From Gemmatales bacterium (GTDB lineage: Bacteria; Planctomycetota; Planctomycetia; Gemmatales; Gemmataceae): a DNA stretch of 64,000 nt. A program made the translations under genes and the position numbers. The stretch covers positions 248,001 to 312,000 of the forward strand of contig BPJP01000006.1 of the NCBI GenBank assembly GCA_026004675.1, read 5' to 3'. The notes under the pieces were generated by a model. The model was not told the DNA's origin. It did not search any database and saw only the letters and a program-made list of their open reading frames with translations. Shown here piece after piece: positions 1-64,000 of the stretch. Position 1 is the first letter of the stretch. Each line of letters starts with the position of its first letter.

Positions 1-778
1 TGCCATAGTGCATGGCAATGGGAACACGCGTTTGCCGCCGAATTTCCTGGTTCCCTTTGATGTCGCGTTGAAAGATCGGCGTTTCCCAGATACCGATGTG
101 CGGATATTTCTCCAGTTCCCGTAGAATCGGAATCGCCCGTTGGGCATCGAGCAGCGTATCGTTAAAGTCGATGTCGAGTTTAAACGATTTGGGCATGGCT
201 TTGGCGACGGCGTCGATCTGAGCCCAGATATCGAACCAGGGGCGGCCTTTGGTTTTATATGCAGTGTAACCACGTCTTTGGGCTTCTTTGCATTCGGCGA
301 CCATGTCTTCCGGTGAAGTTTCGATATTCCACCACGAAAGGGGCGTTCGGTTGTGCACCTTTTTGCCGAGCAAAGCATGGACAGGAACTTCCGCCCATTT
401 CGCGACAGCATCAAACAGCGCCATTTGCAAACCGGCGCCGAGAGAATCGTCCCACATGAGACGGGCAGCATTTTCGCCAAGTGCTCTTTTTACGTCAGCT
501 GCCGACGGCACGCCCCAGGTGTAATAGAGCAGCGTTTCACCCAACCCCACATGGCCCGATTTCAACTTGACTTCCACGATTTCCGAATATCGCCAGTGCG
601 GCAACTCGCGGTCCATATTCCGTTCCGGGATGGGCCGATACGGAACTCGAACGGTGGTTCGCTCGATGTGGGCGATTGCCAACTGGCGGTTGCTTTTAGC
701 CCGTTCGGCGGATCGCAAGGAAGCCATCGTTGTCCATCCTGCGAAAGCTGTGCCGAGGAATTCGCGGCGACTCCACAT
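1..778 (-). CDS. Enolase-superfamily (mandelate racemase/muconate lactonizing) enzyme, 3' end missing
   Basis: The minus-strand frame opens at 778 and is still open at the window edge, so 259 N-terminal residues are visible. It begins with a twin-arginine-like leader (RREFLG at 4-9), suggesting Tat export. The barrel carries the KxK pair of MR/MLE enzymes (K175, K177) and two metal-ligand regions, DID at 202-204 and WE at 231-232, so the visible half of the active site looks intact. The start is supported by a GGAGGAG box a few bases upstream. Family members abstract a proton alpha to a carboxylate, but the substrate cannot be told from this fragment. It follows the FAD oxidoreductase on the same strand with a 96-bp gap. 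Confidence 0.85.
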   Translation of the reverse strand, partial: MWSRREFLGTAFAGWTTMASLRSAERAKSNRQLAIAHIERTTVRVPYRPIPERNMDRELPHWRYSEIVEVKLKSGHVGLGETLLYYTWGVPSAADVKRALGENAARLMWDDSLGAGLQMALFDAVAKWAEVPVHALLGKKVHNRTPLSWWNIETSPEDMVAECKEAQRRGYTAYKTKGRPWFDIWAQIDAVAKAMPKSFKLDIDFNDTLLDAQRAIPILRELEKYPHIGIWETPIFQRDIKGNQEIRRQTRVPIAMHYG

Positions 779-874
779 GTTAGCTCCTCCGCGGACGCAC
801 TCCGAATCGAAGGCGCCATGCTCAGTATACGAAAAGCAAATCGGGGCGAGCACAAAAGCGTAGCTCGTTGCAAG

Positions 875-2449
875 TCATTCGCGCCACCAGCATGGGGCAC
901 CCAGGTCGGCGGCCACGACCGCGGCCGCATTATAGCCGCACAACCCCGTAATGTTGCCTCCGGGGTGCGTCGATCCGCCACATAGATACAAGCCCGCAAT
1001 CGGCGTGCGATACTGACCGGCACCGGCGAACGGCCGATGGTAGCCGACTTGATCCTGGGCGAACGAACCAACCAGCAAATCGCCAAAACGCATGTTGGGG
1101 AAAAGCCGCTCGGTATCCAAGGGCGATCGCGTAAAGGCATCGAGCACCGCACCAGCGAGGTTGGGCGCATACTTCGTCCACAAGCGCAGCATATCCTCCC
1201 CGTGCTTGTCCTTCTCTCTGTCCCAATTGCGCGGATCGCCTCGCAGTGAATAGGGAAGCTTTTCCCACATGAAGGCAGTGTGCTGCCCTGGCGGAGCCTG
1301 CGAAGGATCGAAAACAGTAGGGCAGGCTCCCCACATAACGGTTGGCGGAATCTCACCACGCTCGTGAGCGGCAACGATATCGTGGAATTGGCCGAATCGT
1401 TCCAGCCCCAAAATAACCATGAAGGCATCCTGCAATTCGGGCCGCTTTTCCGCCGCACGGTACCTCGGCCGCTCGCTCAACGCAACGTTCAGACTGAAAA
1501 GCGGAGCGATCAGGTTATAGCGAAAGTTCGCTGCGCGCCGACGCACTTCCTCAGGAACCAGGTCTTGGTCGAGTAATTCAAGAAATGTCTGTTGGGGATT
1601 CAAACCAGAAACGACGGCTCGGGCGTGGATTCGTTGACCATCGTCGAGTTCCACACCACAAGCCCTGCCGGACTCGATGACAATGGCGCGAATCCGGGCG
1701 TCAGTCTGGATGTCGCCTCCATGTTCGCGGATGTCGCTGGCAAGAGACTCGGCAAGTTTCCCCGCCCCGCCAAGGCACATCTGCGCTTTATGTTTGCTCG
1801 CCAACAACGCCGGTATGGCATGTCCGAATCCGGGCAAGCGCAGGTCGATCTCGCGCAGGCCGTTGAAGAACAGCAATCCTGCACGAATGACATCGTTTTC
1901 GAATTCCTCCATGACAAATTGCAGCGGCGACTTGCGCGATACTTCCAAAAGCAGGCGCCCTTCCGGCGACTGCATCAAACGACCGTGGCGCTCTTCCGGC
2001 GGCAGCGGCGCCGACCGCGCTTCGGGGACCAGAATGTTTTCGACAATCGGCTCAAAAACTTGCACCCAGTATCGTAAAGCCTCGGCGTCCTTTCGCGAAA
2101 ACTCCGCGAAACTGTCGGCAGTGCGGTCTGAATCGGTCCACCATTCGACGGCTCGCCCATCCGCCAAAAGCAAGGCGACGTTCAGTTCGGGTTCGATGTA
2201 GCAGGCTCCGTGGCGCTCGAGTTCAAGGTCCCCATACCACGGCATGGCGGTCAGGGCACGATGAAAAAACGAATGTGTATTGTGAATGAAACCTGGCAGC
2301 CTAGGATTCGTGATGCAGGTCAGGCCGCCGCCGATGAATTCGTTCTTTTCCAAGCACAGCGCACGCAGTCCGGCACGGCATAAATACGCTTGCAAAACAA
2401 GTGCATTATGGCCCGATCCAAGAACGACAACATCGAACGTCTCAGGCAT
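875..2449 (-). CDS. FAD/NAD(P)-dependent oxidoreductase, phytoene-desaturase/PYROXD2-like
   Basis: A 524-residue protein with an N-terminal Rossmann dinucleotide fold (VVVLGSGHNAL at about 8-18, then an acidic LEKN strand end) and a C-terminal flavin-binding segment ending in GGSTHPGGNITGLCG-like glycine-rich sequence. This layout is that of the CrtI/PYROXD2 group of amine-oxidase-like flavoproteins, which desaturate or oxidise isoprenoid or related substrates; the substrate is unknown here. No signal peptide is seen, so it is probably cytoplasmic. It lies 25 bp after the metallopeptidase gene and before the enolase-superfamily gene, all on the minus strand, so the three may be co-transcribed. 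No good ribosome site precedes the ATG. Confidence 0.85.
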   Translation of the reverse strand: MPETFDVVVLGSGHNALVLQAYLCRAGLRALCLEKNEFIGGGLTCITNPRLPGFIHNTHSFFHRALTAMPWYGDLELERHGACYIEPELNVALLLADGRAVEWWTDSDRTADSFAEFSRKDAEALRYWVQVFEPIVENILVPEARSAPLPPEERHGRLMQSPEGRLLLEVSRKSPLQFVMEEFENDVIRAGLLFFNGLREIDLRLPGFGHAIPALLASKHKAQMCLGGAGKLAESLASDIREHGGDIQTDARIRAIVIESGRACGVELDDGQRIHARAVVSGLNPQQTFLELLDQDLVPEEVRRRAANFRYNLIAPLFSLNVALSERPRYRAAEKRPELQDAFMVILGLERFGQFHDIVAAHERGEIPPTVMWGACPTVFDPSQAPPGQHTAFMWEKLPYSLRGDPRNWDREKDKHGEDMLRLWTKYAPNLAGAVLDAFTRSPLDTERLFPNMRFGDLLVGSFAQDQVGYHRPFAGAGQYRTPIAGLYLCGGSTHPGGNITGLCGYNAAAVVAADLGAPCWWRE

Positions 2450-2474
2450 CCCAATTCACGAACTTGCCCGCCGG

Positions 2475-3254
2475 CTACCTCGCTGCGTCCCGATGGTCCG
2501 TTTCTTCGTTTCCCTGCGATACGACGAGGGGTCTGTTGCCGATGGCAATGGGGATCAGTTTGGGACGTGGCACGACCGTTCCGACGACGCTGCCGTGCCG
2601 ACAACGCAACTGGGCGAAGTTCAAACGCATAAAAGCATGCAATCGCGCATCTGGTTTCTGCGCCAGGTACTCACGAGCCAGTTCAGCCATGTGCTGATCA
2701 TACGCCTTCTGGCTGTGCGAGTGCACGCTGTAGCGCCCCCCGTGCCGCCTTAAATCACCATCGAAATAGGGGCTGATATGGTACAACTCGTGAAACAGCG
2801 TAATGAACTTTTCATCAAAGTCGAGGTCGAGAAACCGCGGCAAGCAAAAGGCGACAATGTAGAGAATCTCCCGACCATCAACGAAAAACCTCTGGACCTG
2901 GTAAGTAACGCCGCGACGGCGGCGCGTCAGTTCGCCGCCATGAAAACGCATCGGCGTAACCCGCGCTTGCAAACCCCGACTGCGAAACCGACGCGCTTGC
3001 GTCACCGCGATCAACACTTTAGATAAATCGATGTGACCAAGTTCGTTGCAGCGTTTGACGACATCGACGCACAACTCCCTCATCCGACCACAAAAATCGA
3101 ACGGCTGGTCCACCGGTCCAGAATCATGCCACGGTTCCGCTTGCATCCCCGGCGCCAGTGCCTGCACCGGTCCTCGAATCGATCGTCTCGGCAACGGCCT
3201 CGACTCGTCCCATGAAACAACCAACGGCAACGCTTGTCCCGTTTTCTTGCTCAC
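2475..3254 (-). CDS. Putative zinc metallopeptidase (HExxH), function unknown
   Basis: The open frame reaches back to 3461, but the best start is the GTG at 3254, which has an AAGGAGG box about four bases upstream; this gives 259 residues. The key motif is HELYH (155-159), the HExxH zinc site of metallopeptidases, in a helix followed by a His-rich stretch (HISPYFDGD, RRHGG, HSHS). The region before it contains a beta-rich stretch ending in a hydrophobic strand (ILYIVAFCLPRFL). There is no signal peptide. It resembles putative metallopeptidases of phage or bacterial origin, but I cannot assign a family with certainty. It heads the minus-strand cluster with the FAD enzyme. Confidence 0.7.
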   Translation of the reverse strand: MSKKTGQALPLVVSWDESRPLPRRSIRGPVQALAPGMQAEPWHDSGPVDQPFDFCGRMRELCVDVVKRCNELGHIDLSKVLIAVTQARRFRSRGLQARVTPMRFHGGELTRRRRGVTYQVQRFFVDGREILYIVAFCLPRFLDLDFDEKFITLFHELYHISPYFDGDLRRHGGRYSVHSHSQKAYDQHMAELAREYLAQKPDARLHAFMRLNFAQLRCRHGSVVGTVVPRPKLIPIAIGNRPLVVSQGNEETDHRDAAR

Positions 3255-3445
3255 AACTCCTCCTTGATCTCCAATCTTCTCTTGCTTCTCCCTTTGTTCC
3301 CTTCGCCCGATTATCTTCCGTGCCATCGTTAAATCCAGTAAATTTTCACGCGCCAGTTGTCGATTGTAAATGGAAGCAAGACACCATTTCGCCGTTGATG
3401 TCCTTGGCAAACAATGGGCGATGGGAAAAAGGCGGGGGAACGAAC

Positions 3446-3694
3446 ATGCTGTCGCGGACAAAGAAAGGGATCGTCTTGGGGGTGGCGCTGGTGTTGACTT
3501 CGGGTTGCCAGACGTGGGTGCCCAGCGCGGGCATGACCTTGCCTTCGCCGCACTACCTCGAACATCGACCGCAATTCATCCCTGAATCGCCGGCGTTCCC
3601 GTTATCGCGCGAGTTGGCCAACATGCAAGAACAAGCGGCGGCTGCCCAAGTCGCGCCTGCCGCCCCGCCACCGGCCGCACCAATCATTCCCTGA
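3446..3694 (+). CDS. Small predicted lipoprotein
   Basis: 82 residues starting at the ATG at 3446 with a GGGGGAA stretch before it. A short basic N-terminus, a hydrophobic segment (IVLGVALVL) and a lipobox LTSGC give a type II signal peptide, so the mature protein is a lipid-anchored peptide of about 65 residues. The tail is rich in Ala, Pro and Gln with a PHYLEHRPQFIPESPAFPLS stretch, a composition seen in small cell-envelope lipoproteins of planctomycetes. No catalytic motif is seen and the role is unknown. Confidence 0.6.
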   Translation: MLSRTKKGIVLGVALVLTSGCQTWVPSAGMTLPSPHYLEHRPQFIPESPAFPLSRELANMQEQAAAAQVAPAAPPPAAPIIP

Positions 3695-4035
3695 CGCGTG
3701 ACTCTCTGCCCGGACCTCATTGGCGGAGGAAAGACGGAAGTCACCAGGCGAACAGTCCCAGCCGCCCATCTGTGTTGCGTCAAGCCTGCACTTTTCCCCG
3801 ATACCTACGTTTCGCGAAACCGGCGAATCGCGCCGCTGATTAGCCGGTCCGCTTTTCCGCGTAACACAGGACAGCATTTCGCCGATCGAAAGTCCATCGA
3901 AGACGATGGTCTCTTCCTCTTGTATCTGCCTTCTACGTCGCTGCTGGAATGCCACCAGTCTCTTGTCGGGCAACGAACCATTTTCCAAGATAACTGCAGG
4001 TGGCCGCGCTCATCCGATGCCCCGAGGGCTGCGTT
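3695..4035 (+). other. Intergenic stretch, nothing recognised
   Basis: About 340 bases between the lipoprotein and the CbiL-like gene. Open frames here give no family-like protein on either strand, and I see no clear hairpin terminator or repeat. Confidence 0.4.
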
Positions 4036-4581
4036 ATGCCTCGCCGATTCACTGTCGTCGCTTTCCTGTGCCTCGGGTTGTTGCTCGCACCCAGCGATAT
4101 CGAATTGGCCTTCGCTCATCGGTTGATGGCAAAGTATCGGCTGTTGCCCGGCTACCAAATCCAGCTCGAAAGCTGGTTTGATATCAGTTCGGAATCCGCC
4201 AAAAGTGCTGAGGTTCTCGTCTATCGTCAAAACGGGGAGCTGTTGACGAAAGGAAGTCTGAACGACAAGGGAGTCTTCGTTTTCGAAGTAGCCCAAATCG
4301 AAACGTTGCGAATTGTGATCTCAGCCGCCGGTGGTCATCGCGCGGAAGTGACAATAGCCGCCCGCGAGCTGCGCCGGGCGTGGCCGGATTTGCCCGAGCC
4401 AGCCAAAGCCGAAGACGCGGAACCTTTCGCTGACCGTTCGCCAACGGTCGCCTGGCAGGATGTCTTGCTCGGCATCACCTTCGTTTTGGCCTTGGCGGCT
4501 TTCGTCATGAGCATGCGCAACGCCCAGGCTTTAAGGCAAACGAGAAACGGCAACTTGAATCAGGACGGTCCAAACCAGTGA
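4036..4581 (+). CDS. CbiL-like periplasmic protein with C-terminal membrane anchor
   Basis: 181 residues from the ATG at 4036 (GAGGG upstream). Layout: signal peptide ending at AFAH, a beta-sandwich domain with LVYRQNGELLTKGSLNDKG and LRIVISAAGGHRAE, a linker, and one C-terminal membrane helix (DVLLGITFVLALAAFVMS). The mature N-terminus beginning with His and the GHRAE motif match the CbiL/nickel-transport accessory proteins that accompany CbiMNQO-type metal importers. No other subunit of such a transporter is in the window, so its role in metal uptake is inferred only from the resemblance. The next gene, hemF, starts 33 bp downstream. Confidence 0.6.
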   Translation: MPRRFTVVAFLCLGLLLAPSDIELAFAHRLMAKYRLLPGYQIQLESWFDISSESAKSAEVLVYRQNGELLTKGSLNDKGVFVFEVAQIETLRIVISAAGGHRAEVTIAARELRRAWPDLPEPAKAEDAEPFADRSPTVAWQDVLLGITFVLALAAFVMSMRNAQALRQTRNGNLNQDGPNQ

Positions 4582-4614
4582 GGGCAGGCTTTGTCAGAGG
4601 AAGGAGAAAAGGTG

Positions 4615-5529
4615 ATGGCTGAGTTCGAAGAATTGCATCGGCAAGCAGCAACGTATTTTCAGGAATTGCAGGATCACATTTGCCGGGCATTGGAAGAAGT
4701 CGATGGCAGAAAGCGTTTTGTCGAGGACCAATGGCAACGTGAGGGAGGCGGCGGCGGTCGCACGCGTGTGCTTTTCGACGGTGCTGTTTTCGAAAAGGGA
4801 GGTGTCAACTTCTCCGACGTGGATGGAGAATTCACCGAAGAATTCGCAGCCCAGATTCCCGGGGAAGGCAGGCGTTTTTCCGCTACCGGCATTTCATTGG
4901 TCTTGCATCCCCGTAATCCGTATGTCCCTACTGTTCATGCCAACTTTCGCTTCCTGACCAAGGGGACGGAAAGCAAACGCAAGGCGTGGTTTGGCGGCGG
5001 CTGCGACTTGACGCCCTATTATCCCTTCCGCGAAGATGTCATCTCTTTTCATAAAGTCTGGAAAAACGTCTGCGAACGGCATAGCAAGGTGGCTGACTAC
5101 CGGCGACTCAAAGAGTGGTGCGACGAATACTTCTTCTTGCATCATCGGGGCGAAGCACGCGGCGTCGGCGGCATCTTCTTCGACTATATGGAAACGAATC
5201 TCACCGACACCTTCGCCTTCGTCCGCGATTGCGGGAACGCGTTCCTCGAATCGTACCTGCCGATTGTCCACAAGCGCAAAGACACGCCTTTCGGCGACCG
5301 GGAACGCACCTTCCAGGAATTTCGCCGCGGCCGATATGTCGAATTCAATCTGCTCTATGACCGCGGAACCGTTTTCGGACTCAAGACCGGAGGACGGGTC
5401 GAATCGATCTTGATGTCGCTTCCTCCCGTCGTTCGCTGGTTTTATAACTATGCTCCCGAACCAGGTTCGCCCGAAGCGCAGCTCTATGAATTCCTGCAGC
5501 CCCGCGACTGGGCGTCGCTTCAAGAATAG
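4615..5529 (+). CDS. hemF: Oxygen-dependent coproporphyrinogen III oxidase
   Basis: 304 residues from the ATG at 4615, preceded by AAGGAG with a nine-base spacing; an upstream TTG at 4591 is less likely. HemF oxidatively decarboxylates coproporphyrinogen III to protoporphyrinogen IX using O2, a cytoplasmic step of heme synthesis. The family signature is clear: VHANFRF, the GGGCDLTPYYP block, the conserved GGIFFDY segment, and near the C-terminus RYVEFNLLYDRGT and SILMSLPP. Length matches the family (about 300). Presence of this O2-requiring enzyme suggests an aerobic or facultatively aerobic host. It is flanked by two secreted proteins of the metal-uptake accessory type. Confidence 0.97.
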   Translation: MAEFEELHRQAATYFQELQDHICRALEEVDGRKRFVEDQWQREGGGGGRTRVLFDGAVFEKGGVNFSDVDGEFTEEFAAQIPGEGRRFSATGISLVLHPRNPYVPTVHANFRFLTKGTESKRKAWFGGGCDLTPYYPFREDVISFHKVWKNVCERHSKVADYRRLKEWCDEYFFLHHRGEARGVGGIFFDYMETNLTDTFAFVRDCGNAFLESYLPIVHKRKDTPFGDRERTFQEFRRGRYVEFNLLYDRGTVFGLKTGGRVESILMSLPPVVRWFYNYAPEPGSPEAQLYEFLQPRDWASLQE

Positions 5530-5536
5530 ACGTGCT

Positions 5537-5623
5537 TTACTTTCGATGTCGAATCTTGGAGCGCATACGGCGTTTCTTCCGCCCGACTTTGCGCCGCCCG
5601 TTGCCTCGTCGACGACTCCCCAT
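5537..5623 (-). CDS. 28-residue highly basic mini-protein
   Basis: On the minus strand an ATG at 5623 opens a 28-residue frame ending at 5537. It is preceded by GTGGAGAA at good spacing and by a sigma70-like promoter about 40 bases further up. The product is more than half Arg and Lys (for example KVGRKKRRMRSKIRHRK at its C-terminus) with no acidic residues, a composition typical of very small ribosome-associated proteins such as the AURKAIP1/COX24 or bTHX type; the exact family is not settled. It converges on hemF with a 7-bp gap. It is too short for routine gene callers. Confidence 0.5.
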   Translation of the reverse strand: MGSRRRGNGRRKVGRKKRRMRSKIRHRK

Positions 5624-5662
5624 ACTTGTTCTCCACTTCGTTTCCACGTTTGCCAAGCTATT

Positions 5663-5690
5663 ATCATAAAACACCATCCTCGTAAGGCAA
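5663..5690 (-). promoter_or_regulatory. Predicted sigma70-type promoter for the 28-residue gene
   Basis: Read on the minus strand: a -35 box TTGCCT (5690-5685), a 16-base spacer and a -10 box TATGAT (5668-5663). The start codon at 5623 would lie about 30 bases after transcription start. A near-identical block recurs at 6957-7004. Confidence 0.45.
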
Positions 5691-5826
5691 GGGCAAGCCG
5701 GATCGTTCGGCCCTGATGCCGATAAAAAAGCGAAGGACATTTGCGTTGCCGAAATAAAACGATTAGGCTTTTGCCAAAGCCCGCTGAAACCCACCGGTTT
5801 TTTCCCGATCCGCCAAGGAGATTCCC

Positions 5827-6528
5827 ATGAAACGTTGTTGTCCCGCCTTGTGCCTGTTCGTGTTTTTGAGCGTTGCCACCTCCGCGTCTGCCCACTATCC
5901 GTGGTTTGTCATTGTTTCCAAAGGCGGCAAGCAAGGCACGCTGCGCCTCTACTTCGAAGAGGGGCCCCGGCCCGGTCCTGGCGAATTCCTCGATCCGTTT
6001 TTCAAAGGGAAATGCTGGCTCCGAACCCCCTCAGGCGAAAGCCAGATCATCCGACTCAATGATGAAAAACAAGGCAAGCAACGCTGGGCCTCCGCCAACG
6101 TGGACACCCCCAAGCCCCGCGCCGTCGAGTGCTTCGCCAAATGGGGCGTCTACAAGGGAAAACTCCTCTTCTACTATGCCAAACTGATCGACGTCGAAAC
6201 GACAAACGACCTTGTCAAAATCGGCCAGGCGCAAAACCTCGCCTTCGATCTCGTGCCGCGCATGAAAGACAACATGGTCGAGGTCGCCGTCCTCTGGAAA
6301 GGCAAACCCAAAGCGGGTGTCCCGGTCACCGTGGCCGGGCCAGGATTTCGCCGCACTCGACTAACGGCCAACGATCAAGGAATCGTTCGGTTTGAACCAG
6401 CAGGCAAAGGTCTTTACACCGTGATGAGCATGTTCATCGAACCGGACCCCGCCGGCGAAGATGACGGCAAAAAATACCAGGGGCTTCGTCAGACCGCCAC
6501 CTTGACCATCAATCTGCCGGTGAAATAG
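5827..6528 (+). CDS. Secreted DUF4198-type protein
   Basis: 233 residues with a clear signal peptide (hydrophobic segment ending ATSASAH), then HYPWFVIVS. The rest is beta-rich: a first domain to about residue 120 and a second with GKPKAGVPVTVAGPGF, a carboxypeptidase-regulatory-like strand pattern ending in an LTINLP strand. This is the layout of DUF4198 proteins, periplasmic proteins often found near nickel/cobalt uptake systems. An AAGGAG box sits just before the ATG. With the CbiL-like gene upstream of hemF it may belong to the same metal-linked group; that link is inference. Confidence 0.7.
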   Translation: MKRCCPALCLFVFLSVATSASAHYPWFVIVSKGGKQGTLRLYFEEGPRPGPGEFLDPFFKGKCWLRTPSGESQIIRLNDEKQGKQRWASANVDTPKPRAVECFAKWGVYKGKLLFYYAKLIDVETTNDLVKIGQAQNLAFDLVPRMKDNMVEVAVLWKGKPKAGVPVTVAGPGFRRTRLTANDQGIVRFEPAGKGLYTVMSMFIEPDPAGEDDGKKYQGLRQTATLTINLPVK

Positions 6529-6583
6529 AACTGGAATCGCTTTTTTCTGGCATGGCCGCAACGCCAGAAGTCGCCACTGGCGT

Positions 6584-6951
6584 GTCGCCGCCTCATTCTC
6601 TGCTTTTCGCGAGGAGTCGCTTCAACGCTGCCGTCATGCGTTTGTCGGAGTCGTCGGCAACCCAGTACCAGGCATCGTTGAAGCGATCCCGAAAACCTTG
6701 TGTCGTGGGGATGTAGCCTGGCCAGCATTCGCCGAAGCCGATGCAGAGGATAAGCGTAATAACTCATCGGGTGTGTGGCATAGGCGTGCAAAGCCAGCAC
6801 GGCTTGGTCCCGGTCCCAGAAACTAAGTGTTTTCAACCAGGGATCGATCAGGCCGTCAGGAGCCTCTCGAAAAGTCATGTTGCCTCCCGAGGCGCTGCTG
6901 CGAGCATAAGACACCTTGCCGTCGATCACGACCCGTCGATTGGAAGCGACG
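6584..6951 (-). pseudogene. Truncated duplicate of the ceramidase-like gene
   Basis: Nearly identical to two separated parts of the gene at 8950-10326. Bases 6584-6750 match 8941-9107 (C-terminal end), and 6755-6951 match 9603-9799 (middle), so about 495 bases are missing between them and everything upstream of the middle is lost. The frame shifts at the internal junction. High identity implies a recent duplication. Immediately beyond it, at 6957, a copy of the promoter-like block of 5663 follows. Confidence 0.85.
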
Positions 6952-6956
6952 AATCC

Positions 6957-7004
6957 GTCATAAAACATCACCCTCGTAAGGCAAGGGCGAGCCAGATGGT
7001 TCAG
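6957..7004 (-). repeat. Second copy of the promoter-like block
   Basis: About 48 bases closely matching 5663-5710 in the same orientation, including TTGCCT, a 16-base spacer and TATGAC on the minus strand. Here it points into the truncated ceramidase copy rather than into a functional gene. Confidence 0.6.
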
Positions 7005-7117
7005 CGCTGGTGCACACTTTATTCTTGGCTGATTTTTGTTGACAGCCAGCGAAGCGGAAGACAAACTATGGCCCGAAATGTCATCTCCCCTATATCCTGT
7101 CGACTCGGAGGACGATT

Positions 7118-8899
7118 ATGACTAACGTTCGTGTTGCGTTCGCGCTTGGCGTTGTTTTCTGGCCCATCATTCACATTTCCACTGCCGCTGCCCAAGATCC
7201 GAAGCTTCCTCCACCTCCATCCGGGAAACAATGGAAGTTGGTATGGGGGGACGAATTTAATGGAACCAAGCTGGATTTGACCAAATGGACCATCCGCACG
7301 ATGAAGGTTGGGCGAAACAAAACATGGACACCGAAAGCAATCTCGTTGGATGGGAAGGGGCATCTCGTAATTCGAACTTATCGTGAGAACGGTCAGGTAC
7401 GAAACGGAGCGATTTGGACAAACGCCGACAATGGCGATGAGACGAAGGCGAAATTCCGGAGAAAGTTCGGTTATTATGTCGCCCGCGTTCAATTCCATAA
7501 GCAGCCAGGTCACTGGCCTGCATTCTGGCTTTACAGCGGGGCCGCCTGGCACAAAAAATACGTGGGATGGAAGGAAGGTGGTAAGGACGGCACCGAAATT
7601 GACATTATGGAGAAACCCTGGTTGGATAACCGCGTCAATCATGCTCTGCATTGGGATGGATACGGGAAAGGCCACCAGCATGTAGCCCGACAAGTCACTG
7701 TCGATGGCATCATGAAAGGCTGGCATACTTTCGCCGTTCATTGGACAAAAGACAAGTACGTCTTTTATATTGACGGCAACCAGACGTGGGAAACGAGTGC
7801 CGGTGGTGTATGCCAGGTGCCACTACTAATTCAGATTTCTGATGAGACTGGTCTTTCCTGGGCCGGTGACATTAACAAGGCGAAATTACCTGACTATTTC
7901 CTTGTTGACTATGTGCGCGTTTATGATCTAGAGCCGATTCCGCCCGATCCCCAAAAGCCCTATAAAGGCATTGCCTGGAAAATTCCAGGACGTATTCAAG
8001 CAGAGGATTTTGACATCGGCGGCGAAGGTGTTGCCTTCCATGATGTGGACAAAGAAAACCAAGGTCAGAACAATTACAGAGGTAACCTACCCGTTGATCT
8101 TGAAAACTCCCTTGATGACGATGGAACGCCGAATGTTGGGTACACGAGCGACAACGAATGGCTCGAATATACCGTCGATGCGAGTTACGAGGGGTGGTTT
8201 GAACCCCAACTCAGGTTTGCATCAAAAAAGGTCGGCGGAGCAGAAGTAGGTCTGGAAGTTGATGGGAAGCGTGTTTGGACCATTCCCATCGGGAATACTG
8301 ATGGGTGGCAGAGTTACCAGACTCTTGCAGCGCCACTTGTATATCTGAAAAAAGGCAAACATGTCATTCGTCTTGTATTTGTAAAAGGAGGCGTAAATTT
8401 AAACTGGATTGAGTTCCTTCCCAAATACCAACAACAGCCGTTTAAGTTTGTCCGCCAACTTCCTGGCATGATCGAGGCTGAAGATTTTGACGAAGGCCCA
8501 GGCGGTTCCTTCGAAATTGACACTCGCCGGCCGAGCCAAGGATTCTTCTATCGTCCAAACACTGGGGTGGATCTGCAGTATTGCATGGATGTTAAACGTG
8601 GTGTAAACATTGGATACGCGATGGATGGTGAATGGGTCGAGTATACAGTAAACATCAAGGCTGATCAAGAATACACACCGGTGTTCCGGGTTGCGAGCCA
8701 AACTGGAGGAGCAGATCTTCGTGTCCAGGTAGACGGCAAACCTATCATTTGGTCGATTCCTGTCAAGGCAACAGGAGGGTGGCAAAAATACGAAACCCTC
8801 AAGGCTCCGCCTGTTAAGCTTCCAAAGGGAGAACACGTAATTCGTATTACCTTTGTGAAGGGTGGCGTCAATTTCAATTGGTTTGGATTTTGGAAATAG
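7118..8899 (+). CDS. Secreted GH16 glycoside hydrolase with two CBM6-like domains
   Basis: 593 residues with GGAGG before the ATG. Order: signal peptide (to about 25), a GH16 beta-jelly-roll domain (about 35-275) with the catalytic motif EIDIME (160-165; nucleophile E160, acid/base E165), then two family-6-like carbohydrate-binding modules starting near 288 and 447, each opening with an IQAEDF/IEAEDF strand. GH16 enzymes cleave beta-1,3/1,4 glucans or galactans such as laminarin, agar or carrageenan; the exact substrate is not decidable by eye. The gene is visibly more A+T-rich than its neighbours and lies between a full and a truncated copy of a ceramidase-like gene, which suggests arrival by transfer. 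Confidence 0.9.
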   Translation: MTNVRVAFALGVVFWPIIHISTAAAQDPKLPPPPSGKQWKLVWGDEFNGTKLDLTKWTIRTMKVGRNKTWTPKAISLDGKGHLVIRTYRENGQVRNGAIWTNADNGDETKAKFRRKFGYYVARVQFHKQPGHWPAFWLYSGAAWHKKYVGWKEGGKDGTEIDIMEKPWLDNRVNHALHWDGYGKGHQHVARQVTVDGIMKGWHTFAVHWTKDKYVFYIDGNQTWETSAGGVCQVPLLIQISDETGLSWAGDINKAKLPDYFLVDYVRVYDLEPIPPDPQKPYKGIAWKIPGRIQAEDFDIGGEGVAFHDVDKENQGQNNYRGNLPVDLENSLDDDGTPNVGYTSDNEWLEYTVDASYEGWFEPQLRFASKKVGGAEVGLEVDGKRVWTIPIGNTDGWQSYQTLAAPLVYLKKGKHVIRLVFVKGGVNLNWIEFLPKYQQQPFKFVRQLPGMIEAEDFDEGPGGSFEIDTRRPSQGFFYRPNTGVDLQYCMDVKRGVNIGYAMDGEWVEYTVNIKADQEYTPVFRVASQTGGADLRVQVDGKPIIWSIPVKATGGWQKYETLKAPPVKLPKGEHVIRITFVKGGVNFNWFGFWK

Positions 8900-8949
8900 A
8901 CGAATTGTCATTCCCAAGTCGGCGGCGATCCGCGATTGTGGTCGCCGCC

Positions 8950-10326
8950 TCATTCTCTGCTTTTAGCGAGGAGTCGCTTCAACGCTGCCGTCATGCGTTT
9001 GTCGGAGTCGTCGGCAACCCAGTACCAGGCATCGTTGAAGCGATCCTGAAAACCTTGTGTCGTGGGGATGTAGCCTGGCCAGCATTCGCCGAAGCCGATG
9101 CAGAGGACGAAGGAATCGGGAAACATCTGTTGCGCCTGCAACTGGTAGCCGACAAACGTCTCGCCGGGAAAGAGAAGGATTTTCGCCTTTCGGAAATCAA
9201 TCATTGGCATGTCGATGTTCAATCCCGTTTCGAGCCGAAGGCGGCTGGCTAAACCCATGGCGGCGAGAATCCGGTTGCGTGTGTTCGTTTTGGGATTGTG
9301 GAGCACTTTGCGCAGTGCCTCTGCCGTGTGCGATGGGGTTTGGCGAAACGCCAGGTCCAATTCCACCTTGCGAAAAGAAACCGACTCGAGTGGATGTCTG
9401 GTGGTGTTTTGCCAGGCTTTTTTCATGGCGTCGTAAAGTCGGCGGGCCAATACCTCACGATTGGCAGGGGCACCGTTGTTGTATTTGCCGGCGGTCACGT
9501 CGCCGCTGCAACCTGTGACATAGACCTGAAAAATGTTCGGGTTATCACGCTGGCGGTAGTCTCGCGCCATGCCGACGAAATCCCAACTGACTCCTCCACG
9601 ACCGTAATAACTCATCGGGTGTGTGGCATAGGCGTGCAAAGCCAGCACGGCTTGGTCCCGGTCCCAGAAACTAAGTGTTTTCAACCAGGGATCGATCAGG
9701 CCGTCAGGAGCCTCTCGAAAAGTCATGTTGCCTCCCGAGGCGCTGCTGCGAGCATAAGACACCTTGCCGTCGATCACGACCCGTCGATTGGAAGCGACGC
9801 GGTCGACCTTGGCCTGACCAATGCCCAGGTGGGTTATCCGGCGGGCGTTTTGCAAGCACCTGCTAACCGCCTTGGCAGTTCGGCGAATGCATTTGTCTTC
9901 GAATTCCGGATCGAACATCGCTCCCGGCAAACCGGCCTTGGCCAGTAGTTCTGCCGCACCGACGTCGGTCACGGGAGCATCGTGCTGGTGAAGGGAGCAG
10001 ACGAGGACTCGTGCAACGTCGGTTTGTGCTGCCTCGGCCAGCATCTTTCGCCATTTTTCATAGGAGCGATTGCGAATTTCACACCAGTCGACGGCACAAA
10101 GCACAATCGGTTTTTCCGCACCCAGCAAGACGAAGCCGCGTGCCTGAAGTGGATCGATGATTTCCTTTGCAGGCTGCCGCAACCCCGCAATGAGTGGATG
10201 TCCCACGGGACACGTGACATCGACCGAGAAGGTCGCGATTTTGTAGACCGGCTCGAAAGCGACGCAACGGGCCGAAGACAAGAACCATAGCATGCCGACC
10301 ATCACAGCCGCCAAGAACCGGCTCAT
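8950..10326 (-). CDS. Secreted neutral/alkaline ceramidase-like protein
   Basis: 458 residues from the ATG at 10326, which gives a clean signal peptide (MSRFLAAVMVGMLWFLSSA); an ATG at 10386 would hide it. Following blocks (TFSVDVTCPVGHPL, CSLHQHDAP, HAYATHPMSYYG, VTGCSGDVTAGKYN) match the N-terminal domain of the neutral/non-lysosomal ceramidase family. In that family His residues of HQHD and THP type bind zinc, and these are present. Planctomycetes carry many such paralogs whose true substrates are unproven, so amide hydrolysis of sphingolipid-like compounds is only a family-level guess. A broken duplicate of the gene lies at 6584-6951. Confidence 0.8.
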   Translation of the reverse strand: MSRFLAAVMVGMLWFLSSARCVAFEPVYKIATFSVDVTCPVGHPLIAGLRQPAKEIIDPLQARGFVLLGAEKPIVLCAVDWCEIRNRSYEKWRKMLAEAAQTDVARVLVCSLHQHDAPVTDVGAAELLAKAGLPGAMFDPEFEDKCIRRTAKAVSRCLQNARRITHLGIGQAKVDRVASNRRVVIDGKVSYARSSASGGNMTFREAPDGLIDPWLKTLSFWDRDQAVLALHAYATHPMSYYGRGGVSWDFVGMARDYRQRDNPNIFQVYVTGCSGDVTAGKYNNGAPANREVLARRLYDAMKKAWQNTTRHPLESVSFRKVELDLAFRQTPSHTAEALRKVLHNPKTNTRNRILAAMGLASRLRLETGLNIDMPMIDFRKAKILLFPGETFVGYQLQAQQMFPDSFVLCIGFGECWPGYIPTTQGFQDRFNDAWYWVADDSDKRMTAALKRLLAKSRE

Positions 10327-10438
10327 CCTGTTTTGCTCACGATCGCCAAAACAGGCTTCTCTGGTGGGAGGACGTCGCGTCGCCATCAGTTTGGTCCAAA
10401 GGGAAGAAATTGTTGGCTATCATCCGCGTGAAGCTTTA

Positions 10439-11410
10439 TTACCGCCGTTTTTGCTGTTGCCACCAGGTGGTCCAAAGTTGGACGGCGCGTTGAACGTTGA
10501 CAGGTGCTGCTCCTCGTTCGGGGCCAAAATCTTGTCCTCCGCTCAAGGACTTGAGGGCGTCGCGGGCCGCTTGCTGCACGTCGATATCCTGGTCGCCGAC
10601 CAGCCGAATGAGTTCGACGACATAGGGAAGACCTTTGTCGCCGGCGACTTTGGCAGCCATCTCGCGGACAACGGGTCTGCGGTCGGAGAGTTTGGCACGT
10701 ATATAGGTTGGTTGCTGTCGGCGAAAATACTCGGCCAATAGCTCGCGTCCCATGTCGCGAATGTCAGTTTCGAAGGAGGCGGCCGCATCCGCCAGAGCGC
10801 CAAGGGCCAATTCGCCATTTCGCTTGCCTAGCTCTTGGAGATAAGGTTTTCGGTCGTCATTCTTTTTGAAGTTCAAAGCGGAGATCAGCTCGCCGACGGA
10901 AAGCTGCTGTGGTGGCGTCCGGGCGAGCCGAGCTTCCAGGTAGGTTTTTTGCCGAATCAAATACGTCTGGCGAAGCTGGCAGGTGACCCGGAGGTTGCGA
11001 ATCACCGACATATGAGGTGATTGGTTGATGCCGGCACCGATATTTTCGCGAGCGAACTGCAGAAGTTCGATGTCCGTCGTACTCCGCAGAATCGAATCGA
11101 GCTTTTTGGCAATGACGACTGCGGGACAACTCGATTCCATGTGGGCGGCCCGGTACATGCCGCGAATCAAAGCGAAAGTCGCCTCGGGTCCAAGGCTTTG
11201 GAAATCCCGAAGTGCTTTTTTCCCTTCTTCACCTTTCAGTTGCCCGATGTCATAAAAAATGAAACGATTGACGATCTCGTCAAGTTTGGCTTCTTCTTCG
11301 TCTGTCAGTTTCGGCAGACTCGGCGCGAACGGATTCGGCTCCCGGTCCTTTAATGAAATTGGTGAAGAGACCAGCGTCAACGTGACCATCGCGACAATCG
11401 TTTGGACCAT
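10439..11410 (-). CDS. Secreted HEAT-repeat-like protein
   Basis: 323 residues with a short hydrophobic N-terminus (MVQTIVAMVTLTLVSS) and GAGGTG before the start. The body is all-helical; the C-terminal third has repeats such as RPVVREMAAKVAGDKGLPYVV and DIDVQQAARDALKSLSG, the pattern of HEAT/PBS-lyase-type repeats used for protein binding. No catalytic residues are seen. It ends 112 bases upstream of the ceramidase-like gene on the same strand, so co-expression is possible but not shown. Confidence 0.65.
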   Translation of the reverse strand: MVQTIVAMVTLTLVSSPISLKDREPNPFAPSLPKLTDEEEAKLDEIVNRFIFYDIGQLKGEEGKKALRDFQSLGPEATFALIRGMYRAAHMESSCPAVVIAKKLDSILRSTTDIELLQFARENIGAGINQSPHMSVIRNLRVTCQLRQTYLIRQKTYLEARLARTPPQQLSVGELISALNFKKNDDRKPYLQELGKRNGELALGALADAAASFETDIRDMGRELLAEYFRRQQPTYIRAKLSDRRPVVREMAAKVAGDKGLPYVVELIRLVGDQDIDVQQAARDALKSLSGGQDFGPERGAAPVNVQRAVQLWTTWWQQQKRR

Positions 11411-11611
11411 AGCACACCTCTAGAAATCGGCGGTCTCGATTCCGACGTATTCATTCTAACCTGATCGAGGGGCGCGTGCTATTTCCTTGGCAAGCGCTCA
11501 CCCATCCATTAAACAAATAACGGCCGGACGGCGTTGGCAATTTTTCCCTCTTCTTGAATGGGGTGCCTCGTTCGGGCCATACCTGAATTTCCGATTGAGC
11601 AGGAGATTGCC

Positions 11612-13204
11612 ATGCGTATTCTTTTCGCTTTTGCGACACTGACGATGATGGCGGCGGCAAGCCGGGCGGAGCGGCCGAACATATTGATCTGTTTCGCCGA
11701 TGACTGGGGAAGGTATGCCAGTGCTTACCGGCAAGGGAAAAATGATGCCACCCCGAACGCAATCGTGAAGACGCCGAACTTTGATCGTATCGCGCGCGAG
11801 GGGGTGCTGTTTCATCACGCCTTCGTAAATGCCCCTTCGTGCACGCCTTGCCGGAGTGCGTTGCTGTCGGGCCAATACTTTTACCGAACCGGCCGCGGCG
11901 CGATTCTATCCGGCGCCATCTGGGACGCCAGCATTCCGACATTTCCGCTTTTGCTGGAGAAAGCAGGCTATCACATCGGCCATTCGTACAAGGTCTGGAG
12001 CCCCGGTTCGCCACGAAACGCTCCCTACGGGGCGAATCGAACGGCGTACAACAAAGCTGGTAATCGCTTCAATCGGTTTTCTCAATTCGTCAGTGCTGCT
12101 GACGATATCGCCTCAGCTAAAGAAAAACTGTACGACGAGGTCCGCAGCAACTTTCGCGACTTTATCAAGGCCCGCGAAAAAGGGAAGCCTTTCTGCTATT
12201 GGTTTGGCCCCACCAACTGCCATCGCTCTTGGGTGGCCGGATCCGGGAAGAAACTCTGGGGACTCAATCCGGATGATTTGAAAGGTAAGCTCCCGCCGTT
12301 TTTGCCGGACGTGCCATTGGTCCGTGAAGATTTCTGCGATTACCTGGGCGAGGTGCAGGCATTCGATGCCGCTGTCGGCATATTGCTGAAAGAATTGGAA
12401 GCATTGGGAGAATTGGACAACACCCTGATCGTCGTCAGCGGCGATCATGGTATTCCGGGATTCCCTCGAGGCAAATGCAACCTCTACGACTTCGGAGTGC
12501 ACGTCGCTTTGGCCGTCCGCTGGGGCAAAAGAGTTCCTGCCGGCCGGAGAGTCGATGACTTTGTCAATTTGATGGACCTGGCACCGACGTTTTTAGAGGC
12601 TGCCGGCGTCGATGTGCCGAAGGTGATGACCGGCCGCAGCCTCGTCGACGTCTTGACATCCACGAAAGAAGGGCTGGTCGATCCGTCGAGGGACTACGTG
12701 GTTGTTGGACGCGAACGCCACGTCGATACGGCCCGAACCGATTTCCTTCCCTATCCCCAGCGGGCCATCCGAACGAAGGACTTCCTTTACATTCGTAACT
12801 TCAAGCCGGAGCGATGGCCAATGGGAACGGCGCCAGGATACGGCGTCGAGGAAGGAAAGATGCCCGATTACCAAACGCTTGCCACGAATACACGGGTCGC
12901 CTTTGGCGACTTTGACGCCAGTCCTACGAAAGCCTGGCTGATTACACATCGCCATGACAAAGGCATGCAGAAGTATTTCGATCTCGCTTTTGGTCGGCGT
13001 CCCGGCGAAGAACTTTACGACTTGCGCCGCGATCCACATCAGATGCACAATCTAGCGGCCGACGAGAAATATGCCAAAGCGAAATCCCAACTGGCGAAGC
13101 GGTTGATGTCGATCTTGCAAAAGACCGGCGATCCGCGCGTTCAGGGGGACGGCAGCACGTTCGACAAGCCGCCTTTCAGCGAACCAGCGTCGAAACGGAA
13201 GTAA
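11612..13204 (+). CDS. Secreted type I (formylglycine) sulfatase
   Basis: 530 residues from the ATG at 11612 (AGGAG upstream); the longer open frame from 11558 lacks a signal peptide, whereas this start gives one ([20 protein letters not shown]). The sulfatase core is clear: [11 protein letters not shown] with metal-binding Asp residues, [11 protein letters not shown] with the formylglycine Cys at 77 in the CxPxR motif, and VVSGDHG later. The enzyme hydrolyses sulfate esters after an FGE-type enzyme converts the Cys; no FGE gene is in the window. Planctomycetes use many such sulfatases on sulfated polysaccharides. Substrate unknown. Confidence 0.93.
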
Positions 13205-13373
13205 AGGGGATCGCAGAGAGAAGTACGCCAAACATCGGCACCGTTCGAGATCTCGGCGGGGCGATAGGGAACGCGCCGTTTCGCTCGGCGGCAGGCAAAG
13301 TGTATAGTGAAAAGGCCAGTCACCCGTGGGGAAATTCTGCGTTTGCATCTTTTCCTGTCGCGAGGTCGTCGAC

Positions 13374-14885
13374 ATGAAGTACGTTCTCATCGGTGCAAGC
13401 GTCCTGTTGCTGGCTGGCCTGGCAGCTTATTTCGCCTTCTTTCAGACGCCGCCGCTCACCCCCGACGACCAGGCCATTGAAGCGATTGTCGAGGAAGCCA
13501 TGAAGGAATGGCAGGTTCCAGGGGCGGCTGTCGCCGTCGTTCGCGATGATGAAATCGTCCTTTTGAAAGGCTTCGGCGTCAAGAAGATCGGCGAAAATCA
13601 AAAAGTTACCCCCGATACGGTATTCCCGATTGCTTCGTGTACCAAAGCCTTCACCACGGCCGCCATGGCGATACTTGTCGACGAAAAGCGCATGAGTTGG
13701 GACGATCCGGTGCGAAAGCATTTGCCGTTCTTTCGCCTCTCGGAGCCGGCGGCAAACGAACTGGTCTCGCTGCGTGATCTGGTCTGCCATCGGACGGGCG
13801 TCGGACCTCATGAATTGCTCTGGTATCAGGCTCCCTGGGGACCGGAGGAAGCCGTCCGCCGTATCGGCCATGTCCCCTTAAAGTATCCGTTTCGCTCCGG
13901 CTTCGAATATCAGACGACGATGTTCACGGCAGCTGGTCTGGCCGTAAGCAGAGCTTCGGGTGAACCCTGGCATGAATTCGTCGCACGGCGCCTTTTCAAA
14001 CCTTTGCGAATGTCCCGTTCGAGTTTCACAACAAAAGATGCCTTGGCTTCGGGAGATTACGCCTCGCCGCATCGCTTCAACGAGGCAGGCGAAGTCGCGG
14101 TCGCGTCGTGCTATACCTTCACCGGTCCGGAACCGGCTGGCTCGATCCACTCCTGCGCCCGCGATCTCGCCCACTGGGTGCGCTTTCAGCTTGACGAAGG
14201 CGAGTTCGACGGCCAGCGCTTGATTTCAAAAGAAAACTTCGCCGTGCTGCACGCCGCTCACAACGTCGTTCCGATGACAGACTTTGTCCGTGCCTTGAAT
14301 CCAGAAACCGTTCAGGTCAACTATGCGATGGGCTGGGTGGTTCAGGATTACCGTGGCTATCGGTTGGTGTTGCATGGCGGAGCGATCGACGGCTTCCGGG
14401 CTCACATCTGTCTCGTGCCGTCAAAAAAGATAGGTATTGTTATCCTGAGCAACTTGCACGACACCTATATGAACCTGGCAGTCAGCAATGCAATAGTGGA
14501 CCGATTGCTGGGACTCCAGCCGCTGGAATGGAACTCCTATCTGCGATCGGTCATCAAAAAACGGGATCGCGAAGCGAACGACCGGAAGCAGCGACTGGAA
14601 AGGTTGCGTGTGCGAGGGAGCAAACCGCCTGTGCCGCTGGCTAATTTGGCGGGTATTTACGAACATCCAGCCTATGGCCAGGCGAAGGTGCGCATAGCAT
14701 CGGGGCGACTCTGGTTCCACTGGCACCATTTCGAAGTGCCTCTCGAGCATATTCAGGCAACCGTCTTTTTAGCGAAGCACAAACTCATCGACTCGGAGGT
14801 TGAATTCGTCCTGGCCTTTGATCGCCAAGTGACCGCCATGAAAATGTCCGCACCTTTCGAAGTCGAGTTCAAGCGGAGCCGATAA
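13374..14885 (+). CDS. Beta-lactamase-fold serine hydrolase with DUF3471-like tail
   Basis: 503 residues from the ATG at 13374 (GAGGT upstream), starting with a membrane helix that acts as signal or anchor. The class C beta-lactamase/penicillin-binding fold is shown by the SxxK motif SCTK (88-91), a YQT at the second motif position, and LHGGAIDGF for the third (KTG-like) motif. After about residue 400 a separate beta domain resembling DUF3471 follows. Such proteins are peptidases or esterases of the EstB/AmpC-like group rather than true beta-lactamases. It converges on the PpiD-like gene with a 7-bp gap. Confidence 0.88.
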   Translation: MKYVLIGASVLLLAGLAAYFAFFQTPPLTPDDQAIEAIVEEAMKEWQVPGAAVAVVRDDEIVLLKGFGVKKIGENQKVTPDTVFPIASCTKAFTTAAMAILVDEKRMSWDDPVRKHLPFFRLSEPAANELVSLRDLVCHRTGVGPHELLWYQAPWGPEEAVRRIGHVPLKYPFRSGFEYQTTMFTAAGLAVSRASGEPWHEFVARRLFKPLRMSRSSFTTKDALASGDYASPHRFNEAGEVAVASCYTFTGPEPAGSIHSCARDLAHWVRFQLDEGEFDGQRLISKENFAVLHAAHNVVPMTDFVRALNPETVQVNYAMGWVVQDYRGYRLVLHGGAIDGFRAHICLVPSKKIGIVILSNLHDTYMNLAVSNAIVDRLLGLQPLEWNSYLRSVIKKRDREANDRKQRLERLRVRGSKPPVPLANLAGIYEHPAYGQAKVRIASGRLWFHWHHFEVPLEHIQATVFLAKHKLIDSEVEFVLAFDRQVTAMKMSAPFEVEFKRSR

Positions 14886-14892
14886 CTCGGTT

Positions 14893-17772
14893 TCAGCGGA
14901 CGTTGCTTCGTTCCCCTCGGTTGTATTTTTGTTCGTAATCTTTGTAAATGTGCAAACCTGCTTTTTGCCGCAACGCGGCCAGGGTCGCCTCTACCGTTTT
15001 TCGGCGGTCCTGAACTTCGACGGCATAAAAGCCGAGCAGTTCACCCGCCAGTTGATCGTAACTGGTATAAAACTCCTTCAATGGCGGCGGCTGGCGCTCG
15101 ATCAGAGACGCGACATAGTAGATGGTCATCGGTCGGTTGTGCAAAACCACCGTGTCGCCTGGTTTTTCAAGAGCAAAAAGTTTTTCAGCGAAATCCCGAG
15201 TCGGATATTCGATTTTTTCTGGTGGGACCTGATAGGGACGAAGATGGGGCCCCGTATTGGGAACCACGAAAGCGGGCGGTTTCTGTAGAGGTGCAACGTG
15301 TTCTAAAAAGAAGACGGTGCCGGAATGGGGGGTTCCATCTTTGAGGACACGGACGGCGTCCGCTTTCGCTCTGCGCGCCAGGGCGGCGATTTCTTCTGCT
15401 TCCTGTTCGGCGAACTTGCGTGCTTTTTGCAGCCGCCATGCCTTTTCCACTTTGGCTCGCACCTCGGCGAAATCGGGTACATAGGCCTCATATTCGTCCG
15501 CATTCCAATGCCAGTAGAGCTGATCATGCCGCATGCTGATCGTGCCGCGAAGCTCGCTCGGATAAAACAACAGCGAAGGCCTGTTACCGCTGAAGAAAAG
15601 GGTCGGAAAATCTTCTTCCCTGCCTCGGTTATGTTTCGCATAGGTCTCGTACAACGGCTTGAGGCCGGGATCCTCCGCAATGGTGAAACGATCGCGGGGT
15701 TGACTGCTTTGTCCGTGGACGAGGTGCCATTTCTCGACATGGCGATCCACAAAGGCTCGGACCATTCGTTGGGGCAGCCGTTCCCGATGATAGAGGACGG
15801 CAATCGACGCCGGCATGGCTTGGGTCGAACCAGTCAAAAACATGCCTGCCCCTAACTGGAGGAGGTCGATTCGCTCTTCGCGAGTCAAGACTGTGCTGTA
15901 GAGCAAACCAGAAGCGAGCGGCGCTCCCGCCGCCTCGGCTAGAGTGGTGGCGACGAGTTTAGGTTCCGCCGCCGCCAGTTTTCGGCGAAGTTCGTCGGCA
16001 TCAGCTCGGCCATAATATTGGATGCCCGAGGAGAGTTTTTCGAGGTTCTCGCGAAGGATGTTGTAAGCGAACTCCTTGAGTAATTCTTCTTCCACGTGCT
16101 GGCGAACCGATTCGAGGGGGCGAAATTGCCGTTGCGGAGCCAAGGGGGCGGCAGTCGCCAAAACTCCAACTGGATTCAAGCTGCTCCCGGCGAGAAACAA
16201 CGTCGCCCAGATTTGACCGCCTTGCCGTGCTTCCAAAGCAACAGCCGTGGCTTGAAGGGCAGTCGGTCCAGTCACCGGACTGCCTCCGGTCCCAGCCGAA
16301 CCAATTGTGTTCCCGACAAAAGCCGCTACCGTTTCCGGTCGTTGCACAGCCTGGTCTGTGAGCCAATGGTCTTTCAAGTCCAGAAAAGATGAAAACCGAT
16401 AACGCGAAACGAAGGGCAGAAAGGGGTGTTGTTGATGCAGGTCTTCTTCCCGATCGCGCAGCTGTTTGTATTTGGCCAATAGAAGCAGTTCGTATTGGGG
16501 CGGTGGAGCAAGGTGCGAGGCGATCACCGCCGCTTCCGCCAGCGGACCGGAGTTGGTGCGCAGCCCTGCGGTCGCCAGAGGAAACGATTGAGCGAGAACC
16601 CGTTTGATGTCCTCGACCCGTTTTTTCGCTTCTGCCAGGTAATAAGGCGAATCAACCCGACCCGAGACCCATTCGACTTTCACCCGCTCGGTTTGCTTAA
16701 AACCGGGCGTGGGGGAATCTTCAGAAAACACGACGTCCTTGTACTGATCGTAGAGCTTGCGCAATTCTTCTTCGTTAGGACTTTCGACTTTTGCCAAAAA
16801 GTCTTTTTGGTCGACGGCGATCGGCAACACAGCGACTTTGTTTTCGGTCCGTTGTTTCTTGTAGAATTTCCAGAGTTCGTACGGGGTAACGTTCGGCCCG
16901 ACGTCGGAACGAGGCACAGCATCGAAGCCAAGGAGCGTCATCTTCGCCAACCGAACCCGGAACTCCTTGCGTACCGCATCCGTCAACGCTTTTTCGCTGA
17001 TGTTGCCGCGAATGAACTTGCCTGCTTCTTCGGCGAGTTGCTTTCGATTGAGCAGTTGCTGGGTTTCAAGGATCACCAAATCAGTAAGGTTTTCCGCACT
17101 GATCTCGATGCCCAAATCGTCGGCCTGTCGCAACCAGATGAGATAATCGAGAAGATCCTGCAACGTCCCATCAACGCCGTCAAAGTAAGGTGGTTGCGAA
17201 TCGGGCAGGCGGGCATAACGCTCTTGCACATCGATCATGTCAGTGAGCAACTTGACCTGCTCGGTTTTTTCTTCGTCCCGCAGCAATCCCACCAGATTGT
17301 TGAGATTTTCCCGGTAGCGGCGTTGAATATCCTGCTGCATGGCGACGAATCGCATGCGATCGCTCGGATCGCTTGTCTGCATCATTTGGAACAGGATGAA
17401 CATCTGTCGTTGCAGTTCCGACTCGTTTTTTTGCAGCTGGCGGTCGAGAGGAGGATAGTTCTGGCGAATTTCACTGCGGATTTTATGTATCGTTGCTTCG
17501 GCGACGTTACGTGCCCGTTTGATGACCTCAAGCATGTAGCGGTCGGCGAGTTCGCGTTGGCGACGGATGATTTCGATGTCGCGTTCATCAAGGGTTTTGC
17601 CGAAAAGCTCGGCAGCATTGGCCCCGCCGCGGACGCCGATCAATTCCGTGACGGTGTAGAAGAAGTCCCCCTGCCCGCTGGCAAGGATAAAGATGAACAT
17701 GCACATGATGGTGGCTGCCGCCAGCAAAACCTTCTGGTGTCGGCGAAAAGTTCGCAGGGGATTGAAAGCCAT
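14893..17772 (-). CDS. Large membrane-anchored SurA/PpiD-like protein
   Basis: 959 residues with GAGG before the ATG. A single N-terminal membrane helix (about 14-33) is preceded by basic residues, like the anchor of PpiD, so the bulk would face the periplasm. What follows is mostly long amphipathic helices with many charged heptads (about 60-180, 700-780), matching SurA_N-type chaperone domains. I do not see a convincing PPIC rotamase domain. It is therefore probably a folding chaperone for exported proteins; this is inference from architecture. It lies divergent to the topoisomerase gene. Confidence 0.6.
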   Translation of the reverse strand: MAFNPLRTFRRHQKVLLAAATIMCMFIFILASGQGDFFYTVTELIGVRGGANAAELFGKTLDERDIEIIRRQRELADRYMLEVIKRARNVAEATIHKIRSEIRQNYPPLDRQLQKNESELQRQMFILFQMMQTSDPSDRMRFVAMQQDIQRRYRENLNNLVGLLRDEEKTEQVKLLTDMIDVQERYARLPDSQPPYFDGVDGTLQDLLDYLIWLRQADDLGIEISAENLTDLVILETQQLLNRKQLAEEAGKFIRGNISEKALTDAVRKEFRVRLAKMTLLGFDAVPRSDVGPNVTPYELWKFYKKQRTENKVAVLPIAVDQKDFLAKVESPNEEELRKLYDQYKDVVFSEDSPTPGFKQTERVKVEWVSGRVDSPYYLAEAKKRVEDIKRVLAQSFPLATAGLRTNSGPLAEAAVIASHLAPPPQYELLLLAKYKQLRDREEDLHQQHPFLPFVSRYRFSSFLDLKDHWLTDQAVQRPETVAAFVGNTIGSAGTGGSPVTGPTALQATAVALEARQGGQIWATLFLAGSSLNPVGVLATAAPLAPQRQFRPLESVRQHVEEELLKEFAYNILRENLEKLSSGIQYYGRADADELRRKLAAAEPKLVATTLAEAAGAPLASGLLYSTVLTREERIDLLQLGAGMFLTGSTQAMPASIAVLYHRERLPQRMVRAFVDRHVEKWHLVHGQSSQPRDRFTIAEDPGLKPLYETYAKHNRGREEDFPTLFFSGNRPSLLFYPSELRGTISMRHDQLYWHWNADEYEAYVPDFAEVRAKVEKAWRLQKARKFAEQEAEEIAALARRAKADAVRVLKDGTPHSGTVFFLEHVAPLQKPPAFVVPNTGPHLRPYQVPPEKIEYPTRDFAEKLFALEKPGDTVVLHNRPMTIYYVASLIERQPPPLKEFYTSYDQLAGELLGFYAVEVQDRRKTVEATLAALRQKAGLHIYKDYEQKYNRGERSNVR

Positions 17773-18016
17773 TGTTATTCCTCAACTTACGGCCATAAAA
17801 GCACCTCCTTGGCCCCGGCCGGACTTGACAGGTCGCTAAACCGGAAGTATTGGGTGCTTGACAGGGTTATTTAAAATAGCGATTGTAGCGACTCTTTGCA
17901 AGTAGTGGTGAAGGGTGGGCAACACACGCATCGTGTTGCCCGATTCAGCAGCACCCCGTTGGCCCGCTGCTCTCCGCCACCTGGTTCCAGCCGCTGAATA
18001 ATCAGCAAGTTTGATT

Positions 18017-20613
18017 ATGCCTCGCAAGAAGAAAAAGAATCTGGTGATCGTCGAGTCGCCAGCGAAAGCACGGACCATTAACAAGTATCTGGGCGACGAA
18101 TATGAAGTCGCTGCCAGCAAGGGGCACGTCCGCGATCTGCCGAAGACGCGTTTCGGCATCGACATCGAAAAGGGATGGGTGCCTACCTATCGGCCCCTGA
18201 AGGATCGCAAAGAGGTCCTTGCGGCGTTGAAAAAACAGGTGGCCAAGTGCGACAAGGTCTTTCTGGCCCCTGACCCCGATCGTGAAGGCGAAGCGATTGC
18301 CTGGCACCTCAAAGAAGCCCTGGGATTGCCCGACGATCGCACCTTGCGCGTGACCTTCAACGAAATCACCAAACGGGCGATCGAACAGGCATTCAGCCAT
18401 CCGACGACGATCGACCTGGACCGCGTCAAAGCCCAGGAAGCTCGGCGCTTCCTGGATCGGGTCGTCGGCTACAAATTGAGTCCGCTGTTGCGAAAAAAAG
18501 TCGCCCCGCCACCTAAGTGCTGGCAGGGTGCAGTCCGTTGCGGTTCGACTGATCGTCGAACGAGAACGCGAAATCGAGCAGTTTCAAGCCGGAAGAGTAT
18601 TGGAAGATCTCGGCCTTGTTGGCGCCTCAGGGAACGGTTGAGTACGAGAAACCGAAACGCAAGAAGACAGCCAAGAAAGAGGCGGAACAAGGGGAAGAGA
18701 AAGATAAATTGGAGGTGCCGCCGGGGGCTTTTTTGGCGGAACTCGCCGAGTGGAAGGGGGAAAAATTCCACGCCAGCAACGAAGAAGCTGCGACTGGAAT
18801 CGTCGCCGCGCTGGAAAAGGCCGAATACGCCGTTTCCAAGATCGAGCAAAAAGAGCGAAAAGAAAAAGCGCCGCCTCCATTCACGACGAGCACGTTGCAG
18901 CAACAGGCCAGCTTGCGACTGCATTTTTCCGCCAAGAAAACGATGATGCTGGCCCAGCGGCTTTACGAGGGAGTCGAGTTGGGGCCGGAAGGCTCCGTCG
19001 CCCTCATTACCTACATGCGGACCGACAGCACGCGCGTATCGGAAGAAGCCCTGAAGGCATGCCGCGACCACATCGAGAACCACTTTGGCAAAACCCTACC
19101 TCCCCGAAAAACCCAACACGTTCGCCTCCGGCAAAAGTGCTCAGGAAGCACACGAGGCGATTCGGCCAACCGACGTCAGCTACACGCCGGAGCGGGTGGC
19201 GCCTTACTTGCCGCAGGATCTACTGAAGCTGTACACGTTGATTTACAATCGTTTCGTCGCCAGCCAGATGGCCCCTGCCGTTTATGCCGTTACCAATGTG
19301 GAAGTGACGGCGGATGCCGGTTTGTTCAAAGCTCAGGGCAAAGTGATGAAATTCGACGGCTATCGCCGTGTGCTGGCGCCGGCAGGCAAGCAGGAGGACT
19401 CGCTGCTGCCGCCGTTGCAGGAAAAGCAGGCTTTAGACTTGTTGGACTTGTTGCCTACACAGCACTTCACCCAACCGCCGCCGCGCTTCAACGAAGCCTC
19501 GCTGGTCAAAGCACTGGAAAAAGAAGGGATCGGCCGACCCAGTACCTACGCTACCATCATCAGCAAGATTCAGGAGCGCGGCTACGTCGAACAAAAGGAC
19601 CGCCGGTTCTACGCCACCGAAATCGGAAAAAATGGTCACCGACCTTCTCGTCGAGCATTTCCCAACCATCATGGATGTCAAGTTTACCAGCCATATGGAA
19701 GAAGAACTGGACCAGATCGAAGCGCGCAAGGCGAATCGCGACGATGTCTTGCAGGAGTTCTATGAGCCATTTCAGCAGGCGCTGACGGTAGCGGAAGCCA
19801 AGATGGAGACCATCCGGGGGCGCCGAAACAGGTGAAACCTGTCCCAAATGCGACAAGCCGCTCGTTGTGCGCTATAGCAAGTCGGGCAAGTTCCTGGGCT
19901 GCTCAGGCTACCCCGATTGCAAGTACATCAAGCGGGACGGGGAAGACGCCGTGGAAGAACCAGCGGAAACGGAACATGTCTGCCCCAATTGCGGCAAGCC
20001 CATGCTGCAACGTATCGGGCGCCGCGGCCCCTTCCTGGGTTGTTCCGGTTATCCCGACTGCAAAACGACCATGAGTTACGATGCCGAAGGGAAACCGGTC
20101 GTCACCAGCAAACCGACCGAACACAAGTGCGACAAGTGCGGCGAACCGATGGTGCTGCGCGAAGGTCCTCGGGGTCCGTTTCTGGCATGCTCGGCCTATC
20201 CCAAATGCCGAAACGCCAAAGACGTGGACGCCCAGGGCAATCCCCTGGCACCAATCGAAACCGGCGTCGCATGCGCCAAGTGCGGAGCGCCGATGACTGT
20301 CAAACGGGGACCGCGCGGCCCGTTTCTCGGCTGTAGCGCCTATCCCAAGTGCCGAAGTACCAAACCGATTCCTGACGATTTGAAAGAAAAACTCAAGGAC
20401 ATCCTGCCAGCGCGCAAGGCTCCTCCAGCAGTCGAAGTGAAGGAAACGTGTCCTGAATGCGGAGCCGCAATGAAGTTGCGTTCGGGTCGAGGCGGCAGTT
20501 ATTTCCTTGGCTGCACGAAATACCCGAAATGTCGTGGGACGCGCGAAGCTTCTCCCGAATTGCTGGATGAAATTTACAAGAAATCCGCCGAGGATGCCCC
20601 CGCCGCGTCCTGA
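18017..20613 (+). pseudogene. topA: DNA topoisomerase I with five +1 frame breaks
   Basis: All of TopA is present: the Toprim domain (VIVESPAKARTINKYLG, DPDREGEAIAWHL), the active-site segment TYMRTDSTRVS with the catalytic Tyr, and five four-Cys zinc ribbons at the C-terminus. TopA relaxes negative supercoils and is normally essential. As sequenced the frame breaks five times, and removing one base at each of five runs restores it: CCCC at 18504-18507, TTT at 18582-18584, AAAA at 19090-19093, AAAAAA at 19627-19632 and GGGGG at 19816-19820. The repaired gene is 864 codons. The conserved protein sequence on both sides of every break argues for sequencing error or very recent decay. Confidence 0.9.
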
Positions 20614-20734
20614 GCCCCTGCCGCTCCGAAGAAGCCGTCATTGCACTTCGTATTCCTCGACGGCTCGCCAAGATGCCGGCCGCCGTCTGCTGCAACGGCT
20701 GGTTCGGCTGCCCAAATGTCTTGTTGCTGGCCTC

Positions 20735-21190
20735 TCAAGGCTTCGCCTTCTTCAGCGTCCACACTGCCACCGTGGACCCTTCCTTGGAAGCGAACCTCGG
20801 CGGTCTCTTTTTCCCCTCCTCATTGTCGTCGTCAAAGTCGCTGGCAAAGCAGAGGCGAAGTGCCTCACCATCCAGAGCATAGATGCCCAGCACTGTCTTG
20901 CCGCCAATAGTGATGTCAATGGCTTTTGGCTTCTGCGCAGGGTCGAGCTGGAAGGTGCCCTCGAGCGTGCCCCTAACCGGATTGACAAGCTTGATCTTGT
21001 TGCCCGCGAAGGAGACTCGCGGCCCCTTGGGCAGCTCGTCGGCAGGGATCGCCTGCCCCTCGAACTCGACCGCGGTTACGTCCCAAGTACCTTACAGCGC
21101 CTTCACATCCTTGGCCCCGTCGTCGGCGACAGCGCCACCGGAAAGGCTCACCAGCGCGACAAGAAGCACGGACGCAGGATACAAACGTAT
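20735..21190 (-). pseudogene. Decayed TIGR03067-domain secreted protein gene
   Basis: Read from 21190 on the minus strand: AGGAGG, nine bases, then ATA where ATG would give a perfect signal peptide (RLYPASVLLVALVSLSGGA), then an in-frame TAA at 21094-21092 where CAA would give the family's LQGTWxV start of domain. Beyond the stop the frame stays open and conserved (TFQLDPAQKPKAIDI, LGIYALDGEALRLCFA) to a TGA at 20735. This is the TIGR03067 domain common in planctomycetes. Two separate point changes have disabled the gene, with no frameshift. An upstream ATG at 21293 opens the same frame but would not give a signal peptide. Confidence 0.75.
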
Positions 21191-21260
21191 GAGACTGATC
21201 CTCCTGGCTGCTAGCCGAACGGCTTGGGCCGCGCCCCGATCTTGGTAATATGCACTGGCC

Positions 21261-21632
21261 CTACGATGGTTTTGAGAGGATGATATTCTGTGCATAGTAA
21301 TTGCAGTAATCCGTCACGCCGCAAATTGAACAGAGCGGGTTTTGCTCCAAGCAAATGCCGCTGGCAAGCCCAAACTCTTGTGACTCTACTTGACCGTAGG
21401 CCACGAAAACAATGTCAATATAGCGAATAGGGTGGCCTGTTGCCTGAGCAAACTTCCGCCCTTGGATTTCGGTCTTTAGAAGTTGCTGGTCGCTTTCAAT
21501 AAGGCCCAGCCGCTGAAAAATACGGCTTATCACTCTGTCTGGCTTGAGAACAGGCAATCCTATATCCGTCAGAAAGTGATAAGTTGTAATCCTGCCCAAG
21601 CCTTTGAAGCGATACTCCAGTTCTTCTTTTAG
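21261..21632 (-). pseudogene. DNA glycosylase, C-terminal part, cut by an IS element
   Basis: Codes for about 123 residues that continue the frame interrupted at 23113. It contains FKGLGRITTYHFL, a helix-hairpin-helix region (VLKPDRVI), and a cysteine loop C-x6-C-x2-C-x5-C (CLEQNPLCSICGVTDYC) like the 4Fe-4S loop of EndoIII/MutY-type enzymes. Removing the IS and one copy of TTAG joins the two parts in frame to a 268-residue HhH-GPD/Tag-like DNA glycosylase, an enzyme of base-excision repair. Confidence 0.75.
21629..21632. repeat. Target-site duplication TTAG (left)
   Basis: The four bases next to the left IS end are TTAG; the same four follow the right end at 23109-23112. This fits a single transposition event. 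Confidence 0.75.
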
Positions 21633-23108
21633 CAGCCCGTTGTTTTAGTCGGTTTTGTGGTGAAACGGCGGCGAGGCGGCGGGAATATCCTTCCTCAATG
21701 AACATCGACCCAGCAAGGTCGCGGACGTCTCCAATACATCACTATGGAAAAATAGAACATCATAATGTAAAAATAGAGAAGCCTAAAAGCATACATAAGG
21801 CCCTGTAGGCTCCGCGGCGTGCCCACTCCGAACAACTTCCGCAGGATCAGACTCAGGTTCCGCGCCGCCACCTGGATCAAATATCGCTTGGTCACCTTCT
21901 CCAGTCCGCGTAACCAACATCTACGCGCCCCGCCGGTCTCACACACATGGGCAAAACTTCGTTCCGTCAACTCGCTCCGCAGTCGTTGCAGCCGTTTGCC
22001 CCGCGCGCCACGCACGCGACGACGGTTCCCGTACACCGCCGCCCGATACTCCGGCGGCTTGTCGGTCCAGCGATGACGATGTCTCCTTTTCGGCTCCGGA
22101 ATGTACGTCCGCCACTTCATGAACGCGCACATCTCCAGCGTGCTCGCCTTGTGATACCCCTTGTCGGCCACCGCCTCCTCGATCTCCACCTTCTCGCCAA
22201 CGTTGATTTGCGCCTGCATCACACTGTCGCACAGCGTCTGCGCGTCACTATGATCGGCCGGCGAGATCGTCGCCGCCAGCACCAGATCGCTCTGCATATC
22301 GACCACATGCTCGGCCTTGTACGCCAAGCGCGTCGTGCCGTCCTTCATCCGCGCAATCCGGCTATCGGCGTCGGTTTTCGACTCCCATTCCTCGTTGCTC
22401 ACCTTCTTGTCCTTGCGGCTTTGGTCGAAGCGACGCAGGTCCTCATCATTGGCTTCTTTGATCCCTTCCGCTTCCGCCAAACGACGCAAGTACTCCTTAT
22501 AGTCTTCCCCCGTCTCCTTGCGGACGATCGACTTCATTGCCGCGTTCGCCTCCAGCATGGTCGAGTCCACAGCCACCGTCTTGCCGTGGAGAAGCTTCTT
22601 GTCGGCGGCCAGACGCAACACAAACGCGAAGACTTGCTCGTGCACCTCCAGCGGCAACCGTTGCTGCGTCCGACTCATCGAAGAATGATCCGGCGTCCTC
22701 TCTTGCGGACCGTAGCCCAGAAATTCCGCCAGCGATCGGCTATCGCTGCACCGCCAGGCAATGCCACGCTGCGACGACACCCCCTCGAAATAGCCCACCA
22801 GGATCATGCGAAAGTAGACGCCCGGCGGAATCGACGGCCGACCCATCACCGCATGATAGAACGGAGCACACAGCCGTTCGACCCAGTCATCGAAACCGGC
22901 TTCCGCCAGCAACTGGTTCAGTTTTCTGTAAAAGGGGTGACCCGGCGATTTCGGCAAGTCCGTGGTCGCCACCCACATCTCTTGTTGTTCGCGCTTGCGT
23001 TTACCCAGCGCCATTGCGACTCCTGTCGTTCGTCCCTGAAATCAGTGAATAACACCCGCCAATATACCACGCCTGTCAAGCCCCCGAACCGACTTTTTCA
23101 ACGGGCTG
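21633..23108 (-). mobile_element. IS1182-like insertion sequence, complete
   Basis: 1,476 bases bounded by inverted ends. The outer ten bases CAGCCCGTTG are identical at both ends, and 18 of the first 22 match (a TTTT in one replaced by AAAA in the other). It is flanked by 4-bp direct repeats TTAG and holds one intact transposase gene. The ends, duplication and open reading frame suggest a recent and possibly still active copy. Confidence 0.85.
21695..23014 (-). CDS. IS1182-family DDE transposase
   Basis: 439 residues, AGGAG before the ATG. The N-terminal part has the IS1182/IS5-like DUF772 region (MGRPSIPPGVYFRMILVGYF), followed by the catalytic DDE domain with AVDSTMLEANA (first Asp), the ISPADHSDAQTL block (second Asp) and a C-terminal KRYLIQVAARNL segment. 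A charged insertion of about 60 residues (KEYLRRLAEAEGI onward) lies between the first and second Asp, as in IS1182 members. No frameshift is seen, so it could be functional. Confidence 0.92.
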   Translation of the reverse strand: MALGKRKREQQEMWVATTDLPKSPGHPFYRKLNQLLAEAGFDDWVERLCAPFYHAVMGRPSIPPGVYFRMILVGYFEGVSSQRGIAWRCSDSRSLAEFLGYGPQERTPDHSSMSRTQQRLPLEVHEQVFAFVLRLAADKKLLHGKTVAVDSTMLEANAAMKSIVRKETGEDYKEYLRRLAEAEGIKEANDEDLRRFDQSRKDKKVSNEEWESKTDADSRIARMKDGTTRLAYKAEHVVDMQSDLVLAATISPADHSDAQTLCDSVMQAQINVGEKVEIEEAVADKGYHKASTLEMCAFMKWRTYIPEPKRRHRHRWTDKPPEYRAAVYGNRRRVRGARGKRLQRLRSELTERSFAHVCETGGARRCWLRGLEKVTKRYLIQVAARNLSLILRKLFGVGTPRSLQGLMYAFRLLYFYIMMFYFSIVMYWRRPRPCWVDVH

Positions 23109-23112
23109 TTAG
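23109..23112. repeat. Target-site duplication TTAG (right)
   Basis: Direct repeat of the TTAG at 21629-21632, immediately outside the right IS end. Confidence 0.75.
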
Positions 23113-23547
23113 GAGCATCAGGTTTTCAAAAGAAGTAGATGGCGAGAAAGAGTCAAGGTAGACTTGGAACGAGCCATATTCGCTGACGATGCTTTTAAAA
23201 ACCTTGGCATCTTCGATACAGGCTTTAACCTTCCGCCTATTGTTGATCATTTTGGGGTCACTGAGAATTTCGTCGGCCTTGCTCTCATTGTAACCTGCGA
23301 CAGTTTCGTAATCAGGAAAGTATTTGCGGATCACATTCAGTTTGGCACTGACTGTTGCGGCTCGAAACCCTGCATAGAAGACAACGTAAACCAGTATCCA
23401 GTAGTAATCGGCGTCAGAGAACACCTTGCTTTCAAGGTGTTTGAACTCATCAAGGTTAGCACGAATTCTATCATCGGAGAGATTAGCTGAACCCACGCGG
23501 ATGAGGGTTGATTCGACTTTCTCGAAAATAGCTTTGTAGTCTTTCAT
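23113..23547 (-). pseudogene. DNA glycosylase, N-terminal part, cut by an IS element
   Basis: Starts at the ATG at 23547 and codes for about 145 residues before running into the IS (which adds the short tail TAR and a stop). The segment MINNRRKVKACIEDAKVF followed by EYGSFQVYLDSF is the pattern of 3-methyladenine DNA glycosylase I (Tag)-like proteins. The frame joins exactly to the C-terminal part at 21632 when the IS is removed. It was probably a cassette gene: an attC-like site lies just upstream at 23585-23681. Confidence 0.75.
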
Positions 23548-23584
23548 ACACCAACTTTAGAAGGACTTTGACTTGGATGCAGTG

Positions 23585-23681
23585 GGCTAACAATTCAGCT
23601 CACCTGCCGCGGGGGCAGCAAGGAGGATGAACCCTGGAATCACGTGATGCCGCCCCGGTCAGGTGCAGCGTCTGGTTTGGC
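23585..23681 (-). other. attC-like recombination site (97 bp)
   Basis: The ends are GGCTAAC (23585) and GTTTGGC (23681), inverted core-like heptamers. Inward of these the two arms are complementary over about 20 bases with bulges (GCTCACCTGCCG against CGGTCAGGTGCAGC). This folding, with unpaired bases in the arms and a long variable centre, is that of integron attC sites. The cores deviate slightly from the consensus, so confidence is moderate. It separates the glycosylase gene from the gene at 23741. Confidence 0.5.
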
Positions 23682-23740
23682 GTCTTGCGTGTCCAGCCAA
23701 TTGGCCCCTCCTTCCAATCCGCTGTGGCCCGGTCCACCGC

Positions 23741-24058
23741 TCAGTCGGTCGCCTCGGGCAGTTCAAACGAGAACAGGTACTCCTCCCCGTCCTCATGCCA
23801 GACCCCGACGTACATGCCGCCGACATCGGCCCATCGGGCCTCTACCCGGTTGCTCTTCCCGCGAATCGAGCTAACGCCCTCATACCGATGGCCGTGTGCC
23901 GCCCCGACGATCAGGTACGGACCGTACCCGCCGGGGATGTCGAGCACCATCTCCCCAGGCCGGACCAGGACTGAGCCGGTGAGGAGCGAGTCTTCGTTTG
24001 CGCCGAGGAAGTGAAACTGAACATCATCTCGCCGCGTTCCGACGCTGACAGGGTTCAT
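23741..24058 (-). CDS. Hypothetical protein, cassette-type gene
   Basis: 105 residues from the ATG at 24058, which has GGAGG at good spacing; the open frame extends to 24085 without a better start. The sequence is soluble and beta-rich with YGPYLIVGAAHGHRYEG and WADVGGMYVGVWHEDGEEYLF. I recognise no family and see no signal peptide or membrane helix. It sits between two attC-like inverted repeats on the minus strand, like a single-gene integron cassette. Confidence 0.6.
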   Translation of the reverse strand: MNPVSVGTRRDDVQFHFLGANEDSLLTGSVLVRPGEMVLDIPGGYGPYLIVGAAHGHRYEGVSSIRGKSNRVEARWADVGGMYVGVWHEDGEEYLFSFELPEATD

Positions 24059-24110
24059 GGGGAGCCTCCAACCGTTGACTCGCACCGCGTGTCTGCGGCC
24101 GAACTCATTA

Positions 24111-24160
24111 TTAACTTGCGCCCTCCGGCAAGCAAACCTTGCGCGGCGGCGCTAGTTAAC
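24111..24160 (-). other. attC-like inverted repeat
   Basis: Two arms, TTAACTTGCGCCCTCC (24111-24126) and GGCGGCGCTAGTTAA (24145-24159), pair at about 14 of 15 positions with an 18-base centre. It lies just upstream of the cassette-type gene at 23741-24058. The cores are GTTAAC/TTAATA rather than the strict heptamer consensus. Confidence 0.4.
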
Positions 24161-24245
24161 ACCGGATGGACCACCCACCCGGATCTTCTTCAAACCTATA
24201 CCTGGTCGCGACTTCCGGCGACCAGGCAAAACTTTTCCGCTCCGC

Positions 24246-24273
24246 GTTATCTAGCGCTGCGGCGCTAGATAAC
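24246..24273. repeat. Perfect 12-bp palindrome with 4-base loop
   Basis: GTTATCTAGCGC, then TGCG, then GCGCTAGATAAC. The arms are perfect. The right arm is close to the right arm of the inverted repeat at 24111-24160 (GGCGCTAG-TAAC). It lies between the recombinase remnant and the cassette gene, where an attI or attC would be expected. Confidence 0.6.
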
Positions 24274-24299
24274 AAAATAACGGCACCTTGCGCCGGCAT

Positions 24300-24414
24300 C
24301 TACTTGCGGTCCAGCGGGGTGGTGACGCCGCGACCGACTTTGTTCAATACGCGTCTGTAAATCATCGTCGTCCTAGCGGCTTTGTCCCTGGCAGTTTTGC
24401 ACCGCTCGGATGTC
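24300..24414 (-). pseudogene. C-terminal remnant of an integron-integrase-like tyrosine recombinase (copy 1)
   Basis: On the minus strand the codons give DIRAVQ, then after a small shift ARTTMIYRRVLNKVGRGVTTPLD and a TAG at 24300. DIRTVQELLGH...TTMIYTHVL...GGxGVRSPLD is the C-terminal signature of integron integrases and their relatives, with the catalytic Tyr in TTMIY, which is present here. The rest of the enzyme is missing: a palindromic repeat abuts it upstream. Confidence 0.6.
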
Positions 24415-24847
24415 CTGCCCCTCACCCCGGCCCTCTCCCGGAGGGAGAGGGAGTGCCGGAACCTATTGGCCGTGACGCGATCCCAAGGATCGCTCTTTCG
24501 CACAGCGGCGCGATTTGCCTTCGTAAGCATCGTGCCGCGCCTGTCGTGTCCGCGTCATCTACATTGTCGTGAGATAGGCCGCGCGAATTCCCTTCGGGAG
24601 CATCGTGCCGCACTGGTAATGGCGGACGTGCAGTCCGTTCGGACAACCTCGGCGTCGGGCTGTCCGGGAGCAAACCCAAGGGTTTTCGGCGCTGGTTGCT
24701 GATCGCGAACATGGGGCGATTCCGTCGAACTGTACTAAGTTTCATTCGATACTAGTCACGTCGATATTGACCCGCAACAAAAAATTTTTCGGCAACCCAA
24801 AGGCCATGCGATGGACATGCTTGATTCGATCGGGATGGAACTCGACG
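24360..24847. repeat. ~490-bp direct repeat, copy 1
   Basis: Very similar over its whole length to 27105-27603 in the same orientation. It contains, in order, the recombinase tail, the CCCTCACCCC palindrome, a non-coding stretch, and the first codons of the terminase fragment, after which copy 1 diverges at 24848. Confidence 0.9.
24418..24453. repeat. REP-like palindrome (copy 1)
   Basis: CCCTCACCCCGGCCCTCTCC followed by GGGAGGGAGAGGG; CCCTCTCCC and GGGAGAGGG arms form a hairpin. It matches a palindromic repeat type widely dispersed between genes in many bacteria. A second copy is at 27172-27206. Confidence 0.7.
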
Positions 24848-24989
24848 CTCGGGTGGTTCGCCCTGAAAGGCGGCGACGAGACCTGCTGCGATGAAGGAGG
24901 TCCCGTCGGGTCCCGTCGAGCAGGACACACTTCAAGTGGCCTGGTTTCCGCCCGCCCTGACCAACGGGAATGGCGTGTCACCCGCGGTG

Positions 24990-25000
24990 ATTTGTTAGGC
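24990..25000 (-). other. Single attC core-like heptamer
   Basis: On the minus strand GCCTAAC (25000-24994) followed by AAATC lies 6 bases after the stop codon of the gene at 25007, the position and sequence of an attC left core. I cannot find its partner before the 24847 repeat boundary, so the site may be truncated. Confidence 0.35.
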
Positions 25001-25006
25001 AACATT

Positions 25007-25303
25007 TCACGGCGGCTGGAAGTACGGTGTCGGCTGATTTGATGGTCTTGCCTCTTGCACTTCCATCCATTCAACAACTGTTGATTCAACACAGTTCAGA
25101 GCCATATTGCGAGATTTGAGGTCGTGGTGACGGATGAAGTCTTGGCGGAACTCATTGAGCGCATCTTGAAGCGAATCTTGCAACCGCGCCGCGTACATCC
25201 AATGATAGTGAAGATCGAAGAGCGCAGAGTCAGTTTCGCAGAAAAAAGTGCGATGCCAATCCGTAACTTGAATGGGAACGCGAAAGTATCGGATTGCTGC
25301 CAT
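25007..25303 (-). CDS. Hypothetical 98-residue protein, second gene of a cassette
   Basis: Starts at the ATG at 25303 with GAGGTGATC before it; the open frame upstream of this overlaps the protease gene. The start lies 10 bases after the protease stop, so the two are probably translated from one transcript. The protein is soluble and His/Trp-rich at the N-terminus (VTDWHRTFF, FDLHYHWMY) with a central helix (RLQDSLQDALNEFRQDF). No family recognised. The stop codon is followed at once by an attC core-like heptamer. Confidence 0.6.
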   Translation of the reverse strand: MAAIRYFRVPIQVTDWHRTFFCETDSALFDLHYHWMYAARLQDSLQDALNEFRQDFIRHHDLKSRNMALNCVESTVVEWMEVQEARPSNQPTPYFQPP

Positions 25304-25313
25304 TGCGATCACC

Positions 25314-26330
25314 TCATCTATAAAGTGTGCGGATCGCTTTCGCGGCACCAGCAGCATTGGCAGAGTACCATCGGTACTTTGTCGCCATTGCATCGCGCGC
25401 ATCAATCGCAAATCCGAGATTATCCGCCCCGATCACTTTCCACGTATTGATGCCGATCCAGTAATACCGATCTTTGCCCGTTCTTACAAAGAGTGGTCCG
25501 CCGCTATTGCCCGGATTGATCGCCGCGTCGGTTTGAATCAAGCGATGGCGTTCGGGTGTTTGTTGCTCACGTAGGGCACTGATTCGACCGAAGGTTTGCG
25601 TGCCCTGAAAACCAAGTGGGGATCCAACCGCCACAACTTCGTCGCCCTCCGCCAGAGCTAACGATTGTGAAAAAGGCAGAATGACATAGTCCTTTCCTTC
25701 GGTCAGCCCAGACGCATCCACTTCGAGCATTGACAGATCCAACGAACCATCTTGGTCAGCAAAACGCAGCACTGGTTTCCGTTTGCCGGATGCAAAGACA
25801 ACTTCTAGTTGGTAACTAACAATATCCGGAACTCCGTCAGTCCACGAATCGCTTTGGCGTAGCTCAGCAAGGCCCAAGCAATGGCTGTTACTGATAAGGT
25901 ACAGCTTTCCGGATTTGAGTTTGATGACGCCCGCACTTCCGCTCCATTGTTGCGTTTGATTTCCGAACAAGTCCGCTTCGCTCCACGAACCGTAAACGGT
26001 GTGAGCTGCCAATTTGAGGGAGGCTCTATCTATTCCATTTTTCGACGTGGATGACGATGGAATTAAGAACCACGCTACGATAGCAACGACAACTCCTCCA
26101 CCAGCAAGCATCAACGCATCTTGTTTTTCATCATCCTTCTCAGCGTTGACGGCGACGATGGCACAGATCGCTGCGGCGACCGTGGCTGCAGCGATGACGC
26201 ACCAAAGAACGATGCTGAAAAACGTGGCCCATCCAATCCATGAGATCACGACGAAGAGTACAACGATCGCCGCGACACCGGGCCATTCCCGGTCGTCGTG
26301 TGTCGGTGGGTTGGGTTCCGGAACGTTCAT
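25314..26330 (-). CDS. Membrane-anchored trypsin-like serine protease
   Basis: 338 residues. Two or three N-terminal membrane helices (about 18-62 and 72-90) are followed by an S1-type protease domain with the full triad: H150 (SNSHC), D198 (SLDLS) and S276 (NPGNSGGPL). It resembles DegP-like S1C proteases without a PDZ domain. The start follows the GTTAGGC core of the attC at 26352-26410 by about 20 bases, exactly the spacing of integron cassette genes. It pairs with the 98-residue gene downstream. Such protease cassettes may act in defence or stress; that is speculation. Confidence 0.85.
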   Translation of the reverse strand: MNVPEPNPPTHDDREWPGVAAIVVLFVVISWIGWATFFSIVLWCVIAAATVAAAICAIVAVNAEKDDEKQDALMLAGGGVVVAIVAWFLIPSSSTSKNGIDRASLKLAAHTVYGSWSEADLFGNQTQQWSGSAGVIKLKSGKLYLISNSHCLGLAELRQSDSWTDGVPDIVSYQLEVVFASGKRKPVLRFADQDGSLDLSMLEVDASGLTEGKDYVILPFSQSLALAEGDEVVAVGSPLGFQGTQTFGRISALREQQTPERHRLIQTDAAINPGNSGGPLFVRTGKDRYYWIGINTWKVIGADNLGFAIDARDAMATKYRWYSANAAGAAKAIRTLYR

Positions 26331-26351
26331 TGCGGACCTCGATGTTCTGTT

Positions 26352-26410
26352 GCCTAACGGCTTGGCGATTAGCGGCGGCGCGCAGCGCCGTCCGCTGCAT
26401 GCTGTTGTTA
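26352..26410 (-). other. attC site (59 bp), best example
   Basis: On the minus strand it begins TAACAACAGC, where TAA is also the stop codon of the upstream gene, and ends with the consensus core GTTAGGC. The inner arms GCGGACGGCGC and GCGCCGCCGC pair with one extra unpaired base, as the extrahelical bases of attC do, around a 3-base loop. Overlap of stop codon and site, the core heptamer and the bulged stem together make this the strongest integron site in the window. Confidence 0.65.
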
Positions 26411-26995
26411 CACGCTGTCATGCTCGCTCAGGTATTGGCGTCCCTTTTCAGAGATCTCCCATATGCCGCGCGGGCTGCCGCTCTTGAGAAGGCCCTCGTT
26501 CACCATGGAATTCCGTGCCCATTGAGCAGCGTTTCGCCATCGGAGGTTATGCGGGTCGGAAGCCAGGGGCTCAAAATCCACGTCTCGGAGGATCCCGTTC
26601 ATCTCCGCGCGCACTTCCTCAAGCACGTCTGAGACCTGTCCAGAACCGCCACGACGAACGAGGACGCGCAGGATTGGGATGTAGTACGAATCCTCGGGTG
26701 TTCGGAGACCGCGTTGCAGCCGGCCAAGGTTCCGACGGCTTTCCTTTGTTTCGGCATCCTCTGTTTCTTCGTCGGCAGCCGGAACCAAGCGATCCCACTC
26801 ACGCCGGAATGCAGCGAGCTTGTCCCGATACGCGGTCAGGTGAGCTGCCAGTTCGAGGGCTTCGCGAGCGCGATCATAATCACGGGCTTCAAATGCTCGC
26901 GACCCGACTCTGTTGGTAAAGTCAATCTCTGTCTCGATTTCCTCGAGTAGAATCTCGAATGCGGCTACTACATTCGTCGGTTTGTTCTTGGTCAT
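26408..26995 (-). CDS. Mrr_N-type winged-helix protein, cassette gene
   Basis: 195 residues. The N-terminal half is helical and charged (about 1-95). The C-terminal half has ILRVLVRRGG onward, RWRNAAQWARNSMVNEGLL and GIWEISEKGRQYLSEH, the winged-helix pattern found at the N-terminus of Mrr-type restriction enzymes. Here it stands alone without the nuclease domain, so it is more likely a DNA-binding regulator than a restriction enzyme. The stop codon is embedded in the attC site, and another attC-like site lies 22 bp upstream of the start codon. Confidence 0.7.
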   Translation of the reverse strand: MTKNKPTNVVAAFEILLEEIETEIDFTNRVGSRAFEARDYDRAREALELAAHLTAYRDKLAAFRREWDRLVPAADEETEDAETKESRRNLGRLQRGLRTPEDSYYIPILRVLVRRGGSGQVSDVLEEVRAEMNGILRDVDFEPLASDPHNLRWRNAAQWARNSMVNEGLLKSGSPRGIWEISEKGRQYLSEHDSV

Positions 26996-27017
26996 CGCGT
27001 CGACCCTCTCGCTGTCC

Positions 27018-27065
27018 GCCTAACGACGTTGGGCATCGTCCATTACGCGTTCCCCTAACTTGTTA
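27018..27065 (-). other. attC-like site (48 bp)
   Basis: On the minus strand it runs from TAACAAG to the consensus core GTTAGGC. The arms TAACAAGTTAGGGG and GCCCAACGTCGTTA pair with one unpaired base. The gene at 26408-26995 begins about 22 bases after it. Confidence 0.5.
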
Positions 27066-27068
27066 TTA

Positions 27069-27168
27069 TTAACTCGCGCCCTCCGGCAATCGAACGCGTG
27101 TGTCAATCATCGTCGTCCTAGCGTGTTTGTCACCAAGCAGCTCCTGCACCGTTCGTATGTCGTAATAG
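27069..27168 (-). pseudogene. C-terminal remnant of an integron-integrase-like tyrosine recombinase (copy 2)
   Basis: The minus-strand frame gives YYDIRTVQELLGDKHARTTMIDTRV before running into unrelated codons and a TAA at 27071. DIRTVQELLG and TTMI are the hallmark C-terminal motifs; the catalytic Tyr of TTMIY has become Asp. It is the counterpart of copy 1 but degraded differently: it keeps the upstream motif and loses the tail. Confidence 0.6.
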
Positions 27169-27603
27169 TGCCCCCTCACCCCGGCCCTCTCCCCGAGGGA
27201 GAGGGAGTGGCGGAACTTATTGGCCGTGACGCGATCCCAAGGATCGCTCTTTCGCACAGCGGCGCGATTTGCCTTCGTAAGCATCGTGCCACGCCTCTCG
27301 TGTCCGCGTCATCTACATTGTCGTGAGATAGGCCGCGCGAATTCCCTTCGGGAGCGTGATGCCGCAGCTGCAATGGCGGACGTGCAGTCCGTTCGTACAA
27401 CCTCCGCGTCGGGCTGTCCGGGAACAAACCCACGGGTTTTCGGCGCTGGTTGCTGATCGCAGACATGGGGCGATTCCGTCGAACTCTACTAAGTTTCATT
27501 CGATACTAGTCACGTCGATATTGCCCTGCAACAAAAAAAATTTTTCGGCAACCCAAAGGCCATGCGATGGACATGCTTGATTCGATCGGGATGGAACTCG
27601 ACG
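27105..27603. repeat. ~490-bp direct repeat, copy 2
   Basis: Same orientation and order as 24360-24847, with scattered substitutions and small indels. The two copies bracket about 2.25 kb holding three cassette-type genes. Recombination between them would delete that segment. Confidence 0.9.
27172..27206. repeat. REP-like palindrome (copy 2)
   Basis: CCCCTCACCCCGGCCCTCTC with matching GGGAGAGGG arm, the counterpart of 24418-24453. Confidence 0.7.
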
Positions 27604-27920
27604 GCAACGACCTCTTGCTCAAGGACTTCCCCGAAGTGGTCTATCTGATCCACGACCTGGATGGGATCGCCAATCGCTGCAAGGGACGGCTCTGCAAAGG
27701 GGAAAGAACCCACATCGGCTGGACCGCGCGAGAGATCCTTCTGCCGACCATCGCCGGCAGCACCGCCAGCGGCGCCATCATCAAGGTCGCGGGGATCACC
27801 GGGCGAATCCGCGGCATGAAGTACAAGCGAGCCGACGGCAAGACGGTCCGGCCAACGCTGGTCGTGCTCGATGACCCGAAGGTGTTGCCAAAACAGCGCC
27901 CATCGAGGTGCCCACTATGA
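27567..27920 (+). pseudogene. Phage terminase large subunit fragment
   Basis: About 110 conserved residues: DMLDSIGMELDGNDLLLKDF, GIANRCKGRL, VAGITGRIRGMKYKRADG and PTLVVLDDP. These match the ATPase half of TerL (ITGRIRGMKxKRADG and LVVLDDP, the Walker B-like Asp pair). The Walker A region upstream and the nuclease domain downstream are missing; after VVLDDP the sequence becomes unrelated. It is a remnant of a prophage. The first codons recur in the other 490-bp repeat copy. Confidence 0.65.
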
Positions 27921-28117
27921 GAGGTGCCGAAATTGGTGCCGGTCGTCTCGCGTCTAATGCGTCACAACCTGCACCAAATTGCACAGGAAGCGGCGAACGA
28001 ACGCCCGACAACGGCCTTTCCAGGATTGCCGAAACTCAAACGCAGCTAGGACGTCTTGCACCAAAGGGGAACGGATTGCATCGGCTTGCATCGGCGGACA
28101 GGATGGGAGGAAGGAAC
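27921..28117 (+). other. Island edge next to tRNA, possible integrase tail
   Basis: About 200 bases between the terminase fragment and the tRNA. One plus-strand frame reads [19 protein letters not shown], which resembles the variable tails of tyrosine integrases that end beside tRNA genes; this is weak. No other feature is seen. Confidence 0.2.
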
Positions 28118-28191
28118 TATCCCCGACAGGATTCGAACCTGTAACCTTCGGCTCCGGAGGCCGACGCTCTATCCAGTTGAGCTACGGGGAC
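28118..28191 (-). tRNA. tRNA-Arg(CCG)
   Basis: A complete cloverleaf on the minus strand: acceptor GTCCCCG with CGGGGAT (one G-U pair), D stem GCTC/GAGC, anticodon stem TCGGC/GCCGA with loop CTCCGGA (anticodon CCG), and T stem ACAGG/CCTGT with TTCGAAT loop. No encoded CCA is seen. It forms the right border of the accessory region, as tRNA genes often do for islands. Confidence 0.92.
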
Positions 28192-28468
28192 ACTCAAGCA
28201 CGTTGCTGCGGAAATCGCTCCGGGAACGTTACCGCTGGTAACCATGACAGCCTCAGCCATCCTGATTACTTGAAATTATCGCAATCCGCATGCGGATTAG
28301 CAAGGGAGCGCCATCTTCGAACCTCGAGGCCCGTTCGATTGCCAACCTTTTCCGACGCAATCCCTTTCGTTGAACTTTTCATCTGCTTGCAAGTCCGATG
28401 ATTCGACACGTTCGAATGGCAGCGGCCAAGTGATCCGTTTCACGGCCCTTTCTGTAAGCGGTTGCCGA

Positions 28469-30703
28469 TCATTGTTTCTGTCCGGAGCGCAGCGCCTGGT
28501 CGATGAATTGGCGAAGTTCGCGCACGCGGTTGAGGTCAATGCCATCGGGCTGGTGTTCCAAAAGCCAGTCAGTATCGGCCTTGGCGCCTTGAAGCCGCCC
28601 TGTCTGGTAGCGAAGAACGGCACGCATCCAGTGCTCGTTGCCGGCGTCTGGATCGACGGTGAGGACGGCATCGAGATAGCGCAGCATGGCCAAGGCATCG
28701 CGGTTATCGCCGGCTATGCCCATCAGGTTGTGCAGCATGCGAACGACGATCATTTTTTTCGTCGCTGGCTGAAGGTGTTCTTCTTTGAGTTCCAGCCCGG
28801 AAGTGGCAGCGACTTTTTGGGCGGCCTCTTCGCGTGTCAGGGTTTTGCCACCTTCGAAGACATCAATTAAAACCCATTTTTCGTTTTTTGGTTCGTGGCG
28901 TACGACGAAATGGCCTGGAAGTGGCACGCCCTTCATGTTCAAGCCAAGCCGCCGGGCCAGCTCGAGATAGAGAACGGATAAAGTGATGGGCAAACCTTCG
29001 CGGTCGTCGAGAACCTCGTTGAGATAGCTGTTGGAAGGGCTGTAGTAGTTGGTTCGGCTGCCGTGAAAGCCATGTTCTTCGAACAAAGCTTTGTTGAGGA
29101 TTTCCCGTTTTTGTGTGGCAGTGGCGTTTTTGGGGAAGCGAGAGCGGATGCGCCGCGCTAAACGATCCACTTCCTTGAGGTAATGATCGATGTCGACTTC
29201 GTCATTATCCAGTTTGGCGAGAAGGAGGGCTGCACGACAGAGATCGATGTCTTCTTCGTTTTTCTTTCCAAAGACTTTGGCTAGTTCCTGCAGCACGGTT
29301 TGCTGGTGGACTTCGACAGCCAATTGCCGCAAAGCCTCGGCTTGCTTTTCCAGATACCGAGCGCGTTCGCGCAAGACTTGCACACTGTCGGAAGCGTGAG
29401 GGAGCAATTGCCAAACGAATTTTGGCTGCGGCGGCTTTCTAGGGTCAATATCTTCAACAAGTTGGTGAATTTTTTTAACAAGATCGGCAGGCGGTGACTG
29501 GGGAGGAATGCTTTTGCTGACTTGAAAGCGTTTGAACTCGGCCTTGGTGGTACGGAACTTGACCAGGCCGACACGCGTTCCCTTGAGGCCGTCGACCTCC
29601 TCGGTGAAGACGAGGTGATCATTGACGTAACAGAGCAGTTTTTTCTGTTCGAGGCGAACCTTAAGACGGTTCCATTCACCTGGCCGGTAATGGTTGCTCG
29701 GTTCATCACGAAGAATTTTCCAGGAAAAGACATCGGGGCCACGGAAATGGGTGAGCCGAAGTTTGCCTCCAGAGGGGTAAAAGCCGAAATGTTTGTCGCC
29801 GCCGTCGGATTCGAAAGCGAGTCCGGCGGCGCCGCTTTCGTCGTCCAGTTTGACGTAGACGCCAATTTCAAAGGGGAGTTTCGGGGCGGGGGCTTTCGAC
29901 AGGCAAAGGGATCGTCCGCCAAAACCATTGCCTGGAGTGTCGACGAGAATCCTGCCCGCGCGTTGCCGCCAGCGGGCGCCGAAAAGGATTTGCCATTCTT
30001 CGGGGTCGAGGGTGCCGATGGTCAGCCAGCGATCTATGGGGATAGGGTTTGGTTTGGCAAGGAGAGTCTTGAGTGCGTTGATGGGGACAGCGAAGCCGAG
30101 GTTTTGCGTGACAAGAGACTTCATCGTGACGATGCCCTGGACCCGACCTTGCAAATCGACCAACGGACCACCGCTGTTGCCCGGTTCGATGGGAATGGCG
30201 ACCTGGATCATGGGGCGCCCGTCGATCGTCCGTCGACCGGAAACGATGCCGCGGACGACGCTGCGTTCCAGCCCATGCGGATTGCCGATCGCCACGACTT
30301 CATGCCCTTGTTTGAGTTGATCGGAATCGCCAAGACGAAGGGGTTTGAGGTTGTCCGCATTGATTTTCACCAACGCCAGGTCCATGGCTTTGTCAGAAGC
30401 ATGAATGATCTTGACATCATAGACTTTTCCGTCGGCTGTCTCGACCTGGATCGGTCTCGCTTCGCCGAGAACATGCAAGTTGGTTGCGATCAAGCCTTTA
30501 GCATCGACGACGAAACCGGTTCCCAACCCCAGACGTTTGCCGTCGCGACCGCTGAATGTGACGACTACGACCGACGGCCTGACCGACTCGACCAGTTTGG
30601 TGACAGCAGGCGGTTTTTCGGGGTTGGCATCGTCGGCGAAAACCAAAGGCAAGCACAGCGTCGTGCTGACAAAAACTGCCGGCCAAACTGGCAAGCATTT
30701 CAT
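28469..30703 (-). CDS. Secreted S1C protease fused to a LamG/DUF1080-like and a SirB1 domain
   Basis: 744 residues from the ATG at 30703 (GAGGG upstream), which gives a signal peptide; the longer frame from 30790 does not. Order: signal peptide (1-23), trypsin-like domain with H77, D108, S177 (PGNSGGPL), a beta-sandwich region (about 225-405) resembling DUF1080/LamG domains (GEWNRLKVRLEQKKLLCYVND), a helical linker, and from about 480 a SirB1/transglutaminase-like domain (DDREGLPITLSVLYLELARRLGL, VPLPGHFVVRH). A DegP-type protease joined to SirB1 is unusual. It lies alone between the tRNA and a divergent operon. Confidence 0.88.
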   Translation of the reverse strand: MKCLPVWPAVFVSTTLCLPLVFADDANPEKPPAVTKLVESVRPSVVVVTFSGRDGKRLGLGTGFVVDAKGLIATNLHVLGEARPIQVETADGKVYDVKIIHASDKAMDLALVKINADNLKPLRLGDSDQLKQGHEVVAIGNPHGLERSVVRGIVSGRRTIDGRPMIQVAIPIEPGNSGGPLVDLQGRVQGIVTMKSLVTQNLGFAVPINALKTLLAKPNPIPIDRWLTIGTLDPEEWQILFGARWRQRAGRILVDTPGNGFGGRSLCLSKAPAPKLPFEIGVYVKLDDESGAAGLAFESDGGDKHFGFYPSGGKLRLTHFRGPDVFSWKILRDEPSNHYRPGEWNRLKVRLEQKKLLCYVNDHLVFTEEVDGLKGTRVGLVKFRTTKAEFKRFQVSKSIPPQSPPADLVKKIHQLVEDIDPRKPPQPKFVWQLLPHASDSVQVLRERARYLEKQAEALRQLAVEVHQQTVLQELAKVFGKKNEEDIDLCRAALLLAKLDNDEVDIDHYLKEVDRLARRIRSRFPKNATATQKREILNKALFEEHGFHGSRTNYYSPSNSYLNEVLDDREGLPITLSVLYLELARRLGLNMKGVPLPGHFVVRHEPKNEKWVLIDVFEGGKTLTREEAAQKVAATSGLELKEEHLQPATKKMIVVRMLHNLMGIAGDNRDALAMLRYLDAVLTVDPDAGNEHWMRAVLRYQTGRLQGAKADTDWLLEHQPDGIDLNRVRELRQFIDQALRSGQKQ

Positions 30704-30905
30704 GGTCAAACCCTCAAAAGGGAAGGTCTCGGATGGACTCGGCCTTGGTTGGCAAATCCGCTGGTCAAGACGTATTGTCGCTGGAAACAAAGAAGATTGC
30801 CACTGAATTTGCTAGCACCCCAGCAATGCTGTTTCCTTTCGTGCTTCATTCTTCGCACTGCATTCCTTACAATCTTCAACGGACCACCGATAGAAGGAGC
30901 ACGCC

Positions 30906-31748
30906 ATGAAAGTCGGCATGAATCTGCTGCTGTGGACGACGCATGTGACGCCGGAACACTTTCCCATTCTGGCCAAACTCAAGGAAACCGGATTCGACGG
31001 TGTCGAAATCCCAGTCTTTGAAGGAGATGCCCAACACTACCAAACCGTGCGCAAGGAGTTGGACAACCTCGGTCTGGCCTGCACGACGGTGACGATTGTG
31101 ACGCCGGAGGCCAACCCCATCAGCCCGGATGCGTCGGTGCGGAAAGCAGCCATCGAACGGCTCAAGTGGGCAATCGACATGACAGCAGCGCTTGGCGGAG
31201 AGCGGATGTGCGGCCCGTATCATTCGCCTTTGGCGGTCTTCTCGGGATCGGGTCCTACAGACGATGAGAAGAAGTACGCCGCCGACGTCCTGCGTGCCGC
31301 GGCAGAGCACGCCCAGACGGCGAAAGTGCAACTGGCAATCGAATACCTCAATCGTTTTGAATGCTATTTTCTCACTACCGCCGCGGACGCCAAAAAACTC
31401 GTCCAAGCCGTCGATCACCCCAGTTTTCGCATGATGTACGATACGTTTCACGCCAACATCGAAGAGAAGAGCCAGCGGGAAGCGATCAAGGCGACCGCGG
31501 ACAGCTTTGTACACGTTCACATCAGCGAAAACGATCGCGGAACTCCCGGCACGGGACAGGTGCATTGGCAGGAAGTGTTCTCGGCTTTGAAAGAAGTCGG
31601 CTATGACGATTGGTATGTGATCGAGGCATTTGGCCGGGCTTTGCCGGATTTGGCTGCTGCCACGCGCGTCTGGCGGGATTTGTTCCCTTCCGCGGAAGAA
31701 GTTTACACGCGCGGGTTGCAGTTCATCAAAGAGAACGCGAAGACTTAG
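30906..31748 (+). CDS. Sugar-phosphate isomerase/epimerase, TIM barrel
   Basis: 280 residues starting 4 bases after AGGAGCACGCC. The AP-endonuclease-family-2 TIM barrel has the metal ligands of D-tagatose 3-epimerase-like enzymes: E in LAIEYLN, D in MMYDTFH, H in VHVHISE and E in VIEAFGR. These enzymes interconvert ketoses (psicose, tagatose, fructose) or act as hydroxypyruvate isomerase; which one is not certain. It opens a plus-strand run of five metabolic genes. Confidence 0.85.
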   Translation: MKVGMNLLLWTTHVTPEHFPILAKLKETGFDGVEIPVFEGDAQHYQTVRKELDNLGLACTTVTIVTPEANPISPDASVRKAAIERLKWAIDMTAALGGERMCGPYHSPLAVFSGSGPTDDEKKYAADVLRAAAEHAQTAKVQLAIEYLNRFECYFLTTAADAKKLVQAVDHPSFRMMYDTFHANIEEKSQREAIKATADSFVHVHISENDRGTPGTGQVHWQEVFSALKEVGYDDWYVIEAFGRALPDLAAATRVWRDLFPSAEEVYTRGLQFIKENAKT

Positions 31749-31883
31749 CTTAATTGGGTGACGGCGTGTTGAGAGATTCCGTTTCCATGAGGTGGAAAAG
31801 TCAGCGTTGAATTCGGACGGCAGAAAAACAGACAGGTCCTGATTGAGATCGAAGATCAACCCCTTTCGAACGGCGATGGCACC

Positions 31884-33005
31884 ATGGACTCACGCTATCA
31901 GATTGAAAATGATGCCGAGGTTTTCAGCCCGGCACTGGTGTTTTACAAGGACCTGATTCGCCACAATCTTGAAACGGCACTCAAGATAGCAGGCAAAGCG
32001 GAGCGCATGCGGCCGCATGTCAAAACGCACAAGACGCGCGAAATCGTGGCCATGGAGCTTGAAGCGGGCGTCACGAAGCACAAGTGCGCCACGATTGCCG
32101 AAGCGGAAATGCTGGCTGATTGCGGCGCGCCGGACGTCTTGTTGGCCTATCCGATGGTTGGACCGAATTGCGGCCGATTGGCGCGCCTGGTGAAGGCTTT
32201 TCCGCAGTGCCGATTCTCGGTCATTGCCGATCATCCCAAGCCGCTCGAGACGCTTTCGCAAGCGATGATAGCAGAGCAACAAGAGATCGACGTTTTGATC
32301 GATGTGGACGTAGGGCAAAAGCGAACGGGGATCGCGCCTGGTGCCGAGGCGGAGTCGCTTTATGAGCGGATCGCGAAGCTGCCTGGGGTTCGGCCGGGCG
32401 GGTTTCATGTCTATGACGGGCATAATCATCAGGAATCGCGTGCCGAGCGCGAGCGAGCCGTGGCACAGCAATTGGAACCGGTGTTGCAGATGCGGGCCAA
32501 TCTCGAGAGAAAAGGGCTGCCGGTCCCGCGTATGGTCCTGGGCGGCACGCCGACTTTTCCGATTTATGCAAAAATGGATTTACCCGGCTTGGAATGTTCG
32601 CCTGGAACGTGCTTTCTGCACGACAACGGCTACGGCACGCGCTTTCCCGATGTGGAGGGCTTTGTGCCGGCCGCCTTGTTGTTGACGCGAGTTGTGAGCC
32701 GGCCGGCACCGAATCGGCTGACTCTGGATCTGGGTTACAAGGCGATTGCCAGCGATCCGCCGGCGGGCAAACGTTGTCTCCTCCCCGATCTTCCGGATGC
32801 CAAGCAAATCCTGCAGAACGAAGAACATCTGGTGATTGAAACGGACCAAGCCGAGCGGTTCGCGCCCGGCGATTCTCTATTTGCCGTGCCAACTCATATC
32901 TGCCCGACTTGCGCGCTGCACCGCTTTGCTTATGTGGTTGAGAACGGCAAAGTGATAGACCGGTGGGAGATTGCGGCCCGCGACCGCGTTTTGAGGGTGG
33001 CGTAG
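31884..33005 (+). CDS. D-threonine aldolase-like PLP enzyme (DSD1/alanine racemase N-terminal fold)
   Basis: 373 residues. The N-terminal alanine-racemase-like barrel holds the PLP lysine in RPHVKTHKT (about 47-49). The C-terminal beta domain has THICPTCALH, the His/Cys metal-site motif of D-threonine aldolases and D-serine dehydratases. Such enzymes cleave D-threo-type beta-hydroxy amino acids to glycine and an aldehyde, or dehydrate D-serine. Substrate unknown. It follows the epimerase gene by about 135 bases on the same strand. Confidence 0.85.
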   Translation: MDSRYQIENDAEVFSPALVFYKDLIRHNLETALKIAGKAERMRPHVKTHKTREIVAMELEAGVTKHKCATIAEAEMLADCGAPDVLLAYPMVGPNCGRLARLVKAFPQCRFSVIADHPKPLETLSQAMIAEQQEIDVLIDVDVGQKRTGIAPGAEAESLYERIAKLPGVRPGGFHVYDGHNHQESRAERERAVAQQLEPVLQMRANLERKGLPVPRMVLGGTPTFPIYAKMDLPGLECSPGTCFLHDNGYGTRFPDVEGFVPAALLLTRVVSRPAPNRLTLDLGYKAIASDPPAGKRCLLPDLPDAKQILQNEEHLVIETDQAERFAPGDSLFAVPTHICPTCALHRFAYVVENGKVIDRWEIAARDRVLRVA

Positions 33006-33063
33006 AGCCATTGTTTTTAAGTTCGTTTGCATCGTCTGGTCAGTCATCGACAAAGGATTCCTT

Positions 33064-34116
33064 ATGGCGCCATTTCGACACGATCCGGAACGTGCGATCG
33101 ATCTCGATCTGGTAAGGTGCACGGAAAACGCGGCATTGGCGGCATGGAAATGGTTCGGTAAAGGTGACAAAAACGCTGCCGACCTGGCGGCAGCCGACGC
33201 GATGCGCGGCATGTTCGAGTTGATCCATTGCAAAGGGTTGGTCCGCATTGGCGAAGGCCGAAAGGACGACGCGCCGGGTATCTTCATGGATGAGAGGCTT
33301 GGAACCTGGAGTGAGAACGCGATACCGGCAGCCATCGCCGTTGACCCGATCGATGGGACGACGTTGACAGCGAAAGGCTTGCCCGGTGCTATTTCGGTGC
33401 TCGCCGCCACGACGTGCGAAGATTTTGACGACGATCCCCGTCCCTTATTCCCCGCGATTACTTGCCACTACATGGAAAAAATCGCTGTCGGACCAAGGGT
33501 TGCCGAACACGGAAAAATCGATCTCGACGCTCCGATCGAAAAAAACCTGGAGGTGCTTGCCAGGATACTTGAGAAAAAGATCGACGACCTGGTCGCGGTG
33601 GTCCTGGACCGCCCGCGACATGAAGGCATCGTCCGCTCACTGCGTCAAGCCGGTTGCCGAATTCGAGCCATTTCGGATGGCGACGTTGCAGCAGCGATTG
33701 CTCCAAGCCTGCCCAATTCGGGGGTCGATCTCTATCTGGGAATCGGCGGTAGCCCCGAAGCAGTCTTGTCGGCGGCAGCGATCAAGTGTCTCGGCGGCCA
33801 GCAGTTGTGCCGCATGTGGCCCAAAAACGACGACGAACGCCGACGACTCGTCACCGTCGATGGCTACACCGAAGCGGACCTGAAGAAAATCTGGACAGTC
33901 GAAGAAATGGCTCAAGGCGATCATCTCATCTTCGCGGCGACGGGCATCAGCGATTCCCCGATGCTGCGAGGCATTCGCGTTGAAGGACATTATCGGGTCA
34001 CCGAGTCGATCCTCATGCGGGCGAGAAATCGAACCATTCGTCGCATAGAGACCCACCACGATGTGACACGCAAGACCATCAGGCTGGCATCAACGGGGGA
34101 AGAGGTCAGGATTTAG
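33064..34116 (+). CDS. glpX: Class II fructose-1,6-bisphosphatase
   Basis: 350 residues with the GlpX pattern throughout: RCTENAALAAWKW near the N-terminus, LVRIGEGRKDDAPG, the metal-binding VDPIDGTTLTAKG loop and LGIGGSPEAVLSAAAIKCLGG. The enzyme dephosphorylates fructose-1,6-bisphosphate in gluconeogenesis, with Mg or Mn. Length is slightly above the usual ~330. It starts 58 bases after the aldolase-like gene and is followed by a glycerol-type channel, an arrangement that recalls glpFKX of enteric bacteria without the kinase. Confidence 0.95.
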   Translation: MAPFRHDPERAIDLDLVRCTENAALAAWKWFGKGDKNAADLAAADAMRGMFELIHCKGLVRIGEGRKDDAPGIFMDERLGTWSENAIPAAIAVDPIDGTTLTAKGLPGAISVLAATTCEDFDDDPRPLFPAITCHYMEKIAVGPRVAEHGKIDLDAPIEKNLEVLARILEKKIDDLVAVVLDRPRHEGIVRSLRQAGCRIRAISDGDVAAAIAPSLPNSGVDLYLGIGGSPEAVLSAAAIKCLGGQQLCRMWPKNDDERRRLVTVDGYTEADLKKIWTVEEMAQGDHLIFAATGISDSPMLRGIRVEGHYRVTESILMRARNRTIRRIETHHDVTRKTIRLASTGEEVRI

Positions 34117-34172
34117 CCGACAGGAACCGGCCGACCTGGCGAAAGGAGAGGACGAAACGGTGAGGACAACGA

Positions 34173-35045
34173 ATGAGCTTGGAAGTGCATGAGGAGAACA
34201 CAACTCCAGTTGAAGCCGGATTGCTGAAATGTACGGCAGCGGAGGCGCTGGGGACGTTCTTGCTCGTTTTTTTCGGATGTGGTGCCGTGCATGTGGCCGT
34301 GCTTTTCGGTGATTTGCACGGTTTATGGCAGGTTGGCATCGTCTGGGGCGTGTCGATCATGCTGGCCATTTATGTTGTCGGCGGTATTAGCGGTGCCCAT
34401 ATCAATCCTGCTGTAACGATCGCCTTGGCGACATGGCAATTGTTTCCCGTTCGGCGGGTTGCAGCGTATCTGGCAGCCCAGTTGGCCGGGGCCTTCCTGG
34501 CCGCCGCTGTTCTTTACAGCATTTTCCATCCGTTCTTGGCTGAGCGTGAGCGTCAGAAAGGGGTCGTTCGCGGCCAGCCCGGAAGCGAAATCACGGCAAT
34601 GTGTTACTGCGAATTCTTCCCCAATCCCGGTCCTTTCGCCTCAACCGGCGAGACTTATCAAGCAGCCGAGCATCAGCGGTGGATCGACATGGTGAGCGAA
34701 TCATCAGCGTTTCTTGCCGAGTTTCTCGGAACCGCGATTTTGGCGCTGGTGGTTGTCGCCGTCACCGACGAACGCAATCCGTTCCATCCGGGAAGAGTTG
34801 CGCCGGTCTTCATCGGATTGACCGTGGCGGCGCTGATCAGCGTTATCGCTCCAATCACCCAAGCGTGTTTCAACCCGGCCCGCGATTACGGCCCGCGTCT
34901 CTTCGCTTTTCTAGCAGGGTGGAACGCGATCGCAATACCCGGACCTCGTCCCTCCGGCACGTTGACGGTCTACCTGCTGGCACCCATACTGGGAGCGATT
35001 TGCGGTGCTGGCTTGTATTGCCGATGCCTCGGACCTCGAACATGA
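34173..35045 (+). CDS. glpF: MIP-family channel, glycerol facilitator type
   Basis: 290 residues with six predicted membrane helices and two half-helices. The first signature is GAHINPAVT (NPA at 78-80), the second is CFNPARDYGPR (NPARD at 234-238). An Asp after the second NPAR and the GPR that follows are typical of glycerol facilitators rather than water-only aquaporins. A non-helical insert of about 40 residues (PGSEITAMCYCEF) lies before the fourth helix. Downstream of glpX by 56 bases; together they suggest uptake and use of three-carbon compounds, although no glycerol kinase is in the window. Confidence 0.9.
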   Translation: MSLEVHEENTTPVEAGLLKCTAAEALGTFLLVFFGCGAVHVAVLFGDLHGLWQVGIVWGVSIMLAIYVVGGISGAHINPAVTIALATWQLFPVRRVAAYLAAQLAGAFLAAAVLYSIFHPFLAERERQKGVVRGQPGSEITAMCYCEFFPNPGPFASTGETYQAAEHQRWIDMVSESSAFLAEFLGTAILALVVVAVTDERNPFHPGRVAPVFIGLTVAALISVIAPITQACFNPARDYGPRLFAFLAGWNAIAIPGPRPSGTLTVYLLAPILGAICGAGLYCRCLGPRT

Positions 35046-35072
35046 CCCACCACACAACAAGGAGCTGCGAGC

Positions 35073-36155
35073 ATGAAAGGCAAAATGATTGGCGGTCTGG
35101 CTCTTGTGTCGGCTTTCCTGCTTGGCTGGATCGCGGGCAATAACAGCGAACCAGTCGCCAAGGGCACATCAGCCGACTCCCAAGCCAAGGCCAAACCACG
35201 AACACTGAAAAAGTGGAAACCAGGCAAAGGCTGGGGCTGGGTGTGGGGCAAGGATGATGAGGTCGGCTCCCTGAACGAAATGACCCCTGAAAGCGTTCGC
35301 GACGCCATTCGCCTCGTCAAAGAAGGCAAGGTATATGATCTTGGCGTCAACTACGATCGCGAATCCTACAAATGGCCGGGCCACAGTCCCGCGGAAATCA
35401 TCCTTTTCCGTGGCCCCGAAGGCGTGAAGAGGCAGGGCGATTTCACGCCGGCCGTCGATCCCAAAATCAATCCCCGAAAAATGGCCTGGCATAGCTGCGC
35501 GCTGTTCATCAACGATAATGTGGCCACGCAAATCGACGGTCTGGGACACGTTACCGAAGGAGACGACAACCACTGGTACAACGGCTTCACGGAGGAAAAG
35601 TGGGGAGGCAACTTCGGAATTCGAAAATGCGACGCCACCACCATTCCGCCGATCATTACCCGAGGCGTCCTGATCGATGTGGCCGGCTTGCGCGGTGTTG
35701 ATGCCTTGCCCCCTCATTATCAAATCACTGTTGGCGACTTGAAAGCCGCTTTGGAAAAACAAAAAACCGACATCCAACCAGGCGATACCGTCCTGATCCG
35801 CACGGGAACCCTTCGCTATTGGGGCAAAAACGGCAGCGATCACAAGAAGATCGCCGAGCACGATAGTGCCGGGCTCAATCTGGAAGCCGCCAGGTGGCTT
35901 GTTGAGCAAAAAGGGGCCATTTTGCTCGCAAGCGATACTAGCGGCCTGGAATACTCGCCCGGACCGATGGAAAAGCCGGCTTTTATTCCGGTCCATCGTT
36001 ATCTTCTGATTGAGCAAGGAGTGCATATAGGGGAATTCCACAACCTGGAAGAACTGGCTCGCGACCAAACCTACGAGTTCTGCTACATTTGTCTGACCAA
36101 CAAGATACGCGGTTCGACAGCAGGTTTTACGCTCAGGCCCATCGCCATCAAATAG
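35073..36155 (+). CDS. Secreted cyclase-family (kynurenine-formamidase-like) hydrolase
   Basis: 360 residues, AAGGAG before the ATG. A signal anchor (MKGKMIGGLALVSAFLLGWIAG) is followed by the PF04199 cyclase fold: YDLGVNYDRESYKWPG, NDNVATQIDGLGHV (a metal-binding QxDxxxH-like motif), GVLIDVAG, GDTVLIRTG, and SDTSGLEYSP. Family members hydrolyse formamides or cyclic amides, with manganese or zinc. It starts 27 bases after the channel gene, so it is probably in the same transcript. Converges on the M24 gene. Confidence 0.85.
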   Translation: MKGKMIGGLALVSAFLLGWIAGNNSEPVAKGTSADSQAKAKPRTLKKWKPGKGWGWVWGKDDEVGSLNEMTPESVRDAIRLVKEGKVYDLGVNYDRESYKWPGHSPAEIILFRGPEGVKRQGDFTPAVDPKINPRKMAWHSCALFINDNVATQIDGLGHVTEGDDNHWYNGFTEEKWGGNFGIRKCDATTIPPIITRGVLIDVAGLRGVDALPPHYQITVGDLKAALEKQKTDIQPGDTVLIRTGTLRYWGKNGSDHKKIAEHDSAGLNLEAARWLVEQKGAILLASDTSGLEYSPGPMEKPAFIPVHRYLLIEQGVHIGEFHNLEELARDQTYEFCYICLTNKIRGSTAGFTLRPIAIK

Positions 36156-36217
36156 CAACCTCTACTGCCGTAAGCGTCGGCATGATCACAGCAGCGACGA
36201 GCGAAGAGGCCGAAGCT

Positions 36218-37314
36218 CTACACCAGGCTGATCTCGTGCTGGCTCAAGCGTTCGAAGCCGTTTTCCGTAACGAGGTAATTGTGTTCGATGCGGACGCCGC
36301 CGACTCCTTCGACGTAAAGGCCTGGTTCGAGGGTGACGACGTCTCCAGTGCGAAGGGTCCTCGTTGGCATGGCGGACGAAATAAGGCGCTTCGGGATGGG
36401 AGAGCCCCAGTCCATGTCCGGCATGATGGGGAAAATGGTCGGCGAGGTTGGTCTGCCTGAAGACTTCGTGCACGGCCTGATAAACATTCAAGCAGGAAGC
36501 ACCGGCACGAAGTTCATTCTCGCCGGCGGACATGGCGAGTCGGCACATGTCGAACAGATGCTGCTGCTTGCTGTTGGGTTGTTTCCCGATGACTAGCGTA
36601 TTGGTGAAGTCGCTGCGGTAGCCGTCGATCACTACGGAAAAATCGAGAATCAGCATGTCGCCATTCTGAAGGACACGGTTGGTCGCCATGCCGCCCCGTC
36701 TTGCTGGGCCGTCACAGACTGCGAAGTCGCCATAGACGATGACGGGCTTGCCTGCGTGTTTGCAACAGGCGGCAAAGATGCCGTTGTAAACGTCAAGCTC
36801 GGTCATGCCGGCGGCGGCATTTTCGCGTGCCCAGGCGTGTCCGGCTTCGGTTGCCCGCATGCAGGCCTTCAGAGCTTCGATTTCATCCCGGTCTTTTTGG
36901 CGACGCATGTCGGCAATGGTGTTGATCACATTAGCGGCCATCGGGTCGCCAACGCGATCGTGGATTTGCAGGCCCGATGCGTTCGGGTTGACGGATTGCA
37001 GGACAGCCAATTGCCGGGGCCCCTGACCGGGAGACTGGCCGTCATACCAGGAAACGACGCGGCGTTCGTCGACATGGGCTTGCTCAACGGATTTCGGCGC
37101 ACGGTTGTCGTGAATCAGCTTCGCGTGCCCGTCGCGCCGGACAATCAAATACGGCCTGGCCCAAGCGCCCCAAGTGAAACGGATCGACATAACAGTTGGC
37201 GAGGTAGACAAGATGAATCGGATCGCTGAGGACCAGGTAGTCGGTGTTGGGCTTGGGATCGAGTCGTTGCCAAAGTCGTTCCCGTCGTGCCCGGCAGCCT
37301 TCCGCTGATAGCAT
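36218..37314 (-). pseudogene. M24 (Xaa-Pro aminopeptidase-like) peptidase with two +1 frame breaks
   Basis: Starts at the ATG at 37314 with GGGAGGTG upstream. The first break is at the C run 37168-37171 and the second at CC 36359-36360 (plus-strand bases); removing one base at each gives 365 codons ending at 36218. The restored protein has the pita-bread metal ligands: Asp residues in VIDGYRSDFTNT, His in HHAGHGLGL, and Glu residues in TLEPGLY and VRIEHNYLV. Both breaks fall where the family sequence continues undisturbed, so the gene is intact apart from these bases. It would remove N-terminal residues before proline. Confidence 0.85.
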
Positions 37315-37365
37315 GCCGCACCTCCCATATGCCGTCGTTTAGCGAGATGGTATCCCTGATAACGA

Positions 37366-38820
37366 TCACCTTTCATTCAGCATATCGCTCCAGGGTTTGG
37401 GCCCCCCCTCTTTCGCTCGCAGGAATTTGGCATCGACTTGTTTATACCAGGCATGAAGCCGCTGCCGCATCGTTTTGACTTGTTCGGGCATCCTGCCAGC
37501 CAGATCGGTGCTTTCGCCGATGTCGTTCTTCAGATTGTAGAGATGGACCCGGCCGTCCTCGTAGCGTTCGATGAGCTTGAAGTCGCCGACACGGATAGCC
37601 CCACCGGGGAAGCCGCCTTGGTTGCTATAATGCGGATAATGCCAGTACAAAGCGCGGTTATCGATGTTGCCGGTCTGACGAAGAAGCGGCACGAGACTGA
37701 CACCGTCGATGGTGTGCTTCGCTTTGACTCCGGCGATTTCCAGGATGGTTGGATAGAAGTCGATGCTCATGACGGGAACATGGCACACGGAGCCTGGTTT
37801 GGTGACGCCGGGCCATTTGATAAGGAAAGGTTCGCGAATTCCACCTTCATAAAGCCAGCCTTTGCCGCCGCGTAAAGGCAGATTCGAAGTGGGATGCCCT
37901 TCGGCGGAACACAGCCCGCCGTTGTCGGACATGAAGCAAACGACGGTGTGATCTTCGAGTTTTAGTTCTTCAAGTTTCTGCAAAAGCCGACCGACCTGAG
38001 TGTCCATGCTCTCGACCATGGCGGCGTAGACAGGATGGTTTTGCCGAATTCGGATACGTCTGGGCTGCTTGATCGGTAGGATCTGCTCTTCGGTGGCGAA
38101 TTCCTCACTGGGAGCGAGTTTCTTCGCTTTTTTTTCGTATTTGGCGACCAGTTCTTTCGGCGCCTGCAGCGGAATGTGAACGGTGTAAAAGGCGAGGTAC
38201 AGAAGGAAGGGCTGGTCTTTGAACTGTTCAAGAATCTTGATCGATTCGTCGGTCAGGCGTTTGGTAAGAAACTCGCCTTTAGGACCGTCTTTAAGTTTGG
38301 GGTTTCTGAAGGGGGCGAAATAGCCTCCCGGCGGAGAGCCACGGTGATGTCCGGCAATGTTGATATCGAACCCCTGCGCTTCGGGCCAAAACTCCGGGGT
38401 GGGCCCGAGGTGCCATTTGCCGACGAAAGCAGTTCGGTAGCCGGCGGTTTTTAGAGCCTCAGCCACTGTGATCTCGGAGAGAGGCATGCGGTCGTTGAGG
38501 GGTGCCGGCAGAAATTTCCCTGCTCGCATGCCCGAAAAAAAGTTCGTTGCGTCAACCCGACTTGGGTACTTTCCCGTCATGATACTATAGCGGGTCGGGC
38601 TGCAGACAGGATTGGCGGCATAGCCATTGGTGAAGCGCATTCCTTCACTTGCCAGCCGATCGACGTTGGGCGTTTCGTAAAACGTCTTGGGATTATTGGC
38701 GCCGATGTCCATGTAGCCAAGGTCGTCCACGAGAATAAAAACGAAATTGGGCTTCTTGGCCAATGCCGAACAAGAAAACACAACAGCAACGACGACGGCA
38801 AAAAGAAAGCGCACGCGCAT
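37366..38820 (-). CDS. Secreted type I (formylglycine) sulfatase
   Basis: 484 residues from the ATG at 38820 (GAGGATC upstream); the longer frame from 38919 hides the signal peptide (MRVRFLFAVVVAVVFSCSA). FILVDDLGYMDIGA holds the metal Asp pair and CSPTRYSIMTGKYPSR the formylglycine site (C73). Later blocks FVGKWHLGP, YTVHIPLQAP and CFMSDNGG complete the arylsulfatase A fold. The C-terminal YKLIERYEDG-like strand is also typical. It ends 52 bases before the M24 start, on the same strand, so the two may be linked. Substrate unknown. Confidence 0.93.
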   Translation of the reverse strand: MRVRFLFAVVVAVVFSCSALAKKPNFVFILVDDLGYMDIGANNPKTFYETPNVDRLASEGMRFTNGYAANPVCSPTRYSIMTGKYPSRVDATNFFSGMRAGKFLPAPLNDRMPLSEITVAEALKTAGYRTAFVGKWHLGPTPEFWPEAQGFDINIAGHHRGSPPGGYFAPFRNPKLKDGPKGEFLTKRLTDESIKILEQFKDQPFLLYLAFYTVHIPLQAPKELVAKYEKKAKKLAPSEEFATEEQILPIKQPRRIRIRQNHPVYAAMVESMDTQVGRLLQKLEELKLEDHTVVCFMSDNGGLCSAEGHPTSNLPLRGGKGWLYEGGIREPFLIKWPGVTKPGSVCHVPVMSIDFYPTILEIAGVKAKHTIDGVSLVPLLRQTGNIDNRALYWHYPHYSNQGGFPGGAIRVGDFKLIERYEDGRVHLYNLKNDIGESTDLAGRMPEQVKTMRQRLHAWYKQVDAKFLRAKEGGPKPWSDMLNER

Positions 38821-39005
38821 TTTGATCCTCGATCGAAAGGAATGGTATACTCCAATCGGAAACATTATTTCGATAGAGGCGTGGAAAGCCAAGTAAATTG
38901 TGTCCGGATTTACTCGCATTGTCGATATTCCCTTCGAAGGTCTGAGTGCCCTGCTCGAGGAGCAAACAAACGAAAGCCGTCTTGGAGAAGCTGGAAAGCG
39001 GAAGC

Positions 39006-40409
39006 ATGTCAGAGCGTAGCTTTAGTCAACGAGCTGCCGAGTTGGCGATATCCCGCTATGGTGCGGATGCCGCCCAGGTGAAGCGTGCGCTGCAAGCGAC
39101 GTTGCGGGCACAAGCCGCGGGGATTCAGGGCGATCTGCTCGACATGCTGATTGTACAAAAGGTGCTGACTCCCTCCGATGCTGAGGCATTGCGCCGCGAG
39201 CTGAACGGAGTTTTGATCACCCGCGCGGACACGCCAGCTGGCACCTATGACACGGTGTCCAGCCATTCGGGTCAATATCCCCGCCAGTTTGGCGAGTTCA
39301 CGCTGCTCCGTCGGCTGGGTGCCGGCGGCATGGGGTCGGTTTACCAAGCCTTTCAGGAATCGACGCAAAAGACGCTGGCCATCAAGGTCTTGTCGCAGAA
39401 TCTGGTCAACAATCCAGCCTACGTCCATCGTTTTTACCGCGAGGCGCGAAATGGTGCCGAGTTGGATCATCCTAACATCATTCGTTGTTTCGGGGCTGGT
39501 TGTGACAAGGCGACAGGCAAACACTTCCTGATCATGGAATATGTGGATGGGCCAAGCGTGCAACAGCTGCTCGAACGATACGGTCGGCTGCCAGTCGGTG
39601 ACGCCGTCCGAATCATTCTCGACGTGGCTCGTGCGTTGGAATACATCCATTCTCGCAACTTTATTCACCGCGATATCAAGCCCGACAATATTCTTTTGAC
39701 GCAAAGCGGTATCGCTAAATTGGCGGACCTCGGGTTGGCCAAATATTTGGACGACGGGAGCTTGACTACCCGACCGCACGGCTTTGGTACACCATGGTAC
39801 ATGCCTTGCGAACAAGCCATCGACGCCTCTGCCGCCGACCAGCGCAGTGATCTCTATGCTCTGGGAGCCACTTTCTACCATATGTTGACTGGTAGTGTGC
39901 CGTTCCCTGGCGATACCCACAGAAAAGTAGCGGAAAAGAAATTGGCAGGCAAATTCGTACCAGCCAGCCGATTGCATGAAAATATCCCAGCGGTTTTGGA
40001 TCCGATTCTGGCCAGATTGCTCGCCCGCGCACCAGAGCAAAGGTACCCATCGGCAGCGAACCTGGCGCAAGATCTCCGCGCTACCGGACTCGCATCGACA
40101 AAACTTGCCGTCGTCGCACCGGACCCCGCCGACGAGGAGGAAGCTATTGCCGAACGTCTGACGCGGATGGACTTGGAAGCTGCCGATCTGCAGCCGATCA
40201 ATGCGGATCCGAACCTGTGGTACTTGCGGTATCCGTTGCCCAACGGCACGTGGTGCCAGTCCCGGGCTAGTGGCGAAGAGATCATTGAACGCCTGCGGGT
40301 AGGCAACATTCCGGCTACGACCGAAGTTTGCCGCAATCCGCGAGGGCCGTTTTTACCGGCTTTATCTTTCCCTAGCTTTCGCCGTGGCGTGCAGCAGAAA
40401 ACACGCTGA
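39006..40409 (+). CDS. Soluble Ser/Thr protein kinase
   Basis: 467 residues from the ATG at 39006; the open frame from 38946 adds an unconvincing N-terminus. A helical N-terminal region (1-85), then a Hanks-type kinase domain (about 97-365) with GAGGMGSVY, AIKVL (ATP Lys), HRDIKPDN and a DLGLAKY in place of DFG, then a C-terminal beta region (WYLRYPLPNGTWCQSRASGEEI) like a GYF_2-type domain. No membrane helix, so probably cytosolic. The DLG variant is common in bacterial Pkn-type kinases and need not mean inactivity. Divergent from the sulfatase gene. Confidence 0.92.
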   Translation: MSERSFSQRAAELAISRYGADAAQVKRALQATLRAQAAGIQGDLLDMLIVQKVLTPSDAEALRRELNGVLITRADTPAGTYDTVSSHSGQYPRQFGEFTLLRRLGAGGMGSVYQAFQESTQKTLAIKVLSQNLVNNPAYVHRFYREARNGAELDHPNIIRCFGAGCDKATGKHFLIMEYVDGPSVQQLLERYGRLPVGDAVRIILDVARALEYIHSRNFIHRDIKPDNILLTQSGIAKLADLGLAKYLDDGSLTTRPHGFGTPWYMPCEQAIDASAADQRSDLYALGATFYHMLTGSVPFPGDTHRKVAEKKLAGKFVPASRLHENIPAVLDPILARLLARAPEQRYPSAANLAQDLRATGLASTKLAVVAPDPADEEEAIAERLTRMDLEAADLQPINADPNLWYLRYPLPNGTWCQSRASGEEIIERLRVGNIPATTEVCRNPRGPFLPALSFPSFRRGVQQKTR

Positions 40410-40456
40410 ATCGCCGATGGCTTCGGCCATGTCGTGAGCGTCGCAAGCCGGTTTCA

Positions 40457-41812
40457 TCAGGCGAGAGCTTCCTTGATCATAGGTGCTTCCCCGGCAATGA
40501 GTTTCACTGGGCGGTTGTTCGTCGTGTAGACGATCTGATCAGCATCAATACCCAGGAGATGATACAAAGTTCTGCCAAACGATTCGATCTTGTAGAACTT
40601 GTCGACGACCTGTTCGGCAAGTTTGTCGGTGGCGCCGACAATGTTGCCACGTGCAAACCCGCCACCAGCAGCGAGAACGAACTGGGCATAATCCCAATGG
40701 TCGCGCCCAGCCCCTTTCTTGGTGCCGCATTTCGGCTTTCGACCCATTTCACCCAAGGCCAAGACAATCGTGGAGTCGAGCAAGCCGCGTTCATCAAGAT
40801 CGATAAGCAAGGAGGACAAGGCGGCGTCGAGCATGGGAATCTGTTGTCGACCGGCTTCGAAATTCTGCCCGTGCCAGTCCCAGTAGCCGAAGTTGAAGTG
40901 CACGATCGGCACGCCAGCTTCGATCAAACGACGGGCCATGAGGAAGTGCCTGGTATTGCCCGACGGATAACGGGTCTTTTTCGGGTCGTTCCTGGTATAG
41001 CGTTCGATCGTCTTCGGATTCTCTTTGCTGATATCGAGTGCAGTCCGCAGCTTGGGTGAACGCAGCATGTCGAAAGCGCTCTGCTGGTAGCGATCCAAAC
41101 CTTCGATCAACGGATCGAGGCGTTCCTGAGCTCGCAATTTGCCGTCCAACGTCTTCAGCAATTTTGCGTCCCGGTCGAAAGCCGGCAATTCAATTTGCGG
41201 TGACAACATCTTGGCGATGTCGTCCTTGGCTTGGAGCGGATCGAAGATAAAGGGAGCATAAGCTGGACCGAGGAAGCTCGTGGCGATGGCATTGCCGATG
41301 TGATGGTCGATCTTGTCGAGGACCGCGAACGATGGCAGATCCGCTGGTCCCGGCCGGAATTTGGCCATTACACTGCCATACATCGGATAGGCGGCGGTGC
41401 CGCTGGGTAGTCGCGGATTGCCCGTAAGCCAGTACATCGGCGCTCGGCCATGATCTCCCGGCTTGTTCAACGTCGTGACCGACCGGAGGATCGTATACTT
41501 GTCGGCGATCTTGGCGAGTTCCGGCATGAGTTCGCAGATTTCCAGGCCGGATACCTTCGTCTTGATTGGTTTGAATTCCCCTCGATAGTCTTCCGGGGCA
41601 TTGGGTTTCATATCGAACATGTCGATATGAGGTGGACCGCCGGCAAGCCAGACGCAGATCATGTGTTTGGCTTTCGGTTGCAGGCCGCGCGCCGCTGCCG
41701 CCCCTCGCGACCGCAACAAATCGAGCATGCTTATGCCGCATAGTGAGGCGCCGCCGATGCGAAGGAATTGACGACGGTTGAAACGGTGGAAGTTTTGGCA
41801 GGAATTCTTCAT
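40457..41812 (-). CDS. DUF1501 protein (Tat-exported)
   Basis: 451 residues from the ATG at 41812. A twin-arginine leader (RRQFLRIGG at about 13-21) is followed by the DUF1501 alkaline-phosphatase-like fold: ICVWLAGGPPHIDMFDMKP, HGRAPMYWLTG, YWDWHGQNF, and GEMGRKPKCGTKKGAGRDHW. DUF1501 genes are almost always paired with DUF1549/DUF1553 genes in planctomycetes, as here (66-bp gap). Their function is unproven; a role in the breakdown of surface or extracellular polymers is a common guess. Confidence 0.93.
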   Translation of the reverse strand: MKNSCQNFHRFNRRQFLRIGGASLCGISMLDLLRSRGAAAARGLQPKAKHMICVWLAGGPPHIDMFDMKPNAPEDYRGEFKPIKTKVSGLEICELMPELAKIADKYTILRSVTTLNKPGDHGRAPMYWLTGNPRLPSGTAAYPMYGSVMAKFRPGPADLPSFAVLDKIDHHIGNAIATSFLGPAYAPFIFDPLQAKDDIAKMLSPQIELPAFDRDAKLLKTLDGKLRAQERLDPLIEGLDRYQQSAFDMLRSPKLRTALDISKENPKTIERYTRNDPKKTRYPSGNTRHFLMARRLIEAGVPIVHFNFGYWDWHGQNFEAGRQQIPMLDAALSSLLIDLDERGLLDSTIVLALGEMGRKPKCGTKKGAGRDHWDYAQFVLAAGGGFARGNIVGATDKLAEQVVDKFYKIESFGRTLYHLLGIDADQIVYTTNNRPVKLIAGEAPMIKEALA

Positions 41813-41878
41813 TGGCAGGCTCCCTTTCCTAAACCGGTCCAAGGCGACTCGGTTTTCAGTCGGCTAAATTGTTAGATG

Positions 41879-44581
41879 TTAATGCTGTAACAAAAATTCC
41901 CTCGTATTGATCAAACTCCACAAGATTCCTCGCAATCCCACAGCGAGGGAATCAGCTTCTCGCAAATAGGTTTCACATGCGTCCAACTCCGAGGTATCAG
42001 GCAGCCGGCACAACGTCACCAGGAACAACTCCTCGATGCATTCTCTTGGTTCGCGTTTGTCTTTCAGCATACGGGCGATACGGCCATTGGGGTCTGCGAT
42101 CTTCTGGCGGACACGCGGATGGTTGGCCATGCTCAGGATTTGCAGGACCGAAGCATTACTGTCTCGCTCGCAGTCGCATTGAACCGCCGAGTTTCGCTTG
42201 GGCCGCCCGAATTGCTCCAGCATGAAGTTCACGAAGCGATTCCGTGGTGGAAACGGAATCTCGATGGTTTTCAAATTGTCTGGCCAATGGTCATAACGCA
42301 TTTCCAGGTCTTCGGTCGTGCCGGTCGCATGATTCAAGGCATCGACCAGCACTTCAGCCGGCAATCGCCGAAGGTAAAAGTAGGCATAATTCGATCGATC
42401 GAATTGGTTGGCCGCTATCGACCTGCTGCTCCGCTGATAGGTTCGGCTATTGAGTATCGTCCGGTGGAGCCATTTCAAATCGAATCCGTTTTTGATGAAT
42501 CCCTGGCACAATTCGTCGAGCAATTCCGGATGGGTCGATGGATTGAAGGGAGAAAGATCGTCCGGCGGATCAACGAGCCCCCGGCCAAAGTAATGTGCCC
42601 AAACACGGTTGACGATCGCCTTGGCGAAGAATGGATTTTCTGGCCGCCTCATCCACGCCACGACCAGGTGCCGCGGGTCCTCCGTCGGCTTCACCTTAAT
42701 CGCTTCTTTCTCCCCCAACAAGCGGAACTCTTTGGATGTCTGCGTGCCCAAAGGACTGGTCACCGAAGCGAAACGGCTTTCGTCGGCGACGTGGTGGATT
42801 TCGGCATGCAAGAGTCGCTTGCCGATCTCCGGCAACAATTTGCTTCTCCGTTCCATGTCGGCGACTTCTTGGCGAAACTTCTCATAGGCATCGATCTTCG
42901 CTTGCAGAATGGGGAACTGGCGTTCCTTTTGGCGAAGTTGTTCTTCCAGATTCTTCAGTTCGCCTGACAATTGGGCTGCTCGTTTTGGATCAGTTTTCAA
43001 TTGGGCGGAGACTTGATTTCGTTTTTGCTGAATTTGTGCTATCTCCCGGCGTAGCTGGTCGTACTGCGACCTGGCGTTTTTGGCCTCAGTTTCGAGTTGC
43101 TTGCCCTTGCCGTTCTTGAGATTCTTCGCCTGGTCGGCGATTCTTTTGGCTTCCTGGTTCAGCTTTTCGACATATCCGGCGACTTCTGGGTATTTTTTGG
43201 CGTTGTCGCCACGAAAACCGGCCGAGCGTACACGCATGAAAAAGTTGGCAAAGCTGAGCAAATCGTTTTGTTGCCATACATCGTGTGGATGCCGATGACA
43301 TTGAGCACATTCGAGCCGCAAGCCGAGAAAAGCATGAGCGATTTGCAAAGTTCCGGGTACGCCGGCGGCATCCTTCCGCTGCCAATAAAGGTCGAGTGTT
43401 TTGCGTTTGGCGTACCATTCGAGGTCGGACCGTGGCGTCTTGTAACCTTCAACGATCGCTCGTGTTTCGGCGGCCCATTGCTCCAGGCTGCGTCCGTCCC
43501 TGCTCGTAGCCGTCAGGATGCGTTCGACGAATTCGTCATAAGGCGTGTTTTCCTCGAGCCGGGCACGAACCCAAGCATAAAAGCGCGGAGCGTCGGCTTG
43601 CAGGCTCAGGCCGTCGGCATACACCCCAAAATCAGAAGCCTTCAAAATGTCACAGAATTTCAGAGTCCAGACGGCCGCATAACCGGGCCTCGATAATAGC
43701 TCGTCGATCTTTTTAGCGCGCTTGTTCGGGTCTTTGTCTGCTACGAACTTGCAAATCTCTTCCGGCAGCGGCAAAGCGCCAGTGACATCGAGCGAAGCAC
43801 GGCGGAGAAATTCATAATCGTCCGCCAAGCCGGAAGGCGGTATGTTCAGGCGCTTCAACTTGGCCAGAATTTGATCATCGACAAAGTTGCTGCTTTCCGC
43901 AGGTGGAAACGGCTCCGTGCCTGGCCGAGGAACAACGACCAGAGCGGTTGTCGGTTGGGCACGAAAACGGACGATCAACGAAGCGTCCCCCGCGCCTCGC
44001 GCTGTCACCTTCCCTTGCTGATCAACCTCCACGACCACTGGATCATTCGATTCGAAGGAACAGAGCGGAGTAACATCTTCGACCGAGCCGTCACAGAAGG
44101 TGGCTTCAACTTTGAGCTGGTAGGTTTCGCCCGGCTTGACGGTCTTGACTGGCGGCAAAACACGTAGTTCTTTAAGGTGCGACTGGGAGATGTCGTCGAG
44201 CGGGGCACCAGCGGCGATCCATCGCTTCAAGACTTCATATTCCGGGCTGCCTACTTCCATGCGCCTGCCCCCTTCGTGGGCGATCTGGGCAGTCGCTTTT
44301 TGCAAAAGCAGACTGGCGCTGGGTCTGACAGGATTAATACGTCGCCCAGCATATTCCCGAACCAACCGATGGTAATCCAGTTCAGGGTCAGCCCCGAAAA
44401 GCGTCAACCGAAAACCGTTTTGCCCTTGAACAGCACCGTGGCAGGTGCCGCCATTACAGTTCAGTCGGCTGAAGACAGCCGTCACGTGTCGGCTGAACCT
44501 GGGAGAAGTCGGCACGTCGGCAATGGCCGCAGCAACATTGCTGAAAAGCGCTAGCGCGCTCATGATCGCGAAGCGTCTCAT
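41879..44581 (-). CDS. DUF1549/DUF1553 protein with BIG2-like domain and coiled coil
   Basis: 900 residues. Order: signal peptide (1-22), a heme-c-like motif CNGGTCH (about 42-48), a BIG2-like beta domain (about 140-225) with VTARGAGDASLIVRF, DUF1549 (about 235-440), a coiled coil of about 110 residues rich in Lys/Gln/Glu (about 490-600) and DUF1553 (about 640-860). It starts 9 bases after the FadR-type gene, so they form one operon with DUF1501. In planctomycetes this pair is thought to act at the cell surface with a c-type heme; the reaction is unknown. Confidence 0.93.
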   Translation of the reverse strand: MRRFAIMSALALFSNVAAAIADVPTSPRFSRHVTAVFSRLNCNGGTCHGAVQGQNGFRLTLFGADPELDYHRLVREYAGRRINPVRPSASLLLQKATAQIAHEGGRRMEVGSPEYEVLKRWIAAGAPLDDISQSHLKELRVLPPVKTVKPGETYQLKVEATFCDGSVEDVTPLCSFESNDPVVVEVDQQGKVTARGAGDASLIVRFRAQPTTALVVVPRPGTEPFPPAESSNFVDDQILAKLKRLNIPPSGLADDYEFLRRASLDVTGALPLPEEICKFVADKDPNKRAKKIDELLSRPGYAAVWTLKFCDILKASDFGVYADGLSLQADAPRFYAWVRARLEENTPYDEFVERILTATSRDGRSLEQWAAETRAIVEGYKTPRSDLEWYAKRKTLDLYWQRKDAAGVPGTLQIAHAFLGLRLECAQCHRHPHDVWQQNDLLSFANFFMRVRSAGFRGDNAKKYPEVAGYVEKLNQEAKRIADQAKNLKNGKGKQLETEAKNARSQYDQLRREIAQIQQKRNQVSAQLKTDPKRAAQLSGELKNLEEQLRQKERQFPILQAKIDAYEKFRQEVADMERRSKLLPEIGKRLLHAEIHHVADESRFASVTSPLGTQTSKEFRLLGEKEAIKVKPTEDPRHLVVAWMRRPENPFFAKAIVNRVWAHYFGRGLVDPPDDLSPFNPSTHPELLDELCQGFIKNGFDLKWLHRTILNSRTYQRSSRSIAANQFDRSNYAYFYLRRLPAEVLVDALNHATGTTEDLEMRYDHWPDNLKTIEIPFPPRNRFVNFMLEQFGRPKRNSAVQCDCERDSNASVLQILSMANHPRVRQKIADPNGRIARMLKDKREPRECIEELFLVTLCRLPDTSELDACETYLREADSLAVGLRGILWSLINTREFLLQH

Positions 44582-44590
44582 GCCACACCT

Positions 44591-45286
44591 TTAGTTGTAG
44601 AAACCTTCAATGTCTTGCTTGGTCCGCTGCATGTGCTGGAGCATCACTTCGCGGGCGAGTTTGGCATCGCCGGCTTCAACTGCTTCGAGTATCTTTCGAT
44701 GATACGCCAAAGCGACAGCGACGCCGCTTTGACGCAATGTTTGCCGGCGCGATTCGTGCAGCATGGGGGCGAGGACGTCCAGGATCATGACAAACAACGG
44801 ATTCGCCGTTGCTTCCGCCAAAAGGCGGTGAAACCGGACATCGGCAGCGATTTGTGCGTCGAGTTCTTCGGCGTTGGCAAGCTCTTCGACCGATTGCCGC
44901 AATTCGACGATCAGCTGGGGCGTGGCGTTTTTGGCCGCCAATGCTGCCGCTTCGCCTTCGAGCGGTCGCCGAATTTCAACCAGGTGCAAAAGCGAGACCT
45001 GCGCCCGCTGGACCAGATTATGGAGACTGTCGATAACGGGATCGGGTCGAGCAGGCAGCACGCGCGGCCGACGCCCTTGCGAAATCTCCACCAGTCCTTG
45101 CGATTGCAGGATTTGCATTGCCTCGCGGACAACGCTGCGCGAAACGCCGAGACTTTCGCACATTTCCAATTGGGAGGGAAGTTCATCACCGGCTGCATAC
45201 TTGCCGGAAAGGATATGCCCGCGCAAAGTCTCTACCGCCTGGGCGACCAGGTTTTGCGATTTCAGAGGCCGTAGGCGGACACGCAT
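44591..45286 (-). CDS. FadR/GntR-family transcriptional regulator
   Basis: 231 residues from the ATG at 45286, where no ribosome site is seen, so it may be leaderless; the open frame extends to 45325. The N-terminal winged helix has GDELPSQLEMCESLGVSRSVVREAMQILQSQGLVE, and the C-terminal helical FCD domain carries the ligand/metal site residues (RFHRLLAEAT, HRKILEAVEAGD). Such regulators bind a carboxylate effector. It is the first gene of the operon with the DUF1549/1553 and DUF1501 genes, which it may control. Confidence 0.93.
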   Translation of the reverse strand: MRVRLRPLKSQNLVAQAVETLRGHILSGKYAAGDELPSQLEMCESLGVSRSVVREAMQILQSQGLVEISQGRRPRVLPARPDPVIDSLHNLVQRAQVSLLHLVEIRRPLEGEAAALAAKNATPQLIVELRQSVEELANAEELDAQIAADVRFHRLLAEATANPLFVMILDVLAPMLHESRRQTLRQSGVAVALAYHRKILEAVEAGDAKLAREVMLQHMQRTKQDIEGFYN

Positions 45287-45471
45287 GACAGATAAGATAT
45301 CAGACAAGTTCTGCCCGTCAAGCACGAAGTTGCCAAAATCGGATTTTCACAACCGAGCGACTGTCAATCCGCTCCTGCCCAAATAGAAGACTTCAAGCCC
45401 TGAGCCGTTCGAGCCTGGATTCAGCTGGGCGGCTACTGCACTTTTTTCGTTTCGGCGCTGGGTAAAGCTCT

Positions 45472-46248
45472 TCAGATGGTTTGTGCCCAAGTGAGGGTCA
45501 GCGTAAGCAAGTCGCCAAGAACGCGCGCCAGCCGGTCAGCAGCCAGTCGAGTTTGTTTCGCCAGACGCCACAATTCAACCACGACACGCGGCGACCGGCA
45601 AGCCGCAGCTGCCAGCCCGAATGGTGTGACGCGCGGCTTATCGAACAGGCGGAATAAGTGGGGTGACAGAACGGTTCGGATATCGTCGGAGATGACGCGA
45701 ACACAACCAAAAGGGATTCGGTGTCGCAGGCACAAGTCCGCTGCGGCAGCGGATTCCATATCGACAGCCAATGCCTGGAAGTCCTGCCCCAAGCGACGTT
45801 TTTCATCGGGTTGGCCGATGAAGCGGTCGGAACACAGGATCCGGCCGCGGCGCAGCGGAATGCTCCAATCTGGCGGCAGATCCCCAGGCCAGGAAATAGC
45901 CAGACGGCGGTTTGTTCTATCTATTACTTCGCTGGCGAGAATGATGTCCCCCACTGCGAGATCGTCGCAAAGGGCGCCGGAAAAGCCGGCGGAGATAACC
46001 ACTTTAGGTCGATAGCACACATTGCCCACTTTCGGTTTGGACAACAGCCAACGCAAGGCATTCTGCACGGCCTGCCTGCCAACGCCTGCTTCGACAACGA
46101 GAATAGTCAGCCACTCAGGACCGCAGAACCGCGCTCGACATGGTGCCGCTGGGAATGACTGTTGCGGCCGAAATTCTTTCAGAAAAGATGACGCTTCGCG
46201 CTTCAAGGCGAAAAGCAGGCACGGATCATTGATTTCAATTTCGTTCAT
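45472..46248 (-). CDS. Phosphorylase-superfamily nucleosidase, HpnG-like
   Basis: 258 residues from the ATG at 46248, which overlaps the end of the kinase gene by 14 bases (translational coupling). The fold of purine nucleoside phosphorylase/MTA-SAH nucleosidase is shown by VVISAGFSGAL and the substrate-binding DMESAAAADL. With the squalene-hopene cyclase at 55297, a role in hopanoid side-chain formation (HpnG cleaves adenosylhopane) is plausible but not proven; a general nucleosidase is the alternative. Confidence 0.75.
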   Translation of the reverse strand: MNEIEINDPCLLFALKREASSFLKEFRPQQSFPAAPCRARFCGPEWLTILVVEAGVGRQAVQNALRWLLSKPKVGNVCYRPKVVISAGFSGALCDDLAVGDIILASEVIDRTNRRLAISWPGDLPPDWSIPLRRGRILCSDRFIGQPDEKRRLGQDFQALAVDMESAAAADLCLRHRIPFGCVRVISDDIRTVLSPHLFRLFDKPRVTPFGLAAAACRSPRVVVELWRLAKQTRLAADRLARVLGDLLTLTLTWAQTI

Positions 46249-48265
46249 CGGAGGCGAGGTATGAGGGGCGCACAACGGCAGCCTGGCTTTTCTGTTTTTC
46301 AGACTGCCCCTGGTATAAAGCCCCGGGATGACGGAGAATGGCAATGGCACCAAGCAACAAGGTCACCGACCACGCCAGCAGGCAGACGGCAATTCGCGTT
46401 TGCACAAGGGCGCACAGACGGTAAGACAGAGGCAAGAAGCGCGAAGGGCTCAGCCACAAGGGCGGCTGAGTGCCTCGCTCATCGTACGGCAGGATAAGGC
46501 AATAAATCCAAATGCAGGATGCTATCATGCCGACGATTCCGACGGCTAACTGCGACCATACCCAATAGTGCCACTGGGAAGAAGACGGGGCGATCGACAT
46601 ACTCAGGTAAATCATTCCGGTCACGAGAAGGAGGACGCCAGTTGCCAATCCCCATCCCCAGTGAATATCACCGCCCGAATACTTCACATCGTCGGGAGTG
46701 AATCCGCACGCCAGGCACCAACCCTGACCGGCAGAACCGAATCGCTTCGAGCCACAACGGGGACACCGACCTTCTTCGAACGGGACTTTTGGGCGTTCCG
46801 GCGGGGTTGGAGATTCCGCGGCTGCGACCGGCGTGGTTGGCTCGGGTTCTTTCGAGACGTGTGCGCTGGAGCGTGGCCGAACCCGGGGTTTGGCTCGTTC
46901 GAGCACCACACTCTCGCTTCGCTTGAGACCAACCTTCTCGAGTTCTTCGGTATGCGGAGATTTCGGTTTCGGCTTTTGGGGATCGTCTGACTTGGGCGGA
47001 AGCGACCGGACGCCGCTGGGTGGCGTCGGCGGACGATTTCGCCGGCGGGAACTTGGATCGTAAATGATCACACTGCTGTCCTGCGACTCCAGACTGTCTC
47101 CGACCGGTTCGGGGTTTTTCAATCGTTTTTCGATGTAGTTCAATTCGTCGATGACGACGTTGACGGACTTTGGCCGATCTCCCGGATGCTTGGCCATCAT
47201 GCCGCGAATCCGGTCTTCCAAGTCCCAGGGGATGTCAGGGTTGAGTTTTCGAATGGGAATCGGTTCTTCCTGAGCCAGCGCCAACAAAGTCGACAGTACG
47301 TCCTCGCCTTGGAAAGGTTTTCGGCCAGTACACATGTGATAGAGGACGCATCCAAGGCTAAAAATATCGCAGCGATGATCAAGCTCCTGGCCGCGAGCCT
47401 GTTCCGGAGCCATGTATTCAGGCGTGCCCACCACCATACCAGTCCGTGTCAAACCGCGCGAATTGCGATCGATGGGACGCGCCAGGCCAAAATCGAGAAT
47501 TTTCACCCGGCCGGTGCCTTTTTCGAGCCAGATGTTCGCTGGTTTGATATCGCGGTGAATCATGCCACAGGCGTGAGCGTGGGCCAGGCCGGCGCTTACC
47601 TCTTTGCCGATCCGAAGGATTTCCATGACTTCGAGCCGTTCTCGTTTCAACCGAACCTCGAGCGACTCACCTTCCAACAATTGCATAGCCATATAAGGCA
47701 AATCATTTTCCACGCCGACCTGGTAAATTGTGATGATGTGGTCGTGTTCCAGTTTGGCGGCGACTTTCCCTTCTTGCAAGAACCGCTGCCGGGAAACGTC
47801 ATCCATTGATTCGCTCGGCTTCATCACCTTCAGGGCGACCTTGCGCTCCAGCGTAAGGTCTTCCGCCAGGAAGACGATGCCCATGCCGCCTTCGCCGATC
47901 AATTGCAAGACGCGGAACTGAGAACCCAGACGGCCGAGTTCTTCGGCGCTTTGTGGCGGCGACAAAAACTTGTCTAGAACTTTCGTTACCTGGGAGTCGG
48001 ATGGAGGAGCCTGGTTTTCAGCCAAATCGGAAGCAGGAGAACGGGAACGGCGGCTTTCTTCCGCCGCGACTTCCCTCATTTTCTCCAACATTTCGGAGCA
48101 CTTCACGCAATTGTCGATATGAACGCGCAGGGCTGAGGCTTCGATCTCGTCAACCTCTCCGTTGGCGAAACGCGCCAGCGATTTCAAACTTGGACAGCGT
48201 TGGGCCTCGGCCATTTTCCATACGCCTTCTGCACGCGCGGTCGGACAACCGCAAAAGGGGTGCAT
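46235..48265 (-). CDS. Membrane Ser/Thr kinase with N-terminal zinc-finger (anti-sigma type)
   Basis: 676 residues, AGGAAG before the ATG at 48265. Order: HxxxCxxC zinc motif (H49, C53, C56) like anti-sigma zf-HC2 domains, a kinase domain (about 119-385) with GEGGMGIVF, VALKVMK, HRDIKPANIW and DFGLAR, a Pro/Lys/Arg-rich disordered linker (about 400-500), a zinc ribbon (CPRCGSKRF, CLACG), and four membrane helices at the C-terminus. The zinc-finger and kinase combination suggests control of a partner such as a sigma factor. It overlaps the phosphorylase gene downstream. Confidence 0.93.
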   Translation of the reverse strand: MHPFCGCPTARAEGVWKMAEAQRCPSLKSLARFANGEVDEIEASALRVHIDNCVKCSEMLEKMREVAAEESRRSRSPASDLAENQAPPSDSQVTKVLDKFLSPPQSAEELGRLGSQFRVLQLIGEGGMGIVFLAEDLTLERKVALKVMKPSESMDDVSRQRFLQEGKVAAKLEHDHIITIYQVGVENDLPYMAMQLLEGESLEVRLKRERLEVMEILRIGKEVSAGLAHAHACGMIHRDIKPANIWLEKGTGRVKILDFGLARPIDRNSRGLTRTGMVVGTPEYMAPEQARGQELDHRCDIFSLGCVLYHMCTGRKPFQGEDVLSTLLALAQEEPIPIRKLNPDIPWDLEDRIRGMMAKHPGDRPKSVNVVIDELNYIEKRLKNPEPVGDSLESQDSSVIIYDPSSRRRNRPPTPPSGVRSLPPKSDDPQKPKPKSPHTEELEKVGLKRSESVVLERAKPRVRPRSSAHVSKEPEPTTPVAAAESPTPPERPKVPFEEGRCPRCGSKRFGSAGQGWCLACGFTPDDVKYSGGDIHWGWGLATGVLLLVTGMIYLSMSIAPSSSQWHYWVWSQLAVGIVGMIASCIWIYCLILPYDERGTQPPLWLSPSRFLPLSYRLCALVQTRIAVCLLAWSVTLLLGAIAILRHPGALYQGQSEKQKSQAAVVRPSYLASDERN

Positions 48266-48399
48266 CGTCTTCCTATTGCTGGTAAAGCGGTCGAGGAGAA
48301 AATGGGCATAACACTTTTCCCCATTTGCAAGTATAAAGCAGCGGACCTTAGTTGCAAGCTTTTTGGCCTTATCTGTGGAAATCCGAAAGCTGACTCGTT

Positions 48400-48716
48400 A
48401 CGCTGACACCACGACGCTCGCTGGAATCACCGTTAGTTGACGGTCCGCTCGTCGCGCTGACGCCACGACGCTCGCTGAAAACACCGTTAGTTGACGGTCC
48501 GCTCGTCGCGCTGACGCCACGACGCTCGCTGAGAACACCGTTTGTTGACGGTCCGCTCGTCGCGCTAACGCCACGACGCTCGCTGGAAACACCGTTAGTT
48601 GACGGTCCGCTCGTCGCGCTGACGCCACGACGCTCGCTGAGAACACCGTTTGTTGACGGTCCACTCGTCGCGCTGGCACCGCGACGCTCGCTGAAAACAC
48701 CGTTAGTTGACGGTGA
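48400..48716. repeat. 54-bp tandem repeat, about 5.8 copies
   Basis: Unit of 54 bases containing TTGACGGTCCGCTCGTCGCG and ACGCCACGACGCTCGCTG. Units differ slightly: the triplet before TTGACGG alternates TTAG/TTTG. A minus-strand open frame (48398-48700) exists only because 54 is a multiple of three; it is not a credible gene. Located in the ~880-bp gap between the kinase and the PVC heme gene. Confidence 0.9.
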
Positions 48717-49148
48717 ACCAGATAAGCTAGATAAACTAGTCGGCTATTTCCTCAATATTTCCAACCGCGCCCTCGCGTGCATCGAAACGACCTTTGAAGT
48801 CCCGCCTCGCTCTACGCGTCGTTTCCATCGCTCGCGTCGCACCGCTTCTGCAGATTCTTCATATGTATTACGGTACGGACACCATGTGTCACCTTCGCGC
48901 CTTGTTCAAAAGCGAACCGAATCAATGGCAGAGCTTCTGGAAACGCAGCGTCAACGAGCGGCCAACCGAACATCTGCCGCCCCAGCGGAAGTAACGCTCG
49001 GCTGCCCCCAGCGCGAGAGACCTTACACCAAGGACAAGAGCGTTGGAAAGGTTCTGGAAATAAGCCTGACTTCGACGTATTCTACGGTATCGCCTTGCCT
49101 CAAATAAATGCGTATGGATCGTTGTTTCCACGAGAGTTGAGAGCCGAG
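48717..49148 (+). other. Intergenic stretch, nothing recognised
   Basis: About 430 bases between the tandem repeat and the PVC heme gene. Short open frames look random. It should contain the promoter of the downstream gene, but I see no convincing box pair. Confidence 0.4.
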
Positions 49149-52100
49149 ATGGGTAAGTGCCGCTGTTTACGCCGTGCATTGATTGTTGTTGTGGTCATTC
49201 TTTTGGGTGGTCTTGGGGGGGCTGATCCGAAGCCAGGCGACAAGCCGACTGGGCCATTTTCGCCCAAAGAGGAACTGGCAACCTTTCGTTTACTGAAGGG
49301 GTTCCGGATGGAGCTGGTTGCCTGCGAACCTGAGGTTGTCGACCCGGTGGCGTTTGCTTTCGACTTCGATGGCAAACTTTTCGTTGCGGAAATGCGCGGC
49401 TATCCAAACGGCGGCGTGGCCACTGGAGAGGTCTCAAGTGGCAGAGTCAAATTGCTCGAGGACCGTGACAATGACGGTTTCTTCGAAAAAAGTACCATTT
49501 TCGCCGACGGTTTGCGTTTGCCCACCGCAGTCTTCCCGTATCGAGGAGGAGTGATCGTCGCCAATTCCCCAGAGATAATTTTTCTGAAGGACAAGGACGG
49601 AGACGGAAAGGCGGACGAAAAACGGGTTCTTTATGAAGGTTTCGACCTCTCGAACATCCAGCAACTGGTGAGTTCTTTTCAATGGGGGCTGGACAATTGG
49701 GTCTATGCCTGTTGTGGTGGGCGAGGTGGGACGATTCGGTCCGTCGAGAAAAAGGACGCCCCGCCTGTCGTGCTGCGCGGCCGAGGTATCCGTTTTCGAC
49801 CAGCCGAGCCTGGCAGTCTCGAACCCATGTCGGGCGGAGGACAATTCGGCTTGACCGCCGACGACTGGCAACACTGGTTTACCTCGACGAATAGCCAACA
49901 TTTGAAACAAATCGTCCTTCCGGATCATTACTTGCGGCGCAATCCCTATCTGCCTGTCAGCGCGGTAACGATCAACATTCCCGATCATGGTGCCGCCTGC
50001 AAAGTCTACCGGATCAGCCCCTTCGAGGCTTGGCGCGTCGAACGGACGAAACGACGAAAAGGAGGCGCGAACGCCAAACGCTATTCGCCAACCGAGCTTG
50101 TTCCGGGTGGTTTTATCACCTCGGCATGCAGTCCGCTCGTGTACCGCGGAGATTTGTTTCCGAAAGAGTATTACGGTCAGGTTTTTGTCTGCGATCCGGC
50201 CAACAACTTGATACACCGGGACGTGCTCAAGCGTCGTGGGGCCGTCTTTGTTGCCCAGCGGGCCGACGCCGACTGCGAATTCCTCGCTTCCACCGATAAT
50301 TGGTTTCGCCCGGTGGCGACCATGGTTGGTCCTGACGGTGCTCTGTACATTGCTGACTTTTATCGTGAAGTAATCGAAACGCCGCTGTCGCTTCCCGATG
50401 ACATCAAGGCGAAATTGAACCTGCAAAGTCGCAATCGCGGCCGTATCTGGCGGGTGGTTCCTGACTCGCTGCCCGTCCGTCGCCGGTTCGACTGGCCCAG
50501 GCTTTCCTCGGCGAAGACCGAATCCCTGGTTCCCCTGTTAGACCACGCGAACGCGTGGTATCGACACGCTGCCCAGCAGTTGCTTGTCGACCGGCAGGAC
50601 AAAAGCGCGGCGGAGGCGTTGCGAAAGCTGGCCGCTTCCGGGACGACACCCCAAGGACGAGCACATGCTCTATGGACTTTGCACGGCTTGAACGCTCTCG
50701 ATGAGGCTACTCTAGTTGCCGCCCTTGCCGACAAGCATCCGGAGGTTCGCGCCCAGGCAGTGCGCATGAGCGAAGACAAGCTGGCGACCTCGGCGGCAGT
50801 TCGCGCGAAGGTAACTCGGCTAACCGACGACGAGTCGTTCGAAGTCCGCTTTCAGTTGGCCTTTTCGCTGGGTGCCAGCGACGCGGCGGAAGCGAGTGAG
50901 GCTCTCGCCAGGCTGATTCGTTCTGACTGGCATAATCGCTGGATGCAAACGGCGATCTTAAGCTCGGCGGCGAAGATCGCTCCCGACCTGCTTGCTTCAC
51001 TCTTGAACAAGGAAAAGATTTCCGAACTGCCTGACGCGAGCCGACATGAATTGGTCAGACGGTTGGCAGCCATCGTGGGCGCAGAAGGAGACGACCGGCG
51101 ACTGGCAAAGACGATGAAATTACTTGGCAACGGCAGCGACGCCTTGCAAGCAGCGATTCTGGAAGGTCTGGGCACCGGCCTGCAAAACAGCAAACGATCA
51201 TTGAAACAACTGTGGGAAAAGCCGCCGGATGAATTGCGCCCGGTGGTGGTTCAGGCACGGGCGATTTTTGCCCAGGCAGCGAAAGTCGCAGCCAATCCCA
51301 AAACGTCTCTTGCGGCGCGTCTCGACGCCGTTCGACTTCTCGGATACGGCCCCTATGAATTGGCATCCCAGGCGTTTCGTGCATTGCTCGTGCCAGAAAG
51401 CCCTGCTGAAGTGCAGCGTGCCGTTATTCGCTCTCTCGCCCTGCATGACCATCCGCAGGTCGGCCAGATTCTGCTTGCCCACTGGCCGAGCTACAGTCCG
51501 GCACTGCGGCGCGAGGTCGTCGAAGCGGTGTTTGCCCGAACGGACCGCCTGAAATATTTTCTCGATGCCGTCGAGAAGAAGGAAATTCTGCTGGGGCAGC
51601 TTGAACCAGCTCGGCGCTTGCAACTGGAGAAGCACCCTCAAGCCGAAATTCGCCGGCGTGCGCGCAAACTGCTCGCGGGGAAGGCCTCGCCCAGCCGGCA
51701 AAAGGTCATCGACGCCTACCGGGCGGCTCTCGAACTCAAGGGAAGTGCCCAGCGAGGTAAAGAGGTTTTCAAGAAAAACTGCGCCGTTTGCCACCGGCTC
51801 GAAGACGTCGGCGTGCAGGTCGGAGCGGATTTGCTTGCCGCCCTGCCAAACAAGACGCCTGAAGCTCTACTGATCGACATCCTCGACCCGAGTCGCGAAG
51901 TCGATCCCCGTTTCATCAACTACATTGTCGTCACCAAGGCAGGAAAACAACTGACGGGAATCATTGCGGAGGAGTCGGCAACCAGTGTGACCATTCGACG
52001 TGCCGAAAAAGCGGAGGACGTCGTTCTGCGAACGCAAATCGACGAAATCATCGCGACGGCAAAATCGATCATGCCGGAGGAATTGGAAAAACAATTGAGT

Positions 52101-52163
52101 CAACAAGACGTGGCGGATGTCATCGCCTATCTGTTGTCAGTGCGCGGAAAAGCCAAGAAGTAA
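49149..52163 (+). CDS. PVC-type heme-binding protein with HEAT repeats
   Basis: 1,004 residues from the ATG at 49149; the frame from 49095 hides the signal peptide (LIVVVVILLGGLGGA). Order: a beta-propeller-like N-terminal domain (about 45-440; GFRMELVACEPEVVDPVAFAF, GWVY-type repeats, DGALYIADFY), helical HEAT-type repeats (about 470-800), and a C-terminal cytochrome c domain with CAVCH (heme Cys about 878 and 881). This is the PVC-type CxxCH architecture, thought to take part in periplasmic redox or sugar dehydrogenation. Converges on the beta-helix gene, 4 bp apart. Confidence 0.93.
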   Translation: MGKCRCLRRALIVVVVILLGGLGGADPKPGDKPTGPFSPKEELATFRLLKGFRMELVACEPEVVDPVAFAFDFDGKLFVAEMRGYPNGGVATGEVSSGRVKLLEDRDNDGFFEKSTIFADGLRLPTAVFPYRGGVIVANSPEIIFLKDKDGDGKADEKRVLYEGFDLSNIQQLVSSFQWGLDNWVYACCGGRGGTIRSVEKKDAPPVVLRGRGIRFRPAEPGSLEPMSGGGQFGLTADDWQHWFTSTNSQHLKQIVLPDHYLRRNPYLPVSAVTINIPDHGAACKVYRISPFEAWRVERTKRRKGGANAKRYSPTELVPGGFITSACSPLVYRGDLFPKEYYGQVFVCDPANNLIHRDVLKRRGAVFVAQRADADCEFLASTDNWFRPVATMVGPDGALYIADFYREVIETPLSLPDDIKAKLNLQSRNRGRIWRVVPDSLPVRRRFDWPRLSSAKTESLVPLLDHANAWYRHAAQQLLVDRQDKSAAEALRKLAASGTTPQGRAHALWTLHGLNALDEATLVAALADKHPEVRAQAVRMSEDKLATSAAVRAKVTRLTDDESFEVRFQLAFSLGASDAAEASEALARLIRSDWHNRWMQTAILSSAAKIAPDLLASLLNKEKISELPDASRHELVRRLAAIVGAEGDDRRLAKTMKLLGNGSDALQAAILEGLGTGLQNSKRSLKQLWEKPPDELRPVVVQARAIFAQAAKVAANPKTSLAARLDAVRLLGYGPYELASQAFRALLVPESPAEVQRAVIRSLALHDHPQVGQILLAHWPSYSPALRREVVEAVFARTDRLKYFLDAVEKKEILLGQLEPARRLQLEKHPQAEIRRRARKLLAGKASPSRQKVIDAYRAALELKGSAQRGKEVFKKNCAVCHRLEDVGVQVGADLLAALPNKTPEALLIDILDPSREVDPRFINYIVVTKAGKQLTGIIAEESATSVTIRRAEKAEDVVLRTQIDEIIATAKSIMPEELEKQLSQQDVADVIAYLLSVRGKAKK

Positions 52164-52167
52164 CTTC

Positions 52168-55100
52168 TCAGTTTTCGTCGTCGTGTCTGCTCCGGAACTG
52201 CCATCCAGCCAATGCAATCGCGAGACTAAGAATGGCATAGGGTCCGGCCTCCGTAGGAACGAGTCTCGGCTCCTCTTCGCTTGAGCGCGTCTGCGATGGC
52301 AATTCGGACTCTGTCGTTTCCGGACCATCCGAAAGCGTCTCCTCGTTTTCCGCGAGAATCTGCTCAACATAAAGGGCGATATCGAGATCGCGGTTCGATT
52401 CCTCTTTCGCGATTTCACCGGACTCCAGCGGAGGACTCGCGGATGTCCCGCGGCGGATGAAGAAACAACCGAAATTGACGTCAGAGACAATGCGCTCGTT
52501 GGAGGTGATGCTTACCTTGTGTCCGGAGCGCACCGGGAAGGTCTGTCTCAAGCCGCGCGGCCGAGCCAGCACAACGTTATATTCGTCGATCGGCAAATTG
52601 TTGAAAACAAATACTCCCTTGTGGTCGGTGATCGCAAAAAGCTCTCCCTCGTCTAGCAGCCCGTTGCCATTTTGATCGAGAAACACGACCATGCCTGGAA
52701 CAACGGTCTGGTCTTCGGGAGGAATGCCGTCGCTATCTCCCGTTGGATCAAGATAAACGATGCCGGAGATTTGGCCGGTGGCCGAGGCTTCGACCCCAGC
52801 TGTTTCGTTGGCCAATGGCACCGGTTCAAAGACGGCAGACACTCCCGACACCACGGGTTTTCGAACAGGCAGTCCGTCTAAGTCATTATCCGGCAGGATG
52901 ATCGGGCTGACGTTCTGCGTCAGTTCGTCGAGTCGCTGTACGAAAAACGTATTGAGAAGGTTGGTTGATTGAGGCGTCGTGGTAACTGGCGGTGGGATGA
53001 AAAGGAACGGGGTCGAGAACTCAGATGTTCCTTCCCGGCCCGTCGCTGTCGCAGTAATTGTGGTACCAGGGAAAATGGAGGTAGCGAAGGAGACGAAAAA
53101 AGCCGCCCGGCCACTAGCGTCGGTGGTGACGAACGTTGATCCGAGAAGGATTTCTCCCTGCGAACCTCCGTTGGGATTGGCGAAAAACTGCAGAGTGAAA
53201 CTATCGTTGGCGTTGCTGTCAAGTTCGCCGCTGATATTGACGCTGCCTAAAGCTACGGAAGCCAGCGTCGGGAAGTTCTGCAACCCGTTCGGTCCGAAGT
53301 CGGTATCGAGGGGGTCATTGGCGGTAAAGCCATCGTCGCCAAGTTCAATACCGAGACCGGCATTGTTGAAGATTCGATTGGAGAGGATGCTGTTGCCGGT
53401 GGCACCACCGGTGATTGCCGTCACGTGAACGCCGTGGCCGCCATTGAAGGCGATGGTGTTTTCATTGATAGCATTGTCGAACGCTTCTTCGATTGTGACG
53501 CCGTTGCCGGCGTTGCCTAGCGGACCGGAACCTGTGGCGTTGGTTCCGATCAAGTTCCCCTGGATGTTATTGTTCGATGCGCTAACGCCTTCGATGACGA
53601 TGCCGAGTCCGTTGCCAGAGATGACGTTTGTATCCTGGGAATTGGGACCGCCGACGACGTTGAAAGGAGCATCATTGATTTCGACACCTTCGTCAACATT
53701 AGGAATGGCGGCCATGCCCGTGACGTCGGTTCCGATATAGTTGCCCTGGACGCGGTTGCCACTAGCGAATGAGCCTACGATTTCGATACCAGCATCGCCA
53801 TTGCCGGAAAGGATATTGCGTGCGGCACCGCCGATTTGGTTGTCGCCATAATTCGAGATGGTGATGCCATTATGCCCATTGCCCAGAGCCTTGGTACCGG
53901 TGGCGTCGGTGCCGATGAGATTTCCTTGGACGGAGTTCGTCGTGAACCCCAGGGACAAGCCGAAACCGCCAGCGAGTTCGGATCTGCCACCCACAAGGGA
54001 ATTGCCGCCGGCATCGAAGATGCTGATACCATCGAAGGTGTTGCCGGAGATGACATTTCCTGCACCGGATGCCGTGCCGCCGATCGTGTTGCTCGTTGCC
54101 GGGAAAGCAATGGCGATCCCGACGTTGTTGCCGATAGCGGAGTTGCCGTTGACGTCCGTACCGATGTAATTGCCTTGAATTTGATTGCCAGTGGCAGGCG
54201 CTCCGTTGGGACTCTGGCCGAGGAAAATCCCGCTTTGGCGATTTCCGGAGATCAAGTTTCGCTGCGACGCTGATGTTCCGCCGATCGTGGTATCGGTCGC
54301 CCCGGCGATATGGATTCCATCTTCCTGATTGGGCAGAGCGGCAGTTCCAGTCTGATTCGTTCCGATGAAGTTGCTTTGGATGATATTGTTACTTGCTCCG
54401 GCTGTAAAAGTCTCGATATAAATGCCGTGCTTTAGATTGCCCGAGATAACGTTCCGGTCGGAAACGGATGGTCCACCGATCACCCAGTCATTGGCATCGA
54501 TCATGGTGATGCCGTTTTGGCCGTTACTCAGAGCGCTGCTTCCGCTGGTATCCGTGCCGATCAAATTGCCGCGAATCAGGTTGTTCGAGGTGAAGGAGCT
54601 GCTGGCGATACCGTCGTTGGCGTTGCCGGAGATAACGTTGAACTGGATGACGTTGTTGGAAGAATTCACCTGGATGCCGTTGGCATTCGGAGCGGCTCCC
54701 TTGCCCGTGTCATTGGTTCCGATCCAGTTATTTTCGATCAGGTTGTTGTCGCTATTCAGAACAATCCCGGCTCCGGAAGAAAAACGGTTGATGATCAAAC
54801 CTCTAATGGTGGTGCCGCTGGCAACTACTTCGAACCCCGACGCGGGGGAAGCGCCGCTGCCATCGATTTCGATGATCGGCAAACCAACGAAAGTTGGTTG
54901 CGTCGTTCCGTCGATGATGACCGCGTCAGTAATGGGAGGCAAGGCGCTGGTTAAGGAGATGGTTTCAACACCAAAGCCAGTTAAATCGAAGTGGATTTGG
55001 TCCAGCCCCGGATTGTTATTGGCCTGAATAATTGCTGCGCGAAGTGTATCCGGACCGACGTCTAAATTCGATCTCACCAAGTACGTATCCAAAAGTATAC

Positions 55101-55188
55101 GTTCTTCCAGCGCTTCCAGCCTCGGGCGATAGGGAATGGTTCTTGGCGGCGAATGCCTCTTTCGTCTTTTTGACGTTGCGAAAAACAT
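52168..55188 (-). CDS. Giant secreted beta-helix protein with LEPR-type signal
   Basis: 1,006 residues from the ATG at 55188. The N-terminus is basic and then carries LEALEERILLD, the export signal typical of planctomycete giant proteins. It is followed by many right-handed beta-helix turns (repeats of NNxIxGNxIGTDxTG and NVISGN) to about 620, an SdrD-B-like domain (about 800-900; VVFLDQNGNGLLDEGE), an acidic linker and a C-terminal hydrophobic helix with a basic tail (AILSLAIALAGWQFRSRHDDEN) like sortase/PEP-type anchors. Probably a cell-surface protein; no enzymatic role is visible. Confidence 0.85.
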   Translation of the reverse strand: MFFATSKRRKRHSPPRTIPYRPRLEALEERILLDTYLVRSNLDVGPDTLRAAIIQANNNPGLDQIHFDLTGFGVETISLTSALPPITDAVIIDGTTQPTFVGLPIIEIDGSGASPASGFEVVASGTTIRGLIINRFSSGAGIVLNSDNNLIENNWIGTNDTGKGAAPNANGIQVNSSNNVIQFNVISGNANDGIASSSFTSNNLIRGNLIGTDTSGSSALSNGQNGITMIDANDWVIGGPSVSDRNVISGNLKHGIYIETFTAGASNNIIQSNFIGTNQTGTAALPNQEDGIHIAGATDTTIGGTSASQRNLISGNRQSGIFLGQSPNGAPATGNQIQGNYIGTDVNGNSAIGNNVGIAIAFPATSNTIGGTASGAGNVISGNTFDGISIFDAGGNSLVGGRSELAGGFGLSLGFTTNSVQGNLIGTDATGTKALGNGHNGITISNYGDNQIGGAARNILSGNGDAGIEIVGSFASGNRVQGNYIGTDVTGMAAIPNVDEGVEINDAPFNVVGGPNSQDTNVISGNGLGIVIEGVSASNNNIQGNLIGTNATGSGPLGNAGNGVTIEEAFDNAINENTIAFNGGHGVHVTAITGGATGNSILSNRIFNNAGLGIELGDDGFTANDPLDTDFGPNGLQNFPTLASVALGSVNISGELDSNANDSFTLQFFANPNGGSQGEILLGSTFVTTDASGRAAFFVSFATSIFPGTTITATATGREGTSEFSTPFLFIPPPVTTTPQSTNLLNTFFVQRLDELTQNVSPIILPDNDLDGLPVRKPVVSGVSAVFEPVPLANETAGVEASATGQISGIVYLDPTGDSDGIPPEDQTVVPGMVVFLDQNGNGLLDEGELFAITDHKGVFVFNNLPIDEYNVVLARPRGLRQTFPVRSGHKVSITSNERIVSDVNFGCFFIRRGTSASPPLESGEIAKEESNRDLDIALYVEQILAENEETLSDGPETTESELPSQTRSSEEEPRLVPTEAGPYAILSLAIALAGWQFRSRHDDEN

Positions 55189-55296
55189 GGCTGACCGCGT
55201 TGAGTTGGAGGAATTCAGAGAACAGGGCGCACAATCGCCATAAACTACCAAGTTTGACAGAAGTATATCATAATCTGACCGTTTCTTCGGCCAAAA

Positions 55297-57069
55297 TTAG
55301 ATGATCTGATCAAAAAAACCCCGGTGGCGTGCCCGTCCCAGTGCCGAAACAGTATATACCACTGGATACAACAATTCGAAATACCACAATTTGGCGAAAT
55401 AAAAGCCGATCGGCGCAGGCTGGAAGGCCTCACCGCTTTCAACCGCCTCGATCAGCCAATGCAATCCCCGATTCGCGGCTTCTCGGCCTTTTTCTCCCGC
55501 ATCGACCAGGATTTCGACGGCCAAAGCAGTTTCCTCAGGAGTGGAACAGATGTCGACGTCTCCTCCCCAACCGCCGTCTGGATTCTGGATGCTCAGCAGC
55601 CAATCGAGACCACGCTGTGCAGGAGAAGAGTCGATGATACCCAAATCCCGGTACGCAGCCAGGACGCGAGCCGTGCCGTAGGTGGGGTTTTCGTCGCCAG
55701 GCGCGAACTGATTGCCAAACCATAAGGGCAACCAGGAACCGTTCGCACGCTGGGTCCTTGCCAGATAAGCCAATCCCTTCTTGACTGGGCGCGGATGGGA
55801 CGAACCACTGATGTGCAACGCTCTTAGGGCATGTGCCGTCAAATCCGGGCCACTTCGATCAAAGGGAAGTGCACCCCACCCGCGACAAAAAGTCGGCCAG
55901 CCGCCGTCGCGGTTTTGGAGATCAACCAGCCACCGAACTCCCTGATTCACTGCCTCCTGGACTCGTGGCGATTCCGGATCAAGGTGACATAAAGCCAAGA
56001 TGGCACCTGGGGTGTCGTCAGCATCCGGCACACTGCCAGGAAGGTCCGTCCAGCCCCAACCGCCAGGCTCGGCACCTGTATAGGGATGACGTTCGCGAAA
56101 CTGCTGGCCAAGCAACCAGTCACGAACAGACTCCTTCTTTTCCAAGCGACCCAAATCTCCTGCCGCGGCTAGTGCGTTGACAGCAAGTGTGGTCACCCAG
56201 GTCGCTAGATTGGTGTCGATCGGCCAACTGCCGTCGGGTCTGACCGAGTTCAACAGGAATCGAACCCCCTGTTGCACTACCGGATGATTAGCCTGGCCAG
56301 AGCCAACCAAACTCATCACGACGAAACTCGTCAAGGGGGTGGCTTCGAGGAAACCGCCACTAGAGGGTTGAATGTTTTGCAGGACGCGAAGGCTCGGCGG
56401 AACCGCCATCCGCCGAACCATACGCCATGCGAAATTCGGCGGGCGATGATGAAAGATCACTTGGCCAACGGCGATTAACGCCGGCAACGCATAACTGACA
56501 ACGGGCAAACGGAAGAAGCGATACCACGATTGCGGAAAACACGCCAGTTCAAACGGCAGCGGCGTAACTTCTCGCCAAGGCAAAAAACCGGCCAGAGCAC
56601 AATTCATCAGAATCGGCACCGCAAACGTTCGATCCTTCCCGTAGCGGGATCGGATGGCCTCCGCTTGTTGCTGGACAGTTTGGCCGCAATGCTTTCGCAG
56701 ATAGTGCTCGAGGCGATTGGCAACGTCGGCGAAGCGAGAACCACCCGTAAGACAAAATGCCGCCTTGACCAGCATGCTGGTCGAAATGTTACTTATGCTT
56801 TTCGTCGTATCGCCCCAGCCGCCGTCCTCATTTTGATGTTCCGCCAGCCAGCGCAATCCGTTTTCGACAAGTGCTTCGAACTGGGGACGGTGCTGCTGAA
56901 AGCACGGCTCCAGGCTGCAAAGATGAAGGGCACTGACGGCGGTAGCCGTCGAAAGGGCCGACGTCGATAACTCGCCAGTCCAATAACCCGCTTCTTTCCG
57001 CCATGCCAGTAATTCCTCAAAGGCTCTGTCATAGGCGTTCTCGAGCCGTTGGCGATCGACCGGCGGCAT
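55297..57069 (-). CDS. shc: Squalene-hopene cyclase
   Basis: 590 residues, shorter than the usual ~630-660. The catalytic acid motif DxDD is present (DADD, 349-352), and multiple QW-type repeats (for example EHQNEDGGWGD, DLQNRDGGWPTF, SIQNPDGGWGGD) support an alpha-alpha barrel terpene cyclase. The enzyme turns squalene into hopene at the membrane, first step of hopanoid synthesis. Membrane-associated rather than secreted. The HpnG-like gene at 45472 may act later in the same pathway; no squalene synthase is in the window. Confidence 0.93.
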   Translation of the reverse strand: MPPVDRQRLENAYDRAFEELLAWRKEAGYWTGELSTSALSTATAVSALHLCSLEPCFQQHRPQFEALVENGLRWLAEHQNEDGGWGDTTKSISNISTSMLVKAAFCLTGGSRFADVANRLEHYLRKHCGQTVQQQAEAIRSRYGKDRTFAVPILMNCALAGFLPWREVTPLPFELACFPQSWYRFFRLPVVSYALPALIAVGQVIFHHRPPNFAWRMVRRMAVPPSLRVLQNIQPSSGGFLEATPLTSFVVMSLVGSGQANHPVVQQGVRFLLNSVRPDGSWPIDTNLATWVTTLAVNALAAAGDLGRLEKKESVRDWLLGQQFRERHPYTGAEPGGWGWTDLPGSVPDADDTPGAILALCHLDPESPRVQEAVNQGVRWLVDLQNRDGGWPTFCRGWGALPFDRSGPDLTAHALRALHISGSSHPRPVKKGLAYLARTQRANGSWLPLWFGNQFAPGDENPTYGTARVLAAYRDLGIIDSSPAQRGLDWLLSIQNPDGGWGGDVDICSTPEETALAVEILVDAGEKGREAANRGLHWLIEAVESGEAFQPAPIGFYFAKLWYFELLYPVVYTVSALGRARHRGFFDQII

Positions 57070-57181
57070 GATGGTTGGTTACGCGCGTTTTTTCCGAGCC
57101 AGACGATGGCAGACCAAAAAGGCGGCAACGAAACCATTGCCGCCATACGAAACTGTTATCCACGATTGACCTGCGAACGGA

Positions 57182-58594
57182 TCAGATATCGAAGTAAAGG
57201 GCGAATTCATAGGGATGCGGACGCAGGCGAATGGCGTCGGCTTCTTTTTCCCGCTTGTACCAGATCCAGGTGCTGATAACGTCTTTGGTAAAGACATCGC
57301 CTTGAAGCAGAAACTCGTGGTCTTTTTCGAGATTGTCCAAGGCTTCGTCGAGCGAACCGGGGGTCTTCGGAACTTTCGCCAGTTCTTCCGGTTCGAGATC
57401 GTAGATATCTTTGTCGAGCGGTTCGCCTGGCTTGATCTTGTTCTTGATGCCGTCGAGCATGGCCATGAGCATGGCGGCGAACGCCAGGTACGGGTTGGCC
57501 GATCCATCGGGACAACGGAATTCCAGGCGTTTCGATTTCGGGCTGGGAGAATAGACCGGGATGCGAATCGACGCCGAACGGTTTCGCCGGCTGTAGGCGA
57601 GGTTTACCGGTGCTTCATAACCGGGCACAAGACGCTTATAGCTATTGGTCGTCGGGTTCGTAATGGCACAAAGGGCAGGTGCGTGTTTCAACAATCCACC
57701 AATGGCGTGGAGGGCCATATCCGAAAGACCGGCATAGCCAGAGCCGGCATAGAGATTCTTGCCGTCCTTCCAGAGGGACGTGTGAATGTGGCAACCGGAA
57801 CCATTGTCGGCGAAAATCGGCTTGGGCATGAAGGTCGCCGTCTTGCCGTACCTCCTCGCCACATTCTTGACGATGTACTTGTACTTCAGCACATTGTCGG
57901 CCATTTCGACCAGCGGAGCGAACTTCATGTCGATTTCGCCCTGACCGCCGGTGGCGACTTCGTGGTGCTGTGCTTCGACTTTCAAACCGCACTGGATCAT
58001 GGTCAACATCATTTCCGTGCGGATGTCGTGCATCTGGTCGGAAGGCGGCACCGGGAAATACCCTTCCTTGTAGCGCAGCTTGTATCCGAGATTCGGTCCT
58101 TCTTCGCGTCCCGTGTTCCAGGCGCCTTCGATACTGTCGAGGAAGTAATAACCGCTGTTTTGCGTTTGATCGTAACGAACGTCGTCGAAAATGAAGAATT
58201 CAAGCTCCGGTCCGAAATAAGCGGTGTCGGCGATGCCGGTCGATTTCATGTAGTTGACGGCCTTTCGGGCCACGTTCCGCGGGTCGCGCGTGTAATCTTC
58301 TTTGGTCAACGGGTCTTGAATATTGCAAATCATCGTCAGCGTTGCTTCCTTGCAGAACGGATCGATGAAAGCGGTCTCCGGAACGGGCATGACGAGCATG
58401 TCCGATTCGTTGATCGCCTGCCACCCGCGAATGCTCGAACCGTCAAAACCAAGGCCTTCTTCAAAGACGGATTCTTCCAGCGCCTCGGCTGGAATGGTAA
58501 AGTGTTGCCAAAGGCCGGGAAAATCCATGAAACGCAAATCGACGGCTTTGATTTGCTTCTCGCGGATTAATGCCAAGACTTCTTTCGGTGACAC
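57182..58594 (-). CDS. glnA: Glutamine synthetase type I
   Basis: 470 residues from the GTG at 58594, chosen because of GGGAGGT with an 8-base spacing and because it gives the normal GSI length; the open frame extends to 58765. It makes glutamine from glutamate, ammonia and ATP. Motifs: [16 protein letters not shown], the [12 protein letters not shown] metal/ATP block, [11 protein letters not shown], and near the end a [18 protein letters not shown] region. The loop with [16 protein letters not shown] and the adenylylation-type region ([10 protein letters not shown]) are of the standard bacterial form. Confidence 0.97.
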
Positions 58595-58747
58595 GGACGG
58601 CGACCTCCCACGTAGGCAGACCTGGCTCTCGTAAAATACCCTACAAGCCGGAACCGCTCCGGATGTTAGCAGTATTTTATAGGCGTGTAAAACCGATCGG
58701 CTATTCCAGCGCACGAAGTTTCGGCAAATAAAGGACTTTGGCGGGTG

Positions 58748-58799
58748 TAAAAACGCGACAAGCACAAACAGACCATTGAGCTATGGCTGTTTGTGCTTG
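58748..58799 (-). terminator. Rho-independent terminator after clpC
   Basis: A perfect 13-bp stem (CAAGCACAAACAG / CTGTTTGTGCTTG, 58759-58799) with a second inner CCAT/ATGG pair, followed on the minus strand by TCGCG and a run of five T (58752-58748). It lies just 30 bases after the clpC stop codon. Confidence 0.85.
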
Positions 58800-58828
58800 C
58801 CGTGAAATTCGCAGAAAAGAACGTTTGC

Positions 58829-61336
<2,508 letters not shown>

Positions 61337-61708
61337 GCTAGCCGTCTCCGCCTTTCCCGAATCCAACCGCTCAGCGTTGCCAAGCACGCGTTCGTCAACG
61401 TGGTGGCTCGATTTCGGAGGGCCAATACTTGACTAAACTGCTACTCATCTCTGCTTTTTCCGACATAGAGAGCACTTGCTGCCAATTTGCTTGACTTTCG
61501 TTCAATCAAGGCTCTCCCGATGTCATTCTATTTGCGATTTCGTTGCAAATCAAGCCAGCCGAAAAACCGGCAAAAACGACGTCCAACACCTTTACTTCCC
61601 GTTTTCGCGAATCGGTTTCGTTTTTCCCCGTCACTAAAGACGCGTTTGCAATCGGCGGCAGCCGCGCAGGCTATTTGGGCAACCTTTGCTAAGCTACCGG
61701 CAATCTCA
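61337..61708 (-). other. Intergenic stretch, nothing recognised
   Basis: About 370 bases between the ribD stop and the clpC start. It should hold the clpC promoter on the minus strand, but I see no convincing box pair. Open frames look random. Confidence 0.4.
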
Positions 61709-62827
61709 TCAGGCATTTCCCTTACCGGGTTTGCCGATTCGGCCGTGAATGACGATATCCTTCCCTCGTGCTTCGACGTTCCTGTCCTCGAGTTCTAAAG
61801 CGTCGGCAATCTGGGCGATGCCTTTGCCTCCGACCGCCGATTTGGCCTCCGTGCCGCCGATCAGTTTCGGGGCGACAAAGACGTGAACCTCGTCGATGGC
61901 CCGCGCGTCGAGGAAACTCCCGAAGACTTCCGCCCCTCCCTCGATGAGTATGTTTGTCAGTTTTCTCTTGCCTAGTTCTTCGAGTAGCGACGTGACATCA
62001 GGGCGATTGAACCGTGTGGAAAGGGACCATACTTCACATCCCAAACGGGTCAATGCGTCTTTTCGTTCAGCGGGGCAATCGGTAACGGCCAGCACGACAG
62101 GCGCTTCGTCGATCGTACGGATGAGCTGGGCGTTTTCCGGAATCCGCCCATGCGAATCGAGCACGATTCGCATGGGTACTCGAGCCCCTTTGGGTCGCGC
62201 GGTCAACAAGGGATCGTCCCTCAGGACCGTGCCAATGCCGACGACGATGGCATCCATTCGGCCGCGCAACTCGTGAACGACTCGCCTCGATTCTTCGCTG
62301 CTGATCCATTTGGAATCGCCCGCCGCGGTAGCGATCTTGCCGTCAAGCGACATCGCCCACTTGGCATGGACATAGGGCGTGCCGGTCTGAATGAGCTTGA
62401 AATAGGGGGCGTTCAATTGCCGAGCCTGCTCCGCGCACGTTCCTACATCGACACGGATACCGGCAGCACGCAATTGGTCGATGCCTTTGCCGGCCACTTG
62501 GGAAAAAGGATCGACCAGCGCCGCGACGACTCGGCGGATGCCGGCGGCAATGATGGCATCGGTACAGGGGGGCGTTTTGCCATGATGGCAGCAGGGCTCA
62601 AGGGTCACGTAAAGCGTCGCTCCCTGCGCCTTGGAGCCGGCTGCCTTCAGGGCGCCAACCTCGGCATGGGCTCCGCCAAATCGTTCGTGCCAGCCGATCC
62701 CCACCAATTCCCCGTCACGCACTACGATCGCGCCAACCAGGGGATTAGGCTCGACATAGCCCCGTCCCCTCTCCGCCAGCGCCAACGCCTGTGCCATCCA
62801 GAAAGCGTCTTTCCCCTCATCTGGCAT
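61709..62827 (-). CDS. ribD: Bifunctional riboflavin biosynthesis protein RibD
   Basis: 372 residues. The N-terminal deaminase domain has the zinc site HAEVGAL and PCCHHGKTPPC (about 54-90), and the C-terminal reductase domain has WAMSLDGKIA, DAIVVGIGTVLRDDP and ILIEGGAEVFGSF. The protein deaminates and then reduces the pyrimidine intermediates of riboflavin synthesis. Both halves are complete and the length is normal. No other rib gene is in the window. It is on the same strand as clpC, 372 bases upstream of it. Confidence 0.96.
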   Translation of the reverse strand: MPDEGKDAFWMAQALALAERGRGYVEPNPLVGAIVVRDGELVGIGWHERFGGAHAEVGALKAAGSKAQGATLYVTLEPCCHHGKTPPCTDAIIAAGIRRVVAALVDPFSQVAGKGIDQLRAAGIRVDVGTCAEQARQLNAPYFKLIQTGTPYVHAKWAMSLDGKIATAAGDSKWISSEESRRVVHELRGRMDAIVVGIGTVLRDDPLLTARPKGARVPMRIVLDSHGRIPENAQLIRTIDEAPVVLAVTDCPAERKDALTRLGCEVWSLSTRFNRPDVTSLLEELGKRKLTNILIEGGAEVFGSFLDARAIDEVHVFVAPKLIGGTEAKSAVGGKGIAQIADALELEDRNVEARGKDIVIHGRIGKPGKGNA

Positions 62828-63112
62828 GTTACGTCCACCTGCGGCAAATCGCCTCCCTCTCGAGACCGTGACGCATCGTGCGTCCTCCTATTGGCTATCA
62901 AGCAGTAGCCTTTTCACTATGCGTCAAAAGTCGGATATTGTCGAACATTTTGGCAAACGCCGGTCGCAAGAACCATTCGCGCTGAAGTGCGGATCGCGGC
63001 ACAATGCAACATTCCTGTCCCGCGACAGCGGCGAGATACGAAACGAATCCCTGGATCGCCGCTGGCGTGGACAGTATGATGAGTCCATCACGGTTATCGA
63101 GGCAAGCGAAAG

Positions 63113-64000
63113 ATGCAAACAGCCCGTTCCAACTGCGATGTTGCGGTGATCGGAGGTGGACCGGCAGGTTCGACCGCTGCCGCCATTTGTGCCCAAAACG
63201 GTCTGAAGGTTCGCCTCTTCGAGCGCGAACGTTTTCCCCCGTTTCCACATCGGCGAATCCCTCATGCCCGCCACGTATTGGACCTTTCGCCGACTGGGCG
63301 TATTGGATCAACTTAAAGGCAGTACCTTCGTCAAGAAATATAGTGTGCAATTTGCCAACGAATGGGGCAAGGAATCGCAGCCTTTTTATTTTTTCGAGGA
63401 TAATCCGCACGAATGTTCGCAAACGTGGCAGGTGCTGCGTAGCGAATTCGACCGCATGCTCCTGGAAAATGCACGCAAACATGGAGCCGAAGTGGTCGAA
63501 GGAACGCGCGTGCTCGATGTGCTATTTGCCGACGATCGCGCCTACGGCGTCCGCGTCCAGAATCCCGACGGCAGCAAAGAAGACATTATCGCCAAGGTGG
63601 TCGTCGATGCTAGCGGGCAAAGTTCGCTCATTGCCCAACGGTTGCAACTCAGGCAACCCGATCCCGTTTTGCGCAAAGCCTCCATCTGGACCTATTACAC
63701 TGGCGCCCAGCGCGATCCAGACCTGGACGAGGGAGCAACTCTTGTTTTGCGTACCGAACAACGCAAGGGGTGGTTCTGGTATTTGCCGCTGGCCAACGAC
63801 GTGGTCAGCGTCGGCGTCGTTTCTTCGATCGATTATTTGTTCCGTGATCGGGGCGACCACGAAACGATCTTCTATGAAGAAGTCGAACGTTGCCCGGCCG
63901 TGAAGAAACGCCTGGCGCCAGGAAAACGGACCGCAGGGTTTTATGCCACCAAAGATTTCTCCTACCGCTCGTCGCGCGCTGCCGGTCATGGCTGGGTTGT
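63113..64000 (+). pseudogene. FAD-dependent oxidoreductase (halogenase/geranylgeranyl-reductase-like), one +1 frame break, 3' end missing
   Basis: Starts at the ATG at 63113 with GAGGCAAGC before it. The N-terminus is a Rossmann motif (DVAVIGGGPAGSTAAA). As sequenced the frame breaks at the C run 63236-63240; deleting one C gives FPRFHIGESLMPATYW, the GESxxP motif of tryptophan-halogenase-like and geranylgeranyl-reductase-type flavoproteins, and the frame then stays open to the window edge (about 295 residues). The later DASGQSSLIAQRL and WFWYLPL segments fit that group. A biosynthetic role in tailoring is possible; substrate unknown. Confidence 0.8.

Follow-up and report, generated by a model that had tools for sequence, protein, structure and literature searches.

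A near-universal 28-residue basic protein of the Planctomycetia, a candidate small ribosomal protein resembling bS22

Introduction

Very small, basic ribosomal proteins are obvious candidates for the identity of a short product rich in Arg and Lys, and several of them share a single site. In C. acnes, bS22 lies between 16S rRNA helices h27, h44 and h45 and contacts the 50S subunit, and mS38 and eL41 are placed at the same position (available text of PMC10085706, PMC6133939, PMC6582356, PMC7005279); the common 30S pocket of bS22 and mS38 is described explicitly (PMC10085706, PMC6582356, in part). eL41, or eS32, of Eukarya and Archaea is a very basic protein of 25–37 residues in the bS22 pocket (PMC7005279, PMC10085706, in the portions available). 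Cryo-EM density revealed a bS22 in Borrelia that had escaped annotation and starts with GUG, and its authors expect more such proteins in other bacteria; according to the available portion of the same report, mass spectrometry detected the Borrelia ribosomal proteins save bS22 (PMC10618245).

For most bacteria the list of ribosomal parts is taken to be complete. The gene described here is nevertheless near-universal in the class Planctomycetia and unnamed in Pfam and NCBIfam. Its product is comparable in size to bTHX (27 residues, basic, 30S) and to bL37 of Actinobacteria (24 residues, basic), with which it shares the string GRKKR; the bL37 site is on the 50S subunit, beneath 5S rRNA (PMC10085706, available text). 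Cleavage after each Arg and Lys leaves no peptide longer than four residues, so the protein would be hardly visible to trypsin proteomics.

Results

The gene and its promoter

The window, meaning the whole 64,000-nucleotide stretch analysed, carries a 28-codon gene on its minus strand (Table 1), the last sense codon of which ends at 5540. The initial annotation had described a strong ribosome site, sigma70-like boxes with a 16-base spacer and a product more than half Arg/Lys, and these features are all there: the product contains 11 Arg and 5 Lys among its 28 residues (57%). GGAG or a comparable purine run also precedes the start in many orthologs.

Table 1 Features on the minus strand of the window
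Feature	Position	Strand	Remarks
28-codon gene, product MGSRRRGNGRRKVGRKKRRMRSKIRHRK	5537–5623	minus	ATG at 5623, stop at 5539–5537
Shine-Dalgarno-like GGAG	5631–5634	minus	7 bases to the ATG; read from the sequence
Predicted sigma-70-like promoter TTGCCT-16-TATGAT	5663–5690	minus	promoter scan; 9 of 12 consensus matches
Copy of the 3' part of gene 8950–10386, truncated and with an internal deletion	6584–6951	minus	adjoins the copied block
Diverged copy of 5664–5719	6958–7013	minus	85.7% over 56 bases, ungapped; -10 box altered to TATGAC

A scan of 5400–7120 returned two such promoter sites, against 0.6 ± 0.9 in shuffled sequence, and transcription is predicted to start near 5656. The pattern recurs beyond the window. 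We scored the best TTGACA/TATAAT-like pair in the 138 bases upstream of 35 loci (the gene in the window, 30 other class loci and four from outside the class) against mononucleotide shuffles, using weights of our own choosing. The mean z of the best pair over its shuffles was 2.2; many of these pairs contain TTG[CT]C and have spacers of 16 or 17 bases. At 25 of the 35 loci no more than 5% of same-locus control windows, which include coding DNA, reached the promoter score. The mean score was 10.5, compared with 8.4 in the controls and 8.9 on the opposite strand of the same stretch. A sigma-70-like promoter is thus predicted before most of the 35 loci, as a trait of the family.

The gene stands alone. 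The coproporphyrinogen oxidase gene hemF (PF01218; 4591–5529, plus strand) converges on it. From 5827 onwards lies another plus-strand gene, whose match to DUF4198 is sub-threshold. This arrangement bears on the reading of the frame as a leader peptide or attenuator that regulates a neighbouring gene through its own translation. A short frame behind a good ribosome site often proves to be a leader, and a same-direction downstream gene is common to two trios of close relatives (L018/L023/L025 and L043/L044/L045). In the window, however, hemF is convergent, so the gene can lead nothing there, and across the loci the most widely shared neighbours lie on the opposite strand (hemF in 5 of 35; a short-chain dehydrogenase-like gene, assigned by eye, in 7 of 35, six of them listed). 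Conserved amino acids alongside synonymous sites near saturation also argue against a leader. We reject it for the window and, from the neighbours, generally, and give it very little probability.

Conservation and selection

When the 28 residues were searched in 59 relatives, 54 gave a match at E ≤ 1 and 53 at E ≤ 0.0011, and none held a second match better than E 0.1. Identity across the 30 best places, the window's own counted, is 82–100%. All 30 keep their own start and stop, whereas upstream the frame stays open over anywhere between 0 and 144 codons; conservation therefore sets in at the ATG at 5623, and in one ortholog (L020) a stop codon directly precedes the ATG. This is why we rejected a longer version of the gene, 85 residues starting in the same frame at a GTG at 5794.

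Comparison with 24 orthologs gave 371 differences that are synonymous and 128 that are not (mean pS 0.71, pN 0.086). Duplicate loci, the four non-class forms and any ortholog of fewer than 28 residues were excluded from the count. The 28-codon gene is under purifying selection at the protein level.

The distribution is that of a core gene. With a 15-row profile (A2), the gene was detected in 285 of 297 Planctomycetia genomes (96%) and in 149 of 154 genera; among the 261 genomes with completeness of 90% or more and contamination of 5% or less, 254 have it. It is nearly always single-copy, with identities of 64–100% within the class; three listed genomes have two A2 matches in this class-wide search, and 12 of the 297 have none. 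A search of named genomes returned at least 28 loci, all planctomycetes among the matches listed. The five relatives of the 59 that gave no match, and a sixth with a weak one (G002, E 0.34), were also empty in the A2 search. Given the stated completeness of the genomes, some 3.9 misses would be expected, and there may be true losses among the non-matching relatives, of which G022 and G027 are each 93% complete.

The frame is therefore a real gene, near-universal and single-copy in the Planctomycetia. That it has its own promoter, as initially claimed, and is a gene is well supported by this distribution, the purifying selection, the conserved start and stop and the recurring upstream promoter pattern; lack of conservation in relatives, which had been named as the observation that would count against it, was looked for, and the frame proved to be conserved. 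A chance open frame has its shortness alone in its favour, is refuted by the same counts in relatives and class genomes and by the selection on them, and can be given practically no weight.

Forms outside the class

To the A2 profile we added A5, built from non-class forms only, and searched a phylum sample of 294 genomes. At E below 1e-3 the two profiles together match 41 genomes, which comprise all 21 class members and 20 genomes from outside. Of the 21 class members, 16 are matched by A5 as well, with E 4.5e-6 to 0.04 and at identical places; the window's own gene is not among them. The stretch RRK[IVLM]G[SRQ]KKR is common to the forms, with two exceptions, one row having Q and one K-R within it. 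The non-class forms are divergent homologs of the Planctomycetia gene. Neither the planctomycete type nor a clear canonical bS22 was found in 247 of the 294 genomes, where the protein is either absent or diverged beyond detection.

Searches with family models and bS22 profiles

Searches of Pfam, NCBIfam and the PDB sequences gave no match to the window protein. Among the bS22 models specifically, PF08213 and NF047430 did not match it, and PF08213 found nothing above cut-off in 21 genomes. The bS22 proteins of Flavobacterium and Borrelia, though proven by structure, go unrecognised by Pfam and NCBIfam too; these models thus do not define the family, and their silence here says little. No planctomycete chain of this kind was found in the PDB.

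Direct bS22 searches miss the gene as well. The F. johnsoniae bS22 gave 12 weak matches in the 59 relatives, none where the gene lies; two bS22 profiles (A3 and A4) matched it in none of the 21 class members; and hhalign aligned six columns at a probability of 5%. A profile of three non-actinobacterial bS22 chains did find clear bS22 in 6 of the 294 phylum genomes (E 1.5e-9 to 6.8e-7; e.g. MPCGRKRRRAKINRHKRKKRSRQNRHKKR...), which a larger profile including those six sequences matches at E 3.7e-14 to 9.2e-13. These six loci (L116–L121, in G117, G198, G098, G135, G183 and G168) encode clear Bacteroidota/Borrelia-type bS22 in planctomycete genomes outside the class, and several of the genes start with GTG or TTG.

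Canonical bS22 (six genomes, or seven with a weak case, G062) and the planctomycete type (41) overlap in none of the 294 genomes. Replacement of one by the other is compatible with this; since an overlap below one is expected by chance, the zero is no proof of it.

The weak case in G062 is a 22-residue frame, MGSVLKWRRKKINKHKRKKRRR, followed by TGA, around positions 1501–1566 of locus L144. An actinobacterial-like bS22 start is here fused to the core of the other bS22 type, and the frame is either a natural variant of reduced length, a gene that has been broken, or the product of a sequencing error.

In the literature on bS22 and planctomycetes that we covered, which leaves most subscription journals outside, we recognised no description of a planctomycete bS22 or of this protein.

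Resemblance to known small ribosomal proteins

The Bacteroidota/Borrelia type of bS22 (PDB 7jil chain 5, 9i5v chain 10, 8fmw chain V) is like the planctomycete protein in length and in Arg/Lys content, the proven bS22 chains in the PDB having 28–33 residues and the window protein 28. Both have a turn of K[VIL] and a small residue in mid-protein and RH[KR]K near the C-terminus, and both are often unannotated and include non-ATG starts (PMC10618245, available text). They differ in that the planctomycete type has one residue less between the conserved blocks, does not have the invariant core HK[R] of bS22, with an invariant Gly in place, and in some forms lacks the RH motif. Actinobacterial bS22 (PF08213 COX24_C, NF047430) and mS38/AURKAIP1 also contain a short, highly basic element, but the planctomycete type shows no significant resemblance to the actinobacterial protein and no match to the family models.

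Single-protein pairwise alignments of the window protein gave p-values of 0.04–0.37 for bS22 (best with F. johnsoniae, global 0.039), 0.05–0.08 for bL37, 0.18–0.27 for eL41 and 0.28–0.64 for Thx. Profile permutation tests came after these. An earlier permutation test gave p 0.02 for bS22, against 0.042 for the yardstick, and p 0.11 for the pooled non-class forms against bS22; the non-class forms were split three ways after that pooled result, with added sequences. The column-permutation tests reported below concern four planctomycete groups, with p-values given as global/local and uncorrected for the number of pairs.

Against bS22 of the Bacteroidota/Borrelia type, p was 0.025/0.038 for the Planctomycetia group, 0.021/0.025 for families f54, f76 and f81, and 0.023/0.010 for f53; f73, f58, f79 and f90 showed no resemblance (0.78/0.68). 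As a yardstick, proven actinobacterial bS22 against the other bS22 type gives 0.043/0.054 in the same test. Actinobacterial bS22 itself resembles none of the four groups (p 0.27–0.91).

The other small proteins reach p below 0.05 with at most one group. Eukaryotic eL41 gives 0.038/0.107 with the Planctomycetia group and 0.40–0.88 with the others, and archaeal eL41 gives 0.06–0.69 over the groups, so that resemblance to eL41 is inconsistent. An MRWK string common to archaeal eL41 and the f81 form had suggested archaeal eL41 as the closest relative, which is unsupported (p 0.25–0.29 for that group). Thx of T. thermophilus (bTHX) gives 0.17–0.27 with Planctomycetia and 0.51–0.92 with the others. 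For bL37 the result is borderline and confined to the Planctomycetia group (0.084/0.030; 0.26–0.90 for the other three), and in that group alone eukaryotic eL41 and bL37 do about as well as bS22. Taken over all groups, bS22 appears to be the only small ribosomal protein tested that resembles three of the four, as weakly as the proven bS22 groups resemble each other.

Proposed function

The product probably binds rRNA or the ribosome. Its association with the ribosome is supported indirectly, by composition, by core-gene distribution and by the weak resemblance to bS22. Composition by itself would permit a nucleic-acid-binding peptide outside the ribosome, such as a nucleoid or RNA-chaperone peptide. 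A single copy in 96% of class genomes at 64–100% identity counts against such a peptide, and near-universal single-copy conservation of this sort is more typical of ribosomal parts; we consider it improbable.

On balance we lean, by a little, towards a 28-residue rRNA-binding protein that is a structural part of the 30S subunit, likeliest at the bS22 pocket, and regard the bS22 site taken separately as an even call. The gene would be transcribed alone from the predicted sigma-70-type promoter and translated from the ATG with its GGAG site, and the product, most likely a structural component of the 30S subunit, would most likely form a short helix on contact with rRNA and not before. Its likeliest position would be a pocket near the decoding centre, on the side towards the 50S subunit and between 16S helices h27, h44 and h45, which on this proposal it would share with bS22 (Actinobacteria, Bacteroidota, Borrelia), mS38 (mitochondria) and eL41 (Eukarya and Archaea), and where it may brace h44 and an intersubunit contact. 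We propose that the protein works like one of bS22 type, and do not file it as a proven member.

The evidence for a core protein of rRNA-binding type would fit equally well a planctomycete-specific small ribosomal protein at another rRNA site, bL37-like or new, and unrelated to bS22. The borderline bL37 values with the Planctomycetia group and the failure of direct bS22 searches are consistent with such a protein; the other three groups are unlike bL37, whereas bS22 resembles two of them. We hold this to be rather unlikely, though well short of negligible. A phylum-specific ribosomal protein, core to the Planctomycetia, with its own rRNA site and orthologous to neither bS22 nor any described ribosomal protein, is likewise a doubtful prospect.

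If the preferred bS22-pocket reading is correct, the pocket is filled in another large phylum, and the view of bS22, mS38 and eL41 as one widely hidden component is strengthened. A protein at another site would be a new part in planctomycete ribosomes, and a phylum-specific protein a component overlooked by annotation and trypsin-based proteomics alike, its shortness and basic character putting it beyond the reach of both.

A diverged copy of the promoter block

The initial annotation had also reported the promoter block to be duplicated at 6957–7004 with no gene behind it. A copy does exist, with wider limits and an altered -10 box (Table 1), and it stops inside that box. No intact gene follows it, but a truncated copy of the gene at 8950–10386 does: 6584–6750 equals 8941–9107 at 98.8%, and 6755–6951 equals 9603–9799 at 100%. 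The stretch 6584–7013 is thus a mosaic, in which two near-identical pieces of a neighbouring gene, the intervening 495 bases deleted, are joined to an older, diverged copy of the small gene's promoter block. As the gene piece is 99–100% identical and the block 14% diverged, the two probably do not stem from one recent copying event, or else the block drifted. The copy may be what is left of an earlier duplication at this place, the gene having since been overwritten, and it does not argue for a second promoter function.

The duplication is local. Exact matches to the 15-base core CCTTGCCTTACGAGG occur twice in the 6.03-Mb assembly, each time within the window, and 6958–7013 is the only other clear copy of the block in the assembly. 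The exact core is absent from 173 of 176 loci, the remaining three being loci of the window's own stretch. A genome-wide repeat was rejected, as up to two mismatches to the core give 11 matches compared with 16 for a reversed control pattern. A hairpin role was rejected as well, since the second copy folds well (-14.1 kcal/mol, z -2.4) but the first does not (-5.4, z +0.9).

Other genes in the window

The minus-strand frame at 8950–10386 encodes 478 residues that match nothing in Pfam or NCBIfam at E ≤ 1; we presume that its product resembles the neutral-ceramidase-like proteins common in planctomycetes. At 7118–8899 (plus strand) lies a gene for a 593-residue protein that combines a domain of glycoside hydrolase family 16 with two modules of CBM6/CBM35 type; the best NCBIfam match of this protein, kappa-carrageenase, is far below cut-off. 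Adjoining hemF, the plus-strand gene at 4000–4581 encodes a 193-residue protein with a sub-threshold match (E 5e-15) to a NikL-family subunit of nickel/cobalt ECF transporters.

Follow-up and report, generated by a model that had tools for sequence, protein, structure and literature searches.

Is the row of minus-strand genes at positions 23585-27168 of the window an integron cassette array, and if so, what became of its integrase? The window is the whole stretch of 64,000 nucleotides that was analyzed, part of contig C6 of a 6.03-Mb planctomycete assembly (37 contigs, about 91% completeness). A preliminary description had offered two options: a cluster of attC sites lacking an integrase (CALIN), or the remains of a full integron with integrase and cassettes in one direction. 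Our analysis supports this reading. The CALIN label fits operationally, with at least two attC sites by our own model within a few kilobases and no complete intI nearby. However, remains of a full inverted integron is the better description, and attI is present too. The region is very probably what is left of a chromosomal "inverted" integron in which a dead intI-attI platform was multiplied; cassettes probably moved in trans. These remains exceed the span first described. They cover about 21260-27603 (Table 1) and include two further loci in the genome, on contigs C5 and C8.

Table 1. Integron-related features of the window. R1 is our attC covariance model; its E-values are rough. A vertical bar marks the crossover point.
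Feature	Position	Strand	Basis
IS1182-family element, splits glycosylase gene	21634-23110	-	NF033551; target duplication CTAA
Cassette 4 gene, 3' part	21261-21629	-	Reading resumes past the IS; weak EndIII_4Fe-2S/MutY C-terminal matches
Cassette 4 gene, 5' part, 3-methyladenine DNA glycosylase-like	23115-23547	-	PF03352, E 8e-14
attC of cassette 3	23585-23681	-	R1 34.7 bits, E 6.4e-7; independently met by heuristic scan
Cassette 3 gene, 114 aa, hypothetical	23741-24085	-	Of 297 other genomes in the class, 3 have a homologue
attI region, copy B	24104-24299	-	Crossover between 24104 and 24103 (AATGAG|TTCGGC); conserved with C8 copy, G403 and G428 up to G|TT
Platform copy B, with upstream DNA, intI lacking its interior, and attI	24104-24987	-	87-91% identity to C5 and C8 copies
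intI 3' fragment, copy B, with inserted repeat; stop codon 24300-24302	24300-24533	-	tblastn E 5e-11; TIGR02249
REP-like repeat within intI	24418-24451 (copy B), 27172-27205 (copy A)		Many copies in related genomes
intI 5' fragment, copy B	24605-24712	-	tblastn E 3e-5
Degenerate attC of cassette 2	24959-25003	-	R1 12.3 bits (24959-25000), E about 1; R'' GCCTAAC retained
Cassette 2 second ORF, 134-aa open frame	25007-25411	-	ORF list
Cassette 2 gene, membrane trypsin/HtrA-like protease, 338 aa	25314-26330	-	PF13365, E 2e-19
attC of cassette 1	26352-26413	-	R1 42.1 bits, E 5.9e-9
Cassette 1 gene, 195 aa, Mrr_N domain	26408-26995	-	Pfam PF14338, E 2e-14
Putative attC stub GCCCAAC-GTC-GTTAGGC	27018-27034	-	17 bases, from sequence
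attI remnant, copy A	27058-27095	-	Crossover between 27059 and 27058 (AACAAG|TTAGGG); aligns with attI of B, D, G403 and G428 up to G|TT
Platform copy A, with upstream DNA, intI lacking its interior, and an attI remnant	27060-27603	-	91-94% identity to B, C (C5) and D (C8)
intI 3' fragment, copy A	27093-27302	-	tblastn E 4e-12; TIGR02249 E 7e-8
intI 5' fragment, copy A, IntI residues about 1-37	27353-27466	-	tblastn with intact G475 IntI, E 1e-6

We scored attC sites with a covariance model of our own, R1, not with that of IntegronFinder. Heuristic scanning of other planctomycete loci that encode an intact IntI yielded attC arrays, the source of candidate sites. R1 was built from an alignment (A2) of 19 attC sites, none of this genome, and encodes the R and L pairs and the extrahelical base; the long central loop was trimmed in three of the input sites. 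It scored two strong sites in the window, at 42 and 35 bits, and a third, degenerate one. The strong sites have the R''/L''/L'/R' arrangement with the extrahelical base, and they lie on one strand between genes. The outcome named beforehand as refuting the array, an attC model that scores no site here, therefore did not occur. The strongest is the site that the preliminary description had ranked best (26352-26410); R1 places it at 26352-26413, and its R'' box contains the TAA stop codon of the Mrr_N gene, as had been claimed. Our initial attC heuristic, set too strictly, had overlooked it. The degenerate site (24959-25003) is truncated by the edge of platform copy B, where platform homology stops at about 24984-24987. 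Judging from its letters, the short stub upstream of cassette 1 would be an attC site in which R'' and R' remain and the middle has gone.

Genome-wide (6 Mb), R1 found 11 sites at E < 1e-3, a rough value because calibration was shortened. Five are on C5, three on C8, two on C6, and one on C20, so that 10 of the 11 fall on the contigs whose loci bear long copies of the intI-remnant platform, which exceeds chance. The fold energies of the two strong window sites were not unusual compared with shuffled sequences (z of -1.9 and -0.8). Therefore, the case for attC rests on the covariance model and not on energy. A locus on C20 without an integrase remnant holds two attC-like sites of 31 and 21 bits (L135:6073-6163 and 7438-7528), which are perhaps a fourth cluster.

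The preliminary description had five genes separated by attC-like repeats. The sequence and the ORF list bear out that the genes of the region are on the minus strand, and repeats are indeed present (two good sites, one wreck, and one stub), but not all genes are bounded by attC. One of the five is also half a gene. The "glycosylase" at 23098-23547 is glycosylase-like (PF03352), but it is just the 5' part of a split gene, separated by IS1182 from the 3' part at 21261-21629. The proposed 98-residue protein is an ORF on the minus strand, but it starts inside the longer 134-aa frame at 25007-25411, which matched no family in profile searches. We considered IS1182 as an attC-seeking element and rejected this, with 10 near-identical full-length copies at various places in the genome and 4-bp target duplications that are mostly YTAR. 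Mrr_N was likewise rejected as a cassette-bound gene: among 25 relatives, one locus (L161) has attC within about 0.4 kb. The C5 and C8 arrays contain other genes, including HhH-GPD/EndIII-like, PemK/MazF-type, MazE-type, and Abi_C genes. Genes of the PemK/MazF and MazE types, here on C5, are usual in chromosomal integrons. When cassette proteins were compared among C5, C6, and C8, none were in common beyond platform and IS pieces.

What remains of the integrase is more than had been recognized. Two degraded integrase C-termini had been noted, and TIGR02249 identifies both as IntI on the minus strand (E 7e-8 and 5e-5). However, each copy also keeps the start of intI (24712-24605 and 27466-27353). 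A repeat of about 500 bp pairs 24349-24847 with 27094-27603, and it belongs to a larger set of platform copies that are 87 to 94% alike. There are two on C6 (A and B), three or more pieces on C5 (among them copy C), and one on C8 (D); minor pieces lie on other contigs such as C3 and C2. Platforms with integrase remnants were found only at the C5, C6, and C8 loci. With the intact IntI of a relative (G475) as a tblastn query, copies A to D each matched from residue 1 to about 37 and then from about 257, with about 220 codons absent and the REP-like repeat inside the C-terminal part. Fragments E and F contain only the beginning of intI. In copy A the catalytic Tyr is altered as well (TTMID in the 3' fragment). 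Because copies A to D share the same internal deletion, intI was probably dead before it was copied. The IntI patch region falls in the deletion in every copy, and so the integrase assignment rests on both gene ends together with attI and attC.

None of these copies is an intact IntI with catalytic residues and patch. The preliminary description was right that an intact integrase is absent: no IntI scored above the cut-off anywhere in the assembly, although at about 91% completeness an intact intI may sit in a gap. A 398-aa recombinase in three copies (C20, C22, and C28) was considered as the missing integrase and rejected; it leaves TIGR02249 positions 179 to 237 (the patch region) unmatched and scores below the cut-off. 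A tRNA-Arg (CCG) gene at 28117-28192 (-) lies about 0.5 kb from platform A. An open frame at 27567-27920 (+), upstream of platform A, might resemble part of a phage terminase but matched no family in profile searches.

attI outside class 1 is poorly described (PMC9024848), and we identified it by comparison. Past the end of intI, copies B and D match as far as AATGAG|TT, and their sequences separate no more than about 2 bases from G|TT. The same element occurs in two places in the related genome G403 and in G428, where it ends in AAG|TTCGG or AAG|TTTGG and is followed by different DNA. In G403 a nearly intact IntI (one internal stop) directly precedes it, and on another G403 contig attC sites lie downstream of it. 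Since IntI comes before and attC after, and since homology among copies and relatives stops at G|TT, at the first cassette, we take the element to be attI. The comparison thus outlines attI for one planctomycete family. Copy A has lost about 200 bp of attI and kept the core. In copy C (C5, L051:10620-10930), the dead intI is joined with an attI from a different type of integron, resembling those of G475 and L112. Intact IntI above the cut-off occurs in 36 of 95 family genomes; some family genomes have several intI genes. In the five planctomycete loci with intact IntI that we checked (L062, L067, L068, L070, and L071), attC lies downstream of intI on the same strand.

That the region is a degraded inverted integron, with intI and cassettes codirectional, is close to certain. 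The ancestor would have had the order intI, attI, and cassettes, all in one direction. One ancestral intI would have lost about 220 codons and gained the repeat, and no integrase would then have been made from it. The dead intI would next have been copied with attI and upstream DNA, giving A and B in the window, at least one nearly whole copy plus fragments on C5, and one copy on C8. Cassettes would have been inserted or exchanged at the attI copies by site-specific recombination, with an integrase encoded elsewhere and now lost or unassembled. Later decay would have cut one attC at a platform edge, shrunk another to a stub, and put IS1182 into the glycosylase gene, and the system is presumably inactive today. 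Because attI copies made after intI death bear different cassettes, starting at G|TT in B and D, an integrase acting in trans is the most likely agent. We put such traffic after intI death at slightly better than even.

Two observations run counter to this history: no platform has its upstream end at an attC crossover, and the attI of copy C is of the other type. Mobilization of the platform itself as a cassette was rejected on the same upstream edges: copies C and D share DNA beyond the GTTGGTC box. On C5 (L051:11680-13111), platform fragment E (start, TTAGTACAG) is separated from an attC R' box (GTTAG) by an IS1182 remnant; fragment E may have joined attC at the crossover.

The main rival dispenses with capture after intI death. 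Several older integrons, each with its own cassettes, might have received the dead intI allele by homologous recombination (gene conversion). The hybrid copy C means that recombination between integrons did take place, and some family genomes have several intI genes. However, B and D match over the entire platform, attI included, and separate no more than 2 bases from G|TT, where conversion tracts would have had to end by chance. We consider this account unlikely, yet a serious competitor to movement in trans. Far less probable is that a distant integrase built a CALIN by off-target insertion at secondary sites, with the intI fragments as unrelated neighbors. CALINs are common (PMC9024848), off-target insertion is one proposed origin for them (PMC8618304), and no intact intI is nearby, but the stretch directly between the end of intI and the first cassette is an attI that has conserved relatives, and its homologues occur in related genomes whose integrons are intact or nearly so. 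Least probable of all is that ordinary terminators or REP-like repeats account for the inverted repeats and that the recombinase fragments are XerC/D-type, for although a REP-like repeat lies inside intI and the genome has several Xer-type recombinases, the specific attC model scores the sites, attI homology was found, and TIGR02249 gives the intI fragments their best scores, with both ends of the gene matching IntI.

Across the family, a palindrome plus a CTAAT-type spacer often stands at the end of the DNA preceding G|TTCGG. In copy B the palindrome is at 24111-24159 (-), and the attI has a fold of -18.3 kcal/mol (z of -3.96). Compensatory changes in the palindrome were seen across the family and between genera (24111-24159 [-] and loci L114-L122, L129, and L183-L189). 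A perfect stem of at least 6 pairs lay beside a GTT[CA]GG site in 13 of 31 nonredundant loci, compared with 2.2 expected at matched positions. This form of the test, which counted every GTT[CA]GG site with controls matched for site number, was chosen after seeing the data; an earlier form restricted each locus to its first GTTCGG and found 6 of 30. Since relatives are not independent, the nominal P of 9e-10 overstates the significance. Among 18 sites, mostly picked for the palindrome, 89.7% of pair cells were standard, and the covariation score was 0.370, compared with 0.154 for shuffles and at most 0.122 for slid controls; selection inflates these figures. L115, L118, and L119 each have in attI a further GTTCGG box, 67 bases upstream of the one at the crossover (three of three).

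This family's attI may therefore have a covarying palindrome just before the crossover, perhaps a new result. attI has been described as being read in double-stranded form (PMC8946536). A tentative and rather doubtful extension is that the integrase reads attI partly via a folded or cruciform hairpin, like attC, and that dead platforms keep docking for an integrase in trans. The same pattern would be expected from a double-stranded inverted repeat under an integrase pair or from an RNA hairpin ending the intI message. The palindrome poses a testable question on attI structure.

Degraded integrons, CALINs, duplicated intI pseudogenes, and inverted integrons have already been described (PMC9024848, PMC2426708, PMC3607928, PMC8618304). 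Inverted chromosomal integrons, with a layout known in Treponema (T. denticola type; PMC3607928) and in Planctomycetota, share the common direction of intI and cassettes seen here and in the relatives' loci, but here intI is dead by internal deletion and the platform is in several copies. Like the CALIN elements of IntegronFinder, which are attC clusters without an integrase, the window has two attC sites 2.7 kb apart and no complete intI, but intI remnants and attI persist, so that the origin is visible. The pseudo-integrons of Nemergut et al. (2008; PMC2426708) resemble it in their intI pseudogenes, many ascribed to intragenomic duplication. In our case, however, intI was probably dead before copying, and attI persists in the copies next to other cassettes. 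The Treponema phagedenis remnant (PMC3607928) also has attC without intI, in a lineage that lost its integron, but no intI was found there, whereas both intI ends remain here. The unusual trait of this locus is the multiplied dead platform. It appears to be an integron caught while decaying, with a history still legible as one intI death, platform copying, and different cassettes after each attI. It supports the view of CALINs as degraded integrons and suggests that dead platforms can keep exchanging cassettes.
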